A stretch of DNA of 64,000 nt from assembly GCF_004801285.1 (NCBI RefSeq), contig NZ_SSNY01000002.1:310001-374000 (forward strand). Direction: 5' to 3'. How positions within the stretch are numbered: position 1 is the stretch's first letter; each line of letters opens with the position of its first letter. Below the pieces are notes generated by a model. The model made no database searches. It was given only the letters and a program-made list of their open reading frames with translations, and was not told the DNA's origin. The position numbers were made by a program, and so were the translations under genes. This DNA comes from Ollibium composti (GTDB taxonomy: Bacteria > Pseudomonadota > Alphaproteobacteria > Rhizobiales > Rhizobiaceae). This document shows, piece after piece, positions 1-64,000 of this stretch.

Positions 1-563
1 CATACGAGGTCCTGCCCGACCAGGTGCGTCACGACCTGGGATTCCACCGCCGCCTGCTCCTGCGACAGCGGCTTGAAGTCGACGCCGAGTATCGTCGCGG
101 CCAGCGCGACGATGATGCCGGCGGCACCCGCAATGTTCTTCTGCTTGGCGTCCATGTCCTTGTTCATGAAGATCAGGACGATCAGCGGCAGGAACGCCAG
201 CAGCGAGATGAAGGCGCCGAGCTGATTCTGGATGAAGAACTTCACCGGCTGCGAGCGCGTCGCCGGATCGAGATGATTGGCCTTCTTCCAAAGCATCGAG
301 CCGATGATGGCGAGCACGCCGATGACGGCGATGAAGCCGAGCAGCGTATACCAGCGCCACTGCGGGAAGCCGTGGGCGGCGGCCAGCTCGTCGAACGACG
401 GCCTGAGCAGCCAGAAGATCGCGACCAGTTCGAGGATGATCGCCGCCGCCCAGAGGACGAGCGCGATGATGCGCGAACGCGTCGCCTGGGCCTTCGCCTC
501 GGGCGCCGGCGTGAACATGCGGCCCCCGTCGCGGGTGGCGGTTTGCTTCGAAGCGTCCGTCAT
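1..563 (-). CDS. Partial multi-pass membrane protein of unknown function (3' end beyond the window)
   Basis: Reading leftward from the ATG at 561-563, a frame stays open for 187 codons to the window edge, so the C-terminus is missing. The visible part has about four hydrophobic segments: near residues 32-53 (IIALVLWAAAI...), 69-89, 111-137 and 146-165, followed by a polar stretch with a DFKPLSQEQ motif. The N-terminus is short, polar and probably cytoplasmic. I do not recognise the family. Codon bias (GC at third positions) fits this frame better than the two frames open on the other strand. The neighbouring GlxA regulator lies upstream on the same strand, but nothing links them functionally. 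Confidence 0.7.
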   Translation of the reverse strand, partial: MTDASKQTATRDGGRMFTPAPEAKAQATRSRIIALVLWAAAIILELVAIFWLLRPSFDELAAAHGFPQWRWYTLLGFIAVIGVLAIIGSMLWKKANHLDPATRSQPVKFFIQNQLGAFISLLAFLPLIVLIFMNKDMDAKQKNIAGAAGIIVALAATILGVDFKPLSQEQAAVESQVVTHLVGQDLV

Positions 564-677
564 GAGCCTGAATTCCCCTGTGCAATGCATCCTGGCGGGA
601 AAAGCCCGCCCTAAACCGCCTTATCCAACGAATCGGCGGGAATGGCAAAGGTCGGAACGCTTCCGGTTGTCCGGCGC

Positions 678-1676
678 TCAATACGTCGTGCGGCGTTCCT
701 CGCTCGGCGGCCGGCCGAATTGCAGCCGGTAGCTCTGGGCAAAGTAGGAATGCGAGGTGAAGCCGGTGGCGATCGCCACGTCGAGGATCGGCATGTTGGT
801 CTGGCGCAGGAGCTCGCGTGCCCGCTCCAGCCTGAGCCGCATGTAGTAGCGGCCGGGCGTGACGCCGAGGTGACGCAGGAACAGCCGCTCGACCTGCCGG
901 ACCGACAGGCCGGCGGCTTTCGCCAGCTGCACGGCAGAGCGCGGCTCGTCGAGATGGTCCGCCATCAGTTCGACGATGCGACGCAGCTTCTCCGACTTGC
1001 CGGTTAGGTCTCGCTCCGGCCCGACGCGCTGGCGGTCGCCGGCGGAGCGGATGCGCTCGTGCTGGAACTGGTTGGCGACGCCGTTGGCGAGGTTGGTGCC
1101 GAAGTCGGAGCGCACGATCTCCAGCATCAGGTCGATCGAGGTGGTGCCGCCGGCGCAGGTGTAGCGCTTGCGGTCGATCTCGAAGACGTTGCCGGTGCAG
1201 TCGATCTCGGGGAAGCGCTCCATGAAGCCGGCGCGGTTCTCCCAGTGGATGGTGCAGCGGTAGCCGTCGAGCTGTCCCGCTTCGGCCAGAAGGTGCGAGC
1301 CGACCGACAGCGCGCCGAGCGCGCCGCCGCGCCGGCCCCAGGCGCGCAGCGCCGCCAGCACCTTGGACTTGCCGGGAAAATCAAGGTTGAGCGCCACGCA
1401 GGCGAACAGGATATCGGCCGGCGGCAGGTCGGCTATCGCATAGTCGACCTTCAGCGGCAGGCCGTTGGAAGCCGCCACCGCCTCGCCGTCCGGCGACACT
1501 GTCGTCCAGCTGTAGAAGTCCTGGCCGAGCAGGCGGTTGGCCGAGCGGCACACGTCGATCGCCGCCGTCAGCGAGAACATCGGGAACTTGTCCACCAGAA
1601 GGAAGGCGAAGCGCTTTCCCCCCTGCATCGGATCGGCCACGAGGGGCCTTTCTACGGGAAGGGGTGGCGTCGGCAC
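678..1676 (-). CDS. GlxA-family transcriptional regulator (DJ-1/PfpI-like domain plus AraC HTH)
   Basis: The 332-residue protein has a class I glutamine amidotransferase-like fold (about residues 20-190) followed by an AraC double helix-turn-helix (about 235-330, including the SVRQVERLFLRHLGVTPG segment). In the amidotransferase-like half the nucleophile elbow reads GALSVGSHLLAEAG, with serine where catalytic family members have cysteine, so a ligand-sensing role is expected. Regulators of this class control carnitine, betaine, arginine or dimethylglycine catabolism, but no target lies beside it here. The open frame starts with GTG at 1676. An internal ATG at 1628 (MQGGKRFAFLLVD) precedes the conserved domain directly and is an equally good start. 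Confidence 0.88.
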   Translation of the reverse strand: MPTPPLPVERPLVADPMQGGKRFAFLLVDKFPMFSLTAAIDVCRSANRLLGQDFYSWTTVSPDGEAVAASNGLPLKVDYAIADLPPADILFACVALNLDFPGKSKVLAALRAWGRRGGALGALSVGSHLLAEAGQLDGYRCTIHWENRAGFMERFPEIDCTGNVFEIDRKRYTCAGGTTSIDLMLEIVRSDFGTNLANGVANQFQHERIRSAGDRQRVGPERDLTGKSEKLRRIVELMADHLDEPRSAVQLAKAAGLSVRQVERLFLRHLGVTPGRYYMRLRLERARELLRQTNMPILDVAIATGFTSHSYFAQSYRLQFGRPPSEERRTTY

Positions 1677-1706
1677 GGCATCGCTTTCTTGCAGGCGGAT
1701 GAAGAA

Positions 1707-2606
1707 TCAGAACGAGGGGCGATCCAATCCGGCGGCAAGATAGGCGGAAACGACGGTGTTGGCCATCAGCATGGCGATGGTCATCGGGCCGACGCCGCCG
1801 GGCACCGGCGTGATGGCGCCGGCAACCTTCTCGGCCTCGGCATAGGCGACGTCGCCCACCAGCCGCGTCTTGCCTTCGCCCTTCTCGGGCGCGGGGATGC
1901 GGTTGATGCCGACGTCGATGACCGTGGCGCCGGGCTTGACCCAGTCGCCACGCACCATTTCCGGCCTGCCAACGGCGGCCACCAGGATGTCCGCCGTGCG
2001 GGCCAGCGCCGGCAGGTCTTTCGTGCGGCTGTGGGCGATGGTCACCGTGCAGTTGGCGGCGAGCAGAAGGTTCGCCATCGGCTTGCCGACGATGTTGGAG
2101 CGGCCGACCACCACGGCGCTGAGGCCCGACAGGTCCTTGCCGCGCACCCGCTCGATGAGCAGCATCGAGCCGGCCGGCGTGCAGGGAACGAAGGCAGTGT
2201 CGAGCTCGCCGGTGCCGAGCTTGCCGACATTGACGAAGTGGAAGCCGTCGACGTCCTTCTCCGGCGCGATGGCCTGGATGACGGTGCCCGCATCGATCTG
2301 CGCTGGCAGCGGAAGCTGGACGAGGATGCCGTGGATCGCCGGATCGGCGTTGAGCGTGCCGATCAGCTTGAGCAGGTCGGCCTGCGTGGTCTGGGCGGGA
2401 AGCGTGTGCTGGACCGAATGGAAGCCGCACTCCTTGGCGGTGCGCGACTTGGAGGCGACATAGACCTGGCTGGCGGGGTCCTCGCCGACGATGACGACGG
2501 CCAGTCCCGGCTGGCCCTTGCCCTTTGCCGCGAGGTCCGCCGTCAGGGCCTTGACCTTCGCCACCACATCCGCCGCGACGTTCTTGCCGTCGATCACCTC
2601 AGCCAT
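1707..2606 (-). CDS. folD: Bifunctional methylenetetrahydrofolate dehydrogenase/cyclohydrolase FolD
   Basis: FolD interconverts 5,10-methylene-THF and 10-formyl-THF in the cytoplasm, supplying one-carbon units for purine and formyl-methionine synthesis. The 299-residue length is normal. The catalytic lysine lies in the [11 protein letters not shown] segment (about residue 56), the NADP-binding part contains [14 protein letters not shown], and the C-terminal family signature [13 protein letters not shown] is present. The ATG at 2606 is preceded by a strong GGGAGGAG ribosome site. It is probably transcribed on its own: a hairpin at 2701-2734 separates it from the upstream polysaccharide gene. 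Confidence 0.97.
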
Positions 2607-2700
2607 GACCTCTCCTCCCTGCCGAATCCTGTCGGGTGCCGGGGCGCCCTATTTCGGGGCGCATTGTCACGAAAATTCGGCCGCGCAATCCCGCCAATGC

Positions 2701-2734
2701 GCCGTCCGATGCCGTAAACCCGAAATCGGACGGC
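2701..2734 (-). terminator. Stem-loop between the Wzz-like gene and folD
   Basis: A perfect 10-bp inverted repeat (GCCGTCCGAT / ATCGGACGGC) with a 14-nt loop follows the stop of the Wzz-like gene on the minus strand and precedes folD. There is no U-run after it, so it may be an attenuator or mRNA-stabilising hairpin rather than a classical intrinsic terminator. Confidence 0.5.
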
Positions 2735-2773
2735 CGATTGGGCCGTCGAGGCCCTGAGTTTGCGGGCGGGCTG

Positions 2774-4924
2774 TCAGAAGTAGCGGCGGCGGGTGCGGCT
2801 CTCGGCGAGTTCCCGCACCGCCTCGCGGAATTCGCGCAGGCTGGCGCGGATTTCCTCCAGCGAGGCCTGGTCCGCGGCGGTGGTTGTCTCCGGTCGCGCC
2901 GGCTGCGGGTAGCCGCTCATCGACTGGGCGGGCTGGGGATAGGGATAGAAGCCCGCCTGTATCGGCATCGGCGGCTGCGGTTGCCACAGATAGGCCGGCG
3001 CGTAGGGCGTGTAGACATAGGGCTGGACCATCTGCGGCATCGCCGGCTGCGTCCCGTAAGGATGGGGCGCTGCGTAGACGGGGGGCTGGAACGGCTGCTG
3101 CGGAGCGTCGCCGGGCTGCCGGGGCGCAAAGGCGTGCATCTGATCCGCATAGACGGGATACATGGTGTCCTCCAGGGGATATGGGGTTTCGGCGGTCTCG
3201 GTTGGCATGAGCTCGGCGCCGCCGGCGTCGATGGGTTCCTGCGCGGGCGACGCCCGGCGCACGGCTGAAATCAGGTTTTCGATAGCCGGTGCCGGCGCGG
3301 CGGGGTTCTCGCCGGAGCCGGATGCCGCTTGTGCCGCCAGGCCGGTGTTTTCGTCGTTGCCGTCTGCGCGCGTCCTGCGCCGGCCGCGGACAGCGCCGAT
3401 GCCGGCGCCGGCGGCGAGGCCGGCAAGCAGACCGGCCAGCGTGACCGGCAGCCGCGACGGCCCGCTCGGCTCCAGCGGGGCATAGGCTTTGGTGACGACG
3501 CTGGCGCCGCTTGTCGCGTCGCGAAGGTCGTCGCTGCGGTTGGGCCTGGCTTCGGCGGCCGCCTGCCGGGCGGCGTCGCGCAGAGTCCGCAATGTCGCGA
3601 TGCCGTTGGCGTCGAGCCCGCTCTGGGCGCGGCGAGCGGCGAGCCCCTGTTCGGCCTGCACGGCCTCCTTCAGCGTTGCCTGCAAGGAAGCCGTGATGCG
3701 GCGCAACTCCGCCGCGATGCGGTCGCGCGCACCGGCCAGCTGGGTGTCGAGCGCGATGCGTTCTGGATTGCGCGGGCCGAGCTGTGCCTCGGCACGGTCG
3801 CTTTCGCGCTTGATGGCCAGGTACTGCGAGCGCAAGGCCGCCATCGCGTTGGACTCGAACTCCTGCGGCAGGCCGCCGCCCATGGCGGCATCGACGCCGA
3901 CCGCCTTCATGGCGGCGATCTTGCCGTTCAACTCTGCTGTGCGGGCGCGCGCCGCCGAAAGCTGGTCGTCGAGCTTCAGCAGCGCGTCGGCGGCGGCGTT
4001 CGCATCGCCGCTGCCAAGACCGTGCTGGGCAAGGAAGACCTCCAGCTTCTTCGCCGCCTCGTCGACCTTGCCCGCCGTACCGCTGTCCTGCGGGGCGCTG
4101 TGCATGGTCGTTACCGTGGCAAGGAACGCTTCCGCCACGGTGTTGGCGATCAGGGCCGAAGTTTCGCCGTTGCCGGTGGCGGCGGTTACGGCGATCGTTG
4201 ATGCCCCGCGGCCCTGGCTGACGGAAATGCTATCGGCGAGGCGGCTGGCCGCCATGGCATGGCGATGGCCGGCGTCGGAAGCCGCCGCGCCGTCGCTGCG
4301 TGAAAGCAGCGAGCGCAGCAGCGAGACGAAACCGCTGTCCGTCTCGGTGCCGTTGAAGGCCGGATCGTCGGCAAGGCCGAGCTTGTCGACGACCTTGTTG
4401 AGGACGATGCCGGACGTGACGACACGGCGCTGGTCTTGCAGGCCGGCGAATGTCGAGACGTCGGCGCCGGCGGCAAGGTGCAGCTCGGCGGTGGCCTCGT
4501 AGCGCGCCGGCAGCGACAGTGCGGTAAGCCCGCCGGCCATCGCGCCCAGAAGGCCGCAGGCGGCGATCAGCCGCTTGGAACGGGCCATGCCGCTCGCGGC
4601 AGGCATTACCCTGCTTTCCGTACCTGCCGGCGGATCGTCGTTGGTGGGAAGGAACTTGTTCTGAAAGTCCTCCGCCCAAGCCTCATCGTCCGGATGCCGG
4701 TCTTCGGCGGCGCCGGAAAAGAAAGCCTCGTTCGCTTCCCGCGTCTCGCGCGCAAGGCGAGCCAGCCGGTGGCGGATGGCCGCATCGTCGAAGCGGGGCG
4801 GCAATGCGCTGCCGGCGACGCCCAGCAGCGATCCGGGCGCATCGTCGTTGGCGTGCGGCGCGGCGCCGAATGCCGGCAGGGAGGGCTCGTGCCTCCAGTC
4901 GTGACGGTTTTGGCTGTTGCGCAT
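2774..4924 (-). CDS. Wzz/GumC-type polysaccharide co-polymerase without a kinase domain
   Basis: The 716-residue protein has the layout of chain-length determinants of exopolysaccharide export: a transmembrane segment near residues 118-138, a periplasmic Wzz domain starting with RYEATAELHL, long coiled-coil stretches (about 270-460), the pre-membrane motif APLEPSGPSRLPVT and a second transmembrane helix near 490-512. Unlike ExoP or Wzc it has no Walker motifs. Instead a cytoplasmic tail of about 200 residues, rich in proline, tyrosine and glutamine, ends in a short charged helix. An unusually long N-terminal cytoplasmic region of about 115 residues precedes the first helix. The frame opens with TTG at 4957, but the ATG at 4924 with an upstream AAGGCAAG is a better start. 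No glycosyltransferase genes are adjacent. Confidence 0.75.
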   Translation of the reverse strand: MRNSQNRHDWRHEPSLPAFGAAPHANDDAPGSLLGVAGSALPPRFDDAAIRHRLARLARETREANEAFFSGAAEDRHPDDEAWAEDFQNKFLPTNDDPPAGTESRVMPAASGMARSKRLIAACGLLGAMAGGLTALSLPARYEATAELHLAAGADVSTFAGLQDQRRVVTSGIVLNKVVDKLGLADDPAFNGTETDSGFVSLLRSLLSRSDGAAASDAGHRHAMAASRLADSISVSQGRGASTIAVTAATGNGETSALIANTVAEAFLATVTTMHSAPQDSGTAGKVDEAAKKLEVFLAQHGLGSGDANAAADALLKLDDQLSAARARTAELNGKIAAMKAVGVDAAMGGGLPQEFESNAMAALRSQYLAIKRESDRAEAQLGPRNPERIALDTQLAGARDRIAAELRRITASLQATLKEAVQAEQGLAARRAQSGLDANGIATLRTLRDAARQAAAEARPNRSDDLRDATSGASVVTKAYAPLEPSGPSRLPVTLAGLLAGLAAGAGIGAVRGRRRTRADGNDENTGLAAQAASGSGENPAAPAPAIENLISAVRRASPAQEPIDAGGAELMPTETAETPYPLEDTMYPVYADQMHAFAPRQPGDAPQQPFQPPVYAAPHPYGTQPAMPQMVQPYVYTPYAPAYLWQPQPPMPIQAGFYPYPQPAQSMSGYPQPARPETTTAADQASLEEIRASLREFREAVRELAESRTRRRYF

Positions 4925-5019
4925 GCTTTGGAACTTGCCTTCGACGGCTCGCCGCAAGGGCGATTGGTTACGGCACGCTAAACAGACATGGAAAACAAAA
5001 GGTTAATTTTGGCAGTGAC

Positions 5020-5034
5020 GCAATTAAAAATTGC
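5020..5034. promoter_or_regulatory. AT-rich palindrome in the wzz-like/proC divergent region
   Basis: GCAATT-AAA-AATTGC is a perfect inverted repeat inside the only markedly AT-rich stretch of the surrounding 10 kb (about 4985-5050). It lies about 100 bp upstream of the Wzz-like gene and 160 bp upstream of proC. AT-rich sites of this sort are used by Ros/MucR-type regulators of rhizobial exopolysaccharide genes; that assignment is inference. Confidence 0.35.
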
Positions 5035-5115
5035 ACCATGAAAATATGCAACTAAAGAGGGATTCGGATGCGAGTCCGACCGGCGGGCTTCTCACCGGCA
5101 CGGTTTGCTGTAGCT

Positions 5116-5174
5116 TGTTTTCGCACCGCTTTTACCGAAAACCGGTATCCACTTTTCGGCGCGATGCTTTAAGG
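5116..5174. repeat. Rhizobial intergenic palindromic repeat
   Basis: The segment holds CCGAAAA (5135-5141) and TTTTCGG (5153-5159) around a CCGGTATCCAC core, flanked by gcaccgcttt and gcgatgcttt. From memory this matches a short mosaic palindrome found in many copies between genes of Mesorhizobium, Sinorhizobium and relatives. It ends about 20 bp upstream of the proC ATG, so the proC leader RNA should carry it as a hairpin. Confidence 0.65.
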
Positions 5175-5194
5175 AACCGGCAGGAGGATTTTCC

Positions 5195-6010
5195 ATGGCC
5201 ATCAGACTCGTTCTCGCCGGTTGCGGCAATATGGGCTACGCCATGCTTTCGGGCTGGATCGGCTCCGGCAAGCTGGCGGCGGCGGACGTTTTCGTCGTCG
5301 AACCGAACGAGGATCTGCGTGCCCGTGCCGCAGCACTTGGCTGTCACGTCGGCGCCGGTGCCGCCGACATCGCCGCCGGCGCGGCGCCGGAACTGGTGGT
5401 CGTCGCCGTCAAGCCGCAGGTCATCCGCGACGCCGTTTCCGCCTATACGCGCTTCGCTGACGGCCGCACGACCTTCCTCAGCGTCGCCGCCGGCACGCCG
5501 GTCGCCACTTTCAGGGAAATCCTCGGCGCGCGCGCGCCGATCGCGCGCTGCATGCCCAACACGCCGGCCGCCATCGGCAAGGGCATGATGGTGGTGTTTT
5601 CGACGCCCCTGGTGCCTGCCCCCACGCGAGGCTTCATCGCCGACCTTCTGTCCGCCAGCGGCGAGGTCGCCACCATCGACGACGAGGGCCTGATGGATGC
5701 GGTGACGGCGGTTTCGGGCTCCGGCCCCGCCTATGTCTTCCATTTCATAGAATGCCTGACGGCGGCGGCCGAGAAGGCCGGCCTGCCGGTGGCGACGGCG
5801 AAGCTGCTCGCCATGCAGACCGTCTTCGGCGCCGCCTCGCTGGCGACCGAAAGCCGCGAGGAGCCGGCGGTGCTGCGCCGCCAGGTGACCAGCCCGAACG
5901 GCACGACGGCGGCGGCGCTGGAGGTGCTGATGGGCGGCGACCGGCTGAAAACGCTGATGACGGAAGCGGTCGAGGCGGCCCGGCTGCGCTCGATCGAGCT
6001 GGGGCGATAG
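5195..6010 (+). CDS. proC: Pyrroline-5-carboxylate reductase
   Basis: ProC reduces 1-pyrroline-5-carboxylate to L-proline with NAD(P)H, the last step of proline synthesis, in the cytoplasm. The 271-residue protein has the N-terminal Rossmann motif GCGNMGYAMLSGW, the VVAVKPQ segment, the RCMPNTPAAIGKGM motif and the family signature around VSGSGPAYVFHFIE. The C-terminal substrate-binding helix ends with VTSPNGTTAAALEVL. The ATG at 5195 follows an AGGAGG about 8 nt upstream. It appears monocistronic. Confidence 0.97.
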   Translation: MAIRLVLAGCGNMGYAMLSGWIGSGKLAAADVFVVEPNEDLRARAAALGCHVGAGAADIAAGAAPELVVVAVKPQVIRDAVSAYTRFADGRTTFLSVAAGTPVATFREILGARAPIARCMPNTPAAIGKGMMVVFSTPLVPAPTRGFIADLLSASGEVATIDDEGLMDAVTAVSGSGPAYVFHFIECLTAAAEKAGLPVATAKLLAMQTVFGAASLATESREEPAVLRRQVTSPNGTTAAALEVLMGGDRLKTLMTEAVEAARLRSIELGR

Positions 6011-6283
6011 ATCGTTCCGTATTCGAGTGGGGGTGGTCCAGCCGTACTTTTGCACCATTTTGGCCGCGGCCATTGCGGCCGTCTGTCGCGCTGCTTGTCC
6101 TCGTTTGGTCCTATAGGCAGCCCCACCGCCCTGCTAGCATGCGGGCTCGCATTCGGACGGCGGTGAACCACCCCGCCCGGATTTGAAGAAATCTCTTTTG
6201 CTTCGCAGCAGAGGCGCTGGCCACTATTCCGGTCTGCGCCTCGCGGCGACGCGAACGGGTGTCAAACGACAGGGGTATCGAAC

Positions 6284-7393
6284 ATGACGAACATCAAGAT
6301 GCTGTTGGCTGCGGCCATGGGCGTTTCGTTCGCCGCGATCACGGCGGCGCAGGCAGACATCACCATCGGCGTCGTGGCGCCGCTGACTGGTCCGGTCGCC
6401 GCCTATGGCGATCAGGTCAAGAACGGCGCCGAGGCGGCCGCCGAAGCCATCAACAAGGCCGGTGGCATCGCCGGCGAGAAGGTGGTGCTGAAGCTGGTCG
6501 ACGATGCCGGCGATCCCAAGCAGGGCGTCTCCGCCGCCAACAACCTGGTCGGCGAAGGCGTCCATTTCGTCGTCGGTCCGGTCACCTCGGGCGTCGCCAT
6601 GGCGGCCTCCGACGTGTTCGCCGAGAACGGCGTCCTGATGGTAACGCCGACGGCGACGGCACCGGACCTGACCGACCGTGGGCTGGAAAACATTCTGCGC
6701 ACCTGCGGTCGCGACGACCAGCAGGCCGAGGTCGCCGCCAAATACGTGCTGGACCACTTCAAGGACAAGCGCGTGGCTGTCGTCCACGACAACGGCACCT
6801 ACGGCAAGGGCCTCGCCGATTCCTTCAAGAAGGTCATCAACGAGGGCGGCATCACCGAGGTCGCCTATACCGCGCTGACCCCCGGCGAGAAGGATTTCTC
6901 CGCGCTGGTCACCAAGCTCAAGGCCGACAATGCCGAGGTGATCTATTTCGGCGGCTATCACCCCGAGGGCGGCCTGCTCGCCCGCCAGCTCCGTGACGTG
7001 CAGGTCAACGCCCAGATCATCGGCGGCGAGGGCCTGTCGAACACCGAATACTGGGCGATCGGCAACGATGCCTCGCAGGGCACGATGTTCACCAACGCCA
7101 CCGACGCGCTGAAGAACCCGGACTCGGCCGAGGCCGTCGCCGTGCTGAAGGACAAGGGCGTGCCGCCGGAAGCCTTCACGCTGAACGCCTATGCCGCCAT
7201 GCAGGTGTTGAAGTTCGGTATCGAGAAGGCCGGCAAGACCGACGATTCGGCCGCCGTCGCCGCCGCGATCAAATCGGGCGACGCCATCCCGACGGCAATC
7301 GGCAAGCTGACCTATGGCGCGACCGGCGACCTGAGCTCGCCGAGCTTCAGCCTGTTCAAGTGGGACAACGGCAAGATCGTCGCCGCCGAGTAA
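6284..7393 (+). CDS. Branched-chain amino acid ABC transporter substrate-binding protein (LivK/BraC family)
   Basis: A 369-residue periplasmic binding protein of the peripla_BP_6 family. The N-terminus is a signal peptide ([13 protein letters not shown]... with an AQA cleavage site near residue 24), followed by [20 protein letters not shown], typical of LivJ/LivK proteins. The [17 protein letters not shown] segment matches the ligand-binding S/T positions of the family. No permease or ATPase genes are adjacent, so it is an orphan component whose LivHMGF partners must be elsewhere. A clear terminator follows. Ligand identity (Leu/Ile/Val or another amino acid) cannot be told from sequence. Confidence 0.92.
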
Positions 7394-7415
7394 GCGCGAA
7401 GCCTCGATGAAATGG

Positions 7416-7442
7416 AAAGGCCGGCGCGATGCCGGCCTTTTT
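7416..7442 (+). terminator. Intrinsic terminator after the LivK-like gene
   Basis: AAAGGCCGGC-GCGAT-GCCGGCCTTTTT forms a 10-bp GC-rich stem with a 5-nt loop running into a T-run, 23 nt after the stop codon at 7393. Confidence 0.9.
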
Positions 7443-7593
7443 GCGTTTGGCCTGCCGGCGCGCGCCGTCTGCGACACCAGGCTCAAGCCGGCCGGCGACG
7501 GGCACAATCGGTGAGCTGATCGAACATCGTCCTTGATAGGACGGCATGGCCTCAATACTGATGGCTGTAAAAGCCTATGGTGAGAGAGCGGTC

Positions 7594-8916
7594 ATGAGCA
7601 TAAACGTCGCCCCGATAGGGCTTGCCCGCGATTTGCAGGAGCGGCAGGCATCCGGCAAGCCGATCCGCATCGGCCTGATCGGCTGCGGCGAGATGGGCAC
7701 CGACATCGTCACCCGCGTCGCCCACATGCAGGGCATCGTCGTCGGCGCCGTCGCCGAGCGCAAGGTCCCGGCGGCGCTGAAGGCGGCCGAGATCGCCTAT
7801 GGCGAAGGCGGCCACGCGCGCGAAGTGGCGACCGCCTCGGCCATGAGCGAGACCATGGAAGCCGGCAGGATCGCCGTCACCGGCGACGCCGACCTCGTCA
7901 TCGGCAACGACCTCATCGACGTCGTCATCGACGCCACGGGCGTGCCTGCGGTCGGCGCCGAGATCGGCCTTCACGCCATGGAGCACGGCAAGCATCTCGT
8001 CATGATGAACGTCGAGGCCGACGTCACCATCGGCGCATACCTGAAGAGCGAGGCCGAGCGCCTCGGCGTCACCTATTCGCTCGGCGCCGGCGACGAGCCG
8101 TCCTCCTGCATGGAACTGATCGAGTTCGTCTCGGCCATGGGCCACACCATCGTCGCCGCCGGCAAGGGCAAGAACAATCCGCTCAACGTCGACGCCACGC
8201 CGCCCGCCTACGAGGAGGAGGCGGCGCGCCGCAACATGAACGTGCGCATGCTGGTCGAGTTCGTCGACGGCTCCAAGACCATGGTCGAGATGGCGGCGAT
8301 CGCCAACGCAACCGGCCTGGTGCCGGACAAGCCCGGCATGCACGGCCCCTCCGCCACGCTCGGCGAGCTTGCGACCACGCTGGTGCCTCAGAAGGACGGC
8401 GGCGTGTTGTCGAAGGTCGGCGTCGTCGATTATTCCATCGGCAAGGGCGTTGCGCCCGGCGTCTTCGTCATCGCCGATATGGGCCATCCACGCATTTCGG
8501 AACGCATGGAGGATCTCAAGCTCGGCCACGGCCCCTACTTCACCTTCCACCGGCCCTATCACCTGACCTCGCTGGAAGTGCCGCTCACTTGCGCCCGCGT
8601 TGTCCTCTACGGCAAGGCCGACATGGTGCCGCTGTCGAAGCCGGTGGCCGAGGTCTGCGCCGTCGCCAAGAAGGACCTGAAGCCCGGCGACCGCCTCGAT
8701 GCCATCGGCGAATATTGCTACCGCGCCTGGATCATGACCGCGCCGGAAGCGCGTGCGGCGAAGGCTGTTCCCTGCGGCCTGCTGCAGGGCGGTTCGGTGA
8801 CGGCGCCGATCAGGAAAGGCGAGCTCATCACCTATGCCAATGCCGTTCCCCCGAGCTCGAAGCTGACCGAGCTGCGCACCAGACAGGACAGGCTGGTCTA
8901 TGGCGAGGCAGGCTGA
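7594..8916 (+). CDS. NAD(P)-dependent oxidoreductase of the homoserine dehydrogenase-like/SAF family
   Basis: The 440-residue protein begins with a Rossmann fold (GLIGCGEMGTDIVTRVA) of the homoserine-dehydrogenase/DapB-like type and ends with a SAF-type domain (about residues 340-430: GDRLDAIGEYCYRAW, then APIRKGELITYANA). The combination is common in Rhizobiales next to sugar-acid or polyol catabolic genes, but the reaction has not been established to my knowledge. It is followed after 67 nt by a lactonase-like amidohydrolase, with an aldehyde dehydrogenase convergent beyond that. The frame is open from an ATG at 7546; the ATG at 7594 (MSINVAPIGLARD) is preferred because conservation is expected from there and a GAGAG lies just upstream. 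Confidence 0.8.
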   Translation: MSINVAPIGLARDLQERQASGKPIRIGLIGCGEMGTDIVTRVAHMQGIVVGAVAERKVPAALKAAEIAYGEGGHAREVATASAMSETMEAGRIAVTGDADLVIGNDLIDVVIDATGVPAVGAEIGLHAMEHGKHLVMMNVEADVTIGAYLKSEAERLGVTYSLGAGDEPSSCMELIEFVSAMGHTIVAAGKGKNNPLNVDATPPAYEEEAARRNMNVRMLVEFVDGSKTMVEMAAIANATGLVPDKPGMHGPSATLGELATTLVPQKDGGVLSKVGVVDYSIGKGVAPGVFVIADMGHPRISERMEDLKLGHGPYFTFHRPYHLTSLEVPLTCARVVLYGKADMVPLSKPVAEVCAVAKKDLKPGDRLDAIGEYCYRAWIMTAPEARAAKAVPCGLLQGGSVTAPIRKGELITYANAVPPSSKLTELRTRQDRLVYGEAG

Positions 8917-8983
8917 TCGGGCGGCCGCGTGCGCCGATCGAGATTGACGCGGGAGGGCCGTTGAAGCGGGAAGGACAAGGGCG

Positions 8984-9823
8984 ATGATCGTCGATACCCA
9001 TCTGCACCTGATCGACCGCAAGGCTCTGCGCTACCCGTGGCTCAAGGGCGTGCCGGCGCTCGACTGCGATTTTTCCCACGACGAATACGCCACCGAGGCG
9101 CGGCGCGCCGGCATCGAGGCTGCCCTGCACATGGAGGTCGATGTCGACCCGGCCGACATCGCCGCCGAGACCGCCCATGTTGAGGCGCTGTCGAAGCGTC
9201 CCGGCAGCCTGATCGCCGGCGCCATCGTCTCATGCCGCCCGGAAGAGCCCGGCTTTCCGGCATGGCTGGACGCGGTGAAGGCAAATCCCTTCGTCAAGGG
9301 CTTCCGCCGCGTCCTGCATGTGGTGCCGGACGATCTCTCCGAAGATGTGCTGTTCCGCGAGAATGTGAAGCGCATCGCCGGCAGCGGCCTGACCTTCGAC
9401 CTGTGCGTCTTGCCGCACCAGATGAAGCAGGCCATGGCGCTGGTCGACCTGGCGCCCGACGTGCAGTTCGTGCTCGACCATTGCGGCGTGCCCGACATCA
9501 AGGCCGGCGCCGAGCATCCGTGGCGCGAGCAGATCGCCGAGATGGCGCGCCGGCCCAATGTGGTGGGCAAGATTTCCGGCGTCGTCGCCTATGCCGACGC
9601 CGGAACGTGGACGGCCGAGACGCTGCGCCCCTATGTCGAGCACACGATCCGCGCTTTCGGCTGGGATCGCGTCGTGTGGGGCGGCGACTGGCCGGTCTGC
9701 ACGCTGGGCGGCGGCCTGCTAGCCTGGGTCGCGGCCACCCATGCGCTGCTGTCCGGTGCGAGCGAGGAGGAGCGCCGGAAGCTTTTGTCAGGCAACGCCC
9801 GCCGGCTCTGGCGTATGGGCTGA
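8984..9823 (+). CDS. Amidohydrolase family protein (fuconolactonase/PDC lactonase-like)
   Basis: This 279-residue protein belongs to the metal-dependent amidohydrolase_2 group (COG3618). Landmarks are the N-terminal DTHLHLIDR motif (HxH metal ligands), FVLDHCGVPDIK with a conserved His in the middle, and the C-terminal WGGDWPVCTL with the catalytic Asp. Relatives open sugar lactones such as L-fucono- or L-rhamnono-lactone, or 2-pyrone-4,6-dicarboxylate. The neighbouring SAF-domain dehydrogenase could supply a lactone, which is the most economical reading, but the substrate is unknown. Confidence 0.85.
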   Translation: MIVDTHLHLIDRKALRYPWLKGVPALDCDFSHDEYATEARRAGIEAALHMEVDVDPADIAAETAHVEALSKRPGSLIAGAIVSCRPEEPGFPAWLDAVKANPFVKGFRRVLHVVPDDLSEDVLFRENVKRIAGSGLTFDLCVLPHQMKQAMALVDLAPDVQFVLDHCGVPDIKAGAEHPWREQIAEMARRPNVVGKISGVVAYADAGTWTAETLRPYVEHTIRAFGWDRVVWGGDWPVCTLGGGLLAWVAATHALLSGASEEERRKLLSGNARRLWRMG

Positions 9824-9842
9824 AACCGAACCCGCGCCGCCG

Positions 9843-11273
9843 TCACTGGCCGTAGCCGATGACGCCCTTGATCTCGAGGAAGTCGTGGATGGCCCAATCG
9901 GCGTATTCGCGGCCGTTGCCGGACTGCTTGTAGCCGCCGAACGGCGCGAACGTGTCCCATTCCGGATAGTTGATCGACACCTGGCCGGCGCGCATGCGGG
10001 CCGCGACCTTGCGGGCATGCGCGATGTCCTTCGACTGCACGTAGGCGGCCAGTCCATAGACCGTGTCGTTGGCGATCTCGACCGCCTCGTCCTCGTCCTC
10101 ATAGGAAATGATCGACAGCACCGGCCCGAAGATCTCTTCCTTCTCGATGGTCATGCCGGGCTTGACGTGGCCGAACACGGTCGGCCGCACGTAATAGCCG
10201 CGGTTCAGGTGCTCCGGCCGGCCGGGGCCGCCGGTCACCAGCGTAGCACCCTCCTTGATGCCGGCCTCGATCAGCCGCTGGATCTTGTCGAACTGCAACT
10301 GGCTGACCACCGGGCCGAGCTTCGTGTCCTCGTTGCGCGGATCGCCGACCTTGTGGGCATCCGCCGCCTTCTTCGCCACCGCCAGCGCCTCGTCGTGGCG
10401 GGCGGCCGGCACCAGCATGCGCGTCGGCGCGTCGCAGGACTGGCCGGAATTGCCGAAGCAGGCGTTGACGCCCTTCCTCACCGCCCGCTCGAAGTCGGCG
10501 TCGGGCAGGATGATGTTGGCCGACTTGCCGCCGAGTTCCTGCGCCACGCGCTTGACGGTTTTCGCCGCCGTCTCGGCGACGATGATGCCGGCCCGCGTCG
10601 AGCCGGTGAATGACACCATGTCGACGTTCGGATGCCCGGCCATGACCTGGCCGACGTCCGGCCCGGTGCCGTTGACCATGTTGTAGACGCCCTTCGGCGT
10701 GCCGGCCGCCTCCATCACCTCGGAAAAGACGATGCCGCTGATCGGCGCGATCTCGGAAGGCTTCAGCACCACCGTGCAGCCGGCCGCGATCGCCGGCGCC
10801 ACCTTGCAGACGATCTGGTTGAGCGGCCAGTTCCACGGCGTGATCAGCGCGCACACGCCGATTGGCTCCTTGACCACCATCGTCGTGCCGCGCTTCTCGG
10901 AGAACTGGTAGTCCTCCAGCGCCTTGATGGCGGCTTCCAGATGCGCCCGGCCGGCCCATGCCTGCGCCTCGCGCGCCCAGGTGATGGGCGAGCCGTTCTC
11001 CTGGCTGACCGCCTGGGCGATGTCCTCGTAGCGCTCGTTGTAGACTTCCAGGATGCGGCGCAGCAGTTTCAGCCGCTCTTCCTTGGTCGTCTGCGAGAAA
11101 GCGGGAAAGGCCGCCTTGGCCGCCGCCACCGCACGGTCGACGTCGGCCTTCGAGCCGGCCGCGATTTTCGTGTAGGCCTCCTCCGTCGACGGATCGATGA
11201 CGTCCAGCGTGGCCGGCACGGCGGGAGCGACCCATTTGCCGTCGATGAAGAAATCCAGGTGATGATTGCTCAT
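9843..11273 (-). CDS. NAD(P)-dependent aldehyde dehydrogenase
   Basis: A complete 476-residue aldehyde dehydrogenase superfamily member. It has the cofactor-binding ITPWNWPLNQ motif, VSFTGSTRAG, the general-base glutamate in AQELGGKSANI and the catalytic cysteine in GNSGQSCDAPTRML. The C-terminal FAPFGGYKQSGNGRE segment is also standard. The protein oxidises an aldehyde to its acid in the cytoplasm; the substrate cannot be deduced. The gene converges with the lactonase-like gene (19 nt between stops), so the two are not one operon. Start ATG at 11273. Confidence 0.95.
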   Translation of the reverse strand: MSNHHLDFFIDGKWVAPAVPATLDVIDPSTEEAYTKIAAGSKADVDRAVAAAKAAFPAFSQTTKEERLKLLRRILEVYNERYEDIAQAVSQENGSPITWAREAQAWAGRAHLEAAIKALEDYQFSEKRGTTMVVKEPIGVCALITPWNWPLNQIVCKVAPAIAAGCTVVLKPSEIAPISGIVFSEVMEAAGTPKGVYNMVNGTGPDVGQVMAGHPNVDMVSFTGSTRAGIIVAETAAKTVKRVAQELGGKSANIILPDADFERAVRKGVNACFGNSGQSCDAPTRMLVPAARHDEALAVAKKAADAHKVGDPRNEDTKLGPVVSQLQFDKIQRLIEAGIKEGATLVTGGPGRPEHLNRGYYVRPTVFGHVKPGMTIEKEEIFGPVLSIISYEDEDEAVEIANDTVYGLAAYVQSKDIAHARKVAARMRAGQVSINYPEWDTFAPFGGYKQSGNGREYADWAIHDFLEIKGVIGYGQ

Positions 11274-11450
11274 TTAACGTATCCGCTTCGGCTGGAGATC
11301 GGTATCGGCACGACCATAGTGCATTCGGCGAGACGGCGCCAAGCAAGGCCGAGATCGAAGATCGCTGGAACGCCATTGTCGCGTGACGGATTGGGGCGGC
11401 CTTGGCGGCGCGAATCGGCTACTGCGGACAGAATGATCTAAGGAGCGCAC

Positions 11451-11804
11451 ATGCCCGCCACCATCTACGGCATCCCCAACTGCGATACGATGAAGAAGGC
11501 CCGCACCTGGCTGGATAGCCATGGCGTCGTCTACGCGTTCCATGATTACCGGGCTTCGGGCCTGGAACCGGAGCGGCTGGACGCCTGGGTGGACAAGCTC
11601 GGCTGGGAAGTGCTGCTGAACAAGGCCAGCACCAGCTTTCGCGCCCTGCCGGACGCCGACAGGCAGGGTCTCGACGCCAGGAAAGCCAAGGCCCTGATGC
11701 TGGCCAATCCGACCATGATCAAGCGCCCGGTGCTCGACCTCGGCGACCGTCTGCTGGTCGGCTTCAAGCCGGATATTTATGAACGGGAAGTGGGTCGGCG
11801 ATAG
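11451..11804 (+). CDS. ArsC/Spx family protein, YffB-like
   Basis: The 117-residue protein has the thioredoxin-like ArsC fold seen in YffB proteins: IYGIPNCDTMKKARTWL at the N-terminus with a single active-site-like cysteine, then FHDYRASG and the C-terminal MIKRPVLDLGDRLLVGF segment. Family members are annotated as arsenate reductase-like but mostly have unknown thiol chemistry; there are no ars genes nearby. An AAGGAG lies 6-11 nt before the ATG. The gene converges with the DUF488 gene, with 8 nt between their ends. Confidence 0.9.
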   Translation: MPATIYGIPNCDTMKKARTWLDSHGVVYAFHDYRASGLEPERLDAWVDKLGWEVLLNKASTSFRALPDADRQGLDARKAKALMLANPTMIKRPVLDLGDRLLVGFKPDIYEREVGRR

Positions 11805-11812
11805 GGAGGAGC

Positions 11813-12169
11813 CTATTCGTTCTCCTTCAGATAGGCGACCAGCGCCACGGCGTTGTTGTAGCGTTCCTCCTGCGTACTGTAGAGCAGCGTCACGCGGCCG
11901 TGCTCCAACAGCGCGCCGAGTTCCCTGAGCGGCTCGGGATTGCCGTCCAGTTCCTTTGCATAGCGCCTGCGGAACTCTTCCCAGCGCTCGGGATCATGAT
12001 TGTACCAGTGTCGCAATTCGTTGCTCGGCGCGATCCCCTTCAGCCACAGCGTGAGTTCCGCCTTCTCCTTCGACACGCCGCGCGGCCACAGCCGGTCGAC
12101 CAGAACGCGCTGGCCGTCGGAAGCTTCCGCCGGCTCGTAGACGCGCTTTACCGCGATGTCGAAAGCCAT
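11813..12169 (-). CDS. DUF488 family protein (YeaO-like)
   Basis: The 118-residue protein matches the DUF488/YeaO family: VKRVYEPAEASDGQRVLVDRLWPRGVSKEKA at the N-terminus (the WPRG core is diagnostic), a central RHWYNHDPERWEEFRRRY helix and VTLLYSTQEERYNNA near the C-terminus. It is a small soluble protein of unknown biochemical role. It starts at 12169 and lies 28 nt downstream of the M29 aminopeptidase stop on the same strand, so co-transcription is likely. Confidence 0.9.
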   Translation of the reverse strand: MAFDIAVKRVYEPAEASDGQRVLVDRLWPRGVSKEKAELTLWLKGIAPSNELRHWYNHDPERWEEFRRRYAKELDGNPEPLRELGALLEHGRVTLLYSTQEERYNNAVALVAYLKENE

Positions 12170-12197
12170 GGCTGCCTCCTGGCGCCGAAGCGCTGCC

Positions 12198-13457
12198 TCA
12201 AGCCGCCCATTCGCCCCTGCGCATCACCGGCACGGCGCGACCGGCCTTGTCGAGGCCGTCGATATCGACCTCGCCGGAGCCGATCATCCAGTCGATGTGG
12301 ATGAAGCTCTTGTTGCCGCCGCGCGCCGCAACCTCGTCCGGCGTCAGCTTGGCGCCGTCGACGAAGCATTTCGAATAGCACTGGCCGAGCGCGATGTGGC
12401 ACGACGCGTTCTCGTCGAACAGCGTGTTGTAGAACAGGATGCCGCTGGCCGAGATCGGCGAGGAGTGCGGCACCAGCGCCACTTCGCCCAGCCGCCGCGA
12501 GCCCTCGTCGGTGTCGAGCATCTTCTTCAGCACGTCCTCGCCCTTCGACGCCCTGGCCTCGACGATGCGGCCTTCCTCGAAGCGCACCTGGATGTTGTCG
12601 ATCAGCGTGCCCTGGTAGGACAGCGGCTTGGTGCTCGACACATGGCCCGAGACGCGCCGCGCATGCGGCGTGGTGAACACCTCCTCGGTCGGGATGTTGG
12701 GATTGCAGGTGATGCCGTTCTTGGCCGTCGAGGCGCCGCCCATCCACTCATGGCCGTCCGCCAGCCCAATGGTCACGTCCGTGCCCGGCCCGGTGAAACG
12801 GAGCGCGTGGAAATTATGGCCGTTCAGCCATGTGCTGCGCTTCTTGAGCTCCGCGTTGTGCTCTTTCCAGGCGCCGACCGGATCATCGCCGTTGACGCGG
12901 CTGGCTGAAAAGATGGCGCTGGCGAGCTTGGCCACCGCCACGTCGTCGGTGTCGTCGGGGAACACCTGCTTGGCCCAGGCGAGTTCTGGATAGGCCAGGA
13001 TGGTCCAGTTGGTGTCGAAATTGGTGATCTTCTCCATCGCCGGCTTGGAGGCGATGGAGGCCGCCTTGTTGGCGCGAGACACCTTTTCCGGGTCCTGCCC
13101 CGACAGCAGAGACGGGTCGTCGCCGCGCACGGCAAGCCGCGCCGCGCCCGCGCCATAGGCCTTGGCCATGCCTTCGTAGAGCCAGCCGGCGGCGCGGTCG
13201 AAGCCGACGTCCTTGCCGTAGCGGAAGCGCGCCAGCGTGATCTCGTCGTCGGAGAAGATCGGCGTCACCAGCCCGGCGCCGGCCTTGTAGGCCTGCTCGA
13301 TGATGCGCCGCGTCAGCGGCAGCGCCGCGATCGAGGAGGTCAGCACAAGGTCCTGCCCTTCCTTGAGTTGCAGGCCGACCTTGATGGCCACTTCGGCCAT
13401 CCGGTCCAGCTTCACCGGGTCGATCGAGGCGGAAAAGTCGCGCGCATGGGTGGTCAT
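12198..13457 (-). CDS. Aminopeptidase, M29 family
   Basis: A 419-residue M29 (thermophilic-type, AmpS/AmpT) metallo-aminopeptidase, a cytoplasmic enzyme removing N-terminal residues from peptides. Likely metal ligands are the glutamates in NPNIPTEEVFTTP and RRLGEVALVPHSSP, and histidines in CHIALGQ and FIHIDWMIGSGEVDIDG, all in the expected order. Length and ends are normal for the family. The ATG at 13457 opens the gene. It is divergent from the MFS transporter gene at 13582. Confidence 0.94.
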   Translation of the reverse strand: MTTHARDFSASIDPVKLDRMAEVAIKVGLQLKEGQDLVLTSSIAALPLTRRIIEQAYKAGAGLVTPIFSDDEITLARFRYGKDVGFDRAAGWLYEGMAKAYGAGAARLAVRGDDPSLLSGQDPEKVSRANKAASIASKPAMEKITNFDTNWTILAYPELAWAKQVFPDDTDDVAVAKLASAIFSASRVNGDDPVGAWKEHNAELKKRSTWLNGHNFHALRFTGPGTDVTIGLADGHEWMGGASTAKNGITCNPNIPTEEVFTTPHARRVSGHVSSTKPLSYQGTLIDNIQVRFEEGRIVEARASKGEDVLKKMLDTDEGSRRLGEVALVPHSSPISASGILFYNTLFDENASCHIALGQCYSKCFVDGAKLTPDEVAARGGNKSFIHIDWMIGSGEVDIDGLDKAGRAVPVMRRGEWAA

Positions 13458-13581
13458 TTATGCCTGTCCGTAATCAAGGGAACGATAAAGCCAACATAGT
13501 CCGGTGCCTCGGCGGTTTCCATCCTTTGGCCCAATGGTATGCCGCTTGTCTGGGGCGGTCGGGCGATTATTGTGCACTGCA

Positions 13582-14739
13582 ATGAAGATCGCAGCCACCA
13601 GTCCCTTGCGCTTCGCTCTCGCCGGCATGGTCGGCATGGCGGCCGCCATGGGCATAGGCCGCTTCGTCTACACGCCGATCCTGCCCGGCATGATGGAGGG
13701 GCTGCACCTTTCGGCGGCCGACGCCGGGCTGATCGCGTCGGCCAATTTCCTCGGCTACCTCGTCGGCGCATACGCCGCCGCCGGCGGCTGGGCGCATGGG
13801 CGCGAGCGGGCGACCATGCTGGCCGGGCTGGCGGCAAGCACCTTGCTGGCGGCGGCCATGGGCCTGACCGATAACCTCGTTGCCTTCCTTCTCATCCGCT
13901 TCCTGGCCGGTGTCGCCAGCGCCTTCGTGATGGTGTTTTTGACGGCCATCGTTTCCAGCCACCTCGATTCGACCGGACGCGGCGGCATGCAGGCGTTGCA
14001 TTTCGGCGGCGTCGGCCTCGGCATCGCTCTCTCGTCGCTGCTGATGGTGATCCTGGTGGACTACCATGCCGACTGGCAGGCCGGATGGTTCTGGTCGGCC
14101 GGGCTTTCGGCCGTCGCCTTCGTGGTCGTCGCGCTGACGGTCGATAGCGGTCCGCTGGGCAACGGCACGACGGGCCGGGAACCGCGCCTGCCGAAAAGCC
14201 CGGCGCTGGCGCGGATGATCCTGTCCTACGGCCTGTTCGGCTTCGGCTATGTGGTGACCGCCACGTTCCTCGTCGCCATCGTGCGCGCGGGCGGCGCCGG
14301 CCGCGTGTTCGAGGCGGTGGTGTGGATGGTCGCCGGTCTCGTCGCCTTCCCGTCGATCTGGCTGTGGCAGGTGGTTGCGGCGCGCGCCGGGATTTACGCC
14401 GCCTATGCCGGCGCCTGCCTTGTCGAGGTCGTCGGCGTCGTCGCCAGCGTAACGCTCGGCGGCTATGCCGGCCCGCTGCTGGCCAGCGTCCTGCTCGGCG
14501 CCACCTTCATGGCCGTCAGTGCGCTGGGGCTTCAGGCGGGCCGCCTGCTGGCGCCGCAGGCGCCGCGCCGCGTCCTGGCGCTGATGACGACGGCCTTCGG
14601 CATCGGCCAGATCGTCGGGCCTGTCGTCGCGGGCGTGCTGGCCGAACGTTCGGGAAGCTTCGTGCTGCCTTCCCTGCTGGCGGCGCTGGTGCTCGTCGCA
14701 TCCGGTCTTTGCGCCTGGGATGCCCGCCGCCACGCCTGA
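13582..14739 (+). CDS. MFS transporter, YbfB/YjiJ family
   Basis: The 385-residue protein has about twelve hydrophobic segments and the YbfB/YjiJ (MFS_4) N-terminal signature GMAAAMGIGRFVYTPILPGM, followed by a loop with HGRERATML. It sits in the inner membrane; the exported or imported compound is unknown. The frame extends upstream to 13504, but the ATG at 13582 (MKIAATSPLRFALAGM) starts right before the first membrane helix and is preferred. Confidence 0.88.
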   Translation: MKIAATSPLRFALAGMVGMAAAMGIGRFVYTPILPGMMEGLHLSAADAGLIASANFLGYLVGAYAAAGGWAHGRERATMLAGLAASTLLAAAMGLTDNLVAFLLIRFLAGVASAFVMVFLTAIVSSHLDSTGRGGMQALHFGGVGLGIALSSLLMVILVDYHADWQAGWFWSAGLSAVAFVVVALTVDSGPLGNGTTGREPRLPKSPALARMILSYGLFGFGYVVTATFLVAIVRAGGAGRVFEAVVWMVAGLVAFPSIWLWQVVAARAGIYAAYAGACLVEVVGVVASVTLGGYAGPLLASVLLGATFMAVSALGLQAGRLLAPQAPRRVLALMTTAFGIGQIVGPVVAGVLAERSGSFVLPSLLAALVLVASGLCAWDARRHA

Positions 14740-14879
14740 GCAAGGCCACGTGGCCACCCACATCATGATCCGGATGACGACAATGTAATGCGCGCCCGGC
14801 CGCGCGCACCATTTCTTTGCCGCAAAATCTGTGACTTTATGCGCGCCAGCCGAAGCACCCGCCGAAAGGAACCTCCTGA

Positions 14880-16157
14880 GTGTTCGTATCCTTCTTTCCC
14901 CGGCCGAAGCTGTTCTTCCTCAGCGCCGCCGGCTGGAGCCTCGCCCTTATCCTTTTCTGGTTCTTCGGTGGCGCCGAGCTCGGCGCGCTGGTCGGCCTGC
15001 CTCCGGATGCGCCGGGCACACCGCCGATCATCGGCATCGCCGTGCTGTGGTCGAAGCCGTTCCTGTGGTTCTACATCTATTATGCGCTCGGCGTGGCGCT
15101 GTTCTTCGGCTTCTGGCGCTGGTTCTCGCCGCATCCGTGGCAGGAATGGTCGATCGTCGTCTCCTCGATCATTTTCTTCCTGATCTATTTCAACGTCCAG
15201 ATCAGCGTTGCGGTCAACAACTGGTACGGGCCTTTCATGGATTACGTGCAGGGCCTGATGGGCGGCACCACCAATTCGACGCCGGGCGAATTCTACCGCG
15301 GCTCGGCCAGCTTCGCCTGGCTGGCGCTGGTCGGCATGAACGTCTCGGTCATCAACGCCTTCATCGTCAGCCACTGGATCTTCCGCTGGCGCACGGCGAT
15401 GAACGACTATTTCATGAATTATTGGGACCGGCTTCGCCACATCGAGGGCGCCTCGCAGCGTATCCAGGAAGACACGATGCGCTTCTCCCAGATCATGGAG
15501 GATCTCGGCACGTCCTTCGTCCAGTCGATCATGACGCTGATCGCCTTCCTGCCGGTCCTGATCGGCCTGCAGAAGCACATCACCGAATTGCCGATCATCG
15601 GCGCAGTGCCGCAACCGCTCGTCATCGCGGCGCTGGGTTGGTGTCTGTTCGGCACGTTGGCGATCATGATCGCCGGCGTGAAGCTGCCCGGCCTGCAATT
15701 CCGCAACCAGCGCGTCGAGGCCGCCTACCGCAAGGAACTCGTCTATGGCGAGGATCACGACGACCGCGCGCAGCCGGTAACCACGACCCAACTGTTCGAG
15801 AACGTGCGGCGCAATTACTTCCGGCTTTACGGCCACTATGTCTATTTCAACATCGTCCGTTACACCTACCTGCAGGCCGACAACATCTTCTCCTTCATCA
15901 TTCTCGGCCCGTCGCTGGTCGCCCACAAGATCACCTACGGCGCGCTCAGCCAGATCTCCAACGCCTTCGGCCGGGTGACCAACTCGCTGCAGTTCCTGCT
16001 CAACTCGTGGTCTACGATCGTCGAGCTGCAATCCGTCCACAAGCGCCTGCGCGCCTTCGAGGCGACGCTGGAAGGCGCGCCGCTGCCGGATGTCGACCGG
16101 CACTATCTGGATCGGAAGGCGGCCGGCGTGGCCGAGAAAGACCAGCCGGCGATCTGA
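14880..16157 (+). CDS. bacA: BacA/SbmA peptide antibiotic transporter
   Basis: A 425-residue inner-membrane protein of the SbmA/BacA family (SbmA_BacA domain). Landmarks include MFVSFFPRPKLFFLSAAGW, FNVQISVAVNNWYGPFMDYVQ, the NYWDRLRHIEGASQRIQEDT loop and the C-terminal LQFLLNSWSTIVELQSVHKRL. BacA imports antimicrobial peptides and related molecules by proton-driven transport. In Sinorhizobium it is needed for bacteroid survival inside legume nodules and in Brucella for chronic infection. GTG start at 14880, with AAAGGA about 10 nt upstream. It converges with a polysaccharide deacetylase gene over a shared palindrome at 16145-16165. Confidence 0.95.
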   Translation: MFVSFFPRPKLFFLSAAGWSLALILFWFFGGAELGALVGLPPDAPGTPPIIGIAVLWSKPFLWFYIYYALGVALFFGFWRWFSPHPWQEWSIVVSSIIFFLIYFNVQISVAVNNWYGPFMDYVQGLMGGTTNSTPGEFYRGSASFAWLALVGMNVSVINAFIVSHWIFRWRTAMNDYFMNYWDRLRHIEGASQRIQEDTMRFSQIMEDLGTSFVQSIMTLIAFLPVLIGLQKHITELPIIGAVPQPLVIAALGWCLFGTLAIMIAGVKLPGLQFRNQRVEAAYRKELVYGEDHDDRAQPVTTTQLFENVRRNYFRLYGHYVYFNIVRYTYLQADNIFSFIILGPSLVAHKITYGALSQISNAFGRVTNSLQFLLNSWSTIVELQSVHKRLRAFEATLEGAPLPDVDRHYLDRKAAGVAEKDQPAI

Positions 16158-16165
16158 TCGCCGGC
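16145..16165. terminator. Perfect palindrome spanning the bacA stop codon
   Basis: GCCGGCGATC-T-GATCGCCGGC has 10-bp perfect arms. The TGA of bacA (16155-16157) begins at its centre, and the convergent deacetylase gene ends 10 nt beyond. It can fold on both transcripts and may act as a bidirectional end signal, although no T-run follows. Confidence 0.5.
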
Positions 16166-16175
16166 CGGCTCCGCG

Positions 16176-17207
16176 TCAGGAATTCTTGCCCTCCGGCTGG
16201 GCATGGGCCGGCGTGGCCGCGGGCGGGTGCCGCTCGGTCCAGTCGCGGAAGGAGATGCACTCGACGTCGGCTTTGACGCAGACCTCGTCGGCGAAGCGCT
16301 CCAGCGCGTCCCAGTAGGCGCCGCCGTTCATCAGCGTGAAATGGAAGCCGAGCTGCAGCGGCACGCGCTCGCCGTCGTACTCCCGTTCGAAGGCGGCATG
16401 GAATGCCTGGTAGGCGCGCTCCTCGAACGCTCCCTTCTCTTCCGGCTTTTCGACGGCGCCGGAATGTCGGGCGTAGAGGTTATAGTCCATGGCGATGACC
16501 GGCCTGCCCTTCGGGCCTTCCGGGATCAGCGGCAGCGAGAAGTGCAGAATGCCGCCGGAAGCTTGCGGCTCGACCGGTCCCCCGGAGACGCCGCTGGCGT
16601 CGTAGCGGAAACCAGCCTCGGCCAGCGCCGCATACATCGCCTTGCCGGTCGAAAGATAAGGCGCGCGGAAACCGGTCACGGCATGGTCGGCGAAGGCGCG
16701 CCAGTCCGGCGGCTCGGGCGCGATGCCGTTCAGCGCATAGGCGTTTTCCAGCACATGGCGGAAGGCGGAAAATTCCGTGCGCCAGTCCGTCTTCGTCCAG
16801 GCCTTGCCGTCGAAATGGCCGCAGCCATGGCTGCCGATGTCGTGCCCTTCCGTCGCCGCCAGCCTTATCTGCTCCAGCCGCGCCGCCACCTCGTCCTTCG
16901 AGGCGGCGAAGCCGACGTTGGATTTTCCGGCGCCCTTGTGCGGCCCGGCGTAGGCCTTGCGCGTCTCGGGCGTCAAAAGGAACACGCAGGACAGGAAATA
17001 GGTGAAATGCGCCCCGGTGCGCTTCGCCAGCGCGCGGCTGCGCTGCCATTGCGAAATGTCGCGGGCGCTGTCGAAGGAGATGATGACCGCCTGCTTCGGC
17101 CTGGCCGGCTTCCACGCCGACGGCGGGTCGGCGAATGCCGCGCTGGCGGCAAGGCAGGCGGAGAACGTGACGGCAACGCGGAACGCAACGGACTTGGCGG
17201 GGAACAT
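16176..17207 (-). CDS. Secreted polysaccharide deacetylase-like protein
   Basis: The 343-residue protein starts with a signal peptide (MFPAKSVAFRVAVTFSACLAASAAFA) and continues with a NodB-homology-like fold: VIISFDSARD near residue 47 (the family's TFDDG motif altered to SFDSA), GHDIGSHGCGHFDG (metal-binding HxxxH-like pair) and GFRAPYLSTGKAMYAALAEAGFRYD. The changed first motif lacks the usual double aspartate, so catalytic activity should not be assumed. An upstream TTG at 17231 is in frame, but the ATG at 17207 gives a clean signal peptide. Probably periplasmic and acting on cell-surface polysaccharide; the substrate is unknown. Confidence 0.78.
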   Translation of the reverse strand: MFPAKSVAFRVAVTFSACLAASAAFADPPSAWKPARPKQAVIISFDSARDISQWQRSRALAKRTGAHFTYFLSCVFLLTPETRKAYAGPHKGAGKSNVGFAASKDEVAARLEQIRLAATEGHDIGSHGCGHFDGKAWTKTDWRTEFSAFRHVLENAYALNGIAPEPPDWRAFADHAVTGFRAPYLSTGKAMYAALAEAGFRYDASGVSGGPVEPQASGGILHFSLPLIPEGPKGRPVIAMDYNLYARHSGAVEKPEEKGAFEERAYQAFHAAFEREYDGERVPLQLGFHFTLMNGGAYWDALERFADEVCVKADVECISFRDWTERHPPAATPAHAQPEGKNS

Positions 17208-17411
17208 GGCAGGCACTTCGACGCACGGCAAGGAGAGGGCGGAGCGCTCCGATTAGCCGCCGAATGTGGCGCCGATGCGATGCGCCCGGCACAGCCGCTC
17301 GCCTGCCGTAAAGCCGATTTTGCCGCCGCCCTCTTCCATGCCGCCGAAATTCCGCTAAAACGCGGGCTCATTCAAACACCCGGCAGGGCTCCGGGCGGGA
17401 CGGATTCATCG

Positions 17412-18092
17412 ATGTCGGACGACAGCTTCATCCGCGAAGTCAACGAGGAATTCCGCAGCGACCAGATGAAGGCGCTGTGGCATCGCTATGGCGTGGCCGT
17501 GGTGGCCGTGGCGCTGCTGGTCGTGCTCGGTACGGCCGGCTATGTCGGCTACCGCTATTGGGACGAGGGCCGCGCCAACGTCTCGGGCGACGCCTTCTCC
17601 TCGGCGCTCAAGCTTGCCCAGGAGGGCAAGAGCGACGAGGCGCTCGCCGCGCTCGACCAGCTGGAGAAGGACGGCTACGGCGCCTATCCCGTGCTGGCGC
17701 GCATGCGCGCGGCCACCGTCAAGGCCGACAAGGGCGATGTCGACGCCGCCGTCAAGGATTTCGACGGCGTCGCCGCCGACGGTTCCGTCCCCGGCAGCCT
17801 GCGCGACATGGCGCGCCTGCGCGCCGCCCTGCTGCTCGTCGACCATGGCAGCTTCGCCGACGTTTCCAGCCGCGTCGAGGCGCTGACGGCCGACACCAAT
17901 CCGCTGCGCCACACCGCGCGCGAGGCGCTGGGGTTGGCCGCCTGGAAGGAAGGCAAGGCTCAGGACGCGCTGAAGCTGTTCGACCAGATCGCCGCCGACG
18001 ACGGCGCCCCGCGCAACACCCGCCAGCGGGCGACGCTGATGGCCGAGCTGATCCGCGGCTCGGGCGCAGCTTCCGCCGGCGGCGCCTCCTGA
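17412..18092 (+). CDS. YfgM-like tetratricopeptide repeat membrane protein
   Basis: The 226-residue protein has a polar N-terminus ([18 protein letters not shown]), a single transmembrane helix (about residues 29-50) and a periplasmic TPR region of the TPR_21/YfgM type (about 60-215). In E. coli YfgM is a Sec-associated ancillary chaperone interacting with PpiD. The gene lies 11 nt before der. In enterobacteria bamB sits between yfgM and der; here it is absent. The frame stays open for more than 1 kb upstream through high-GC sequence, but the protein clearly starts at the ATG at 17412. Confidence 0.88.
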
Positions 18093-18103
18093 AGCGATGG
18101 TCG

Positions 18104-19537
18104 ATGAGCTTCAAAGTCGCCATCATCGGCCGGCCTAACGTCGGCAAATCGACGCTGTTCAACCGGCTTGCCGGCCGCAAGCTGGCGCTGGTCGACGACA
18201 CGCCGGGCGTCACCCGCGACCGCCGCGTCCATCCGGCGAAACTCTACGACCTCGCCTTCGACGTCATCGACACCGCCGGCTTCGAGGATGCGCCCGCCGC
18301 CTCGCTGCCCGGCCGCATGCGCGCGCAGACCGAGATCGCCATAGACGAGGCCGACCTGATCTTCTTCCTGGTCGACGCCAAGGCCGGCCTGATGCCGGAC
18401 GACCGCACCTTCGCCGAAGTGGTGCGCCGCTCCGGCAAGCCGGTGGTGCTGGTCGCCAACAAGGCCGAGGCGCGCGGTTCGCAGAGCGGCTTTCTCGAAG
18501 CCTGGGAACTGGGCCTGGGCGAGCCGGTGCCGATCTCGGCCGAGCACGGCCAGGGCCTGCCGGATCTGCGCGACGCGGTCATCGAAGCGCTTGGCGAGGC
18601 GCGCGCGCTGGGCGAGGACGAGGACGCCGAAGGCGAGGACGGCTCGGCCGGCTCCGAAGTGCTGATCGGCGAGGACATCGCCGATCCCGATGCCGAACCG
18701 GCCTATGACGAAACCAAGCCGCTGCGCATCGCCATGGTCGGTCGGCCGAATGCCGGCAAGTCTACCCTGATCAACGCGCTGATCGGCGAGGAGCGGTTGC
18801 TGACCGGCCCGGAGGCCGGCATCACCCGCGATTCCATTTCGGTCGACTGGGACTGGAAGGGGCGCAGGATAAAGCTGTTCGACACCGCCGGCATGCGCCG
18901 CAAGGCCAAGGTGCAGGAGAAGCTGGAGAAGCTGTCGGTGGCCGATGGCCTGCGTGCCATCCGATTCGCCGAGATCGTCGTCATCGTCCTCGACGCCACC
19001 ATTCCCTTCGAGAAGCAGGACCTGCAGATCGCCGATCTGATCGTGCGCGAGGGCAGGGCGCCGGTCATCGCCTTCAACAAGTGGGACATGATCGACGAAC
19101 CGCAGCGCGTGCTGGCGGAACTGCGCGAGAAGACCGAGCGGCTTCTGCCGCAGGTGCGCGGCATCCAGGCCGTGCCGGTGTCGGCGGAAACCGGTCGCGG
19201 GCTGGACCGGCTGATGGATGCGGTGGTGCGCACCCACCGGATCTGGAACAGCCGCGTCTCGACCGGCAAGCTCAACCGCTGGCTGGAAGGCATTCTCGCG
19301 CATCATCCGCCGCCCGCCGTCGCCGGCCGCCGGCTGAAGATCAAATACGTCACCCAGGCCAAGACCCGGCCGCCGGGCTTCGTCGTCTCCTGCTCGCGCC
19401 CCGACGCCGTGCCGCAATCCTATGTGCGCTATCTGACCAACAGCCTGCGCGAAGCCTTCGACATGCCCGGCGTGCCGATCCGCATCGCGCTGCGCACGTC
19501 CGACAACCCGTTCGCGGGGCGGGCGAAGAAGCGGTAG
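18104..19537 (+). CDS. der: GTPase Der (EngA), ribosome assembly factor
   Basis: Der is an essential tandem GTPase acting in 50S ribosomal subunit maturation. The 477-residue protein has two G domains, each with a P-loop ([14 protein letters not shown] at about residue 9 and [14 protein letters not shown] at about 213), DTAGFED and [10 protein letters not shown] Switch II motifs, and NKAE and NKWD G4 motifs. The C-terminal KH-like domain ends in [14 protein letters not shown]. An acidic linker ([13 protein letters not shown]) separates the two G domains. It follows the YfgM-like gene by 11 nt and is surely co-transcribed with it. ATG at 18104. Confidence 0.98.
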
Positions 19538-19567
19538 ACGCTGTTTCGCAAAATCGCCCAGGACCCG

Positions 19568-19596
19568 TTGTTCCCAATTCGGGAACGTTCTATATT
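19568..19596 (+). promoter_or_regulatory. Promoter with embedded operator for higBA
   Basis: TTGTTC at 19568-19573 and TATATT at 19591-19596 are spaced 17 bp, like a sigma-70 promoter. Between them lies the inverted repeat GTTCCC-AATTC-GGGAAC (19570-19586), which overlaps the -35 box and is well placed for autorepression by the antitoxin. The toxin ATG follows 5 nt after the -10 box, so the transcript may be nearly leaderless. Confidence 0.6.
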
Positions 19597-19601
19597 GGGT
19601 T

Positions 19602-19898
19602 ATGCAGATTATCGCGCGGAAGGCGTTGAAGGATTTCTGGACGAAACACAATCAGGCGCAGGCGCCGCTGACGGCGTGGTATCTGGCGGTCTCCAAAGTG
19701 GAATGGCATGGGCCGACGGATGTGAAGGATATGTTCGGAAGCGCGGTCGATTTCGTCGGCGACAACCGCATTATCTTCGATATTGCGGGTAACAAGTATA
19801 GGCTGGTTGTCCACGTCGCCTATCGTTTCAAGCGCGTGCTCATCAAGTTTGTCGGCACGCATAAGGAATACGACAGGATCAATCCGGAAACCGTATGA
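19602..19898 (+). CDS. higB: HigB-family type II toxin (mRNA interferase)
   Basis: The 98-residue basic protein matches the HigB_toxin family (RelE-like fold), with MQIIARKALKDFW at the N-terminus, KVEWHGPTDVKDMF in the middle and the C-terminal core NKYRLVVHVAYRFKRVLIKFVGTH then KEYDRI. Such toxins cleave mRNA, often on ribosomes. It precedes its antitoxin gene and overlaps it by 4 nt, the order usual for higBA and the reverse of most type II pairs. Base composition is visibly lower in GC than the surrounding core genes, which suggests acquisition. Confidence 0.93.
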   Translation: MQIIARKALKDFWTKHNQAQAPLTAWYLAVSKVEWHGPTDVKDMFGSAVDFVGDNRIIFDIAGNKYRLVVHVAYRFKRVLIKFVGTHKEYDRINPETV

Positions 19899-20290
19899 TG
19901 GAAAACATCCGCCCGATCAGGACAGAAGACGATTACGAATGGGCTCTGGCCGAGATTGCCCAATACTTCGACCACGAGCCGGAGGTGGGCTCGCCAGAAG
20001 GTGACCGGTTCGATGTTCTGGCGACGCTGATCGAAAACTACGAGGACAAGCACTATCCGATTTCCGCGCCCGATCCTGTTTCGGCGATCCGTGCACATAT
20101 GAAGATGGCCGATCTTCGGCAGGCGGCCTTGGCAAGCGTTCTCGGTTCCCGTTCGCGCGCATCGGAAGTGCTTTCCCGCAAACGGCCGCTGACGATCGAA
20201 ATGATCCAGAAGATCAACAGGGAATGGCACATTCCAGCCGATATCCTCATCCAGCCGTATCACCTCGCCGATAGCCGTCGCCTGTCGTAA
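19895..20290 (+). CDS. higA: HigA-family antitoxin with XRE-type helix-turn-helix
   Basis: The 131-residue protein has an acidic N-terminal half (IRPIRTEDDYEWALAEIAQYFD), as in HigA antitoxins of this class, and a C-terminal HTH_3 domain (about residues 65-125: KMADLRQAALASVLGSRSRASEVLSRKRPLTIEMIQKI). It should neutralise HigB and repress the promoter at 19568-19596. ATG at 19895 inside the toxin's last codons implies translational coupling. The pair sits between der and a cell wall hydrolase gene. Confidence 0.92.
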   Translation: MMENIRPIRTEDDYEWALAEIAQYFDHEPEVGSPEGDRFDVLATLIENYEDKHYPISAPDPVSAIRAHMKMADLRQAALASVLGSRSRASEVLSRKRPLTIEMIQKINREWHIPADILIQPYHLADSRRLS

Positions 20291-20395
20291 TGGCGGCGCC
20301 CGGCCCGTCGCGAGCTCTCAGCTGTTAACGCTCCATCAAGGTTAACGCGGCATTGTGCTTCTCCAGTGGGGTCAGTTCGCGTCCTGGAGAGTTCC

Positions 20396-21586
20396 GTGCA
20401 TCGAGGTCTGGTGAAGCGGCTTGCCGAAGCCGCCGGTGAGAAGAAGCGTTTTCTTTCGCCTCTCGTCGTCGGGCTCGGCATCTGGATCGGCTTTCCCACC
20501 GTCGCCGCCTATCAGGACATGACCAGCCTGATCAGCGGGCTGGAAACGCCGAAGGACCGCTGGAACGCCGTCATCGAGAAGGCGGTTGCCGGTTCGGTCC
20601 AGAGCGCGGAGATGCCTTTCATCGACAAGGATGCCGTAACCGGTTCGGTGGCACGGCAGATTTCCGGCTCCGGCGTTGAACTGCCGGGCATCGGCACCGT
20701 CGCCTTCACCAACAAGAGCGGTATCGCCGGCGAGACGCCAGACGAGGACCGCGTCGTGCGCTCTGGCAAGCAGGGCCGCATCCTACAGATGGCCCCGGTG
20801 GCGCCGCCGAAGAATTTCTCCGCCGGCTCGATCTTCGAGCGCACCTCGTCGCTGCTCAGGCCCTCGATGGACAGCGGCCTGAAGCTCGCTTTCGCCAAGC
20901 CCGACATCAAGGGCAAGGAGGTCCAGATCGCCTCGGCCTTCCATGCCAGGGAGAAGGCCGAACCCGGCGTGCCGGCGATGCTGGCGGCCCTCGTCACCAA
21001 CGACAAGGCCGATGTGCTGGCCACCGCCTACGCGCCGGCCGCGCCCGACTACGCTTCCGTCTCGCCCTTCGAGGCGCTGCTGAAGGATGAGGAGCCCGAC
21101 AACGGCCGCTTCATCCCGCCGGTCGGCAAGGGCGACCACGCATGGATGCAGACCGCGCTGCCGGCTTCGGTCTTCTCCAAGCCGGAGCAGATTTGCCTCG
21201 CCAACGCCATCTACTTCGAGGCGCGCTCGGAATCGCTGCGCGGGCAGGCCGCGGTCGCCCAGGTGGTGCTCAACCGCGTGCGCAATCCCGCCTATCCAGC
21301 CTCGATCTGCGGCGTCGTCTACCAGAACGAGCACTGGCGCAACGCCTGCCAGTTCTCCTTCGCCTGCGACGGTAGGAAGGACGTCGTCACAGAGCCGTCG
21401 CGCTACAAGACCGCCAAGGAGATCGCCATGGCGGTCACCGCGGGCAAGATATTCCTTCCCGAGGTCGGCTCCTCGACTCACTATTACGCCAGCTACGTCA
21501 ATCCCGGCTGGGCGCGCTCCATGCACAAGATGGTCAAGATCGGCCTGCATATCTTCTACCGCACTTATGGCGGCGGCTGGAGCTGA
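20396..21586 (+). CDS. SleB-family cell wall hydrolase
   Basis: The 396-residue protein has a hydrophobic anchor near its N-terminus (residues about 19-39), a long low-complexity periplasmic middle, and a C-terminal Hydrolase_2/SleB domain (about 262-396) with the catalytic glutamate in AIYFEARSESLRGQAAVAQVV and the conserved WRNACQFSFACDG and THYYASYVNPGWA segments. Such enzymes are lytic transglycosylase-like peptidoglycan hydrolases. Two GTG starts are possible: 20366, or 20396 which has GGAGAG six nucleotides upstream and is preferred. The region just upstream has two GTTAACG boxes (20323 and 20341), without the N7 spacing of a CtrA site. Confidence 0.85.
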   Translation: MHRGLVKRLAEAAGEKKRFLSPLVVGLGIWIGFPTVAAYQDMTSLISGLETPKDRWNAVIEKAVAGSVQSAEMPFIDKDAVTGSVARQISGSGVELPGIGTVAFTNKSGIAGETPDEDRVVRSGKQGRILQMAPVAPPKNFSAGSIFERTSSLLRPSMDSGLKLAFAKPDIKGKEVQIASAFHAREKAEPGVPAMLAALVTNDKADVLATAYAPAAPDYASVSPFEALLKDEEPDNGRFIPPVGKGDHAWMQTALPASVFSKPEQICLANAIYFEARSESLRGQAAVAQVVLNRVRNPAYPASICGVVYQNEHWRNACQFSFACDGRKDVVTEPSRYKTAKEIAMAVTAGKIFLPEVGSSTHYYASYVNPGWARSMHKMVKIGLHIFYRTYGGGWS

Positions 21587-21744
21587 GCGGCGGCGGCCCG
21601 CGAGCCGCACCGCCGCAAAAACCTTCCCATCCGGGGCAGATTTCCGGGACTGGCGGGGAAAAGATCGGGCGGGCAGGATGTCGCACCCGTCTAACAGGCT
21701 GATTTTTATAGGGAAAATACTTTAGACCTAGACCATGCCTGCGG

Positions 21745-21773
21745 CTTGACGGGGGCAGGGCCTGAAACTATGT
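21745..21773 (+). promoter_or_regulatory. Sigma-70-type promoter of the F0 ATP synthase operon
   Basis: CTTGAC (21745-21750) and CTATGT (21768-21773) are separated by exactly 17 bp, which fits the rhizobial housekeeping promoter consensus CTTGAC-N17-CTATAT with one mismatch. The atpI ATG lies 58 bp downstream of the -10 box. Confidence 0.7.
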
Positions 21774-21830
21774 TGCCCGCGAATTTGAAGCGGGCAGACG
21801 ACCGTCGTCTGACCGGGCGCGGAGGTTGCG

Positions 21831-22229
21831 ATGGCCGGTGAAAAAGGGCCAGGCGGAACCGGAAAGACCGGGCCTGGAAACGAGGACGTGGCCAACCTGC
21901 GCGACGACGATCTTGAGCGCCGCCGGCGCGAGCTTGGAGCAAAGCTTGCGACAAGACGCCCGGACCGGCTCGAGGGGGAAGACACGGGCCAGACGCGGAG
22001 TGTCTCGGGCTATGCCCAGGCATTCAAGCTGTCCAGCGAGTTCATTGCCGCGATCGCGGTCGGCATCGGCATCGGCTGGGTGCTCGACCGCTGGGCGGGA
22101 ACCTCGCCCTGGGGGCTGATCGTCTTCCTGCTGCTGGGCTTTTGCGCGGGCATCCTCAATGTCCTGCGCGCGGCCGGGCTGGTTGCCGATTTCGGCCGGG
22201 GCGGCAAGCGCTCTGGCGGACAGGATTGA
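21831..22229 (+). CDS. atpI: ATP synthase protein I (AtpI)
   Basis: The 132-residue protein has a polar, charged N-terminal 65 residues and two transmembrane helices (about 67-90 and 94-116) with the AtpF0/AtpI motif [19 protein letters not shown]. AtpI helps assemble the c-ring and may aid Mg2+ or Ca2+ uptake; it is not part of the finished enzyme. It is the first gene of the F0 operon, 34 nt before atpB. Confidence 0.9.
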
Positions 22230-22263
22230 AGAGGCGTCCGAGCGGCGCGACGGGGTAAAGCAA

Positions 22264-23025
22264 GTGGCTGCAGCCGACAAGGTCGATCCGATCCACCAGT
22301 TCCATATCAACCCGATCTTCCCGATTCACGTCGGCGGGTATGATGTGTCCTTCACCAATTCGTCGCTGTTCATGGTCGTCGTCGTCGTCCTGACGGGGGC
22401 CTTCCTTTATTTTTCGACCGCCGGCCGCGCGCTGGTGCCGTCGCGTCTCCAGTCGATCTCGGAGATGTCCTACGAGTTCGTCGCCTCGATGCTGCGCGAC
22501 GCCGCCGGCACGCACGGCATGAAGTTCTTCCCCTTCGTCTTCTCGCTGTTCATGTTCGTGATGGTCGCGAACCTGCTCGGCCTGTTCCCCTATTTCTTCA
22601 CCGTCACCAGCCACATCATCGTCACCTTCGCGCTGGCGATGCTGGTGATCGGCACCGTCGTCGTCTACGGTTTCGCCAAGCACGGCTTCGGCTTCCTCAA
22701 GCTGTTCGTGCCGAGCGGCGTGCCGGTGGCGCTGATGCCGCTGGTGGTGCTGATCGAGGTCGTCTCCTTCCTGTCGCGCCCGGTCAGCCTCTCCATCCGT
22801 CTTTTCGCCAACATGCTGGCCGGTCACATCACGCTGAAGGTGTTCGCCGGCTTCGTCGTCTCGCTCGGCGCCATGGGCACCGTCGGCATGGCGGGCGCGG
22901 TGCTGCCGCTGGCCATGGTGGTGATGCTGACGGCCCTGGAAGTCCTGGTGGCGGCGCTGCAGGCTTATGTCTTCGCGGTGCTCACCTGCATGTATCTGGC
23001 GGACGCCCTGCATCCGTCGCACTAG
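22264..23025 (+). CDS. atpB: F0F1 ATP synthase subunit a
   Basis: The 253-residue integral membrane protein forms the proton half-channels. The essential arginine is in [14 protein letters not shown], and the C-terminal helix contains [20 protein letters not shown] with the conserved glutamine. The N-terminus ([19 protein letters not shown]) marks the true start at the GTG at 22264; the frame is open upstream into atpI, but those residues do not belong to the family. GGGGTAAAG serves as ribosome site. Confidence 0.96.
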
Positions 23026-23064
23026 TTAGAAAATTGCAGCCTTTCCAATTCAAGGAGTGATCAA

Positions 23065-23289
23065 ATGGAAGCTGAAGCAGCAAAGTACATCGGCGCCGGC
23101 ATTGCCTGCCTCGGCATGGGTGGCGCGGGCATTGGCCTGGGCCACATCTTCGGCAACTACCTGGCGGGCGCGCTGCGCAACCCGTCGGCCGCCGACGGCC
23201 AGTTCGGCCGCCTGATTTTCGGCTTCGCCGTGACCGAGGCCATGGGCATCTTCTCGCTGCTGATCGCGCTCCTGGCGCTGTTCGGCTGA
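23065..23289 (+). CDS. atpE: F0F1 ATP synthase subunit c
   Basis: A 74-residue hairpin of two transmembrane helices that forms the rotor ring. The polar loop is [11 protein letters not shown], and the proton-carrying glutamate is E58 in AVTEAMGIF. The first helix is rich in glycine ([10 protein letters not shown]), as needed for ring packing. AAGGAG lies 9 nt before the ATG. Confidence 0.98.
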
Positions 23290-23360
23290 TCGGGATCAAC
23301 AAGGCTTGAAGCCCGGCCGCCGCGCCCCGGCGCGGCCGGCCGGAACATGGGAACACCGTC

Positions 23361-23945
23361 ATGTTCGTGACACCTGCCTACGGGCAAGAGGCGGCGCCGG
23401 CCGATGCCGGAGCCGACACGCATGCCGGCACGGAAGTGCCCGGCAATGCCGCTCACGAAGGTGGCGGCTTCCCGCCGTTCGATTCCGCGACTTTCGCTTC
23501 CCAGCTCGTCTGGCTGGCCATCACCTTCGGCCTGTTCTACGTCTTCCTGAAGCGGGTCATCGTGCCGCGTCTGGGCACCATTCTTGACACGCGCGCCGGC
23601 CGTATCCAGCAGGATCTCGACCAGGCCGCCAAACTGAAGGGCGAGGCGGACGCCGCCGTCGCCGCCTATGAGCAGGAACTGGCCGAGGCCAAGGCGAGAG
23701 CCAACGCCATCGGCCAGCAGTCGCGCGACGAAGCCAAGGCCGAGGCCGAAACCGCCCGCAAGGCGGTCGAGGCCGAGCTGGACAAGAAGCTGGCAGCGGC
23801 CGAGGGCCGCATCGCCGGCATCAAGGCCAGCGCCATGAAGGACGTCGGCGCCATTGCCGAGAGCACCGCTTCGGCCATCGTCGAGCAGCTCGTCGGCAAG
23901 GCCGACAAGGCGGCTGTCGCCGCCGCCGTGAAATCGGCCGGCTGA
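23361..23945 (+). CDS. atpG: F0F1 ATP synthase subunit b' (second, divergent b subunit)
   Basis: The 194-residue protein has an N-terminal extension of about 45 residues (MFVTPAYGQEAAPADAG...), one transmembrane helix (about 50-70: QLVWLAITFGLFYVFL) and a long charged coiled coil. Position between subunits c and b and the N-terminal extension identify it as the b' subunit that pairs with b to form the peripheral stalk in alphaproteobacteria. Symbols atpG and atpF2 are both in use. Confidence 0.93.
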   Translation: MFVTPAYGQEAAPADAGADTHAGTEVPGNAAHEGGGFPPFDSATFASQLVWLAITFGLFYVFLKRVIVPRLGTILDTRAGRIQQDLDQAAKLKGEADAAVAAYEQELAEAKARANAIGQQSRDEAKAEAETARKAVEAELDKKLAAAEGRIAGIKASAMKDVGAIAESTASAIVEQLVGKADKAAVAAAVKSAG

Positions 23946-23955
23946 GGAGGACGAG

Positions 23956-24447
23956 ATGGACGCAACAGCTTGGGCATCTGTGTGGGTGCTGGTGGGCCTG
24001 GCGATCTTCGTCGCCATCTGCCTCTACATCAAGGTTCCGGCGATGGTGAACAAGGCGCTCGACACGCGCGCCGACCGCATCCGCGGCGAACTCGACGAGG
24101 CACGCCGCCTGCGCGAGGAAGCGCAGGCGTTGCTCGCCGACTACCAGAAGAAGCGCAAGGACGCCGAGCAGGAGGCCGCCGCGATCGTCGAGGCCGCCAA
24201 GCATGAGGCGTCGGTTCTGGCCGAGGAGGCGCACAAGCGCACCGAGGACTATGTGGCGCGCCGCACCGCATTGGCCGAGCAGAAGATCGGCCAGGCCGAG
24301 CGGGAGGCCATTGCAGAGGTGCGTTCGAGCGCTGTCGACCTCGCCGTCGAGGCTGCCCGCAAGGTGCTGGGCGACAAGGTCGACGCCAAGGTCGGCGCCG
24401 ACCTGTTCAAGGCGTCGCTCGCCGAGGTGAAGGCCAAGCTGAACTGA
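23956..24447 (+). CDS. atpF: F0F1 ATP synthase subunit b
   Basis: The 163-residue protein has a short N-terminus, a transmembrane helix (about 5-25: WASVWVLVGLAIFVAICLYI) and an alanine/glutamate-rich coiled coil to the C-terminus (VKAKLN). It heterodimerises with b' to link F0 to the F1 head. It is the last gene of the operon, 10 nt after b', and is followed by a strong terminator. The F1 genes atpHAGDC are not in the window. Confidence 0.95.
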   Translation: MDATAWASVWVLVGLAIFVAICLYIKVPAMVNKALDTRADRIRGELDEARRLREEAQALLADYQKKRKDAEQEAAAIVEAAKHEASVLAEEAHKRTEDYVARRTALAEQKIGQAEREAIAEVRSSAVDLAVEAARKVLGDKVDAKVGADLFKASLAEVKAKLN

Positions 24448-24472
24448 GTTCGGCGACACCGAGGGAATCGAG

Positions 24473-24499
24473 AAGCCGCCGTTTTCGGCGGCTTTTTTG
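24473..24499 (+). terminator. Intrinsic terminator of the F0 operon
   Basis: AAGCCGCC-GTTTTC-GGCGGCTT followed by TTTTG: an 8-bp stem with a T-run, 25 nt after the atpF stop. Confidence 0.92.
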
Positions 24500-24502
24500 T
24501 TC

Positions 24503-24647
24503 GTGCGTCCTTCGAGGCTCGCTCCGCTCGCACCTCAGGATGAGGACCGCCGTAATCCGATCATGTGCTGAATAGCGGGGAAAAGATCCCCCCATTACAA
24601 CGGTCCTCATCCTGAGGTGCGAGCGGAGCGAGCCTCGAAGGACGCAC
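24503..24647. repeat. Paired inverted copies of a 47-bp rhizobial repeat
   Basis: The left arm (24503-24549, starting GTGCGTCCTTCGAGGCTCGC) and the right arm (24601-24647) are exact reverse complements over 47 bp, separated by 51 bp. Each arm also contains the inner palindrome GAGGCTCGCTCCGCTCGCACCTC. A close relative occurs at 49773-49906. It fills the gap between the convergent atpF and rnhB genes. Confidence 0.9.
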
Positions 24648-24659
24648 AAACAGGCAGGT

Positions 24660-25331
24660 CTATTCTTCCACTTCGACCGCCCCCAGCCGGAACGGCGCGA
24701 AGGACGTGCGGTGCAGGCGCGCGACGGGTCCGTGGATCTCGATGGCGCTGCGGTGCCGCACCGTCGCGTAGCCCATATGGACCTCGAAGCCGTAGTGGAT
24801 GTGGACGCTCCCGCAACCGGCCATCATGCGGTCGCGCATCACCTTGGCGACGATGGAGGCGGCGGCGATCGACTGCGAGCGCTGGTCGCCCTTGATCAGC
24901 GCGCGGCCTTCGCAGGGTAGGCCGGGCGGCACGTCGCGCCCGTCGGCCAGCGCCAGCTTCGGCCGCACAGGCAGGCCGCAGACGGCGCGGCGCATGGCCT
25001 CCAGGCTGGCGCGCAGGATGTTGATGCGGTCGATACCCTCGGCCGAGACAGAGGCCATCGCCACGCCCTGCGCGCTGGCCAGGATGGCCTCGAACAGCGC
25101 CTCGCGCTGCGCCAGCGTCAGCCGCTTCGAATCGTCCAGCCCTTCGGGGATACGGTTTGGATCGAGCACAACGGCGGCGGCCACCACCGGGCCGGCCAGC
25201 GGGCCGCGACCCGCCTCGTCCATGCCGGCGACCGGCCACAGGCCATTGGCCGCCGCCTTCGCCTCGATGGCGAAGTCCGGCTTTTCGACCATCTCGAAGA
25301 GAAGCGGAGAATCGGAACGCGCGCGAGCCAT
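24660..25331 (-). CDS. rnhB: Ribonuclease HII
   Basis: RnhB cleaves the RNA strand of RNA:DNA hybrids and starts removal of misincorporated ribonucleotides. The 223-residue protein has the family active-site motif [17 protein letters not shown] (Asp and Glu at about residues 38-39), the middle acidic segment LALADGRD, and [15 protein letters not shown] carrying the last catalytic Asp. The C-terminal HRTSFAPFR is also typical. ATG at 25331. The repeat pair at 24503-24647 lies just after its stop. Confidence 0.95.
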
Positions 25332-25491
25332 GTTGCGGCGAGGCTCGCATCGGTTCCGATTCTCCGCAAGGCCTCCCGGCCCGCTGGGGCGGCGGGGCGG
25401 GAGGCACCGTCAAGGCCGGGGGACAGGGCCGGACGGGATTTCCATGCCCGCGCCGCCGGGTGGAAGCGCGGGCAAACCGTTGAAAAAGCGG

Positions 25492-26697
25492 TCACAACAG
25501 CAAGAGCTGCTCGTTCTGCTTCGGTGCCGGCACGAACAGGTCGGTGCGCAGCACGCGTCGTTGCAGGTTCAGGCCGAGGCGTTTTGCCGCGATCTCGAAG
25601 CGGCGGCCGATCTGCCAGGCATAGGGCCCGCCGCCCTTCATGCGCTTGCCCCACTCCGAATCGTAATCCTTGCCGCCGCGCATGGAGCGCACCAGCGACA
25701 TGACGTGCCGATAGCGGTCGGGATAGTGCCTGAGCAGCCAGTCCTTGAAGATCGGCGCCACCTCCAGCGGCAGCCTGAGCATCACGTAGCCGGCCTCCAG
25801 CGCACCCGCCGCGCGGGCCGAATCGAGGATGCGTTCGATCTCCGGATCGGTCAGGCCCGGCACGATCGGCGCCACCATGACGGAAGCCGGGATGCCGGCG
25901 TCGGCAAGCTGGCGAATCGCTTCCAGCCGCTTGGTCGGCGTCGAGGCGCGCGGCTCCATCGTCCGCGCCAGCGCGCGGTCGAGCGTCGTCACCGACAGCG
26001 CCACCTTGGCCAGCCCCCGCTCGGCCATGCGCGACAGGATGTCGATGTCGCGCACCACCAGCGCCGACTTTGTGACGATGCCGACCGGATGGCCGCGCGC
26101 TTCCAGCACTTCGAGGATCTCGCGCATGATGCGCCATTGCCGCTCCACCGGCTGGTAGGGGTCGGTGTTGGTGCCGATGGCGATGGTGCGCGGCTGGTAG
26201 CCCTCCTTCGACAATTCGCGGTCGAGCAGTTTCGCGGCGTCCGGCTTGGCGAACAGCTTCGATTCGAAATCCAGCCCCGGCGACAGGCCCATGAAGGAAT
26301 GCGTCGGCCGCGCGAAGCAGTAGACGCAGCCGTGCTCGCAGCCGCGATAGGGGTTGATCGAGCGGTCGAAGGAGATGTCGGGCGACGTGTTGCGGGTGAT
26401 GATGGTGCGCGGCTTCTCCACCTGCACCTCGGTCTTGAACGGCGGCAGTTCCTCGATGGAGTTCCAGCCGTCGTCGAAGACATGCCGCGTCACCGGCTCG
26501 AAGCGGCCGGACGGATTGATGCCGGCCGACCGTCCGCGATTGCGGTCGGGCCGGATGCGGATGCCGCTTTCCTCGATCATCGCATTGGCCATGTCGGTGC
26601 GTCCTGCTCCGAAGGCTGCAATGTCGGCGCGCACGATCTGTTCCATTTTCGCCCGCTCCCAGGGCTTGTCCGCTGGCTGTCGAATCGCCTGTCTCAT
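25492..26697 (-). CDS. PA0069-family radical SAM protein (SplB-like)
   Basis: The 401-residue protein carries the radical SAM cluster motif CEHGCVYC (C120, C124, C127) and the PA0069-family context NPYRGCEHGCVYCFARPTH, followed by GTNTDPYQPVE. It binds a 4Fe-4S cluster and SAM; relatives resemble spore photoproduct lyase but the reaction is unknown. The frame is open to 26931, yet the ATG at 26697 with AGGAAT upstream starts the conserved region (MRQAIRQPADKPWERAKMEQ). It is divergent from the small glycosyltransferase-like gene. Confidence 0.9.
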   Translation of the reverse strand: MRQAIRQPADKPWERAKMEQIVRADIAAFGAGRTDMANAMIEESGIRIRPDRNRGRSAGINPSGRFEPVTRHVFDDGWNSIEELPPFKTEVQVEKPRTIITRNTSPDISFDRSINPYRGCEHGCVYCFARPTHSFMGLSPGLDFESKLFAKPDAAKLLDRELSKEGYQPRTIAIGTNTDPYQPVERQWRIMREILEVLEARGHPVGIVTKSALVVRDIDILSRMAERGLAKVALSVTTLDRALARTMEPRASTPTKRLEAIRQLADAGIPASVMVAPIVPGLTDPEIERILDSARAAGALEAGYVMLRLPLEVAPIFKDWLLRHYPDRYRHVMSLVRSMRGGKDYDSEWGKRMKGGGPYAWQIGRRFEIAAKRLGLNLQRRVLRTDLFVPAPKQNEQLLLL

Positions 26698-26797
26698 GAA
26701 ATTATTCCTATTTCGATCATCAGAACAAAGCAAGAACTTTTTGAGAAGCGGGCGCACGGCTGGCTCTGCGGCACGCTTTGCGCTATCGGGCTTGCCG

Positions 26798-27304
26798 ATG
26801 CTCTCGGTACTGATCGATACCCTGGATGACGAGGAGGGCCTTGCCCGCACGCTCGCCTGCCTCGTCGGCGGCGCGGTGGAAGGCGTCGTGCGCGAAGTCA
26901 TCGTTCGCGACAACGGGTCGGGCGACGGCACACTCGCGGTCGCCGAACATGCCGGCTGCCATGTCGTGACCGGAGGGCTCGCCGCCGCCGTCGGCGCGGC
27001 CAGATCGGACTGGCTGCTGGTTCTCGAGCCCGGCGCCCGCCTCGAAAGCGGCTGGACGGACGAAGTCGCCGCCTATGTCGCCCACTCGTCCATGCCGGCG
27101 CGGTTTTCGCGTGCGTCCGGCTCGCGCGCGCCGTTCCTGTCGCGGCTCATGGCCCGCCCGGCGGCGCTGGCGCAGGGATTGCTGATCCCGAAGCGCCGGG
27201 CCATGGCTTCAAAGGCTGCCGACGCAGAAGCGCTGGCGCGTGGGCTGGCGATGAAGACGCTGCGCGCCGGGATATGGCCGGCGCTGGGGCGTCAGGGGCG
27301 CTGA
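26798..27304 (+). CDS. Small glycosyltransferase family 2-like protein
   Basis: The 168-residue protein begins like a GT-A glycosyltransferase (MLSVLIDTLDDEEGLARTL, then EVIVRDNGSGDGTLAVAE), but where family members have the metal-binding DxD it reads LLVLEPGARLESGW, and the acceptor half is nearly absent: the C-terminus is short and basic. It may be a reduced, possibly non-catalytic relative. Another in-frame ATG at 26696 overlaps the divergent radical SAM start codon; the ATG at 26798 is preferred because the fold begins there. Confidence 0.65.
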   Translation: MLSVLIDTLDDEEGLARTLACLVGGAVEGVVREVIVRDNGSGDGTLAVAEHAGCHVVTGGLAAAVGAARSDWLLVLEPGARLESGWTDEVAAYVAHSSMPARFSRASGSRAPFLSRLMARPAALAQGLLIPKRRAMASKAADAEALARGLAMKTLRAGIWPALGRQGR

Positions 27305-27313
27305 ATATTGATT

Positions 27314-28336
27314 TTAGACGGACGCGCCGGCGATCGAGCCGCGCACGACCAGGTCCACCGGCCAGACTTCGCCGCGCGCACCGTCCTCCAGGCCTGAGAT
27401 GCGCGCCGCCAGCCGTTCGGCGACGCGCGCGCCGGCGGCGCGGATGGAGGAGCGCGTCGTCGACAGCGGCACGGAAAAATTCTCCGGCTGCAGCCAGGTG
27501 AACACGTCGTCATGCGCCACCAGCGACAGGTCGCCGGGCACCGAAAGGCCGACGTCGCTGACCGCCCGTTGCACGCCGAGCGCCATGATGAGGCTCGAGC
27601 ACAGGATCGCGGTGGGCCGTCCGTCGCTCTCCAGCAGTCGCCGGGCGGCGCGGTAACCGTTCTCCTCCGTCATTGCCGACGAGACGACGGCCCGGTCTTC
27701 GAGCGCGAGCCCGCTGCCCGCCAGCGCCCGGCGCACGCCGCGCTCGCGATGGATGGCGAAGGTTTCGCGTATGTCACCGTTGATGAGGCCGATGCGCCGA
27801 TGGCCGAGCTGCACCAGAAGCCGCGTCGCCTCGTGGAAGGCGCCTTCGTTGTCAATGTCGATGAAGGGGTAGTCGGCGTCCAGCCCCTCGCTGCGGCCAT
27901 GCACGATGAAGGGCAAGGCAAGGGCGGCGAGCAGCGCCACCCGCCGGTCCTTCGGTCGCGGCGAGGAGACGTAGACGGCGTCGACCTGCCGGTTGGCGGC
28001 GATGCGCCGGTAGGTCGTTTCCTCGTCGTCGGCGTCGGCCGGCGAAAGCACAAGGTCGAGGTCGTGGCCGCGGGCGTAGTCGCCGAGCCCGGACAGGAAC
28101 TCGACGAAATGCGGATCGATGCTGACGGCTGCGCCTGTCGGCAGCACGTAGCCGATCATGCCGCTCTTACCGGTCGCCAGCCGCCGCGCGCTCGGGTTGG
28201 GCCGGTAGCCGTGCCGCTTGGCGGCGTCCATGACGCGCCGCCGCGTTTCCTCGTTGACCTCCGGATAGCCGTTCAGCGCCCGGCTTACCGTCGTCTGCGA
28301 AAGCTCCAGCATATGGGAGAGCTGTTTGAGGTTCAT
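27314..28336 (-). CDS. aglR: LacI-family regulator of alpha-glucoside utilisation (AglR-like)
   Basis: The 340-residue protein has an N-terminal LacI helix-turn-helix (MNLKQLSHMLELSQTTVSRALNGYPEVNEETRRRV) and a periplasmic-binding-protein-like sensor domain (about residues 60-335). It is divergent from aglEFGAK in the order known from Sinorhizobium, where AglR represses the operon. An AAAGCGCTTT palindrome lies 19 bp upstream of its ATG and a second one in front of aglE. The frame extends upstream to 28480, but the HTH starts at the ATG at 28336. Confidence 0.88.
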   Translation of the reverse strand: MNLKQLSHMLELSQTTVSRALNGYPEVNEETRRRVMDAAKRHGYRPNPSARRLATGKSGMIGYVLPTGAAVSIDPHFVEFLSGLGDYARGHDLDLVLSPADADDEETTYRRIAANRQVDAVYVSSPRPKDRRVALLAALALPFIVHGRSEGLDADYPFIDIDNEGAFHEATRLLVQLGHRRIGLINGDIRETFAIHRERGVRRALAGSGLALEDRAVVSSAMTEENGYRAARRLLESDGRPTAILCSSLIMALGVQRAVSDVGLSVPGDLSLVAHDDVFTWLQPENFSVPLSTTRSSIRAAGARVAERLAARISGLEDGARGEVWPVDLVVRGSIAGASV

Positions 28337-28354
28337 AGCTGCCTTCCGGACCTC

Positions 28355-28364
28355 AAAGCGCTTT
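28355..28364. promoter_or_regulatory. Putative AglR operator, aglR-proximal
   Basis: AAAGCGCTTT, a perfect palindrome with the central CG typical of LacI-family operators, 18 bp upstream of the aglR ATG. The position suits autoregulation. A longer copy lies at 28571-28582. Confidence 0.65.
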
Positions 28365-28691
28365 AAAACCATCGTCGCGACCTTGTCGGAATCGCGGCGC
28401 ACGTTTGTCGGACAATAGAGGTTGGGGGAGATTGTTTGAAGCCGTAATGCCTGCTGCATTGCCAAAAATCGGTGTTGCATCGCACATTTGAAATTTCAGG
28501 ATCAAATTAAATCGATTTATATTGCGACCTCTTGACTCGCCGGACTTTCGGTGGCGAGATGTGGATAAGCCAAAGCGCTTTGAATGACCGATCGAAAGGT
28601 TGCGGTTCCTTGACGTCGGGCGCGCAGTCGAAGCGCTGTCGGCGGCGGAATGGAGGTTCCGTCGGCAATTCTTTTCAAGGGAGGACTGCGA
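28365..28691. other. aglR-aglE divergent intergenic region
   Basis: This stretch of about 330 bp between the divergent genes holds no ORF that I would call a gene. It is AT-rich around 28480-28530. A CTTGAC box at 28531-28536 may be the -35 element of aglE (the matching -10, near 28554, is poor), and the second operator lies at 28571-28582. Confidence 0.6.
28571..28582. promoter_or_regulatory. Putative AglR operator, aglE-proximal
   Basis: CAAAGCGCTTTG is a perfect 12-bp palindrome 35 bp downstream of a CTTGAC box, where a repressor would block initiation or early elongation. It shares AAAGCGCTTT with the site at 28355-28364. Confidence 0.7.
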
Positions 28692-30047
28692 ATGAGAAAG
28701 ATGCTTTTGGCAGGCGTGGCCTTGGCCGCCCTCGCTCTCAGCGCACCCGCGCAGGCAGACTTGAAATTCAAGCCGGGCGAGGATGCCCGCTTCCATTGGG
28801 ACAATTACGAAGCGCTCAAGAAGGTCGATCTCAAGGGCGAGACGCTGACCATCTTCGGGCCGTGGCGCGGCGAGGACGAGGCGCTGGTGCGCTCCGTTCT
28901 GGATTATTTCACCGAAGCCACCGGCGTGACGCTCAAATACTCGTCCTCCGAGAATTACGAGCAGCAGATCGTCATCGACACGCAGGCCGGCAGCCCGCCC
29001 AATGTCGCCATCTTGCCGCAGCCCGGCCTGATCCAGGACCTCGCCTCCAAGGGCCTGCTCACCCCGCTCGGCGACGACGTCGCTGCCTTCGTCAAGGACA
29101 ATTACGGCGCCGGCCAGTCCTGGGTCGATCTCGGCACCTATGCCGGCAAGGATGGCGCCAAGGCTTTCTATGCCTTCCCCTACAAGGCGGACCTGAAATC
29201 GCTTGTCTGGTACTCGCCCGACAATTTCGACGAGGCCGGCTACGAAGTGCCGACCACCTGGGAAGACATGATGAAGCTGTCGGACAAGATCGTCGCCGAC
29301 GGCGGCACGCCCTGGTGCATCGGGCTGGGGTCCGGCGGCGCCACCGGCTGGCCGGGTACCGACTGGGTCGAGGACATCATGCTGCGCACCCAGGCGCCGG
29401 ACGTCTACGACAAGTGGACGAAGAACGAGATTCCGTTCAACGACCCGGCAGTCGTCAATGCGTTGCAGATCTTCGCCGACATCGCCACCAACGACAAATA
29501 TGTCGACGGCGGCCATGCGGCGGTCGCCGCGACCGACTTCCGCGACAGCCCCAAGGGCCTCTTCACGGTGCCGCCGAAGTGCTACATGCACCGCCAGGCG
29601 TCCTTCATCTCTTCCTTCTTCCCGGAGGGCACCAAGCTCGGCACCGATGCCGACTTCTTCTACCTGCCGCCGATGGCTTCCAAGCCCGATCTCGGCAAGC
29701 CGGTTCTGGGTGCCGGCACCTTCGCCATGATCACCAAGGACTCCAAGGCTGCACGCGAGTTTATCAAGTTCCTCGAAATGCCGCTCGCGCATGAGATCTG
29801 GATGGCGCAGTCGGGCCTTTTGACCCCGCTCAAGACGGTCAATCAGGACGCCTACGCCAACGAGCAACTGAAGAAGCAGGGCGAAATCCTCACCAGCGCC
29901 ACCACCTTCCGCTTCGACGGCTCGGACCTGATGCCCGGCAAGATCGGGGCCGGCGCCTTCTGGACCGGCATGGTCGATCTCGTCGGCGGCAAGCCGGCCA
30001 AGGATGTCGCCACCGATATCCAGAAGAGCTGGGACGCCATCAAGTAG
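28692..30047 (+). CDS. aglE: Alpha-glucoside ABC transporter substrate-binding protein
   Basis: A 451-residue extracellular solute-binding protein family 1 member with a signal peptide (MRKMLLAGVALAALALSAPAQA). The mature part starts DLKFKPGEDARFHWDNYEALK and holds ETLTIFGPWRGEDEALVRSVLDYF, as in AglE. AglE binds sucrose, maltose, trehalose and related alpha-glucosides in the periplasm. The ATG at 28692 follows GGGAGGA; upstream in-frame codons from 28650 are not part of the signal peptide. It is separated from aglF by a 182-bp inverted-repeat element. Confidence 0.93.
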   Translation: MRKMLLAGVALAALALSAPAQADLKFKPGEDARFHWDNYEALKKVDLKGETLTIFGPWRGEDEALVRSVLDYFTEATGVTLKYSSSENYEQQIVIDTQAGSPPNVAILPQPGLIQDLASKGLLTPLGDDVAAFVKDNYGAGQSWVDLGTYAGKDGAKAFYAFPYKADLKSLVWYSPDNFDEAGYEVPTTWEDMMKLSDKIVADGGTPWCIGLGSGGATGWPGTDWVEDIMLRTQAPDVYDKWTKNEIPFNDPAVVNALQIFADIATNDKYVDGGHAAVAATDFRDSPKGLFTVPPKCYMHRQASFISSFFPEGTKLGTDADFFYLPPMASKPDLGKPVLGAGTFAMITKDSKAAREFIKFLEMPLAHEIWMAQSGLLTPLKTVNQDAYANEQLKKQGEILTSATTFRFDGSDLMPGKIGAGAFWTGMVDLVGGKPAKDVATDIQKSWDAIK

Positions 30048-30072
30048 GCGGCGCAAAGGCGCATCCTCCCAA

Positions 30073-30254
30073 GCCGGCGCTGCCCCTCACCTGCCTGCCG
30101 GCATCCTCTCCCCGTGAACGGGGAGAGGGGGCGCTGTCATCGCAGCTTTCGCCAAGCCTCAACGGCGGAATTTGGGCGGCAAGGTTGCGGCAATCCTTCC
30201 TCTCCCCGTTCACGGGGAGAGGATGCCGGCAGGCAGGTGAGGGGCGGCGCCGGC
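30073..30254. repeat. 56-bp inverted repeat element between aglE and aglF
   Basis: Left arm 30073-30128 and right arm 30199-30254 are reverse complements over 56 bp with one mismatch, around a 70-bp core. Each arm ends in an inner palindrome, CCTCTCCCCG-TGAA-CGGGGAGAGG. The transcript would form a very stable hairpin after aglE. This CTCTCCCC-type palindrome is abundant in rhizobial genomes. Confidence 0.9.
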
Positions 30255-30320
30255 ATTTGCAGGCAAACAGAAGCAGACTGCAGCCTCCGTATAGATTGGT
30301 CCGCATGAGGGGAGGGAATT

Positions 30321-31334
30321 ATGGCATCGCAGATTTTCTCTGCCGTTCTCGTCATCGTCATCGGGGTGGGCGGTTGCGTCGCCTATTTCTGGGGTGCCAA
30401 CAAGCTGCTCGACCTGGTCTTTCCGGCGCACGGCGTCAGCGGCGGCGCGGCCGTCGACAATCTGCGCCGGCAGGGGCTGATCCGGCCGTGGCTGTTCATC
30501 GGCCCGGCCATGCTGATCCTCATCGTCTACCTGATCTATCCGGTGATCGACACGCTGTGGCTGTCCTTCCATGACCGCGGCGGCCAGAACTTCATCGGCC
30601 TCGCCAATTACGAATGGGCATTCGGCGACCGCGAGTTCCGCAACTCCATCCTCAACAACGTGCTGTGGCTCGCCGTCGTGCCGGCCGCCTGTACCTTCCT
30701 CGGCCTGATCATCGCCGTGCTCACCGACCGCATCTGGTGGGGCACCATCGCCAAGAGCCTGATCTTCCTGCCGCTCGCCATCTCCTTCGTCGGCGCCTCG
30801 GTGATCTGGAAGTTCATCTACGAGTACAAGGGCGAGGGCCAGACGCAGATCGGCATCCTCAACGCCATCGTCACCGGCCTCGGCGGCGACCCGCATGTGT
30901 GGATATCGATCCCCTTCTGGAACAACTTCTTCCTGATGGTCATCCTGATCTGGATTCAGACGGGCTTCGCCATGGTGATCCTGTCCTCGGCGCTGCGCGG
31001 CATTCCCGAGGAGACGATAGAGGCGGCGGTGATCGACGGCGCCAATCCTTTCCAGATCTTCTGGAAGATCATGGTGCCGCAGATATGGGGCACCATCGCC
31101 GTGGTGTGGACCACCATCACCATCCTGGTGCTGAAGGTCTTCGACATCGTGCTCACCATGACCAACGGCCAGTGGAACAGCCAGGTTCTCGCCAACCTGA
31201 TGTTCGACTGGATGTTCCGCGGCGGCGGCGACTTCGGCCGCGGCGCCACCATCGCCATCATCATCATGATCGCCGTCATTCCCATCATGGTCTGGAACAT
31301 CCGCCAGGCCAACAAGGAAACGGGAGGGCACTGA
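30321..31334 (+). CDS. aglF: Alpha-glucoside ABC transporter permease
   Basis: A 337-residue inner-membrane permease of the MalF type. An N-terminal pair of helices precedes the standard six-helix core, and the EAA loop that contacts the ATPase reads EETIEAAVIDGANPFQIFWKI near residue 240. It pairs with AglG, 1 nt downstream (start at 31336), and with AglK. ATG at 30321 follows GAGGGAGGG. Confidence 0.94.
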   Translation: MASQIFSAVLVIVIGVGGCVAYFWGANKLLDLVFPAHGVSGGAAVDNLRRQGLIRPWLFIGPAMLILIVYLIYPVIDTLWLSFHDRGGQNFIGLANYEWAFGDREFRNSILNNVLWLAVVPAACTFLGLIIAVLTDRIWWGTIAKSLIFLPLAISFVGASVIWKFIYEYKGEGQTQIGILNAIVTGLGGDPHVWISIPFWNNFFLMVILIWIQTGFAMVILSSALRGIPEETIEAAVIDGANPFQIFWKIMVPQIWGTIAVVWTTITILVLKVFDIVLTMTNGQWNSQVLANLMFDWMFRGGGDFGRGATIAIIIMIAVIPIMVWNIRQANKETGGH

Positions 31335-31335
31335 G

Positions 31336-32490
31336 ATGGCGGGTTCAAGCGGGAAGTCCGTGGTCGGCCGCTTCGGCGTCCACCTCGCCGTGCTGTTCTT
31401 CGTCGCCCTGTGGACGGTGCCGACGCTCGGTATCCTCGTCTCCTCGCTGCGCGACAAGGACCAGATCATCGCCTCCGGCTGGTGGACGGCGCTCACCTCC
31501 TCCACGCGCACCGAGGCCGGACGCCTCGGCACCGCCGCCGATCAGGTCGAGAAGGACGGCAGGTTCCAGATCGCCGGCAACCTGTTCGAGGAGGGTGAAT
31601 CCCGCAAGATCACCGCCTTTGGCACGCGCTCGCAGGAGCCGACCAGGTACAAGGCCGGCGAGGTCGCCGACCTCGGCGACGGCGAGACCTTGCAGGTCAA
31701 CGAGGACGGCTCATACGTCTATGCCTCACCCAAGGCGTTCGAGGGCGAGCGCGGCCGCCGCGTCTATTATTCCGCCTCCTCGCCGCCGAAATTCACCACG
31801 CAGAACTACCGCACGGTGCTGTTTTCCGAAGGCATCGGCCGCTCCTTCCTGAATTCGCTGACGGTAACGATCCCGGCGACCGTCATCCCCATCCTGATCG
31901 CCGCTTTCGCCGCCTACGCGCTGGCCTGGATGCGGTTTCCGGGCAGGGCGCTGCTGATCGCCGTCATCATCGGCCTGCTCGTCGTGCCCTTGCAGATGTC
32001 GCTGATCCCGCTGTTGAAGCTCTACAACGGCGTCGGCACCTTCTTCGGCGTGCCGTCGAAGACCTATCTCGGCATCTGGCTGGCGCATACCGGCTTCGGC
32101 CTGCCCTTCGCCATCTACCTGCTGCGCTCCTACATCGCCGGCCTGCCGCGCGAGATCATGGAATCGGCGCGCATCGACGGCGCCAGCGACTTCGAGATCT
32201 TCGTCAAGATCGTGCTGCCGCTGTCCTTCCCGGTGCTCGCCTCCTTCGCCATCTTCCAGTTCCTGTGGGTATGGAACGATCTGCTGGTGGCGATGGTTTT
32301 CCTCGGAACCGAAGCGGACCAGATCGTGCTCACCGCCAAGCTCAACGCGTTGCTGGGCTCGCGCGGCGGCGACTGGGAGATCCTGACGACCTCGGCCTTC
32401 GTCACCATCATCGTGCCGTTGATCGTCTTCTTCTCGCTGCAACGCTACTTCGTGCGCGGCCTGCTGGCCGGCTCGGTGAAAGGAGGCTGA
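31336..32490 (+). CDS. aglG: Alpha-glucoside ABC transporter permease
   Basis: A 384-residue MalG-type permease. An unusually large periplasmic insertion (about residues 45-155, hydrophilic, with YKAGEVADLGDGETLQVNEDG) sits between the first and second helices; AglG proteins have this insertion, most MalG relatives do not. The EAA loop is PREIMESARIDGASDFEIFVKI (about 275-296). It abuts aglF and is followed after 2 nt by aglA. Confidence 0.94.
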   Translation: MAGSSGKSVVGRFGVHLAVLFFVALWTVPTLGILVSSLRDKDQIIASGWWTALTSSTRTEAGRLGTAADQVEKDGRFQIAGNLFEEGESRKITAFGTRSQEPTRYKAGEVADLGDGETLQVNEDGSYVYASPKAFEGERGRRVYYSASSPPKFTTQNYRTVLFSEGIGRSFLNSLTVTIPATVIPILIAAFAAYALAWMRFPGRALLIAVIIGLLVVPLQMSLIPLLKLYNGVGTFFGVPSKTYLGIWLAHTGFGLPFAIYLLRSYIAGLPREIMESARIDGASDFEIFVKIVLPLSFPVLASFAIFQFLWVWNDLLVAMVFLGTEADQIVLTAKLNALLGSRGGDWEILTTSAFVTIIVPLIVFFSLQRYFVRGLLAGSVKGG

Positions 32491-32492
32491 TC

Positions 32493-34160
32493 ATGCAAAC
32501 CGCCCTGCGCAAGGCCGAGAACCCGATGCCCGCCGTCGACCGCGACTGGTGGCGCGGTTGCGTCATCTACCAGATCTATCCGCGCAGCTTCCAGGACACC
32601 GACGGCGACGGCATCGGCGACCTGAAAGGCATCACGCAAAGGCTCGGCTACATCGCCTCGCTCGGCGCCGACGCCATCTGGATATCGCCCTTCTTCAAGT
32701 CGCCGATGAAGGACTTCGGCTACGATGTCAGCGATTATTGCGACGTCGACCCGATGTTCGGGACGCTCGCCGATTTCGATGCGCTGGTGGCCGAGGCGCA
32801 CAGGCTGGGCCTCAAGGTGATGATCGACGAGGTGCTGTCGCACACCGCCGACAACCATCCCTGGTTCGTTGAAAGCCGGACAAGCCGCGATAACCCCAAA
32901 TCGGACTGGTACGTCTGGGCCGACGCGAAGCCGGATGGTACGCCGCCCAACAACTGGCTGTCGATCTTCGGCGGCTCGGCCTGGCAGTGGGACACGCGCC
33001 GCCAGCAATATTACCTGCACAATTTCCTGTCCGAGCAGCCGGACCTGAATTTCCACAACGGCGAAGTGCAGGACGCGCTGCTCGATATAACCCGTTTCTG
33101 GCTGGAGCGCGGGGTGGACGGCTTCCGCCTCGACACCATTAACTTCTATTTCCACTCCGAGGGGCTGGAAGACAATCCGGCGCTGCCGCCGGAAGAGCGC
33201 AACGACCAGACGGCGCCGGCCGTGAATCCCTACAACTATCAGGACCATCTCTACGACAAGAGCCGGCCGGAGAACCTCGGCTTCCTCGAGCGTTTTCGCG
33301 CTTTGCTGGATGAATACCCGGCTGCCGCCGCGGTCGGCGAGGTCGGCGATTCGCAGCGCGGACTTGAAGTGGTCGCCGCCTACACCGAAGGCGGCAGGCG
33401 CGTGCAGATGTGCTATGCCTTCGATTTCCTCGCGCCGGAAAAGATCAGCGCGCCGAAGGTGCGTCAGGTCTTGCAGGAGTTCGGCCGCGTCGCGAGCGAC
33501 GGTTGGTCGTGCTGGGCCTTTTCCAACCACGACGTCAAGCGCCATGCCTCGCGCTGGGCCGCCAACGAACCCGATCCCACCGCCTATCTCAAGGTTGTCT
33601 CGGCGCTGCTGATGTCGTTGCGCGGGTCCGTCTGCCTCTACCAGGGCGACGAACTGGGGCTGACCGAAGCCGACCTCGCCTTCGAGGACCTGCAGGACCC
33701 CTACGGCATCCGCTTCTGGCCGGAATTCAAGGGCCGCGACGGTTGCCGCACCCCGATGGTGTGGCAAAGCCGAGCGAAGAACGGCGGTTTTTCGAGTGCG
33801 AAACCGTGGCTGCCGGTGCCGGCCGAACATCTGGCCAAGGCGGTCGATGCGCAACAGGGCGACGAGAACTCGCTACTGGAGCATTATCGTCGCTTCCTCG
33901 CTTTCCGCCGTTTCCATCCGGCGCTGGTGAAGGGCGACATCGATTTCCTGCCGAGCGACGGCGATACCGTCGCCTTTACGCGCGGCGAGGGCAACGAACG
34001 GCTGGTCTGCGTCTTCAACCTCGGCGGCAAGGCGGCCGAGGTCGATCTCGGCGCCAGCCTGACGGCGCAGCCGGTCTCGGGCCATGGCTTTGCCGGCGAG
34101 GCCGCCTCGGGGCGCGTGAAGCTCGGCGGCTACGGCGCGTGGTTCGGGCGTCTCGCCTGA
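32493..34160 (+). CDS. aglA: Alpha-glucosidase (GH13)
   Basis: The 555-residue cytoplasmic enzyme hydrolyses imported alpha-glucosides. GH13 landmarks are IYPRSFQDTDGDGIGDLKGI, the FRLDTINFYF segment with the nucleophile Asp, AAVGEVGDS with the acid/base Glu, and SNHDVKRHAS with the transition-state-stabilising Asp. It starts at the ATG at 32493, 2 nt after aglG, with AAAGGAGG upstream, so it is translated in step with the transporter. No signal peptide is visible. Confidence 0.95.
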   Translation: MQTALRKAENPMPAVDRDWWRGCVIYQIYPRSFQDTDGDGIGDLKGITQRLGYIASLGADAIWISPFFKSPMKDFGYDVSDYCDVDPMFGTLADFDALVAEAHRLGLKVMIDEVLSHTADNHPWFVESRTSRDNPKSDWYVWADAKPDGTPPNNWLSIFGGSAWQWDTRRQQYYLHNFLSEQPDLNFHNGEVQDALLDITRFWLERGVDGFRLDTINFYFHSEGLEDNPALPPEERNDQTAPAVNPYNYQDHLYDKSRPENLGFLERFRALLDEYPAAAAVGEVGDSQRGLEVVAAYTEGGRRVQMCYAFDFLAPEKISAPKVRQVLQEFGRVASDGWSCWAFSNHDVKRHASRWAANEPDPTAYLKVVSALLMSLRGSVCLYQGDELGLTEADLAFEDLQDPYGIRFWPEFKGRDGCRTPMVWQSRAKNGGFSSAKPWLPVPAEHLAKAVDAQQGDENSLLEHYRRFLAFRRFHPALVKGDIDFLPSDGDTVAFTRGEGNERLVCVFNLGGKAAEVDLGASLTAQPVSGHGFAGEAASGRVKLGGYGAWFGRLA

Positions 34161-34190
34161 CCGGACAAGAGATCAAGAGGGAGGGAAATC

Positions 34191-35306
34191 ATGGCCGATC
34201 TGACGCTCAGGCAGGTGAAGAAATCCTACGGCAACGTGCATGTCCTTCACGGCATCGACCTCGACATCAGGTCGGGCGAGTTCATCGTCTTCGTCGGCCC
34301 GTCCGGCTGCGGCAAGTCGACCTTGCTGCGCACCATCGCCGGGCTGGAGGAAATCACGTCGGGCGAGTTGAAGATCGACGGCCAGGTGGTCAACGACGTG
34401 CCGCCGTCGAAGCGCGGCATCGCCATGGTGTTCCAGTCCTACGCGCTCTATCCGCACATGACCGTCTACGACAACATGGCCTTCGGCATGAAGATCGCCC
34501 GCGAGGACAAGGCCGAGATCGACCGCCGCGTGAAGCAGGCGGCCGAGATCCTGCAACTGACCAAATATCTCGACCGTCTGCCGCGCGCCATGTCCGGCGG
34601 CCAGCGCCAGCGCGTCGCCATCGGCCGCGCCATCGTGCGCAATCCAAAGGTCTTCCTGTTCGACGAGCCGCTGTCGAATCTCGATGCCGCACTGCGCGTG
34701 GCGACACGCATCGAGATCGCCAAGCTGAAGGAATCCATGCCCGAGACGACGATGATCTACGTCACCCACGATCAGGTCGAGGCGATGACGCTGGCGGACC
34801 GCATCGTCGTATTGAAAGACGGGCATGTCGAGCAGGTCGGCACGCCGATGGATCTCTACAAGAAGCCCGGCAACCTGTTCGTGGCGCAGTTCATCGGCTC
34901 GCCCGCCATGAACGTGCTGCCGGCCACCATCGAGCGGCCGGGCTCGCCGACGGCGGCGCGGCTGGCGGCCGAGACGGTGGCTCATGTGCCGATCGCCACG
35001 CCGGCTTCGGCCAAGGGCGAGACGGTGAGCTTCGGCGTGCGGCCGGAGGACCTGTTCGTGACCGAGGACCCCGACAACACATTGTTTCGTGGGCAGGTGG
35101 ACTACATCGAGCAGCTTGGCGAGGTGCAGCTTGTCTATATCGACATCGGCCACGGCGGCCAGCCGCTGACAGCCAAGCTGCCCGGTAGTGCCGAGGTCAG
35201 GCGCGGTGAAACGATCCGGTTGGCGGCTCATCCCGCCGACCTGCACATCTTCGATCAGGACGGCCGCTCGTTCCTGCACAAGGAGCCGGCGGCCGAAGCG
35301 GCCTGA
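34191..35306 (+). CDS. aglK: Alpha-glucoside ABC transporter ATP-binding protein (UgpC/MalK type)
   Basis: The 371-residue ATPase has Walker A GPSGCGKSTLLR (about residue 36), the signature SGGQRQRVAIGRAI, Walker B VFLFDEPLSNLD and the switch histidine in YVTHDQVEAMTLADR, followed by a MalK-type TOBE regulatory domain (about 290-360). It energises AglF/AglG and is last in the operon, before the palindrome at 35372-35400. ATG at 34191 follows GAGGGAGGG. Confidence 0.96.
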   Translation: MADLTLRQVKKSYGNVHVLHGIDLDIRSGEFIVFVGPSGCGKSTLLRTIAGLEEITSGELKIDGQVVNDVPPSKRGIAMVFQSYALYPHMTVYDNMAFGMKIAREDKAEIDRRVKQAAEILQLTKYLDRLPRAMSGGQRQRVAIGRAIVRNPKVFLFDEPLSNLDAALRVATRIEIAKLKESMPETTMIYVTHDQVEAMTLADRIVVLKDGHVEQVGTPMDLYKKPGNLFVAQFIGSPAMNVLPATIERPGSPTAARLAAETVAHVPIATPASAKGETVSFGVRPEDLFVTEDPDNTLFRGQVDYIEQLGEVQLVYIDIGHGGQPLTAKLPGSAEVRRGETIRLAAHPADLHIFDQDGRSFLHKEPAAEAA

Positions 35307-35371
35307 GCGGTGGTTCCGAACCTGTGCTTCGTTCTGGAAACTGGTGTCCCGACGGGGACGAGCTGAAAAAT

Positions 35372-35400
35372 AAAGAGCGGCGGGCATGCCCGCCGCTCTT
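35372..35400. terminator. Bidirectional terminator between aglK and the small exported-protein gene
   Basis: AAGAGCGGCGGGCA / TGCCCGCCGCTCTT is a perfect 28-bp palindrome (35373-35400). Read on the minus strand it is followed by a T-rich tract (TTTATTTTT), so it is a good intrinsic terminator for the convergent small gene, and it also ends the agl transcript. Confidence 0.85.
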
Positions 35401-35421
35401 GGTGTCATGCAGGGCCGAACC

Positions 35422-35667
35422 TTAGCGGTTGCCGAAGTCCCGATGGCCCGTCCTGACGTCATAGATGTTCTGCTCGGCGATCGTGTTGGCGGGGGCCAGC
35501 ACCTTGACGGCCGGCGCCTCATTCCCGATGGACGAGGTACGGACGTTGTCCAGCTTCTGCTGCTGGGCGATGACGTTGATGTCCGTGCCGCTGTCGGTCG
35601 GGCTTTCGGCGAAAGCCGCACCGGTCAGGGTCAAAACGGCAGCGGTAGCAAGAGCGATCTTCTTCAT
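35422..35667 (-). CDS. Small exported protein, resembling the DUF680 group
   Basis: The 81-residue protein has a signal peptide (MKKIALATAAVLTLTGAAFA, cleavage expected after residue 20) and a mature part of about 60 residues containing NVRTSSIGNEAPAVKVLAPA. Length, leader and the TSSIG-type motif recall the small DUF680 proteins abundant in mesorhizobia, but this is from memory and not certain. The function is unknown. GGAG lies about 9 nt before the ATG at 35667. A regulatory region of nearly 390 bp lies upstream. Confidence 0.75.
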   Translation of the reverse strand: MKKIALATAAVLTLTGAAFAESPTDSGTDINVIAQQQKLDNVRTSSIGNEAPAVKVLAPANTIAEQNIYDVRTGHRDFGNR

Positions 35668-35922
35668 TTTAAGGTACTCCAAATTTGAATTTTCCGTCCG
35701 TCTGCGGCGTGTCCTGGGAGGAATTTGCGTCGTTCGGACAGCCCCGATCTGGGGGCTCGAAACGGCGGTTTCCAATCACGAAAATGTTCCGGCTGGACCA
35801 TGAATCCCGGCCTTGAAACCAGGTAGTAGCTGCTGGTGCCACAATTTTCCGGTGTGATATCAATCGATTGAAAACGAATGCGCTGGCCGATACGCGAAAG
35901 CATACCTTGCCCGCCGTTCATA

Positions 35923-35937
35923 CTGTGTTGGACACAG
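35923..35937. promoter_or_regulatory. Palindromic candidate operator CTGTGT-TGG-ACACAG
   Basis: Perfect 6-bp arms around a 3-bp spacer, about 256 bp upstream of the small exported-protein ATG. No regulator is assigned. Confidence 0.4.
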
Positions 35938-35991
35938 CGTCAACCGAAACGGAACCGTTCGGGAGGGTTAGGCGGCAGACGGGCGAGCCAG

Positions 35992-36008
35992 CTAACCAAT
36001 CGTTAACC
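35992..36008 (+). promoter_or_regulatory. CtrA-like binding site
   Basis: CTAA-CCAATCG-TTAACC fits the full CtrA site TTAA-N7-TTAAC of alphaproteobacteria with one mismatch and correct spacing; the right half also reads TTAACCAT, the half-site consensus. It lies about 330 bp from the only gene it could regulate by promoter position. Confidence 0.4.
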
Positions 36009-36054
36009 ATGGCGGCGGAACCGGAAGCGATTTCAGATGACGGATGCCGTGCCG

Positions 36055-36774
36055 TCAGCGCGTTTCGGAGCGATCGAGATAGCCACGCGCGATGGCGCGC
36101 ATGCGTGCCTGGTCGAAGCTCGGTCCGTGGCCACCGTGGCCGATGCGGATCGGCAGGTCGGTGAGCCGCGCCATGGTGCGCCGGTAGGCTTCGCGGTCGG
36201 AGTCCGGCAGGTCGTCGAGCAGCGTGTCGTCGTAGATCGCGTCGCCGCTGAAGAACAGGCCGTCCTTCTCGTCGATCAGGCCGATGGAGTCGGGCGAATG
36301 GCCGGGCAGGCAAAGCACCGTGAACAGCCGGTCGCCGAGATCGATCGTGTCGCCTTCATCGAGCGTGCGCGTCAGCGGCGCCGGCGCGATGCGGTAACCG
36401 GCCGCGCTCCAGCCGGCATGCGGAGGTCGCGAAACCGGCGCGTCCATGGTGCGGAACTCGTCGGCATAGGTCGCCGCGTCCGGCATGGTTGCGAAGGCGG
36501 CGGCGCTCCGTGCCGGCCCGGCACGGTCGGCGAATTCGTGCAGCGAGCCGACATGGTCGAGATGGATATGGGTGGCAACCACCAGCAGCGGCTTGCCGGG
36601 CGGCGTGTCGATCTCGGGCGCCAGCGGACAGATGCCCATGCCGGTATCGACCAGGAGGTCGGCGTCGCGCCCCCTGAGGTGCCAGATGTTGGCGCGCATA
36701 TAGTCATTGACGAACGGCTCGGTCAGCATCGTCGTCGCCGCGTCGACGACGGCCCGGTAGAACCAGCCTTCCAT
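36055..36774 (-). CDS. MBL-fold metallo-hydrolase
   Basis: The 239-residue protein has the beta-lactamase-superfamily metal motif THIHLDH (H69, H71, D73, H74), further ligands in CLPGHSPDSIGL and FSGDAIYDD, and a C-terminal GHGGHGPSFD motif. It probably binds two zinc ions and hydrolyses a thioester or ester, but the substrate is unknown. It lies 15 nt downstream of the PPi-PFK gene on the same strand and is probably co-transcribed with it. Confidence 0.9.
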   Translation of the reverse strand: MEGWFYRAVVDAATTMLTEPFVNDYMRANIWHLRGRDADLLVDTGMGICPLAPEIDTPPGKPLLVVATHIHLDHVGSLHEFADRAGPARSAAAFATMPDAATYADEFRTMDAPVSRPPHAGWSAAGYRIAPAPLTRTLDEGDTIDLGDRLFTVLCLPGHSPDSIGLIDEKDGLFFSGDAIYDDTLLDDLPDSDREAYRRTMARLTDLPIRIGHGGHGPSFDQARMRAIARGYLDRSETR

Positions 36775-36789
36775 CAGATTCCCGCCGCC

Positions 36790-37956
36790 TTACACAAAGG
36801 GCTTGCCGATCTTGTATTTTTCCGGAACCAGCCGCTTGAAATAGGCCATGCCCGTCTCGGAGAGCGCATTGGCGTCCGGCTGCAGGAAATCGTCCGGCAT
36901 GTGGCGGGTCTTGCCGGCGACGTTCACCAGCGGCACTTTCTTCAGCACCGTGCGCGTGCCGTCGTATTGCAGGGCGACGGAGCCGCCGCCTTCCGCCGCG
37001 ACCTGGACGGCGAAGGCGCCGGCGTCGAAGGCTTCCTGCGCATCCACGGCGTTGATGGCCGAGATGGCGCCGCGCGGCATGTAGCCCAGCGCATCCACCC
37101 GTGCCCGCTTGCCCGGCAGGCCCGTTGCCAGCGCCCGTTCCAGCGCCGCCGTCAGGTCGCTGCCGGAGAGCTTGACGTTGCCGTGCTGGTCGCGCTCCAG
37201 CCGGTCCGCCGGCACCAGGCTTTCGACCAGCGCCTTGCCGTCGGCGGTCGACACACCTTCGGAGACGGCGACGACGCACCGGCCGTGGCGGGCGAGCGAG
37301 GCTTTCACGTCGTCGATGAAGCGTTCCGTCGAAAAGGCGCGCTCCGGCACATAGATCAGGTGCGGGCCGCTCTCCGCGTCCAGCCGCCACGCGGCGGACG
37401 CGGCGGTGAGGAAGCCGGCATGCCGGCCCATGACGATGCCGACATAGGTGCCCGGCAGCGCGCGGAAGTCGAGGTCGACCGACAGGAAGGCGCCGGCGAC
37501 GAACTCGGCCGCCGACATGAAGCCCGGCACATGGTCGTTTTCCTCGAGGTCGTTGTCGATGGTCTTCGGCGCATGCACGAAGGCGATTCTGTCGCCGGCG
37601 GCGTCGGTAAGGATCTGCTGCGTGCCGGAGGTGTCGTTGCCGCCGATATAGATGAAGGCGTCGGCGCCGGCCTTCTGCAGGCCTTTCAGGATGACGTCGC
37701 AATAGGCCGCATCCGGCTTGTCGCGGGTCGAGCCGAGCGCGGCGCCCGGCGTATTGCCGATCAGCCGCAACTGCTCTTCGGGAACGGCGGACAGGTCGAC
37801 GTAGTCGCCGTCGCGGATGCCGCGCACGCCATGGCGCGCGCCGAGCACGCGGGCGCCCGGATGCCGTTTGCGGACCTCCAGCGCAGCACCCGCCACGGTC
37901 TGGTTGATGACGGCGGTCGGGCCGCCGCCCTGCGCGATGACGAAGGTTTCGGGCAT
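36790..37956 (-). CDS. 6-phosphofructokinase, pyrophosphate-dependent type
   Basis: The 388-residue protein belongs to the phosphofructokinase family: GGGPTAVINQTVAG at the N-terminus, YIGGNDTSGTQQIL (phosphoryl-donor site), PKTIDNDLEENDHVPG (substrate/catalytic Asp region), GRHAGFLTAASA and GYMPRGA. The GGND and PKTIDND features are those of PPi-utilising enzymes rather than ATP-PFK. It would allow reversible fructose-6-phosphate/fructose-1,6-bisphosphate exchange. An 8-bp tandem repeat lies 66-121 bp upstream of its ATG. Confidence 0.9.
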   Translation of the reverse strand: MPETFVIAQGGGPTAVINQTVAGAALEVRKRHPGARVLGARHGVRGIRDGDYVDLSAVPEEQLRLIGNTPGAALGSTRDKPDAAYCDVILKGLQKAGADAFIYIGGNDTSGTQQILTDAAGDRIAFVHAPKTIDNDLEENDHVPGFMSAAEFVAGAFLSVDLDFRALPGTYVGIVMGRHAGFLTAASAAWRLDAESGPHLIYVPERAFSTERFIDDVKASLARHGRCVVAVSEGVSTADGKALVESLVPADRLERDQHGNVKLSGSDLTAALERALATGLPGKRARVDALGYMPRGAISAINAVDAQEAFDAGAFAVQVAAEGGGSVALQYDGTRTVLKKVPLVNVAGKTRHMPDDFLQPDANALSETGMAYFKRLVPEKYKIGKPFV

Positions 37957-38021
37957 TGCGCCGCTCCAGTCTAGGCTCGGCTTACATTCGCTTGTCTTGA
38001 TGCGCGGCGCAATGGAGAAGA

Positions 38022-38077
38022 GGGCAGTAGGGCAGTAGGGCAGTAGGGCAGTAGGGCAGTAGGGCAGTAGGGCAGTA
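38022..38077 (+). repeat. Tandem repeat, seven copies of GGGCAGTA
   Basis: Seven exact 8-bp units run from 38022 to 38077. Inverted copies (TACTGCCC, TACTGCCT) follow at 38100-38115 and end at the stop codon of the L,D-transpeptidase gene, so the mRNA could fold the array against them. The array lies between that stop and the PFK start on the minus strand. Confidence 0.93.
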
Positions 38078-38114
38078 GGTGCCCCTTTTCCTATTGCCTT
38101 ACTGCCCTACTGCC

Positions 38115-38840
38115 TTAGATAACTACCACAGGATTGCGCTTCGAGACGCGGCTGTAGAGGTCGATGATGTCCTGGTTGATGAGCCTGACGCAGCCCGACG
38201 ACATCGCCTTGCCGATCGACCACCATTCGGGCGAGCCGTGGATGCGGTAGCCGGTGTCGCGGCCGTCCTGGAAGATGTAGAGGGCGCGTGCGCCGAGCGG
38301 GTTCGTCAGGCCGCCGGGCTGGCCGTTCTGCCATTTCACCAGTTCGGGCTTGCGCTGGATCATCTCGGGCGGCGGCGTCCAGGTCGGCCATTCGCGGCCG
38401 TACTGGATATTGGCGCGGCCGGACCAGCGGAAGCCGTCCTTTCCGACGCCGACGCCGTAGCGGATGGCGTCGCCGCCTTGCTGCACCAGGTAGAGCAGGC
38501 GTTCCTGCGTATGCACCACGATGGTGCCCGGTGCCTCGCCGGTCGGGTCGACGACGATCTGCCGGCGGAATTCGGCCTTGACCTTCTGGTAGGGCACGGC
38601 CGGCACGGCGAAGCCGCCGTCGGTCAGCGCGGCGTACATCACGTCGGGGCTGGTCACATGGCTGTCGACGCTGATGCGCGGCACCGGCCGGTTCGGCTTG
38701 ATCGAGCCGGTGGTGATGGTGTCGAGACCGAGCGCCGGCATGTCCACCGAGCGCGAGCAGCCGGCGATGCCGAGAAGGGCCGCCGCACCCAGGCCGCCGA
38801 GCGTGGCGCGCCGGGAAAGGTTGGTCCCGGTTTCGTTCAT
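38115..38840 (-). CDS. L,D-transpeptidase (YkuD domain) lipoprotein
   Basis: The 241-residue protein begins with a twin-arginine-like lipoprotein leader (SRRATLGGLGAAALLGIAGC, lipidated Cys28) and ends with a YkuD catalytic domain (about residues 110-240) holding the RIHGSPEWWSIGKAMSSGCVRLIN motif with the active-site His and Cys. Such enzymes form 3-3 peptidoglycan cross-links or attach proteins to peptidoglycan, in the periplasm. The frame is open to 38957; ATG codons at 38885 and 38840 are possible, and 38840 gives the standard leader. Confidence 0.9.
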   Translation of the reverse strand: MNETGTNLSRRATLGGLGAAALLGIAGCSRSVDMPALGLDTITTGSIKPNRPVPRISVDSHVTSPDVMYAALTDGGFAVPAVPYQKVKAEFRRQIVVDPTGEAPGTIVVHTQERLLYLVQQGGDAIRYGVGVGKDGFRWSGRANIQYGREWPTWTPPPEMIQRKPELVKWQNGQPGGLTNPLGARALYIFQDGRDTGYRIHGSPEWWSIGKAMSSGCVRLINQDIIDLYSRVSKRNPVVVI

Positions 38841-39118
38841 GCCGTCTTGTCGCGACGGCGCCGGATCATGCAGGTCTCTACGCATGCACGCTCTACCCCA
38901 AACCCAAATCCCAACTGAGCCGCCAGCACGCTGCGGCCGAATGACACGCATTTTCACCAGTCATGGTTGAAAAAGGGTGAATCGCACAGCCTGGTGGGTA
39001 ACGAGTGTGACGGCGTCAGCGCGGCGAGGCCGCCCGACTGGCGTACGGGCCTGCCGTTTTCCCTTTACTTCCCGGCGGGCGTCGGGATTTATCCTTTTCT
39101 TTGCGTGAGGAGAAAGTC
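38841..39118. other. Divergent region between the L,D-transpeptidase and LysE genes
   Basis: About 280 bp without a supported gene. I see only a weak inverted pair, TTCACC and GGTGAA, near 38952-38980, and the ribosome site GAGGAGAAAG of the LysE gene at 39107. Confidence 0.4.
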
Positions 39119-39742
39119 ATGCCGCTCGAAACCTGGGCCGCCTTCGTCGCCGCTTCCGCCATCCTGTTGATCATTCCGGGTCCGACGATCCTGCTGGTCG
39201 TCTCCTATGCGCTGGGCCAGGGATGGCGCACCGTTCTGCCCATGGCTTTCGGCGTCGCTCTTGGCGACTTCACCGCCATGACGCTGTCGATGCTGGGCAT
39301 CGGCGCGCTGCTTGCCGCTTCCGCCACCGTTTTCACCATCCTCAAGATCGTCGGTGCCGGCTACCTGATCTATCTGGGCATAAAGCTGTTCCGAGCTGGC
39401 GGTACGCTGCGCGCCCAGCCGCGCACCGATGCCGTTTCGGCTTCCAGGATGGCGGCGCATGCCTGGCTGGTGACGGCACTCAACCCCAAGAGCATCACCT
39501 TCTTCGTCGCCTTCCTGCCGCAGTTCCTCGACCGGCACGCGGACTTCTTCACCCAGATGCTCATCTTCGAGGCGACGTTCCTGCTGCTCGCTTTCGCCAA
39601 TGCCTTCGGCTACGCGCTGGTGGCGGCCCGCGCCCGTGCGGTCGTGCGCAACGAACGGGCGATCCGCGTGCTCAACCGCACCGGCGGCACGCTGCTGGTC
39701 GGCGCCGGCATCGCCACGGTGGCGATGCGTTCGGGCTCGTGA
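39119..39742 (+). CDS. LysE/RhtB family exporter
   Basis: The 207-residue protein has six hydrophobic segments and the RhtB signature at the N-terminus (AILLIIPGPTILLVVSYALGQG), with FGVALGDFTAMTLSMLG and ALNPKSITFFVAFLPQFLD further in. Members export amino acids such as homoserine, threonine or lysine; the substrate is not predictable. ATG at 39119 with GAGGAG upstream is preferred to in-frame codons from 39101. Confidence 0.92.
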   Translation: MPLETWAAFVAASAILLIIPGPTILLVVSYALGQGWRTVLPMAFGVALGDFTAMTLSMLGIGALLAASATVFTILKIVGAGYLIYLGIKLFRAGGTLRAQPRTDAVSASRMAAHAWLVTALNPKSITFFVAFLPQFLDRHADFFTQMLIFEATFLLLAFANAFGYALVAARARAVVRNERAIRVLNRTGGTLLVGAGIATVAMRSGS

Positions 39743-39763
39743 TGACAATGGCCAGCGGCTCGA

Positions 39764-39792
39764 TTGACCGTCGGCTTTCGTTGCCCTAGAAT
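39764..39792 (+). promoter_or_regulatory. Sigma-70-type promoter of xylB
   Basis: TTGACC (39764-39769) and TAGAAT (39787-39792) with 17-bp spacing, 65 bp upstream of the xylB start. The -10 box overlaps the palindrome at 39790-39808. Confidence 0.7.
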
Positions 39793-39808
39793 CTGGTCCG
39801 ACCAGATT
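39790..39808. promoter_or_regulatory. 19-bp perfect palindrome, candidate GntR/FadR-type operator
   Basis: AATCTGGTC-C-GACCAGATT has perfect 9-bp arms. Its core TGGTCCGACCA fits the TNGTNNNACNA pattern of FadR-subfamily GntR operators. It covers the -10 box and start point of the xylB promoter, where a bound repressor would block transcription. No GntR gene lies in the window. Confidence 0.7.
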
Positions 39809-39857
39809 ATTTCGAACCCTGAAAGCCCTGCGGCGAGGCGCGCGGACGGAGGAACTC

Positions 39858-41309
39858 ATGTATCTCGGCCTCGATCTGGGCACATCCGGCGTCAAGGCGC
39901 TGCTGATCGACGGCGACCAGAAGGTCGTCGGCTCCGGCCATGCCTCGCTGGAAGTGTCGCGTCCGCAGGCCGGCTGGTCCGAGCAGGATCCGGCCAACTG
40001 GATCGCCGCCTGCGAGGAGGCGATTGCCGAACTCAAGGCGGCGCACGGCGAGGAACTGGCGGCGGTCAAGGGCATCGGCCTGTCCGGCCAGATGCACGGC
40101 GCCACTCTCCTCGACAAGGCAGACAAGGTGCTGCGGCCCTGCATCCTGTGGAACGACACCCGCAGCCACGCCGAGGCGGCCTCGCTCGATGCCGATCCGC
40201 GGTTTCGGAAAATCACCGGCAACATCGTCTTTCCCGGCTTCACCGCGCCCAAGCTGGCATGGGTGAAGAACAACGAGCCGGCCGTCTTCGCCAAGGTGGC
40301 CAAGGTGCTTCTGCCGAAGGACTATCTCAGGCTCTGGCTGACCGGCGAGCATATCTCCGAAATGTCGGACGCTTCCGGCACGGCCTGGCTCGATGTCGGC
40401 AAGCGCCGCTGGTCGCCGGACCTGCTCGCCGCCACCGACCTCGACGAGAACCACATGCCGGCGCTGGTCGAGGGTACCGACAAGGCCGGCGCCCTGCGCG
40501 CCGAACTGGCGTCGCGCTGGGGCATGGCGGCCGGCGTTCCGGTGGCCGGCGGCGCTGGCGACAACGCGGCATCCGCCTGCGGCATGGGCACGGTGGGCGA
40601 GGGGCATGCCTTCGTGTCGCTCGGCACGTCGGGCGTGCTGTTCGCCGCCAACCGCGCCTATCTGCCCAATCCGGCAAGCGCGGTGCACACCTTCTGCCAT
40701 GCGCTGCCCGCCACTTGGCACCAGATGGGCGTGATTCTCTCTGCGACGGATTCGCTGAACTGGCTGTGCGAGATCACGGGCAGGGATGCGGCGGCACTCA
40801 CCGACGAACTCGGCGGGAAACTGAAGGCGCCGGGCGGCGTCACCTTCCTGCCTTATCTTTCGGGCGAGCGCACGCCGCACAACGATTCCGCCATTCGCGG
40901 CGCCTTCACCGGTCTTGCGCATGAATCCGGCCGCGCCGCGCTGACGCAGGCGGTGCTGGAAGGCGTCGCCTTCGCCTTCCGCGACAGTCTCGAAGCCTTG
41001 CGGACGGCCGGCACCATGCTGACCCGCGTCACCGCCATCGGCGGCGGCTCGCGCTCGCGCTATTGGCTCGGCGCCATCGCCACCGCCCTCGGCATTCCGG
41101 TCGACATTCCCGCCGACGGCGATTTCGGCGCCGCCTTCGGGGCCGCCCGGCTCGGCCTCATCGCCGCCACCGGTGCGGACCCGCTGTCCATATGCACGGC
41201 TCCGCTTACACAGGAGACGATCACGCCGGATGCCGAACTGGTTGGCGCCTATGAGGACGCCTACCGGCGCTATCGCGCGCTCTATCCGGCGATCAGGGAC
41301 GTGATGTGA
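39858..41309 (+). CDS. xylB: Xylulokinase
   Basis: A 483-residue FGGY-family sugar kinase that phosphorylates D-xylulose for entry to the pentose phosphate pathway. It has GLDLGTSGVKALLID at the N-terminus, the LSGQMHG motif and WNDTRS typical of xylulokinases, and the C-terminal ATP-binding GGGSRSRYWLGAIA. ATG at 39858 follows CGGAGGA. xylA lies 510 bp downstream on the same strand, with one small opposite-strand gene in between, so the two have separate promoters. Confidence 0.96.
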   Translation: MYLGLDLGTSGVKALLIDGDQKVVGSGHASLEVSRPQAGWSEQDPANWIAACEEAIAELKAAHGEELAAVKGIGLSGQMHGATLLDKADKVLRPCILWNDTRSHAEAASLDADPRFRKITGNIVFPGFTAPKLAWVKNNEPAVFAKVAKVLLPKDYLRLWLTGEHISEMSDASGTAWLDVGKRRWSPDLLAATDLDENHMPALVEGTDKAGALRAELASRWGMAAGVPVAGGAGDNAASACGMGTVGEGHAFVSLGTSGVLFAANRAYLPNPASAVHTFCHALPATWHQMGVILSATDSLNWLCEITGRDAAALTDELGGKLKAPGGVTFLPYLSGERTPHNDSAIRGAFTGLAHESGRAALTQAVLEGVAFAFRDSLEALRTAGTMLTRVTAIGGGSRSRYWLGAIATALGIPVDIPADGDFGAAFGAARLGLIAATGADPLSICTAPLTQETITPDAELVGAYEDAYRRYRALYPAIRDVM

Positions 41310-41338
41310 AGACGTCCCTGTCGCCTGTCGAACAGCCT

Positions 41339-41701
41339 TTATTGCGCCGGCACCTTGTCGAGGAAGCCGGTGACGGTTTTCAGCCGCCCGTCCTCGATGA
41401 CGCCGATGTCGGTGCCTTCGATGATGGACTCGCTTCCGGCCGGTCCGAGGTTCCACGAAAAGCGGATGGCGTCGCCGAAACCGTCCGGCTCGCCCTTCAA
41501 CGAAAAGCGGAAGCCGGGAAACTGCGTCTTCACGCCGTCGATCAGCGCGGCGATGCCGGCATGGCCGTCGCCCTGCATGATCGGGTCGCGATAACTGATG
41601 TCCGCGGTGAAGGCCGCGGCAAGCAGCGCTTCGCGCGTGGCCGGATCAGCCTCGTTCCAGGCGGCGATGTAGTTTTCGGCGATCGTCTGAAGGTCGGTCA
41701 T
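41339..41701 (-). CDS. SnoaL/NTF2-like protein
   Basis: The 120-residue protein has the NTF2-like layout: an N-terminal helix (IAENYIAAWNEADPATREALLAAAF), ISYRDPIMQGDGHAGIAALI and a beta-sheet C-terminus with FSWNLGPAGSESIIEGTDIGVIEDGRLKTVTGFLD. Members are small hydrolases, isomerases or binding proteins; the role is unknown. It starts at the ATG at 41701 (GGAGAAAG upstream), divergent from xylA. Confidence 0.85.
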   Translation of the reverse strand: MTDLQTIAENYIAAWNEADPATREALLAAAFTADISYRDPIMQGDGHAGIAALIDGVKTQFPGFRFSLKGEPDGFGDAIRFSWNLGPAGSESIIEGTDIGVIEDGRLKTVTGFLDKVPAQ

Positions 41702-41819
41702 CGTCTTTCTCCGTGTTCGTGTTTTGACGTGACCCTTTTCCCCCGTCCTTGTCGGCAAACCAATTACGTCCCGGGTAATCGCGGCGAGGCCGCAGCCAGA
41801 AATTTCAGGAGGACATGAC

Positions 41820-43130
41820 GTGAGCACCGGCTTCTTCGGCGACATCAGGAAAATCCGGTACGAGGGTCCGGATTCGACCAATCCGCTCGCCTATCGCTTC
41901 TACGATCCCGACGAGATGGTCGCCGGCAAGCGCATGGAGGACCATCTGCGCTTTTCGGTCGCCTACTGGCATTCCTTCGCCTGGCCGGGCGGCGACCCGT
42001 TCGGCGGGCAGACTTTCGAGCGGCCGTGGTTTGGCGACACGATGGACAAGGCGAAGTTGAAGGCCGACGTCGCCTTCGAAATGTTTTCGCTGCTTGGCGT
42101 ACCCTTCTATTGCTTCCACGACGCCGACGTGCGGCCGGAGGGCAAAAACTTCGCCGAAAGTGCTGCCCGCCTCGACGAGATCGCCGACATCTTTGCCGCC
42201 AAGCAGAAGGAGACGGGCGTCAAGCTCTTGTGGGGCACGGCGAATCTCTTCTCGCACCGGCGCTTCATGGCGGGTGCCGCGACCAATCCCGATCCGGACG
42301 TGTTCGCTTACGCCGCCGCCACGGTGAAGAGCTGCATCGACGTGACGAAAAAGCTCGGCGGCGAGAACTATGTTTTGTGGGGCGGCCGCGAGGGCTACGA
42401 GACGCTGCTGAACACCGACCTGAAACAGGAGCAGGAACAGGCCGGCCGCTTCCTCTCCATGGTGGTCGACTACAAGCACCGCATCGGCTTCAAGGGCACG
42501 ATCCTGATCGAGCCGAAGCCGCAGGAGCCGACCAAGCACCAGTATGACTACGACGTGGCGACGGTGTACGGCTTCCTGAAGAAGTTCGGGCTGGAGGGCG
42601 AGGTCAAGGTCAACATCGAGCAGGGCCATGCGATCCTCGCCGGCCATTCCTTCGAGCACGAACTGGCACTCGCCAACGCACTCGGCATCTTCGGCTCCAT
42701 CGACATGAACCGCAACGACTACCAGTCCGGCTGGGATACCGACCAGTTCCCCAACAACGTGCCGGAAATGGCGCTCGCCTATTATCAGGTGCTGCAGGCC
42801 GGCGGCTTCACCACAGGCGGCACCAACTTCGACGCCAAGCTCAGGCGCCAGTCGCTCGACCCGCAGGACCTCCTGATCGCCCATATCGGCGGCATGGACT
42901 GCTGCGCGCGCGGCCTGAAGGCGGCGACTCGCATGGTCGAGGACAAGGCGCTGTCCGACCCGCTGGCCGAACGCTATGCCGGCTGGAAAGGGGCGGAGGC
43001 GCAGGCGATGCTTTCGGGCAAGCGCACGCTGGAAGACGTCGCCCGGCGCGTCGTCAAGGACGGGATCGAGCCGGAGCCGCGTTCCGGCCGGCAGGAATTC
43101 CTGGAGAACATCGTCAACCGCTACGTGTGA
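41820..43130 (+). CDS. xylA: Xylose isomerase
   Basis: XylA converts D-xylose to D-xylulose, feeding XylB. The 436-residue protein is of the long (class II) type, with [32 protein letters not shown] (catalytic His and Asp), [31 protein letters not shown] (metal-binding Glu) and [19 protein letters not shown]. Start GTG at 41820 with AGGAGG 8 nt upstream. A hairpin (43138-43155) follows the stop. Confidence 0.97.
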
Positions 43131-43137
43131 GAAGGAG

Positions 43138-43155
43138 CGTGCCGCTGCCGGCACG
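43138..43155 (+). terminator. Hairpin after xylA
   Basis: CGTGCCG-CTGC-CGGCACG, a perfect 7-bp stem starting 8 nt after the xylA stop. No T-run follows, so termination may be Rho-assisted. Confidence 0.5.
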
Positions 43156-43254
43156 GTAAACTTGCGTTACCGGCGATCAAATCGACCGCGGACGGTTTGA
43201 ACCCGCCCCCGTCCATGGGAATGATGCCGCGACCCTACGGAGCCGCGAGACGCC

Positions 43255-44511
43255 ATGACGCAGACGCTTGACGACATTGTCCGGCCATTGGCCCTGACGG
43301 GCCGGCTGCTCGTCGCCTGCTGGCCGCAATTGCTGCTGATCGGCTGTCTCGGCATGATCGCCCGCGATCTCCTGTTGCAGGGCGCGGTCAAGGTCGGCCT
43401 CGGCTTCCCGCTTGGCGGCATGGTCGTCCTCTCTTTCGTCGTGCTTGCCAAGCTCACCGTGCTGGTCATGATGTTCGTGGTGCTGCGTCCCTTCCTGCCG
43501 GCGCTCATGGCCCTGCGCCGCAGCGCCGCCGGCAAGGCCTCCGACGAAAACCGGCGCGAACCGATCCTCGCCATCACCGCCGCAGCCGTCCTTCCCTTCT
43601 TCGCCTATTATGCCGCCTGGGGCTTTCTCGGCGACACCGTGCGCGAATATTCGCGCATGGCGCTTGCGCAGGTCGCGTTCGGCGAGAGGCTCGACATCTT
43701 TTCCATCCTGCAATCCGGCGGCGTCATCCTGTCCATCGTGGCCTGTTGGCTAGTGCGGTTTGCTGCCAAGTGGCTCAACGGCCGCGCATCCCATCCCTAC
43801 TGGCGTCTGGTCGTGGTGGCGGCCGACGCGACATGGATATTCATTGGTCTTTACGCGCTCAGCGTGTGGAAGGATCAGTTCATCCGCTGGCTCGGCGCTG
43901 CCTCGATCCTGCAGCAGAACGCGTTCGATCTTCTTTCGCCGGTAACGGCGGCCTGGGCGTCGGGTGACTTCGTTCCGGTCGAGTTCCGGCCGGTTCCGCT
44001 TGGCGATCAGCTGCAGGCTCTCTTCTTCTACGCGCTGCTGCCGATGGTCTGGCTGGTGATGGCCGCCGTCATCAACGGCTACGAGCTTTCGGCGCCACCC
44101 GCCGCTTCGCCCGCGCCGTCGCGCTCCAGCACCTGGCGCAGGTGGCTGCAAGATTTCACCCGGCATTTTCTCGGCGGCTATCGCAGCCGCTATGCGCCGG
44201 TGTGGACATGCCTGAAGCTGACCCTCGGCGCCGGCCTTGCCACGCTGATCACCTTCGTCATCGCCTATCAGGCGATTTCGTGGACGGGCATGTGGCTATG
44301 GTATGGCCTGACAAGACTGATCGGCGCGCATGATCTGGCGACCTGGCAGGTTTTCGCCGATATCATCAGCGTGTTCATCGGCAGTCCGAGCGATATGAAC
44401 GGCGGCATAGTGCTGGATGCGGTTCGCATCGCCCTGCTGGCGGCCGTGCTGGAAACGGCGGTCGCGCAGGGAAGCGCACGGGAACGCAATGCCGCTGCAA
44501 TTCAGGGCTGA
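43255..44511 (+). CDS. Multi-pass membrane protein of unknown function
   Basis: The 418-residue protein has about seven to eight hydrophobic segments (near residues 20-40, 52-78, 104-124, 152-170, 188-208, 258-280, 325-350 and 385-405) and a proline/serine-rich cytoplasmic-looking loop (ELSAPPAASPAPSRSS, about 282-297). I recognise no family motif. Its last 10 nt overlap the 3' end of the convergent gene at 44502, so the two loci are tightly packed. The convergent three-gene group of membrane-anchored proteins may be its partner, but only position suggests this. ATG at 43255. Confidence 0.75.
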   Translation: MTQTLDDIVRPLALTGRLLVACWPQLLLIGCLGMIARDLLLQGAVKVGLGFPLGGMVVLSFVVLAKLTVLVMMFVVLRPFLPALMALRRSAAGKASDENRREPILAITAAAVLPFFAYYAAWGFLGDTVREYSRMALAQVAFGERLDIFSILQSGGVILSIVACWLVRFAAKWLNGRASHPYWRLVVVAADATWIFIGLYALSVWKDQFIRWLGAASILQQNAFDLLSPVTAAWASGDFVPVEFRPVPLGDQLQALFFYALLPMVWLVMAAVINGYELSAPPAASPAPSRSSTWRRWLQDFTRHFLGGYRSRYAPVWTCLKLTLGAGLATLITFVIAYQAISWTGMWLWYGLTRLIGAHDLATWQVFADIISVFIGSPSDMNGGIVLDAVRIALLAAVLETAVAQGSARERNAAAIQG

Positions 44512-45041
44512 GGCTCGCTGACGCTCAGATAGGCAGGCAGCGCGGAGAGCAGGGCGACCGACAGTTTGAGGTCGCTCGCCGAAGCAGGGATGGCGAAGCT
44601 CGCCGCCATCCTGACGGGCTCGCCGCCCTTGGCCTCAGCGAAACTCGGCCCGCCGCACAAGGCCCTCTGGAGCGCCTCCGGATACATCTTCCTGACAACG
44701 GGGTCGCCCAAAAACACCGGCTGCCATGTGCGGCCTTCGCCGTCGGAAAGGCCGATCTGACAGGGAACGTTGGCGAACGCCTTGGGATCGGGGATCACCG
44801 CCTCGAATTCGGCGAGCACCACCGCGCGGCCTTCTCCACCGGCCAGCCGTGTCAGGCGCGTCACCGTCCATTGCGCACCGGCGTAGTCGACTTTCTGTCC
44901 CACCTGCGCAGCCGTGGGCTCGCGGACGTTCACTGCGCGCCAGTTGACGAAAGAGCCCCAGCCGCTCACGGCCAGCGCCGCCGGCAGGGCAACGGCCAGG
45001 GCAGCCATGCTCAGCCAGTAGCCGCGCCGGGACGGTGTCAT
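44502..45041 (-). CDS. Membrane-anchored protein of unknown function (third of a coupled triplet)
   Basis: The 179-residue protein has one N-terminal transmembrane helix (about residues 9-30) and a beta-rich outer domain that starts VGQKVDYAGAQWTVTRLTRL, followed by AVVLAEFEAVIPDP. Two cysteines (in NVPCQIGLSD and ALCGGPSF) could form a disulfide. The ATG at 45041 overlaps the stop of the upstream gene as ATGA, which decides the start. The layout (TM helix, then a vdxGxWxVT strand pattern) resembles both genes upstream and recalls DUF4352-like immunoglobulin folds. Confidence 0.75.
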   Translation of the reverse strand: MTPSRRGYWLSMAALAVALPAALAVSGWGSFVNWRAVNVREPTAAQVGQKVDYAGAQWTVTRLTRLAGGEGRAVVLAEFEAVIPDPKAFANVPCQIGLSDGEGRTWQPVFLGDPVVRKMYPEALQRALCGGPSFAEAKGGEPVRMAASFAIPASASDLKLSVALLSALPAYLSVSEPQP

Positions 45042-45631
45042 CGCTGCGGTAGGACGGTCCAAGGAAAGCCCTCGTTGTTGCGGCGGAGCGTGATCTTCGG
45101 CTCCGTCCGGTCAGTGTCGGCATCCACGGCGATCTGCACCTCGTCGTCCAGCGGCGACAGCTTGCTGCGCGTCACCGCGACGGAGCCGCCGGCGACCGCC
45201 TCCTGCGGCATCTCGAAGACGAGCAGCGCGCGGCGCGGCAGACCCGGCTGGTTCACGTCTCCCGGCAGCATCTCGATCGTGGCCGGTATGCGGTCGGTCA
45301 GGGCATAGCGGACGCCCGCCGTGCTGATCCAGTCGGCCGAGGTGAGGGAAAGCGTCTCGTGGCGCGCTTCGGCCGTACCCTCGACAACGACCCACACGCC
45401 CGGCGTCGTATAGGCTTTCGTCTTGCCAAAGGTTTCGACGTCGAGTGCGCGGGCCACCCGCACGCTGTCCAGCGACAGCGCGAAATTGCCGGTCTGGACC
45501 CGTTCGTTCATGCCTCCCGTCGTGACGATCGGCGAGGTGATCTGGCTGTAGCGCGGCCGCGTGTGCTGCAGGCCGTAGAGCACGGCGGCCGCGAACAGAA
45601 GGGCGAGCGCCGTGCGCAGCGTGCCGATCAC
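45038..45631 (-). CDS. Membrane-anchored protein of unknown function (second of a coupled triplet)
   Basis: The 197-residue protein has an N-terminal transmembrane helix (about 5-22: LRTALALLFAAAVLYGL) and an outer domain with VQTGNFALSLDSVRVARAL, then TTPGVWVVVEGTAEARHETLSLTSADWISTAGVRY. It ends in NNEGFPWTVLPQR. It overlaps the first gene of the group by 4 nt and the third by 4 nt, so all three are translationally coupled. No enzyme motif is visible. Confidence 0.75.
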   Translation of the reverse strand: MIGTLRTALALLFAAAVLYGLQHTRPRYSQITSPIVTTGGMNERVQTGNFALSLDSVRVARALDVETFGKTKAYTTPGVWVVVEGTAEARHETLSLTSADWISTAGVRYALTDRIPATIEMLPGDVNQPGLPRRALLVFEMPQEAVAGGSVAVTRSKLSPLDDEVQIAVDADTDRTEPKITLRRNNEGFPWTVLPQR

Positions 45632-46221
45632 GGAACCCGCTCCACCGGCAGTTCGACGGTCGCCACCGGATCGCCGTCATACCAGCCGGTTGCGCCGTAA
45701 AGATTGTCGCGCAGCTTGTAGATCTCGCCCTTGACGATGACTGTCAGCGTCTCGGGCACCGGCATGTCCTGCGGCCAGGTCCAGGCCATCGTCACCCGTT
45801 CGGGCATGTTCGGGTTTATGTGGTTGGCAAAATACTTGTCCCGATCGAGGTAAGTCGTCGGAATTTCCGGCACTGCGCCCGCCGGGGCTGCCAGCGGGGC
45901 GGGGACGACGACTTTGCCGAGGAGATTGTTCGGCATCGCCGAGCGGTTCACCACGTCGAGATCCACCATGATGAGTTGCTTTGGGTTCGAAGGCGGCACG
46001 CCGGTCGGCGAAATGGTGCCGATGCGCGCCGAGCGCAAGGTCACGAACCAGCGGCCGGTGTCGATCTGCTGGCCGGCGGCCACCGCCGGCGTCTCGGGTG
46101 GATGGGCGGCCTCGTAGACGGCCATCGAAAACGAAACGGCCGATGCGGCCAGCCCGCCCAGGCCCGCGATCAGGAATGCGTACAGCCTTTGCCTTACCGT
46201 CGCTCGTGTCGGTTCCGTCAT
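45628..46221 (-). CDS. Membrane-anchored protein of unknown function (first of a coupled triplet)
   Basis: The 197-residue protein has an N-terminal transmembrane helix (about 12-34: LYAFLIAGLGGLAASAVSFSMAV) and an outer domain VAAGQQIDTGRWFVTLRSARIG followed by KQLIMVDLDVVNRSAMPNNL, the strand pattern of DUF4352-like extracellular domains. A long insertion with NHINPNMPERVTMAWTWPQD follows. The frame is open to 46359, but the ATG at 46221 fits the leader. It heads a three-gene unit and is divergent from a small ORF at 46470. Confidence 0.75.
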   Translation of the reverse strand: MTEPTRATVRQRLYAFLIAGLGGLAASAVSFSMAVYEAAHPPETPAVAAGQQIDTGRWFVTLRSARIGTISPTGVPPSNPKQLIMVDLDVVNRSAMPNNLLGKVVVPAPLAAPAGAVPEIPTTYLDRDKYFANHINPNMPERVTMAWTWPQDMPVPETLTVIVKGEIYKLRDNLYGATGWYDGDPVATVELPVERVP

Positions 46222-46469
46222 CCGCGGCGGGTCCGTATGCGATGCGCCCCGCCGCCCTTTTACAATTTTCGCGAGCAGTCCCGGCACAACAATTGTTACA
46301 GCGGTTAACCGTCGGCCGCGCCGGGGAGGCGATTTCGCAAAGCCGTGATTTCGGGACAAAACTTTGCCCCGGCCGGCCCCTCAATCGCCTTTGTCTTGCC
46401 TTCAAACAGCCGTCACGTAACCCGTATAGTCTGGGCATATCGCGACGAACTGGAAAGGAGGCGAACGTC
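46222..46469. other. Divergent intergenic region of the membrane-protein triplet
   Basis: About 250 bp with no supported gene. It contains the palindrome AACAATTGTT (46288-46297), a GTTAACC box at 46303-46309, a possible -10 element TATAGT (46425-46430) for the small rightward ORF and its strong ribosome site AAAGGAGG (46454-46461). Confidence 0.5.
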
Positions 46470-46814
46470 ATGCATACAGACTACCAGATCGACGCCCTTC
46501 TCTCGCGCGGCGGCGAGGCAGGCTCCATCTTCGACCGGTTGATGGCGATGCCGCGTCCGGCCGCCGATGCCGCCAACGAATGGGACCGCGCCGTCATCGG
46601 CCGGCTGGAAACGCATCTCGCCCGGCGCATGCGCGACATGCTCGACGGCGCTGGCGACGGCCGCAAGGACGCCGCCCGACAACTATCCCTCAGCTCTGCC
46701 GCAATCGGACGGGCGCCTGCCCGAACGCCCTCGAAAACGCCCTCGAAAACGCCGAGCCGGACGAAAACCCCGTCCGCCCGGCGATTTCGGCGAGTGGCAG
46801 GCGTGTGTCGGTGA
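46470..46814 (+). CDS. Small protein of unknown function; C-terminal part overlaps the CdhR-like gene
   Basis: A 114-residue frame starts at the ATG at 46470 behind a near-perfect AAAGGAGG ribosome site. Residues 1-72 (MHTDYQIDALLSRGGEAGSIFDRL, ANEWDRAVIGRLETHLARRMRDMLDGAGDG) look like a genuine helical small protein. The remaining about 40 residues are a repetitive, basic TPSKTPSKTPSRTKTPS tail encoded antisense to the 3' end of the convergent regulator gene. The tail may be real or may follow a frameshift that removed the original stop near 46690. No family recognised. Confidence 0.5.
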   Translation: MHTDYQIDALLSRGGEAGSIFDRLMAMPRPAADAANEWDRAVIGRLETHLARRMRDMLDGAGDGRKDAARQLSLSSAAIGRAPARTPSKTPSKTPSRTKTPSARRFRRVAGVCR

Positions 46815-47670
46815 CCAGCTTGCGCGCCGCCGTCAGCCTGAGCCGCAGGTAGTAGGCGCCCGGCGTCTCGCCGATCGACCGGGAGAAGATCGTCTCCAGC
46901 GTGCGCGGCGTCACGCCCGCCCGCCGCGCGATGGCTTCCACCGTCACCGGCGCCTCGACATGCGCCTCCATCAGCCGGATCGCCTGTGCCAGTCTCGGGT
47001 CGTAGCCGTCGAGCCGGCCGAGCGACACCAGCGGCTGCGCGTCGGTCGCGGCCCGTGCCTGGTCGTAGATGAAGACGCTGGCGACATCGAGCGCCACCGC
47101 CATGCCGAGCCGCGAGCGGATCAGGTGCAGCATCAGGTCGAAGGTCGGCGCGGCACCCCCGGTGGTGAAGGCGGGACCGTCGATGACGTAGCGGTCGGGC
47201 CTGACGTCGGCATCGGGAAAGGCGGCGGCGAAATCCTCCATATCCTCCCAGTGCGTCGTCGCGGCGCGGCCGTCCAGCAGGCCGGCGCGGCCGACCAGCC
47301 ATGTGCCGGCCTCGATGCCGCCATAGGCTCTGCACCCGCGCGCTGCCCGCCTGAGCCCCGACAGCAACGCCGCTGTGGCGTAGTTCTGCGTGCCGAAGCC
47401 GGCCACCACCGCCAGCATGTCGGTCTTCTCGGTTGGATCGAAGCGGCCGGAAACGGCGACCGGCAGGCCGCAGGTGGTCACCGGCGCCTCGCCAGTGACC
47501 GACACCAGCCGGAAATCGAACAGCCTCTCGCCGGCGATGCGGTTGGCGGCGCGCAGCGGATCGACGGCCGACGCCACGCACATGATGGACGCGCCGGAGA
47601 ACACCAGGAACGTCACCCTCAGCGGCGCATGTTCGGTGCGGAAGACCGTCGCTCTTGCGGTTTGTGGCAT
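46690..47670 (-). CDS. GlxA-family AraC regulator, CdhR-like (carnitine catabolism)
   Basis: The 326-residue protein has a DJ-1/PfpI-like ligand domain (about 12-190) and a C-terminal AraC HTH (about 215-320: APVTVEAIARRAGVTPRTLETIFSRSIGETPGAYYLRLRL). The nucleophile elbow reads GGIEAGTWLVGRAGLLDG, with glutamate-alanine in place of a catalytic cysteine, as in CdhR/GbdR-type betaine sensors. It is divergent from a carnitine-type catabolic operon, the arrangement of cdhR in pseudomonads. ATG at 47670 with GAAGGCAAC upstream. An open frame extends far upstream on this strand but is antisense to the catabolic genes. Confidence 0.85.
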   Translation of the reverse strand: MPQTARATVFRTEHAPLRVTFLVFSGASIMCVASAVDPLRAANRIAGERLFDFRLVSVTGEAPVTTCGLPVAVSGRFDPTEKTDMLAVVAGFGTQNYATAALLSGLRRAARGCRAYGGIEAGTWLVGRAGLLDGRAATTHWEDMEDFAAAFPDADVRPDRYVIDGPAFTTGGAAPTFDLMLHLIRSRLGMAVALDVASVFIYDQARAATDAQPLVSLGRLDGYDPRLAQAIRLMEAHVEAPVTVEAIARRAGVTPRTLETIFSRSIGETPGAYYLRLRLTAARKLVTDTRLPLAEIAGRTGFSSGSAFSRAFSRAFGQAPVRLRQS

Positions 47671-47751
47671 GTTGCCTTCGTAAAACGCGAAGCATGGCCG
47701 CGCAAGCGGGGCGATGATCGATATCTGGATGCAGCAGCCGGGAGGATGACG

Positions 47752-48669
47752 ATGCCGCTTGCCATGAACCGGGAGGTTTTCATCACCTGTGCCGTGACCG
47801 GATCGGGCGGCACGCAGGACCGCAGCCCGCATGTGCCGCGTTCGCCCAAGCAGATCGCTGATTCGGCGATCGAGGCGGCCAAGGCGGGTGCTGCCATCGT
47901 CCACTGTCATGTGCGCGATCCCGAGACGGGCAAGCCGCGTCGCGACGTTTCGCTCTACCGCGAAGTGACCGAGCGCATCCGCGCGGCGAACGTCGACGTG
48001 GTACTGAACCTCACCGCCGGCATGGGCGGCGACATGGTGTTCGGCGACGTCGAGAGCCCGTTGCCGCTGAGAGAGCAGGGCACCGATATGGGTGGCGCCA
48101 CCAACCGCGTCGAGCATGTGCGCCAGTGCCTGCCGGAAATCTGTACGCTCGACTGCGGCACGATGAACTTCAACGAAGCCGACTACGTGATGACCAATAC
48201 GCCCGGCATGCTGCGCGCCATGGGCTCCATGATGACGGAAATGGGCATCAAGCCGGAGATCGAGGCCTTCGACACCGGCCACCTGTGGTTCGCCAAGCAG
48301 CTGGTCGAGGAAAAGGTGCTGAAGGCGGATGCGCTGGTGCAGCTCTGCATGGGCGTGCCGTGGGGCGCGCCGGACGACCTCAACACCTTCATGGCGATGG
48401 TCAACAACGTGCCGTCGGACTGGACCTGGTCGGCCTTCTCGCTCGGCCGCAACCAGATGGCCTATGCGGCGGCGGCCGTGCTCGCCGGCGGCAATGTCCG
48501 CGTCGGGCTGGAAGACAATCTGTGGCTCGACAAGGGCGTGCTCGCCACCAATGCGCAGCTGGTGGAGCGCGCCGTCGGCATCGTCGAGCGCATGGGCGCG
48601 CGCGTGCTGGGACCGGAAGAGGTGCGCAAGAAGCTCGGCCTCACCAAGCGCGCGCCGCTGGCGGCATAG
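47752..48669 (+). CDS. BKACE-family 3-keto acid cleavage enzyme (likely 3-dehydrocarnitine cleavage)
   Basis: A 305-residue DUF849/BKACE protein: a zinc-dependent TIM barrel that condenses a beta-keto acid with acetyl-CoA and splits it. Metal ligands include the histidines in AAIVHCHVRDPETG, and LNLTAGMGGDMVF and CMGVPWGAPDDLNTFM are family landmarks. Next to carnitine dehydrogenase the expected substrate is 3-dehydrocarnitine, giving glycine betaine and an acetoacetyl-CoA-type product, as shown for BKACE members. Starts at 47746, 47752 and 47764 are possible; 47752 has the best spacing from GGAGG. Confidence 0.88.
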   Translation: MPLAMNREVFITCAVTGSGGTQDRSPHVPRSPKQIADSAIEAAKAGAAIVHCHVRDPETGKPRRDVSLYREVTERIRAANVDVVLNLTAGMGGDMVFGDVESPLPLREQGTDMGGATNRVEHVRQCLPEICTLDCGTMNFNEADYVMTNTPGMLRAMGSMMTEMGIKPEIEAFDTGHLWFAKQLVEEKVLKADALVQLCMGVPWGAPDDLNTFMAMVNNVPSDWTWSAFSLGRNQMAYAAAAVLAGGNVRVGLEDNLWLDKGVLATNAQLVERAVGIVERMGARVLGPEEVRKKLGLTKRAPLAA

Positions 48670-48681
48670 GGGGAAATAGTC

Positions 48682-49758
48682 ATGACCATCACCAAGGCAG
48701 CCGCCGTCGGCGGCGGGGTTATCGGCGCCGGCTGGGTCGCGCGCCTGTTGCTCAACGGCATCGACGTTTCGATCTTCGATCCCGATCCGGAGGCCTCGCG
48801 CAAGGTCTCTGAAGTGATGAAGGGCGCGCGCCGCGCCTACAAGCGGATGCTTCCTGACGGCCTGCCCAAGGAGGGCAAGCTGACCTTCGCCAAAACCATC
48901 GCCGAAGCCGTGACCGACGCCGACCTGATCCAGGAAAGCGTGCCGGAACGGCTCGACCTCAAGCACAAGGTGCTGGCCGAGATCGACCTGCACGCGCCTG
49001 CCAACGCCATCGTCGGCTCCTCCACCTCGGGGATAAAACCGTCCGACATGCAGGTGGCAATGAAGAAACACCCCGAGCGGCTGGTCGTCGCCCACCCGTT
49101 CAACCCGGTCTATCTCCTGCCGATCGTCGAGATCGTCGGCGGCGCCCAGACCTTCCCGGAGGCGATCGAGGTCGCCAAGGAGATCTATGCCTCCATCGGC
49201 ATGAAGCCGGTGGTCATCCGCAAGGAGATCGAGGCCTTCGTCGGTGACCGCCTGCTGGAAGCGGCATGGCGCGAGGCGCTGTGGCTCATCAAGGACGGCA
49301 TCTGCTCGGTCGAGGAACTGGACGACATCATGCGCTATGGCTTCGGCCTGCGTTGGGCGCAGATGGGCATGTTCCAGGTCTACCGCGTCGCCGGCGGCGA
49401 GGCCGGCATGCGCCACTTCATGGCGCAGTTCGGGCCTTGCCTGAAATGGCCGTGGACCAAGCTGATGGACGTGCCGGAGTTCAACGACGAGCTGGTCGAC
49501 CTGATCGCCTCCCAGTCCGACGACCAGTCCGCGCAATGGTCGATCCGGGAACTGGAAAAAATCCGCGACGAGAACCTCGTCGGCATCATGGACGTGCTGT
49601 CGAAGACCAACAAGGGCAAGGGCTGGGGCGCCGGCGCGCTACACAAGGACTACGTCAAGCGCCTCGGCAAGCTGGCGGCGGCGAAGAAGCCGGTCTCCAA
49701 GGCCGCCGCCAAGGCGAAGGCGGCCAAGCCGGTGAAGAAGAAGGCAAAGAAAGCCTGA
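48682..49758 (+). CDS. L-carnitine 3-dehydrogenase (3-hydroxyacyl-CoA dehydrogenase family)
   Basis: The 358-residue NAD-dependent enzyme oxidises L-carnitine to 3-dehydrocarnitine. It starts with the Rossmann motif GGGVIGAGWVARLLL and has IQESVPERLDLK, GSSTSGIKPSD, VVAHPFNPVYLLPIVEIVGG, KEIEAFVGDRLLEA and RYGFGLRWAQMG; the segment GGEAGMRHFMAQFGPCLKWPW is, from memory, highly characteristic of carnitine dehydrogenases. Unlike sinorhizobial CdhA it has no thioesterase fusion. Instead the last 30 residues are a lysine/alanine tail. It follows the BKACE gene by 12 nt. Confidence 0.88.
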   Translation: MTITKAAAVGGGVIGAGWVARLLLNGIDVSIFDPDPEASRKVSEVMKGARRAYKRMLPDGLPKEGKLTFAKTIAEAVTDADLIQESVPERLDLKHKVLAEIDLHAPANAIVGSSTSGIKPSDMQVAMKKHPERLVVAHPFNPVYLLPIVEIVGGAQTFPEAIEVAKEIYASIGMKPVVIRKEIEAFVGDRLLEAAWREALWLIKDGICSVEELDDIMRYGFGLRWAQMGMFQVYRVAGGEAGMRHFMAQFGPCLKWPWTKLMDVPEFNDELVDLIASQSDDQSAQWSIRELEKIRDENLVGIMDVLSKTNKGKGWGAGALHKDYVKRLGKLAAAKKPVSKAAAKAKAAKPVKKKAKKA

Positions 49759-49772
49759 CGTCATGAAATCCG

Positions 49773-49906
49773 TCGTGCGTCCTTCGAGGCTCGCTTCGCT
49801 CGCACCTCAGGATGAGGACCGCAGGGCGCCAAACCCGGCACGAAGCGTTTGCGCTGACCTCCCTCATCCTGAGGTGCGAGCGAAGCGAGCCTCGAAGGAT
49901 GCACGA
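49773..49906. repeat. Paired inverted rhizobial repeat inside the carnitine operon
   Basis: Arms at 49773-49817 and 49862-49906 are reverse complements over 45 bp with one mismatch, 44 bp apart. They share the TCCTTCGAGGCTCGC ... GCACCTCAGGATGAGG sequence of the element at 24503-24647, with TTC in place of TCC in the middle. The right arm ends 20 nt before the acyl-CoA dehydrogenase ATG. Confidence 0.9.
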
Positions 49907-49926
49907 CCAATGTTACAGGTGAAGCC

Positions 49927-51090
49927 ATGAACTTCGGCCTTTCGGAAGAACAGCGCGCCATCGTCGACACCACCCGCGCCTTCGTCGAGAACGAGCTTTA
50001 CCCGCACGAGCGGGAGGTGGAGCGCACCGGCAAGCTCGAGATGGACCTGATCAAGGAGCTCCAGCAGAAAGCGCTGGCCGCCGGGCTCTATGCCGCCAAC
50101 ATGCCGGCCGAAGTCGGCGGCGCGGGCTTGGATACGCTGTCCTGGCTGCTCTACGAGAAGGAACTGGGCAAGGCCAACTACGCGCTGCACTGGACCTGCG
50201 TGGCGCGGCCCTCCAACATCCTGCTCGCCGGCACCGAGGAACAGAAGGAGAAGTATCTCTATCCCTGCATCCGTGGCGAGACATGGGATTGCCTGGCCAT
50301 GACCGAGCCCGGCGCCGGCTCGGACCTGCGCGGCATGAAGGCGACCGCCGTACAGGACGGCGACGATTTTGTCCTGAACGGCACCAAGCATTTTATCAGC
50401 CATGCCGATATCGCCGGTTTCGCTATCGTCTTCATGGCGTCGGGCGAGGAGGATTCCCCACGCGGCAAGCGTAAGAAGATCACCGCTTTCTTCGTCGACA
50501 AGGGCACGAAGGGCTTTGCTGTGCGCGAGGGCTACCGCAACGTCTCGCATCGCGGCTACACCAACGCCGTGCTGGAATTCGACGACTGCCGCCTGCCGAA
50601 GGAACAGGTGCTCGGCGAAGTCCACAAGGGCTTCGAGGTCGCCAATTCGTGGCTCGGCGCCACCCGGCTCCAGGTGGCATCCACCTGCCTCGGCCGCGCC
50701 GAACGCGCGCTGGCGCACTCGATCGAATATGCCGCGCAGCGCCAGCAGTTCGGCCAGCAGATCGGCAAGTTCCAGGGCGTGTCCTTCAAGCTGGCCGACA
50801 TGGCGACCGAGCTGAAGGCAGCCGAATTGCTGACCCGCGAGGCCGGCTGGAAATACGACCAGGGCACCGTCACCGACGAGGACATGGCGATGGCCAAGCT
50901 GAAGGCGACGGAGGTTCTGGCCTTCATCGCCGACGAGGCGATCCAGATCCACGGCGGCATGGGCCTGATGGACGACCTGCCCTTGGAGCGCATCTGGCGC
51001 GACGCCCGCGTCGAGCGCATCTGGGAAGGGACCAGCGAGATACAACGGCACATCATTTCGCGGGCCTTGCTCAGGGCTGTCGGGGGATAG
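49927..51090 (+). CDS. Acyl-CoA dehydrogenase (candidate gamma-butyrobetainyl-CoA dehydrogenase)
   Basis: The 387-residue FAD enzyme has the full acyl-CoA dehydrogenase fold: MNFGLSEEQRAIVDTTRAFVENEL, CLAMTEPGAGSDLRGMKATA (flavin-binding), GTKHFISHADIAGF and the C-terminal IHGGMGLMDDLPLERIWRDAR plus WEGTSEIQRHIISRALL, with the catalytic glutamate in EGTSEI. Given CaiD-like and acyl-CoA synthetase partners, oxidation of gamma-butyrobetainyl-CoA to crotonobetainyl-CoA is the likely reaction. The ribosome site (AGGTGAA) is weak. Confidence 0.88.
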   Translation: MNFGLSEEQRAIVDTTRAFVENELYPHEREVERTGKLEMDLIKELQQKALAAGLYAANMPAEVGGAGLDTLSWLLYEKELGKANYALHWTCVARPSNILLAGTEEQKEKYLYPCIRGETWDCLAMTEPGAGSDLRGMKATAVQDGDDFVLNGTKHFISHADIAGFAIVFMASGEEDSPRGKRKKITAFFVDKGTKGFAVREGYRNVSHRGYTNAVLEFDDCRLPKEQVLGEVHKGFEVANSWLGATRLQVASTCLGRAERALAHSIEYAAQRQQFGQQIGKFQGVSFKLADMATELKAAELLTREAGWKYDQGTVTDEDMAMAKLKATEVLAFIADEAIQIHGGMGLMDDLPLERIWRDARVERIWEGTSEIQRHIISRALLRAVGG

Positions 51091-51099
51091 TCCGGCGAA

Positions 51100-51834
51100 A
51101 TGGCGAAGACCGGCATCAAGGAAACCGACCTTTACCTGCCCGTGAAGCGTCTGCTCGAAACGCAGGGCTATACGGTCAAGGGCGAGGTCAGCGCAGCCGA
51201 CGTCGTCGCCATGCGCGAAGGCGACGAACCCGTGATCGTCGAATTGAAGGCCGGTTTCTCGCTGTCGCTGTTCCATCAGGCGATCCAGCGCCAGGCGATC
51301 AGCGACGCGGTCTATGTCGCCGTGCCGCGCGGAACGGGGCGTGCATCGTTGAAGGCGCTGGTCGAGAACAGGAAGCTGTGCCGGCGGCTCGGTCTTGGCC
51401 TGATCACGGTTCGTCTCGCCGATGGCTACACCGAAATCCATTGCGACCCCGCGCCCTACAAGCCACGGCAGTCCAGGCCGCGAAAGACGCGGCTTCTGCG
51501 GGAATTCGAACGGCTGGTCGGCGACCCGAACCTTGGCGGCGCGACGCGGCGCAATCTGGTGACCGGCTATCGCCAGGAAGCGTTGCGCTGCCTCAACCTG
51601 CTCGACGAACGCGGCCCGACGAAAGCCGCCGAGGTCGCCCGCCAGACCAGCATCGGCCACGCGCGTCGCCTGATGGCCGACAATCACTATGGCTGGTTCG
51701 AGAGGATCGGCGTCGGCATTTACGCCTTGAGCCCGCAAGGCGTGGAGGCGACCGCTCAATATCTGCCGGAACTCGAAAAACTCCGCGCGTCGACGGCCGA
51801 CGCGAGCAACCCTTCCGTGATCGCCAAACCATGA
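51100..51834 (+). CDS. DUF2161 protein, PD-(D/E)XK nuclease-like fold
   Basis: The 244-residue protein has an N-terminal half that fits a PD-(D/E)XK-type core: ETDLYLPVKRLLETQGYTVKGEV, AADVVAMREGDEPVIVELKAGFS (E and K of the DxE-x-K motif), FHQAIQRQAISDAVYVAVP. The C-terminal part, with LNLLDERGPTKAAEVARQTSIGHARRLMADNHYGWFERI, looks like a winged helix. This is the DUF2161 (COG5482) family, whose activity is unknown. It lies 9 nt after the acyl-CoA dehydrogenase gene, and its stop overlaps the next ATG (ATGA), so it is embedded in the catabolic operon. Confidence 0.85.
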   Translation: MAKTGIKETDLYLPVKRLLETQGYTVKGEVSAADVVAMREGDEPVIVELKAGFSLSLFHQAIQRQAISDAVYVAVPRGTGRASLKALVENRKLCRRLGLGLITVRLADGYTEIHCDPAPYKPRQSRPRKTRLLREFERLVGDPNLGGATRRNLVTGYRQEALRCLNLLDERGPTKAAEVARQTSIGHARRLMADNHYGWFERIGVGIYALSPQGVEATAQYLPELEKLRASTADASNPSVIAKP

Positions 51835-54230
51835 CGCCTGTCCGCGACCTTTCCCGTCTCCTGCGCCCCAAGTCCGTTGCCATCATTGGCGGCGGCGCCT
51901 TCGGCACCAACGTCGTCGAGCAGTGCCTGAAGATGAATTATGCCGGCGCGATCTGGCCGGTGCATCCCAGCCGCGCCGAGGTGCACGGCGTGCCGGCCTT
52001 CAAGTCGGTCGCCGATCTGCCGGGCGCGCCCGACGCCGCCTTCGTCGCCGTCAACCGCAATCTCACCATCGACATCATCCGCCAGCTTTCCGCCATGGGG
52101 GCGGGCGGAGCCATCTGCTTTGCCGCGGGTTTTCGCGAGACGGGCAGCTACGATGCCGACGGCGAGCGCCTGCAGGCGGACCTGATCGATGCTGCCGGTT
52201 CCATGCCGATCATCGGCCCGAACTGCTACGGCCTGATCAACTACGCCGACGGCGCGCTTCTGTGGCCCGACCAGCATGGCGGCCGCCGGCTCGGCGCGGG
52301 CGAGCGCGGCGTCGGCATCATCACCCAGTCCTCCAACATCGCCTGCAACCTCACCATGCAGACGCGCGGCCTGCCCGTCGCCTTCCTGATGACGGCGGGC
52401 AACCAGGCGCAGACGGGCCTGTCGGAAATGGCGCTGGGGCTCATCGAGGACGACCGCGTCACCGCGCTCGGCCTGCACATCGAGGGGTTCGATTCAGTCG
52501 CCGGCTTCGAACGGCTGGCGGCGCGGGCGCGCGAATTGAACAAGCCCATCGTCGCCATGAAGGTCGGCCGCTCCGAGCAGGCGCGTGCCGCCACCATCTC
52601 GCACACCGCCTCGCTGGCCGGCTCCGATGCCGCCTCCGACGCCTTCCTGCGCCGGCTCGGCATTCCGCGTCTGGATACCATCCCGTCCTTTCTCGAGGCC
52701 CTGAAGCTGCTGCATGCGGTCGGGTCGCTGGAATCGCGCACACTGTCGTCCATGAGTTGTTCCGGCGGCGAGGCCTCGGTGATGGCGGACACCGCCGTCG
52801 GGCGCGGCGTGCATTTCCCGCCACTGGAGGCGGCGCACAAGGCGCGCGTGCAGGACACGCTCGGGCCGCTGGTGGCCGTCGCCAATCCGCTCGACTACAA
52901 CACCTATATCTGGGCCAAGGAGGAGGCGCTGACGGCGACCTTCTGCGCCATGGCCTCGGGCGGCTTCGGCCTCAACCTTCTGGTGCTGGATTTCCCGCGT
53001 ACCGACCGCTGCTCCGACGCCGACTGGTGGATTACGGTCAATGCGTTCGAGAAAGCGCTGAAGGAAAACGGCGCCAAGGGCGCCATCGTCGCGTCAATGG
53101 GCGAGAACCTGCCGGAAGGCCATTCGGCCGAGCTGCTGCGGCGCGGCATCGTGCCGATCCACGGCATCGCCGAGGCTTTCGACGCGGCCGAAGCGGCGGC
53201 ATTTGTGGGCGAGGCGTGGCGGCGTCCGGTATTGACCTCGACGGTGGCAGGTCGACCCCCACACCGTCAGGCTACGCCTGACACCTCTCCCCCGCTCGAC
53301 GGGGGAGAGAAAGGGGGCGGCGGTGATGGAGGCGCTTCCTCTCCCCCGTCGAGCGGGGGAGAGGTGTCGCGGGCGAAGCCCGGGACGGAGTGTGGGGCGA
53401 GCTCTCCCGACGAGGCATCCGCCAAATCCATGCTTGTCGCCGCCGGCCTGCCGGTCCCGCCTGGTCTGCGTGCGGGCAGCGTGCGGGAAGCCGTCTCTGC
53501 GGCCGAACAACTCGGCTTTCCTGTCGCGCTGAAAGCGCTGGGCGTCGCCCACAAGTCGGAAGCCGGCGCGGTGCGGCTCAATCTCGAATCCGCTGACGAT
53601 GTGCGCGCGGCCGCCGAGGCGCTTCTGCCGCTCGGCGCCGGCCTCTATGTCGAGCGCATGGTACAGGGCGGGGTGGCCGAACTCATCGTCGGCTTCACCC
53701 GCGACGCCGTGTTCGGCCCGGTGATGACGCTGGGCTCGGGCGGCGTGCTGGTCGAACTGCTGAAGGACAGCGCCACGCTGCTGCTGCCGGCTTCGCGTAC
53801 GGAGATCGAGACGGCGCTGCGCGGCCTGAAACTGTTCCCGTTGCTCTACGGCTATCGCGGCCGCGCCAGGGCCGATCTGGCGGCGGCGGTCGACGCCATC
53901 GCCGGCATCGCTGATTTCGTCGTCGCCCATGGCGATGCGATCGAAGAACTGGACGTCAACCCGCTGATCGTTTGCAAGCAGGGCGAGGGCGCCTGGATCG
54001 CCGATGCGCTGCTCGTTCTTTCCTCCCCCCTTGAGGGGGAGGTGGCCGCCCCCGGGTCTGGCCTTTGGCCACGAGGACAGGCTGCACGGCCGGAGGGGGT
54101 CGGCGCCGACAGCGCGCCGACTTCCGAAAATGGATCGGCCCCTCATTTGGCCGCGACAACCCCACCCGACCGGACTTCGTCCGGCCACCCTCCCCTCGAG
54201 GGGGAGGGGAACGCAGGAGCTTTGCCATGA
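51831..54230 (+). CDS. ADP-forming acyl-CoA synthetase family protein with two repeat-derived insertions
   Basis: The 799-residue protein has a CoA-binding domain (about 1-130: RPKSVAIIGGGAFGTNVVEQCL), a succinyl-CoA-ligase-like part (about 150-465, active-site His expected in ARAATISHTASLAGSD) and an ATP-grasp domain (about 530-725: GFPVALKALGVAHKSEAGAVRLNL, then ELDVNPLIV). It would activate gamma-butyrobetaine or carnitine with CoA. Residues about 475-523 come from a palindromic repeat inserted in frame in the interdomain linker, and the last about 65 residues read through another repeat. It is about 100 residues longer than usual for the family. ATG at 51831 is coupled to the DUF2161 stop. 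Confidence 0.87.
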   Translation: MTPVRDLSRLLRPKSVAIIGGGAFGTNVVEQCLKMNYAGAIWPVHPSRAEVHGVPAFKSVADLPGAPDAAFVAVNRNLTIDIIRQLSAMGAGGAICFAAGFRETGSYDADGERLQADLIDAAGSMPIIGPNCYGLINYADGALLWPDQHGGRRLGAGERGVGIITQSSNIACNLTMQTRGLPVAFLMTAGNQAQTGLSEMALGLIEDDRVTALGLHIEGFDSVAGFERLAARARELNKPIVAMKVGRSEQARAATISHTASLAGSDAASDAFLRRLGIPRLDTIPSFLEALKLLHAVGSLESRTLSSMSCSGGEASVMADTAVGRGVHFPPLEAAHKARVQDTLGPLVAVANPLDYNTYIWAKEEALTATFCAMASGGFGLNLLVLDFPRTDRCSDADWWITVNAFEKALKENGAKGAIVASMGENLPEGHSAELLRRGIVPIHGIAEAFDAAEAAAFVGEAWRRPVLTSTVAGRPPHRQATPDTSPPLDGGEKGGGGDGGASSPPSSGGEVSRAKPGTECGASSPDEASAKSMLVAAGLPVPPGLRAGSVREAVSAAEQLGFPVALKALGVAHKSEAGAVRLNLESADDVRAAAEALLPLGAGLYVERMVQGGVAELIVGFTRDAVFGPVMTLGSGGVLVELLKDSATLLLPASRTEIETALRGLKLFPLLYGYRGRARADLAAAVDAIAGIADFVVAHGDAIEELDVNPLIVCKQGEGAWIADALLVLSSPLEGEVAAPGSGLWPRGQAARPEGVGADSAPTSENGSAPHLAATTPPDRTSSGHPPLEGEGNAGALP
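53256..53399. repeat. Palindromic repeat inserted in frame within the acyl-CoA synthetase gene
   Basis: Perfect 28-bp inverted arms, CACCTCTCCCCCGCTCGACG... at 53282-53309 and its complement at 53339-53366, are nested in a less perfect outer pair beginning CCCCACAC and ending GTGTGGGG. The whole element is about 144 bp (48 codons) and encodes a Gly/Pro/Ser-rich linker (PPLDGGEKGGGGDGG). Confidence 0.9.
54021..54210. repeat. Repeat element forming the 3' end of the acyl-CoA synthetase gene
   Basis: Arms CCTCCCCCCTTGAGGGGGAGG (near 54022-54042) and its relative CCCTCCCCTCGAGGGGGAGG (54188-54207) enclose about 145 bp. The element supplies the last about 65 codons of the synthetase and ends 17 nt before the caiD-like ATG, just ahead of its AGGAG ribosome site. 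Confidence 0.8.
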
Positions 54231-55009
54231 CCGACGTCATCACCACGCGCCGCGACGGCGCGATCCTCGAAGTCACGCTCGACCGGCCGAAGGCCAACGC
54301 CATCAACATGGAGACGTCGCGGCTGATGGGCCAGACGTTCAAGGCGTTCCGCGACGATCCGGAACTCCGCGTCGCCATCGTCAGGACGGCGGGCGACAAG
54401 TTCTTCTGCGCCGGCTGGGACCTGAAGGGCGCGGCCAGCGGCGACGCGGTGGACGGCGACTACGGCGTCGGCGGCTTCGCCGGCCTGCAGGAACTGCGCG
54501 ACCTCAACAAGCCGGTCATCGCCTGCGTCAACGGCATGGCCGTCGGCGGCGGCTTCGAACTGGCGCTGTCCTGCGACCTGATCTACGCCTCCGACCACTC
54601 CTCCTTCGCGCTGCCCGAGATCAAGGCCGGCACGCTGGCCGATGCCGCGACCATCAAGCTGCCGAAGCGCATCCCCTACCACGTCGCCATGGACCTGCTC
54701 TTGACCGGCCGCTGGATGGATGCCGCCGAGGCGCATCGCTGGGGCCTCGTCAACGAGGTGCTACCGAAGGAAAAGCTGGAGGACCGGGTGTGGGAGATCG
54801 CTCGCCTGCTCGCAGGCGGCCCGCCGCTGGTCTTCGCCGCCATCAAGGAGACGGCGCGTGAGGCCGAGGGACAAAAGTTCCAGGACATCATGAACCGCGT
54901 CACCCGCAGGCAACTCGCCACCGTCGATGTGCTCTACGGCTCGGAAGACAATCTCGAAGGTTTCAAGGCTTTCGCCGAGAAGCGCGACCCGGTGTGGAAG
55001 GGACGGTAA
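54227..55009 (+). CDS. Enoyl-CoA hydratase, CaiD-like carnitinyl-CoA dehydratase
   Basis: The 260-residue crotonase-family protein interconverts crotonobetainyl-CoA and L-carnitinyl-CoA. It has FFCAGWDLKGAA (oxyanion-hole region), VNGMAVGGGFELALSCDLIYA, FALPEIKAGTLADAATIKLPKR, and a C-terminus AFAEKRDPVWKGR that is, from memory, identical to E. coli CaiD. The ATG at 54227 overlaps the synthetase stop (ATGA), with AGGAG upstream. It is last in the operon; the next gene is convergent. Confidence 0.9.
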   Translation: MTDVITTRRDGAILEVTLDRPKANAINMETSRLMGQTFKAFRDDPELRVAIVRTAGDKFFCAGWDLKGAASGDAVDGDYGVGGFAGLQELRDLNKPVIACVNGMAVGGGFELALSCDLIYASDHSSFALPEIKAGTLADAATIKLPKRIPYHVAMDLLLTGRWMDAAEAHRWGLVNEVLPKEKLEDRVWEIARLLAGGPPLVFAAIKETAREAEGQKFQDIMNRVTRRQLATVDVLYGSEDNLEGFKAFAEKRDPVWKGR

Positions 55010-55018
55010 GCGTCGTCT

Positions 55019-56683
55019 TCAGTTCCCCGCGCTCTCCATGCGCCGGCCGGCGATGGCCTTTTCCAGCCAGCCGATCTCCATTTCCGGCACGGAGGAAAGC
55101 AGAAGATCGGTATAGGCGTCGAAAGGCGGCGTCAGCACCTTGCTCTTGGAGCCGTAGCGCACCACCTCGCCGCGATACATCACCGCGATGGAATCGGCGA
55201 TCGACTTCACCGTGGCGAGGTCGTGGGTGATGAAGAGATAGGCGACATTCTCCTGTTGCTGCAGGTTGAGCAGCAGTTTCAGGATGCCGTTGGCGACCAG
55301 CGGGTCGAGCGCCGAGGTCACCTCGTCGCAGATGATGAGCTTGGGCTTGGCTGCCAGCGCGCGCGCGATGCAGACGCGCTGCTTCTGCCCGCCGGACAGT
55401 TCCGCCGGATAGCGGTCGGCGAAACCCTTGCCCATCTCGATCTCGTCGAGCAGCTGGGTGACGCGGCGGTCGCGTTCGGCACCCCTCATGCCAAAATAGA
55501 ATTCCAGCGGCCGGCCGATGATGGTTCCGACCGTCTGGCGCGGATTCATCGCCACGTCGGCCATCTGGTAGATCATCTGGAGCTGGCGCAGGTCCTCCTT
55601 CGGCCGGTCGGCCAGCCGGTTGGCGAGCGGCCTCCCGTCGAAGGTGACGGTGCCCTGTTCCGGCGGCAGAAGCCCGGTAATGGCGCGCGCCAGCGTCGAC
55701 TTGCCGGAGCCGGATTCGCCCACCACGGCCAGCGTCTGGCCGGGCAGGATGTCGACCGAAACGTTCTTCAACACCTTCACCGCGCCGCCGCCATAGGCCG
55801 CCGTGACGTTCTTCACCGACAGGAAGGGCGCGCCTTCCGCCTTCTGCTCGTGATGCTCGATCTCATGCACCGAAACCAGCGCGTTGGTGTATTCCTGCCG
55901 GGGTTCCTTGATGATCTGGCGCGTGCCGCCCCATTCCACCAGACGTCCGTGGCGCAGCACCATGATCTCGTCGGAGACCTGCGCCACCACGGCGAGGTCG
56001 TGGGTGATGTAGAGGGCGGCGACATGGGTGTCGCGGATGGCGTCCTTGATCGCCGCCAGCACGTCGATCTGGGTGGTGACGTCGAGTGCCGTCGTCGGCT
56101 CGTCGAAGACGATCAGGTCCGGTTCCGAGCACAGCGCCATCGCCGTCATGACGCGCTGCAGCTGGCCGCCCGAGACCTGGTGCGGATAGCGCTCGCCGAT
56201 CGTGTCGGGATTGGGCAGCGAAAGCTTCTTGAACAGCGCCTTGGCCCGCTTCTCGGCCTCGGCGCGGGTGGCGACGCCGTGCAGCAGCGAGGCTTCCACC
56301 ACCTGATCCATCAGCTTGTGCGCGGGGTTGAAGGCGGCCGCCGCCGATTGCGCCACGTAGCACACCTCACGGCCGCGCAGCTTGCGGATGCCGCCGGCGC
56401 CGACCTTGAGGATGTCGCGGCCGTTGAGCACGATCTCACCACCGGTGATGCGCACGCCGCCGCGGCCGTAGGCCATGGAGGACAGGCCGATGGTCGACTT
56501 GCCGGCGCCGGACTCGCCGATCAGGCCGAGCACCTTGCCGCGCTTCAGGGTCAGCGAGACGTCGTGGACGAGCGTGACGGCCTTCGGCGCCTCGCCGGGC
56601 GGATAGACGGTTGCCTCGATCCTCAGGTTGCGGATGTCGAGCAGCGTTTCCGGCTTGGCCGTCTGGGTCGTGGTCTTAGCCAT
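55019..56683 (-). CDS. Dipeptide/oligopeptide-type ABC transporter, double ATP-binding protein
   Basis: The 554-residue protein contains two ATPase domains in tandem (DppD-DppF fused, as in GsiA/YejF): Walker A GESGAGKSTIG and GESGSGKSTLA, signatures VSGGQLQRVMTAMAL and LSGGQKQRVCIARAL, Walker B LIVFDEPTTALD and LIICDEVTSALD, and H-loops YITHDLAV and FITHDLAT. It energises the adjacent permeases. It overlaps the permease gene upstream by 8 nt and converges with the caiD-like gene, 9 nt between stops. Confidence 0.95.
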   Translation of the reverse strand: MAKTTTQTAKPETLLDIRNLRIEATVYPPGEAPKAVTLVHDVSLTLKRGKVLGLIGESGAGKSTIGLSSMAYGRGGVRITGGEIVLNGRDILKVGAGGIRKLRGREVCYVAQSAAAAFNPAHKLMDQVVEASLLHGVATRAEAEKRAKALFKKLSLPNPDTIGERYPHQVSGGQLQRVMTAMALCSEPDLIVFDEPTTALDVTTQIDVLAAIKDAIRDTHVAALYITHDLAVVAQVSDEIMVLRHGRLVEWGGTRQIIKEPRQEYTNALVSVHEIEHHEQKAEGAPFLSVKNVTAAYGGGAVKVLKNVSVDILPGQTLAVVGESGSGKSTLARAITGLLPPEQGTVTFDGRPLANRLADRPKEDLRQLQMIYQMADVAMNPRQTVGTIIGRPLEFYFGMRGAERDRRVTQLLDEIEMGKGFADRYPAELSGGQKQRVCIARALAAKPKLIICDEVTSALDPLVANGILKLLLNLQQQENVAYLFITHDLATVKSIADSIAVMYRGEVVRYGSKSKVLTPPFDAYTDLLLSSVPEMEIGWLEKAIAGRRMESAGN

Positions 56684-57506
56684 TGCCGCGTCCTCCCTTG
56701 AGGTCGGTCGTGCGGTTCAGCACCCAGTCGGCGACGAGATTGACGGAGATGGCGAGCACGGCGATGGCCGCCGCCGGGATCAGCGCCGCCGGAATGCCGA
56801 AGACGATGCCGTCTTTGTTTTCCTTGACCATGCCGCCCCAGTCGGAGTCCGGCGGCTGCACGCCGAGGCCGAGGAAGGACAGCGCCGAAAGGAACAGCAC
56901 CGCGAAGATGAAGCGCACGCCGAGTTCGGCGACCAGCGGCGACAGCGCGTTGGGCAGGATCTCGCGGAAGATGATCCAGCGCATGCCTTCGCCGCGCAGC
57001 TTCGCCGCCTCGACGAAATCCATGACGTTGATGTCGACGGCCACCGCGCGCGACAGGCGATAGACGCGGGTGGAATCGAGAATGCCCATGACGAGGATGA
57101 GCGTCAGCGTGTTGGTCGGCAGGACCGACAGCACGACGAGGCCGAAGATCAGCGTCGGGATCGACATCAGGAGGTCGACGAAGCGCGACACCAGCGTATC
57201 GAACCAGCCGCCGACGGCGGCTGCGGTGAAGCCGAGGATGGCGCCGAGCGAGAAGGACAGCGCGGTGGCGAGCACTGCGATCAGGATGGTGATGCGGGCG
57301 CCGTAGATCATGCGCGAGAGCAGGTCGCGGCCGAGATTGTCGGTGCCCAGAAGATGCGCCGCCGACATCGGTTCCCACACGTCGCCGACGATTTCGCCGT
57401 TGCCGTGCGGCGCGATCCAAGGCGCGAAGATGGCGCAGATGAGGAACAGGCCGGTAAGGACGAGGCCGAGCCAGGCGCCGAGGGGGATGCGTTTCAGGTC
57501 AAGCAT
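56676..57506 (-). CDS. ABC transporter permease, DppC type
   Basis: The 276-residue inner-membrane protein has an N-terminal anchor (residues about 10-30), a periplasmic loop with HLLGTDNLGRDLLSRMIYGARIT (DppC hallmark) and a five-helix core with the EAA loop DFVEAAKLRGEGMRWIIFREI. It forms the channel with the DppB-type partner encoded 9 nt upstream (start 58475). Confidence 0.94.
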   Translation of the reverse strand: MLDLKRIPLGAWLGLVLTGLFLICAIFAPWIAPHGNGEIVGDVWEPMSAAHLLGTDNLGRDLLSRMIYGARITILIAVLATALSFSLGAILGFTAAAVGGWFDTLVSRFVDLLMSIPTLIFGLVVLSVLPTNTLTLILVMGILDSTRVYRLSRAVAVDINVMDFVEAAKLRGEGMRWIIFREILPNALSPLVAELGVRFIFAVLFLSALSFLGLGVQPPDSDWGGMVKENKDGIVFGIPAALIPAAAIAVLAISVNLVADWVLNRTTDLKGGRGNG

Positions 57507-57515
57507 CGGCGCCCC

Positions 57516-58475
57516 CTACTTCGGATGCCTGAGCCGCGGATTGGCGAGAATCGCGGCAATATCGGCGATGATGTTCAAGACGATGTAGACGGCGGCGAAG
57601 ATCAGGCCGACCGCCTGCACCACCGGCACGTCGCGCTTGGCGACGTGGTCGACCAGATATTGTCCCATGCCGGGATAGACGAAGATCACCTCGATCACGA
57701 CGACGCCGACCACGAGATAGGCGAGGTTGAGCATGACGACGTTGACCACCGGCGCGACCGCGTTGGGGAAAGCGTGCTTGCGAATGATGTCGAACGGCCT
57801 GAGGCCTTTCAGTTCCGCCGTCTCGATATAGGCCGACTGCATGACGTTGAGGATCGCCGCGCGCGTCATGCGCATCATATGGGCGAGCACCACCAAGGTC
57901 AGCGCCGTCGCCGGCAACACCACCGCCTGCAGCCGTTGCAGGAACGGCATGCCGTCGAAGACGGTCGAGATGGCGGGGAAGACCTGCCATTTCACGGCGA
58001 AGAAGTAGACCAGCAGGTAGCCGATGAAGAATTCCGGAAACGAGGTGGAGGCGAGCGCGAAGGCCGAGATGATCTTGTCGATGGGGCCGTTGCGATAGCG
58101 CACGGCGAGCAGGCCGAGGATGATGGCGAGCGGCACCGCGACGACGGCCGCGCAGCCGGCGAGGAACAGCGTGTTCTCCAGCCGGGGCCAGATGGAGGAG
58201 GCGATGTCCTGGCCGCTGGTCAGCGCCGTGCCGAGGTCGCCGGTGAGCACGCCGCCCAGCCAGCGGAAATAGCGGATATAGGCGGGATCGTTGAGGCCGA
58301 GCTGCTCGCGCAGATTGGCCAGCGCCTGCGGCGTCGCCGCCTGGCCGAGGATCGACTGCGCCACGTCGCCGGGCAGGATCTGCGTGCCGACGAAGATCAG
58401 GATCGAAACGGCGAACAGGAGAACGATGCCCAGCGCGATGCGCTGCGCGATCAGTTTCAGGATCGGAAAGGACAT
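57516..58475 (-). CDS. ABC transporter permease, DppB type
   Basis: The 319-residue protein has the DppB N-terminus (FPILKLIAQRIALGIVLLFAVSILIFVGTQILPGD), the RYFRWLGGVLTGDLG motif, and an EAA loop YIETAELKGLRPFDIIRKHA. The open frame reaches 58559, but the ATG at 58475 gives the standard first helix. It lies about 90 nt downstream of the binding-protein gene, as is usual for this transporter class. Confidence 0.94.
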   Translation of the reverse strand: MSFPILKLIAQRIALGIVLLFAVSILIFVGTQILPGDVAQSILGQAATPQALANLREQLGLNDPAYIRYFRWLGGVLTGDLGTALTSGQDIASSIWPRLENTLFLAGCAAVVAVPLAIILGLLAVRYRNGPIDKIISAFALASTSFPEFFIGYLLVYFFAVKWQVFPAISTVFDGMPFLQRLQAVVLPATALTLVVLAHMMRMTRAAILNVMQSAYIETAELKGLRPFDIIRKHAFPNAVAPVVNVVMLNLAYLVVGVVVIEVIFVYPGMGQYLVDHVAKRDVPVVQAVGLIFAAVYIVLNIIADIAAILANPRLRHPK

Positions 58476-58566
58476 GGAAAGCCTGCCACGGGGCCTCGGA
58501 TTGGAGCGGATGCGTGCGTGGAGGAGGAAAGGGGCCGGCGCGCGGCGCCGGCCCCGCAATCGCCGG

Positions 58567-60156
58567 TCAGGCTTCGAGCCAGCACATCGCCAGCGCGTAG
58601 CCGCCGCACATTTCCTGCGCGGGGTTGTTCACCCAGCCCTGCACGCCCTTGCCGGAGGCGTCGATGTACTGGTTGAAGAAGGGCACCAGCAGGCCGCCCT
58701 CGTCGCGCATCATCAGGCCCATGTCGCGATACATCTTCTTGCGCTTGGCCTCGTCCAGTTCGCCGCGCGCGGCGATGACCATCTTGTCGAATTCCGGCCG
58801 CTTCCAGCGCGTGTCGTTCCAGTCGGCGCTGGAAATGTAGGCGGTGGAATACATCTGGTCCTGCGTCGCCCGGCCGCCCCAGTAGGACAGCGAGAAGGGC
58901 TGCTTGTTCCACACTTCCGACCAGTAGCCGTCGCCCGGCTCGCGCTTGATCTCGATCTTGATGCCGGCCTTGGCGCAGCTCTGCTGGTAGAGCTGGGCGG
59001 CGTCCACCGCGCCGGGGAAGGCGACGTCCGAGGTTCTGAGAAGGATCGAGCCGGAGTGGCCGGACTTCTTGTAGAATTCGGCCGCCTTCTCGGGGTCGAA
59101 CTTGCGCTGCTCGATGTCGTCGGAGAACAGCGGGTAGGCCTTGTTGACCGGCATGTCGTTGCCGACCTCGCCGTAGCCGCGCAGGATCTTGTCGAGCATC
59201 TCGTCGCGGTCCATGGCGAGCTTAAGCGCCATCCTGAGGTCGTTGTTGTCGAAGGGCGCGGTGTCGCAGAACATGTTGAAGGGATAGAAGCCGCGGCCCG
59301 ACACCGTCTGGATGGTGACGCCCGGGACGCGCTTGATCAGGTCGACGATCTTCGGCTCGACGCGGTTGATCATGTTGACCTGGCCGCCCTGCAGCGCCGC
59401 GGTGCGTGCCGTCGGGTCGTTGATGACGACGATCTCCACCTGGTCGGCGTGGCCGAGCTTGTCGCCCTGCCAGTAGTTGGCGAACTTCTCGCCGCCGTAG
59501 CGAACGCCCGGCTCGTTGACGGTGACCTTGTAGGGACCGGCCGAGATGCCGGCGTTCGGGTTGTCCTTGCCGCCGTTCGGCTGGATGACCAGGTGATAGT
59601 CCGCCATCAGGTAGGGGAAGTCGGCGTTGGCGTCCTTCAGCGTGACGACGACGGCATCGCCGTCCACCTTCATCGTGTCGATGCCCTGCAGGATGCCGAG
59701 CGCGGCCGATTTCGACTTCTCGTCCGCGTGGCGCTCGAGCGTCGCCATCACGTCGGCTGGCGCGACTTCCTTGCCGTCGTGGAACTGGATGCCCTTGCGG
59801 ATCTTCATGGTCCAGGTCTTGGCGTCGGGGCTGGAGCCGATCTCCTCGGCGATGCGGTTTTCCAGGCCGCCATCGGGCTTCAGTTCGACCAGCAGTTCGC
59901 CCCAGCACTTGCCGAAGCTGAAGTTCACCTGGGAAAGGTTCAGCGCAGGGTCGAGCACGTTGGAGGACTCGCCGCCTTGCAGGCCGGCCTTGAGCATGCC
60001 GCCCTTCACCGGCCCTTCGGCGCGGGCCGCGTCGGAAAGCAGCGTGTTGGCGAAGGCGGCGCTGACGCCAAGCGCTGCGGCGCGGCCGAGAAAGTCGCGA
60101 CGGCTGAGTTTTCCTCTGGCCACGCTGTGGCTCAGGAATTCGAGTTCTTTAGACAT
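58567..60156 (-). CDS. ABC transporter substrate-binding protein, family 5 (Tat-exported)
   Basis: The 529-residue protein begins with a twin-arginine signal (LSRRDFLGRAAALGVSAAFA; cleavage near SDAARA, about residue 46), followed by an SBP_bac_5 fold with DAKTWTMKIRKGIQFHDGKEV and DRDEMLDKILRGYGEVGNDMPV. The ligand is unknown. Since the upstream genes on this strand degrade ureides, a purine-derived ligand is conceivable, but most relatives bind peptides. ATG at 60156. Confidence 0.93.
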   Translation of the reverse strand: MSKELEFLSHSVARGKLSRRDFLGRAAALGVSAAFANTLLSDAARAEGPVKGGMLKAGLQGGESSNVLDPALNLSQVNFSFGKCWGELLVELKPDGGLENRIAEEIGSSPDAKTWTMKIRKGIQFHDGKEVAPADVMATLERHADEKSKSAALGILQGIDTMKVDGDAVVVTLKDANADFPYLMADYHLVIQPNGGKDNPNAGISAGPYKVTVNEPGVRYGGEKFANYWQGDKLGHADQVEIVVINDPTARTAALQGGQVNMINRVEPKIVDLIKRVPGVTIQTVSGRGFYPFNMFCDTAPFDNNDLRMALKLAMDRDEMLDKILRGYGEVGNDMPVNKAYPLFSDDIEQRKFDPEKAAEFYKKSGHSGSILLRTSDVAFPGAVDAAQLYQQSCAKAGIKIEIKREPGDGYWSEVWNKQPFSLSYWGGRATQDQMYSTAYISSADWNDTRWKRPEFDKMVIAARGELDEAKRKKMYRDMGLMMRDEGGLLVPFFNQYIDASGKGVQGWVNNPAQEMCGGYALAMCWLEA

Positions 60157-60365
60157 GGGTTCTCCTCACTGGACGGTTCGGCCGTAGCCATTCTTGTTTT
60201 TGTCAGGAGGATAATGGCCGTAAGGGAAACTCCAGCGCAAGGCCGAATGCGACATAGCGTGGCGTAAATGGTGTGTCGTGTTTGGACCAATGCGCCGATA
60301 GCGACATTGTCGCGGCAGGCCTTGCCGGCTCTGGAACGATCCGCCGCCTCTGCCCTGGCTGGGAA
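60157..60365. promoter_or_regulatory. Leader region of the ABC transporter genes with a candidate operator
   Basis: About 210 bp between the deaminase stop and the binding-protein start. The perfect inverted repeat GCGACA-T-TGTCGC (60301-60313) lies about 145 bp upstream of the ATG and could be an operator or a hairpin ending the upstream transcript. No other structure stands out. Confidence 0.4.
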
Positions 60366-60959
60366 TCAGTTCAGCGGAATGTCGTTGTCCGCCTTGCTGG
60401 CCTGGTAGGTGCCGGAAAGTGCGTCGTAACGGTCTGAAATCGCTGCGATGCGCGCCTCCAGCCGCTCGCGCTCCGCCTCGGGCAGCGCCCGCACCAGCCG
60501 GCGGATGGAGAAGCTTTTCCAGTAGGCATTCTCGGCATTGTAGCCGCCGGGATCGAGCGTGAAGACCTCCTTCAGGATCTTCAGATCGTGCGGGATGGCG
60601 AAGCTATCGCGCGAATCCTCGTGGGAAAACAGGTAGTAGAAATTGTCGAAGCCGGTCCAGGTGATCGCCGACAGGCAGAGCGAACAGGGCTCGTGCGTGG
60701 CGAGGAAGATGGCGTCGCCGGTGTCGACGCGCTCGGCCTTCGGCATCTCGTAGAAGCGCTTCAGGCAATGCACCTCGCCGTGCCACAACGGGTTCTCGAT
60801 CTCGTTGTTCGTCTCCGCGATGACCAGCGAGCGGTCGGTCTTGCGCAGGATGGCGGCGCCGAACAGCTTGTTGCCGTGCGCCACGCCGTCGGCCGTCTTC
60901 GGCACGATGTCGTCCTCGATAACGTCGAGCAGGCGGTCGATCAGCGAGACGTCGGTCAC
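60366..60959 (-). CDS. Nucleoside/nucleobase deaminase (CMP/dCMP deaminase fold)
   Basis: The 197-residue zinc hydrolase has the deaminase motifs LWHGEVHC (H60, E62) and EPCSLC (C92, C95). A C-terminal extension of about 70 residues (NAENAYWKSFSIRRLVRALPEAERERLEARIA) goes beyond the core fold. The start is a GTG at 60959 overlapping the allA stop (GTGA), so it is coupled to ureide genes; a purine base such as guanine is a plausible substrate. The frame is open further upstream but inside allA. Confidence 0.85.
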   Translation of the reverse strand: MTDVSLIDRLLDVIEDDIVPKTADGVAHGNKLFGAAILRKTDRSLVIAETNNEIENPLWHGEVHCLKRFYEMPKAERVDTGDAIFLATHEPCSLCLSAITWTGFDNFYYLFSHEDSRDSFAIPHDLKILKEVFTLDPGGYNAENAYWKSFSIRRLVRALPEAERERLEARIAAISDRYDALSGTYQASKADNDIPLN

Positions 60960-61465
60960 GGCGCGAAGTCCTCCGGCAGGCGTACCTCGTAGGGATGCGA
61001 GAAATAGAATTCCTCGACGTTCGAGCCGTCGCCGCCGCGGTCGACGACGACGAAATCCTGAGGCGCACCCACCGGCGTCAGCACGCCGTGCCAGAGGCCG
61101 CGCGGATAGTTCACGCCCTGTCCGGGTGCGGTCAGGAAGGCGGCCGGCTCGTCCGGGCCGTCCGGCCCGTTGGGGCACACCACCACGACGAAGGGGCGCG
61201 GCGACAGCGGAATGAAGGCCTGGCTGCCGAACGGATGGCGCTCGACCATGGAGAGCGTCAGCGGAAAATCATAGGGCGTGCCACGGAACAGGTTGACCAG
61301 CACATGCCCGTTCGGCCCGGCCGCTTCCGGCTTCACCAGCGCGTGGTAGCGCTCGCAGCGGCTGTTGTTGATCGGGTAGTGGCTGTCGGTATCGAAGTCG
61401 ATCACCTCGCCGAACGGCGCGAAGCTCGCGCGGGTAAGGGGTTGGGCGGTGATGACCTTGTTCAT
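60956..61465 (-). CDS. allA: Ureidoglycolate lyase
   Basis: AllA releases urea from (S)-ureidoglycolate, giving glyoxylate. The 169-residue cupin-like protein has ITAQPLTRASFAPFGEVID at the N-terminus, the NNSRCERYHALVKPE segment, LSMVERHPFGSQAFIPL and GQGVNYPRGLWHGVLTPVG, all typical of AllA. ATG at 61465, 3 nt after the end of the cupin gene upstream (61468). It overlaps the deaminase gene downstream by 4 nt. Confidence 0.94.
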   Translation of the reverse strand: MNKVITAQPLTRASFAPFGEVIDFDTDSHYPINNSRCERYHALVKPEAAGPNGHVLVNLFRGTPYDFPLTLSMVERHPFGSQAFIPLSPRPFVVVVCPNGPDGPDEPAAFLTAPGQGVNYPRGLWHGVLTPVGAPQDFVVVDRGGDGSNVEEFYFSHPYEVRLPEDFAP

Positions 61466-61467
61466 CG

Positions 61468-62316
61468 TCAGCGCCCGAAGCCGCCCAGTCGGGCATGGCG
61501 GTTGACGTCCTTGTAGAGCAGGTAGCGGAAGTTGCCCGGCCCGCCGGCATAGCAGGCCTGCGGGCAGAAGGCGCGCAGCCACATGAAGTCGCCGGCCTCG
61601 ACCTCCACCCAGTCCTGGTTGAGCCGGTAGACGGCCTTGCCTTCCAGCACGTAGAGGCCGTGCTCCATGACATGCGTCTCGGGGAAGGGGATGACCGAGC
61701 CCGGCGTCAGCGTCACGATGGTGACGTGCATGTCGTGGCGCAGGTCCGCCGGATCGACGAAGCGCGTCGTCGCCCAGCCGCCGCCCGTATCCGGCATGGT
61801 CAGCGGCGCGATGTCGTTCTCGTTGAGGAACAGCGGATCGGGCGCATCCAGCCCGTCGACGGGCTCGTACGCCTTGCGCACCCAATGGAAGCGCGCCGTC
61901 TCGCCGCCCTCGTTGCGCAGGCTCCAGCCGCTTTTCGGCGGCAGGTAGGCGTAGCCGCCCGGCGTCAGCCGGTGGCTCTTGCCGGCCACCGTCACCGTCA
62001 CCTCGCCCTCGACGACGAACAGCACGCCCTCGGCGCCGGCGTCCGGCTCCGGCCGGTCGCTGCCGCCGCCCGCCTGCACTTCCATGATGTATTGCGAGAA
62101 GGTCTCCGCGAAGCCCGAAAGCGGCCGCGCGATCACCCACAGCCGCGTCTTGTCCCAGAACGGCAGGAAGCTGGCGACGATATCGGAGAATTCGCGCTTC
62201 GGGATCACCGCATAGGCTTGCGTGAACACGGCGCGGTCGCTGATGAGGTCGCTCTGCGGCGGCAGGCCGCCCTTCGGTGCGTAATAGCTGCGCTTGGCCA
62301 TATTGGTCATGTCCAT
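61468..62316 (-). CDS. (S)-ureidoglycine aminohydrolase-like bicupin (AllE/YlbA)
   Basis: The 282-residue protein has two cupin domains (about 60-150 and 185-270). Landmarks are YAPKGGLPPQSDLISDRAVFTQAYAVIP, EGVLFVVEGEVTVTVAGK, and in the second domain PFPETHVMEHGLYVLEGKAVYRLNQDWVEVEAGDFMWL, where the His and Glu residues bind Mn2+. It deaminates ureidoglycine to ureidoglycolate, the step before AllA. ATG codons at 62316, 62310 and 62298 (MDMTNMAKRSYY) are all close; the longest is given. Confidence 0.9.
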   Translation of the reverse strand: MDMTNMAKRSYYAPKGGLPPQSDLISDRAVFTQAYAVIPKREFSDIVASFLPFWDKTRLWVIARPLSGFAETFSQYIMEVQAGGGSDRPEPDAGAEGVLFVVEGEVTVTVAGKSHRLTPGGYAYLPPKSGWSLRNEGGETARFHWVRKAYEPVDGLDAPDPLFLNENDIAPLTMPDTGGGWATTRFVDPADLRHDMHVTIVTLTPGSVIPFPETHVMEHGLYVLEGKAVYRLNQDWVEVEAGDFMWLRAFCPQACYAGGPGNFRYLLYKDVNRHARLGGFGR

Positions 62317-62329
62317 GGGTGAAGACCTG

Positions 62330-63760
62330 TTAGGGAAGAATGTCCTTGAGCCTGAGCAGGGCGATGCGCTCGACCTGGGCGCAGGCGGTGGCGAATTCCT
62401 GCGGCCGGCTGTTGCCGATGCGCTTCTCGAATTCGTGCAGGATGTCGTCCTTGCCGCGGCCCTTCACCGAGATGATGAAGGGGAAGCCGAAGGTGGTGAC
62501 GTAGGCGGCGTTGAGCTTGGTGAACAATTCGCGCTCGGCGTCGGTCAGCGCGTCGAGCCCGGCCGAAGCCTGCTCCTTGGCCGATTCCGGCGTCAGCCGC
62601 TTGGCCGCCGCCAGCCGGCCAGCGAGGTCGGGGTGCGCCTTCAGCACGCTAAGCTTCTCGGCCTCGCTGGCCGAGCGGAAGACGCGGCAGAGTGCATTGT
62701 GCAGGCCGGTCGCGGTGTCGTGGGAGCGTCCGAGCTCCAGTTCGTAGGCGCGTTCGGCGATCCACGGCGAGTGCTCGAAGACCCCGCCGAAGCGATGGAC
62801 GAAATCCTCGAACTCCATTGTCGACGGGCGCAGCGCCGGCGCCTTGTAGGGGTGGGTGGCGCGCCAGTGGTCGGCGATGTCGATGCGCCGCGGCAACCAC
62901 ACCTTGTCGTGGCTTTTAACGTATTCAATGAAGCGCTTCAGCGCGCCGAAGCGGCCGGGACGGCCGATCAGGCGGCAATGCAGGCCGACCGTCATCATGC
63001 GCGGCCGCCCGTCCTTGCCTTCCTCATAGAGCGTGTCGAAGGTGTCCTTCATGTAGGTGAAGAACTGCTCGCCGTTGGAGAAGCCCGCCTGGATGCCGAA
63101 GCGCATGTCGTTGACGTCCAGCGTGTAGGGGATGATCAGCAGCGGCTCCATGGCATGGCCGTGGCCGTCATGGTCGAGCCAGTAGGGCAATTCGTCGTCA
63201 TAGGTGTCGGAGCAGTAGGCGAAGCCGCCCGCCTCGGCCACGAGAGGGACCGTGTTTTCGGAGGATCGGCCGGTGTACCAGCCGGTCGGGCGCTGCCCGG
63301 TCACTTCCGTGTGCAGCCGGATCGCCTCCTTGATGTCGCGCCGCTCGTCTTCGGGCGAATGATCGCGGTAGTCGATCCATTTCAGCCCGTGCGAGGCGAT
63401 TTCCCAGCCGGCCGCCTGCATCGCCGCCACCTGGTCGGGCGAACGGGCCAGCGCCGCCGCAACGCCATAGACCGTGACCGGCACGTTCTGGCCGGTGAAC
63501 AGCCGGTGCAGTCGCCAGAAGCCGACGCGCGAGCCGTATTCGTAGATGGATTCCATGTTCCAATGGCGCAGGCCCGGCCATGGCTGGGCGCCGGTGATCT
63601 CGGACAGGAAGGCTTCGGAGGCCTTGTCGCCGTGCAGGATGCAGTTTTCGCCGCCTTCCTCGTAGTTGACGACGAACTGGACCGCGACATTGGCGCCGCC
63701 CGGCCATTTCGGGTCCGGCGGATTGGCTCCGTAGCCGCGCATGTCCCTGACGTACCGCAT
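62330..63760 (-). CDS. Bifunctional allantoinase (PuuE) / OHCU decarboxylase (UraD)
   Basis: The 476-residue protein joins two ureide enzymes. Residues 1-305 form a NodB-like PuuE allantoinase (MRYVRDMRGYGANPPDPKWPGGA, AAGWEIASHGLKWIDY, GWYTGRSSENT); residues about 315-470 form a UraD domain (FVHRFGGVFEHSPWIAERAYE, KAHPDLAGRLA with the catalytic His, FGFPFIISVKGRGKDDIL). UraD makes (S)-allantoin from OHCU, and PuuE opens it to allantoate, so the fusion channels two consecutive steps. Start at the ATG at 63760 with GGGAGGG upstream. Confidence 0.93.
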   Translation of the reverse strand: MRYVRDMRGYGANPPDPKWPGGANVAVQFVVNYEEGGENCILHGDKASEAFLSEITGAQPWPGLRHWNMESIYEYGSRVGFWRLHRLFTGQNVPVTVYGVAAALARSPDQVAAMQAAGWEIASHGLKWIDYRDHSPEDERRDIKEAIRLHTEVTGQRPTGWYTGRSSENTVPLVAEAGGFAYCSDTYDDELPYWLDHDGHGHAMEPLLIIPYTLDVNDMRFGIQAGFSNGEQFFTYMKDTFDTLYEEGKDGRPRMMTVGLHCRLIGRPGRFGALKRFIEYVKSHDKVWLPRRIDIADHWRATHPYKAPALRPSTMEFEDFVHRFGGVFEHSPWIAERAYELELGRSHDTATGLHNALCRVFRSASEAEKLSVLKAHPDLAGRLAAAKRLTPESAKEQASAGLDALTDAERELFTKLNAAYVTTFGFPFIISVKGRGKDDILHEFEKRIGNSRPQEFATACAQVERIALLRLKDILP

Positions 63761-63941
63761 GGTCCCTCCCTTCTGGCGTTGCCAGACTGGATCGAAGGAT
63801 AGCCGAAAGCCGCAATCGCTATCCCATCGAAATTTTTGAAAGTGTTTTTGTCGGTCTCCGCTCGACCGGGCCTCATCCTTGGCATTTAATGCCGGCACAT
63901 TACATTACCGTGTTCGATTGTACCGTGAAGGGAGGCGGCAG
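63761..63941. promoter_or_regulatory. Divergent promoter region of the ureide genes and uraH
   Basis: About 180 bp between the PuuE-UraD start and the rightward uraH start, AT-rich around 63825-63860 and 63885-63920. Two direct copies of TACCGTG (63906-63912 and 63921-63927), 15 bp apart, may bind a common regulator. Confidence 0.4.
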
Positions 63942-64000
63942 TTGACGGGAGATCATACAGCAGGTGGGCGGCTTACTACCCACGTGCTGGATACGGCCAC
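63942..64000 (+). CDS. uraH: 5-hydroxyisourate hydrolase, 5' end only (runs off the window)
   Basis: A TTG at 63942, six nucleotides after GGAGG (63931-63935), opens a frame reading TGDHTAGGRLTTHVLDTA to the window edge. GRLTTHVLDTA is the conserved N-terminus of transthyretin-like HIU hydrolases (UraH/PucM), which convert 5-hydroxyisourate to OHCU, the substrate of UraD in the divergent gene. No ATG or GTG in this frame precedes it. Only 19 codons are visible. Confidence 0.75.
   Translation, partial: MTGDHTAGGRLTTHVLDTA

Follow-up and report, generated by a model that had tools for sequence, protein, structure and literature searches.

The stretch of DNA analysed here (the window; 64,000 nucleotides, contig C2 positions 310001-374000) comes from a Mesorhizobium-like bacterium and carries the gene for an ADP(NDP)-forming acyl-CoA synthetase, with its ATG at 51831 and its stop at 54228-54230. 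The encoded protein shows the domain order that marks an ADP-forming acyl-CoA synthetase, namely CoA-binding and Succ_CoA_lig domains, a linker, an ATP-grasp_5 domain and then a C-terminal tail, and in the Pfam annotation CoA_binding_2 and Succ_CoA_lig together span residues 13-293, while ATP-grasp_5 covers residues 524-728. The AlphaFold model of the synthetase resembles DddX (7cm9) across most of its length, and chains A and B of 4xyl, a related archaeal enzyme made up of these two chains, each match the model separately. Moreover, the gene overlaps both of its neighbours as ATGA, upstream with the stop of the preceding ORF and downstream with the start of an enoyl-CoA hydratase gene. The features considered below are these:

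51831-54230, + strand: ADP(NDP)-forming acyl-CoA synthetase gene (from ORF, Pfam and structure comparison)
53232-53399, + strand: interdomain linker between fixed anchor residues, 56 codons, predicted to be disordered
53253-53403, + strand: family-A palindromic element (from a model of 16 copies, fold and alignment)
53280-53313, + strand: left inner arm, itself a hairpin, CTCTCCCCCGCTCGACGGGGGAGAG (inverted-repeat search)
53335-53368, + strand: right inner arm, itself a hairpin (inverted-repeat search)
54019-54212, + strand: second, different palindromic repeat, resembling the C types by eye
54227-55009, + strand: enoyl-CoA hydratase gene, its ATG overlapping the TGA that ends the palindrome-encoded tail

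For the hydratase, the start at 54227 (MTDVITTR) rests on the sequence itself and on a relative whose gene begins alike, the ORF list giving a longer frame from 54065.

The family-A palindrome and its dispersal

An initial annotation of this DNA had described a nested palindrome at 53256-53399, in frame and stop-free between the ligase and ATP-grasp halves of the synthetase. This palindrome is real. In fact, the segment folds as one nested structure with an RNA MFE of -118.7 kcal/mol against a shuffle mean of -70.4 (z -10.8), none of 200 shuffles folded as low, and its two inner arms, of 34 nt each, are 97% complementary; the hairpin motif was absent from 100 shuffled windows. While the place stands as described, the 16-copy model extends the element by a few bases, to 53253-53403. 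Its outer arms carry CCGTC and GACGG, either side bears one small hairpin, and the inner arms (CTCTCCCC) enclose a central spacer. The synthetase frame does run open through the palindrome, and the position between the two halves agrees with the Pfam domain limits. In the AlphaFold model, the linker peptide (residues 468-523, with numbering that starts after Met) has pLDDT values below 50, at about 26-31, and is predicted to be disordered; by predicted disorder alone, the encoded segment lies at an exposed and tolerant place of the RPE-like kind. Over 52800-54400, no Rfam match reached the gathering score, and the 22 sub-threshold matches were all to microRNA families (best E 1.4e-7), which we attribute to the long hairpin and not to kinship.

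A second palindrome at about 54019-54212, overlooked in the initial annotation, forms the C-terminal tail of the synthetase up to the start of the next gene, and here residues 734-798 also have pLDDT values below 50. The gene of a sister species (L068) shares this C-terminal palindrome. Among the 139 distinct orthologues described below, 106 have tails of fewer than 15 residues, and a crude peptide-signature count found palindrome-like tails in 14 of the 33 with tails of at least 15 residues; we place no weight on this count, since L098 at least was probably a false hit and L158 and L169 were probably missed.

Family A is dispersed through the genome, with 63 BLAST matches on both strands. Among the matches listed or found by BLAST, we distinguished 48 places, some of them weak or half-elements, and judged from the coding potential of the flanks that 2 lie in frame within a gene. 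Family A is thus mostly non-coding, yet coding in the synthetase linker, which bears out the earlier view of an intergenic-type repeat turned into protein sequence. With a model of 150 positions, it is a dispersed palindrome in the 100-150-bp range of RPE-like repeats, and it has the terminal inverted repeats of a MITE. Furthermore, C-G-T-C and G-A-C-G are invariant in the 16 aligned copies, giving family A the CGTC tag. Set by eye against the stem rule of CGTC REPs (8-9 bp starting with AT pairs, a loop of 4-5 and a CCA tail), the family-A stems are shorter and GC-rich, and are followed by CAC or CCA. Open frames are in mild excess (mean 4.0 of 6 versus 3.0 in shuffles), and the model-defined lengths of 37 copies of 130-165 bp leave remainders of 0, 1 and 2 on division by three in 16, 11 and 10 cases.

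RAYT-type mobilisation was considered and rejected, as this genome has no Y1_Tnp (PF01797) match at E <= 0.001; the same search found Y1_Tnp in 5 of 14 control genomes. Neither a target duplication nor an exact empty site emerged from the orthologue comparison, the linkers diverging too much for such a site to be defined. Given these three negative results, we infer mobility from dispersion alone. Family A is probably non-autonomous.

The interdomain joint in orthologues

To the window we added 157 loci, and together these comprise 139 distinct sequences. Congeners contributed 51 loci (142 of 146 genomes matched), and a search of the taxonomic family contributed the best 80 by rank (141 of 297 genomes matched), setting aside G000, four listed Mesorhizobium and G235; 27 named loci were included, from which L094 (30% identity) was removed. 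Several of the bacteria concerned are named isolates and not metagenome bins. The linker of L105 contains an N.

Linkers shorter than 90 nt were found in 99 of the distinct orthologues and linkers of 96-225 nt in the other 40. The short ones have a clear mode, with 72 of the 139 orthologues at 42-48 nt (14-16 codons), and the six most distant rows (L215-L220) have linkers of 42-45 nt. By BLAST, the 40 long linkers fall into 11-13 sequence clusters. Perfect inverted repeats of at least 12 nt occur in 23 of these versus 1 of 320 windows of the same length from the halves of the same genes; 17 of the 40 lack such a repeat at 12 nt and 13 at 9 nt, a length at which 20 of the 320 control windows also have one. 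Lengths are multiples of three in 39 of the 40, and none of the 40 has a stop in the upstream frame. The sole out-of-frame case is L189, whose halves lie in different frames and which may be a broken or split gene.

More conspicuously, the sister gene L068 is 90% identical to that of the window, yet holds an unrelated palindrome (type B) of 105 nt where the window has a 168-nt linker of type A. According to the initial annotation, an unrelated orthologous linker of the same length would have spoken against its reading, and L068 comes close to this in the letter. Since the L068 linker is itself another palindrome, the idea of recruitment is strengthened and not refuted. The initial annotation had also proposed alignment with orthologues that lack the element, and 28 of the 29 congeners aligned first have no comparable insertion, L032 among them having a 66-nt linker with a small hairpin; the remaining one, L031, contains a different palindrome that is partly decayed. 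The single event described earlier is therefore real but one among many, the other palindromes at the same site in relatives having escaped notice.

On a gene tree of 103 of the 139 rows (41 plain-linker core Mesorhizobium rows cut to 6; L214 dropped), we counted at least 22 changes between long and short linkers and 33-34 changes of cluster, while labelling by hand gave 20 and 35, respectively. These counts take gain with loss and insertion with exchange, and the tree itself is a quick one, with 22 of 100 inner branches below 80% support. Captures are seen among short-linker neighbours (L159, L160 and L171), and a palindrome type is common by descent in L153/L177, L081/L165/L169 and L031/L090. 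The same joint of this enzyme is filled repeatedly by different palindromes in relatives and is a recurrent capture site, and palindromic repeats seem to supply protein linkers again and again.

Of 14 pairs run for dN/dS (two without a ligase-half value), the 8 with long linkers gave 0.044-0.095 in the ligase half and 0.106-0.269 in the ATP-grasp half. Plain linkers gave 0.023-0.081 (two pairs) and 0.024 (a third pair, ATP-grasp half only). Both halves of the palindrome-bearing synthetases are under purifying selection, although the higher ratios than in plain-linker pairs make some relaxation possible. That the protein probably stays active, as first suggested, appears likely from ratios well below 1 in both halves.

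Similar palindromes lie in other genes. The two parts of aconitase X (43 of 48 genomes matched; 30 loci used, of which L227 is the large part only) are fused in 2 of 30 genomes having both parts, each time with a different palindrome, namely A in this genome and a B/F-like one in the sister L221, the two having in common the left edge GGCAG-xTACCCCCAC. For 2-oxoacid dehydrogenase E2, about 102 matches were listed across 30 genomes, and 27 of 30 loci could be used (no recognised motif in L307 and L332, a short frame in L333); the linker matches these palindromes in 8 of the 27 genes versus 0 of 81 downstream segments of the same genes. Genomes were chosen for a long synthetase linker in all of the E2 and most of the aconitase X sample, and these counts give no base rate. 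Types C2 and E were followed in five relatives at 41 of 55 loci, omitting 6 opposite-strand duplicates and 8 half-matches in G417. Of these 41 palindrome places, 13 are in frame within genes, 8 of the 13 outside the synthetase gene. Seven further gene kinds have in-frame palindromes in relatives, among them GlyS, UvrD, PolA and FtsY; the L292/L294 copy in the beta subunit of glycyl-tRNA synthetase is in frame inside one Pfam domain.

Origin and upkeep of the linker palindromes

Very probably, a dispersed and presumably non-autonomous palindrome landed in frame in the flexible interdomain joint of the synthetase and was tolerated there. Insertions into genes would survive only where extra disordered peptide is tolerated, such as interdomain joints, termini, some surface loops and gene junctions, and palindromes would consequently accumulate and turn over in these places. 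The synthetase joint appears to lie at the point that separates two subunits in related enzymes. Palindromic elements suit such places because they are GC-rich and often stop-free, and insertion at a junction can also fuse neighbouring genes, as with aconitase X in this genome.

A less probable course is that one or a few old linker palindromes later gave way, through recombination with other palindromes of the genome or through insertion into these, the joint being a hotspot because a palindrome is already there. Sister genes that differ in palindrome at the same place at two loci (synthetase and aconitase X), and the C/G-rich ends common to several families, are consistent with such exchange. 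However, the position of L159, L160 and L171 amid short-linker neighbours means that fresh gains must also occur, and the variants of the linker copy are not shared by the remaining type-E copies that were compared, 2 of them in G220 and 6 in G427.

Tolerance alone leaves one observation unexplained, which is the slow change of the palindrome arms relative to synonymous sites. With arm and spacer borders set by eye, and gapped pairs (e.g., L031/L090, L092/L152 and L142/L146) left out, the changes in arms and spacer were 0/93 and 9/51 bases in L153/L177, 2/94 and 7/35 in L081/L169, 5/94 and 7/35 in L081/L165, and 1/96 and 9/54 in the glycyl-tRNA synthetase pair L292/L294. For these in-gene pairs, dS is 0.046-0.062 in the element versus 0.33-0.71 in the flanking coding sequence. 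In two orthologous copies that do not lie in a shared reading frame, the arms changed at 4/96 and 12/97 bases plus gaps, and the conservation of the arms stands out less clearly there. One might suppose that selection acts on the hairpin itself, as a signal between the halves for mRNA pausing or stability, and both the strong predicted RNA structure and the greater change in the two outside copies agree with this. Even so, we regard such selection as improbable: the outside copies, just two in number, also change more slowly than synonymous sites, the glycyl-tRNA synthetase element lies inside one Pfam domain and not between two, most orthologues have no hairpin at the joint, and the left half has lost its pairing in the older capture L031/L090. 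Causes besides ribosome slowing are possible, including gene conversion or hairpin-templated repair, though for gene conversion the type-E copies compared in G220 and G427 do not carry the linker-copy variants.

A single ancient insertion, diversified beyond recognition, would agree with the confinement of all insertions to the same short stretch and with the neighbours that keep one type by descent, but is very unlikely, as the clusters have no similarity at the threshold used, the tree requires at least 33 changes, the six most distant rows have 42-45 nt linkers, and types A, B and C2 are multi-copy in their host genomes (type E has 3-12 matches only, mostly half-elements). Least likely is a frame that is open in form only, whether because the gene is in decay, was assembled wrongly or yields two separate proteins. 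L189 is out of frame, L193 and L214 change frame near the joint and the archaeal relative has two chains, but 39 of 40 long linkers from separate assemblies are in frame and stop-free, and both halves are under purifying selection.

Beyond in-frame landing and tolerance at this joint, we tentatively propose that palindromes in Rhizobiaceae/Phyllobacteriaceae may form a standing supply of linker or loop peptide and of gene fusions, as cassettes inserted or exchanged at docking joints in acyl-CoA synthetase, aconitase X, 2-oxoacid dehydrogenase E2, DNA polymerase I, FtsY and others. If so, existing palindromes or translationally coupled gene junctions would attract or preserve cassettes, and linker sequence would be rewritten from mobile DNA on species time scales.

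Comparison with known palindromic repeats

The RIME elements of rhizobia are mosaic palindromic intergenic repeats in the same bacterial group, and we liken them to the present families by description and not by sequence. In-frame palindromes as such are already known, from Rickettsia RPEs and from REPs; among the top-ranked open-licence full texts, none described palindromes being captured repeatedly in this enzyme or in linkers of rhizobia.

The enterobacterial RU-1 (ERIC), RU-2 and RU-3 are small mobile repeats whose open frames become joined to genes (PMC2759123). These are other repeats in other hosts, and recurrent capture at one joint is unmentioned in the sections of that paper drawn on here.

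Alphaproteobacterial CGTC REPs are small hairpins tagged by CGTC at one end and carrying a CCA-like tail; they are frequently arranged as inverted pairs, and no dedicated transposase is known for them (PMC3733652). Their copies in genes include those for UvrD helicase, DNA polymerase I and tRNA synthetases, hosts in which palindromes are likewise found here, and the authors suggest that insertions in flexible linkers or loops may be neutral (PMC3733652). In contrast to these REPs, with stem rules compared by eye, family A has a mosaic build of 150 bp that includes additional inner arms. Moreover, recB of two Xanthomonas species has different REPs at about the same site (PMC3733652), and against the pair as described there, 11-13 palindrome clusters at a single linker make a far larger case.

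Also close are the Rickettsia RPEs and Wolbachia elements, which are palindromes of about 100-150 bp in several families, both intergenic and in frame; RPEs in proteins occupy exposed places, and orthologues may hold different families at one site (PMC3767692, PMC10969869, PMC2229807). In-frame residence without loss of frame recurs here (2 of 48 family-A places among the matches listed, 39 of 40 long linkers and 13 of 41 C2 and E places), in a host of another order and with GC-rich families that we liken to RPEs by features and not by RPE sequence. At the RPE-4/6/7 sites, one ancestral insertion was favoured and hotspots were left open, and the choice between an old single insertion and repeated hits thus stayed open in that part of the Rickettsia work (PMC3767692). 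Compared with RPEs as so described, the plain-linker lineages and the tree suggest that a single joint has gained or exchanged palindromes repeatedly, and gene fusion at a junction is added. With many outcomes at one joint on one tree and plain-linker controls between them, the single-versus-repeated question becomes directly testable, and the sister species provide comparison states for a concrete route from repeats to added disordered linkers and to fusions of adjacent genes.

The synthetase gene and its two palindromes

The gene for the ADP-forming acyl-CoA synthetase carries two palindromes, positioned as follows.

51831-54230: ADP-forming acyl-CoA synthetase gene (domains by Pfam)
53253-53403: nested palindrome of 150 bp between the synthetase halves, with no stop in the gene's frame
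54019-54230 (with the tail end): second palindrome, unlike that of the linker, making up much of the C-terminal tail; common to the sister synthetase gene L068

By Pfam, the CoA-binding and Succ_CoA_lig domains end by residue 293 and ATP-grasp_5 spans residues 524-728 (the residue after the start Met being 1). The initial annotation had described an in-frame, stop-free nested palindrome between the ligase and ATP-grasp halves, and this is what we found: the predicted RNA fold of the element (-118.7 kcal/mol) is lower than that of 200/200 shuffles, and the synthetase frame stays open across 53253-53403. AlphaFold modeling with 23 orthologues gave two folded halves (mean pLDDT 72, with some low loops), and pLDDT fell below 50 at residues 468-523 and 734-798. 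Solved relatives are either a single chain (8wzu, 7cm9) or two chains (4xyl A and B), and the A/B chain break of 4xyl falls in the stretch matching the synthetase linker.

At the C-terminal end, 106/139 orthologues have <15 residues past the last conserved strand, and the tail in the window is one of 69 residues, derived in part from the second palindrome. Here, the palindrome extends as far as the enoyl-CoA hydratase start codon, with the ATGA overlap kept. Palindrome-like C-terminal tails were also observed in several other lineages.

Linkers of the orthologous synthetases

With fixed anchor residues as its borders, the linker was measured in the window and in 157 orthologous loci (139 distinct in all). 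The commonest length is 42-48 nt (72/139 distinct orthologues), which is also found in the six most distant rows (L215-L220), and 40/139 linkers are of 96-225 nt. Read by eye, the long linkers comprise several kinds of nested palindrome, labelled A, Ai (family-A arms in reversed order), B, C, C2, D, E, F and G, plus a decayed form, with two of the 40 fitting no label; mechanical BLAST clustering gave 11 or 13 clusters, mostly agreeing with the hand labels. Perfect inverted repeats of ≥12 nt occur in 23/40 long linkers versus 1/320 same-length windows from the halves of the same genes. The three types other than A that we searched for in host genomes, with counts covering both strands and partial matches, were B (66 matches in G311, 34 in G148 and 8 in the Ollibium composti genome), C2 (59 in G362 and 42 in G297) and E (3-12 matches, mostly half-elements).

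A quick gene tree of 103 rows, with the linker left out of the alignment and 22/100 inner branches at <80% support, requires at least 22 long/short changes and 33-34 changes of cluster (20 and 35 by hand labels), counts that cannot separate gain from loss. Well-supported sister pairs bear unlike types: window A versus L068 B, L077 C versus L163 D, and L143 G versus L144 D. Of these, L068, from a Mesorhizobium metagenome assembly, shares 90% identity with the window gene over 2301 aligned bases, and its palindrome B occupies the place of palindrome A. Because plain linkers are nested among long ones and the clusters are unrelated, the sequences favour repeated gain or exchange at the joint over one diverged insertion.

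Length is divisible by three in 39/40 long linkers, all 40 are free of stops when read in the upstream frame, and the synthetase protein appears to be kept despite its palindrome linker. In eight long-linker pairs, dN/dS was 0.044-0.095 (ligase half) and 0.106-0.269 (ATP-grasp half). Two plain-linker pairs gave lower values (0.023-0.081), and selection may therefore be mildly relaxed in the palindrome-bearing synthetases. The sole frame exception is L189 (G273 C1:4641121-4643921), where a 134-nt palindrome linker separates halves in different frames and the second frame opens within the palindrome; it is therefore possibly a dead gene or a split one, i.e., a possible gene fission. Separately, in L193 and L214 the frame changes near the interdomain joint at a place where no palindrome was recognised, which may reflect assembly errors or split genes.

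We also observed that palindrome arms within genes change slowly. In captures shared by descent, arms and spacer differ at 0/93 and 9/51 positions in L153/L177, 2/94 and 7/35 in L081/L169, 5/94 and 7/35 in L081/L165, and 1/96 and 9/54 in the glycyl-tRNA synthetase pair L292/L294; dS of these in-gene elements is 0.046-0.062 versus 0.33-0.71 in flanking coding sequence. Two orthologous pairs not lying in a shared reading frame show more change in the arms, namely L279/L280 (arms 4/96, spacer 3/60, flanks 22/400) and L295/L286 (arms 12/97 plus 6 gaps, spacer 12/50). Further type-E copies checked in two host genomes lack the variants of the linker copy. The six pairs may be explained by selection for the hairpin, by gene conversion or by hairpin-templated repair.

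Palindromes elsewhere in the genomes

In the 4.65-Mb genome of Ollibium composti, the linker palindrome (family A) gave 63 BLAST matches on both strands, and a covariance model built from 16 copies gave 96, likewise counting both strands, since the two strands of the element read almost alike. Among 48 places collected and assessed by codon-usage scores over 300 bases on each side, just two lie in a stop-free frame with the same phase on both sides, the synthetase linker and aconitase X. With the other 46/48 not in frame within a gene, the earlier view of an intergenic-type repeat turned into protein sequence holds. Among copies of 130-165 bp (n = 37), 16, 11 and 10 have length remainders of 0, 1 and 2 modulo three, with no clear bias to multiples of three. 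By eye, some copies (e.g., L016, L018 and L027) are bordered by an outer inverted repeat similar to TCGCATAxGGCG / CGCCATAxGCGA, and the full element may therefore exceed 150 bp.

Further repeats were noticed in the window. At 30073-30254 is a large palindrome (arms of 56 nt, 98% complementary), intergenic by reading, which matches the family-A model weakly. A further palindrome (GTCCTTCGAGGCTCGCT... CCTCAGGATGAGG) is present twice, at 24498-24652 and 49772-49907, the latter between two ORFs, and a tandem repeat of the octamer TAGGGCAG at 38021-38117 can pair with a nearby, oppositely oriented copy.

Palindromes in other genes were located as follows.

L004 1505-1650 (Ollibium composti C10:96953-97102): aconitase X junction, family A
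L306, L308, L313, L315, L319, L321, L324, L329: E2 linkers of 2-oxoacid dehydrogenases, lipoyl to E3-binding domain
L261, L266, L273, L283, L285, L292, L294, L300: in-frame C2/E palindromes outside the synthetase

The large and small parts of aconitase X are separate genes in 28/30 genomes with both, mostly overlapping or nearly so, and form one frame (AcnX plus swivel domain by Pfam) in Ollibium composti and the sister genome. The sister junction (L221) holds a palindrome of another family with the same left edge, and both junction palindromes match synthetase linkers by BLAST. The E2 component was picked in advance for its naturally flexible linkers; 8/27 of these match synthetase palindromes at E ≤ 1e-4, versus 0/81 segments taken from farther downstream in those genes. 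Since the genomes were chosen for a long synthetase linker (all of those for E2, most for aconitase X), these fractions should not be taken as base rates.

Types C2 and E were examined at 41 places in five relatives (G220, G297, G362, G427 and G462). At 13 of these the palindrome is in frame inside a gene, five being the synthetase linker and eight in other genes: glycyl-tRNA synthetase beta (two orthologues), UvrD helicase, an MmeI-type methyltransferase, DNA polymerase I, an FtsY-like GTPase, and hydantoinases A and B. In DNA polymerase I the palindrome separates the 5'-3' exonuclease domain from the 3'-5' one, and in the FtsY-like GTPase it precedes the first domain. Those of glycyl-tRNA synthetase, UvrD, MmeI and hydantoinase B fall inside or next to a domain match that is either interrupted at that point or runs across them, which argues that tolerated places include more than joints.

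Proposed mobility of the palindromes, and known systems

The palindromes would be mobile by some route, and those in genes would survive just at tolerant places, namely the junctions between genes and, within proteins, disordered joints, ends and some loops. A search of the Ollibium composti genome for a RAYT-type transposase gave no match. The Rickettsia palindromic elements (RPEs) are the nearest known case (PMC3767692; PMC10969869; PMC2229807). There, unlike RPE groups sharing a site were interpreted as a single diverged insertion, with hotspots not excluded (PMC3767692), whereas repeated gain or exchange is favoured at the synthetase joint. In a survey of REPs, among them the CGTC-tagged repeats of alphaproteobacteria, linker tolerance was proposed, and one case was given, recB of two species, with different REPs at about the same site (PMC3733652). 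Moreover, REP-bearing genes named there include UvrD, DNA polymerase I and tRNA synthetases (PMC3733652), kinds of gene that also recur among those with palindromes in the relatives examined here. Given these RPE and REP precedents, palindromes within genes are a phenomenon already known in kind; what seems new, as far as our searches of open-licence papers go, is a joint rewritten this often, together with gene fusion by a like element.
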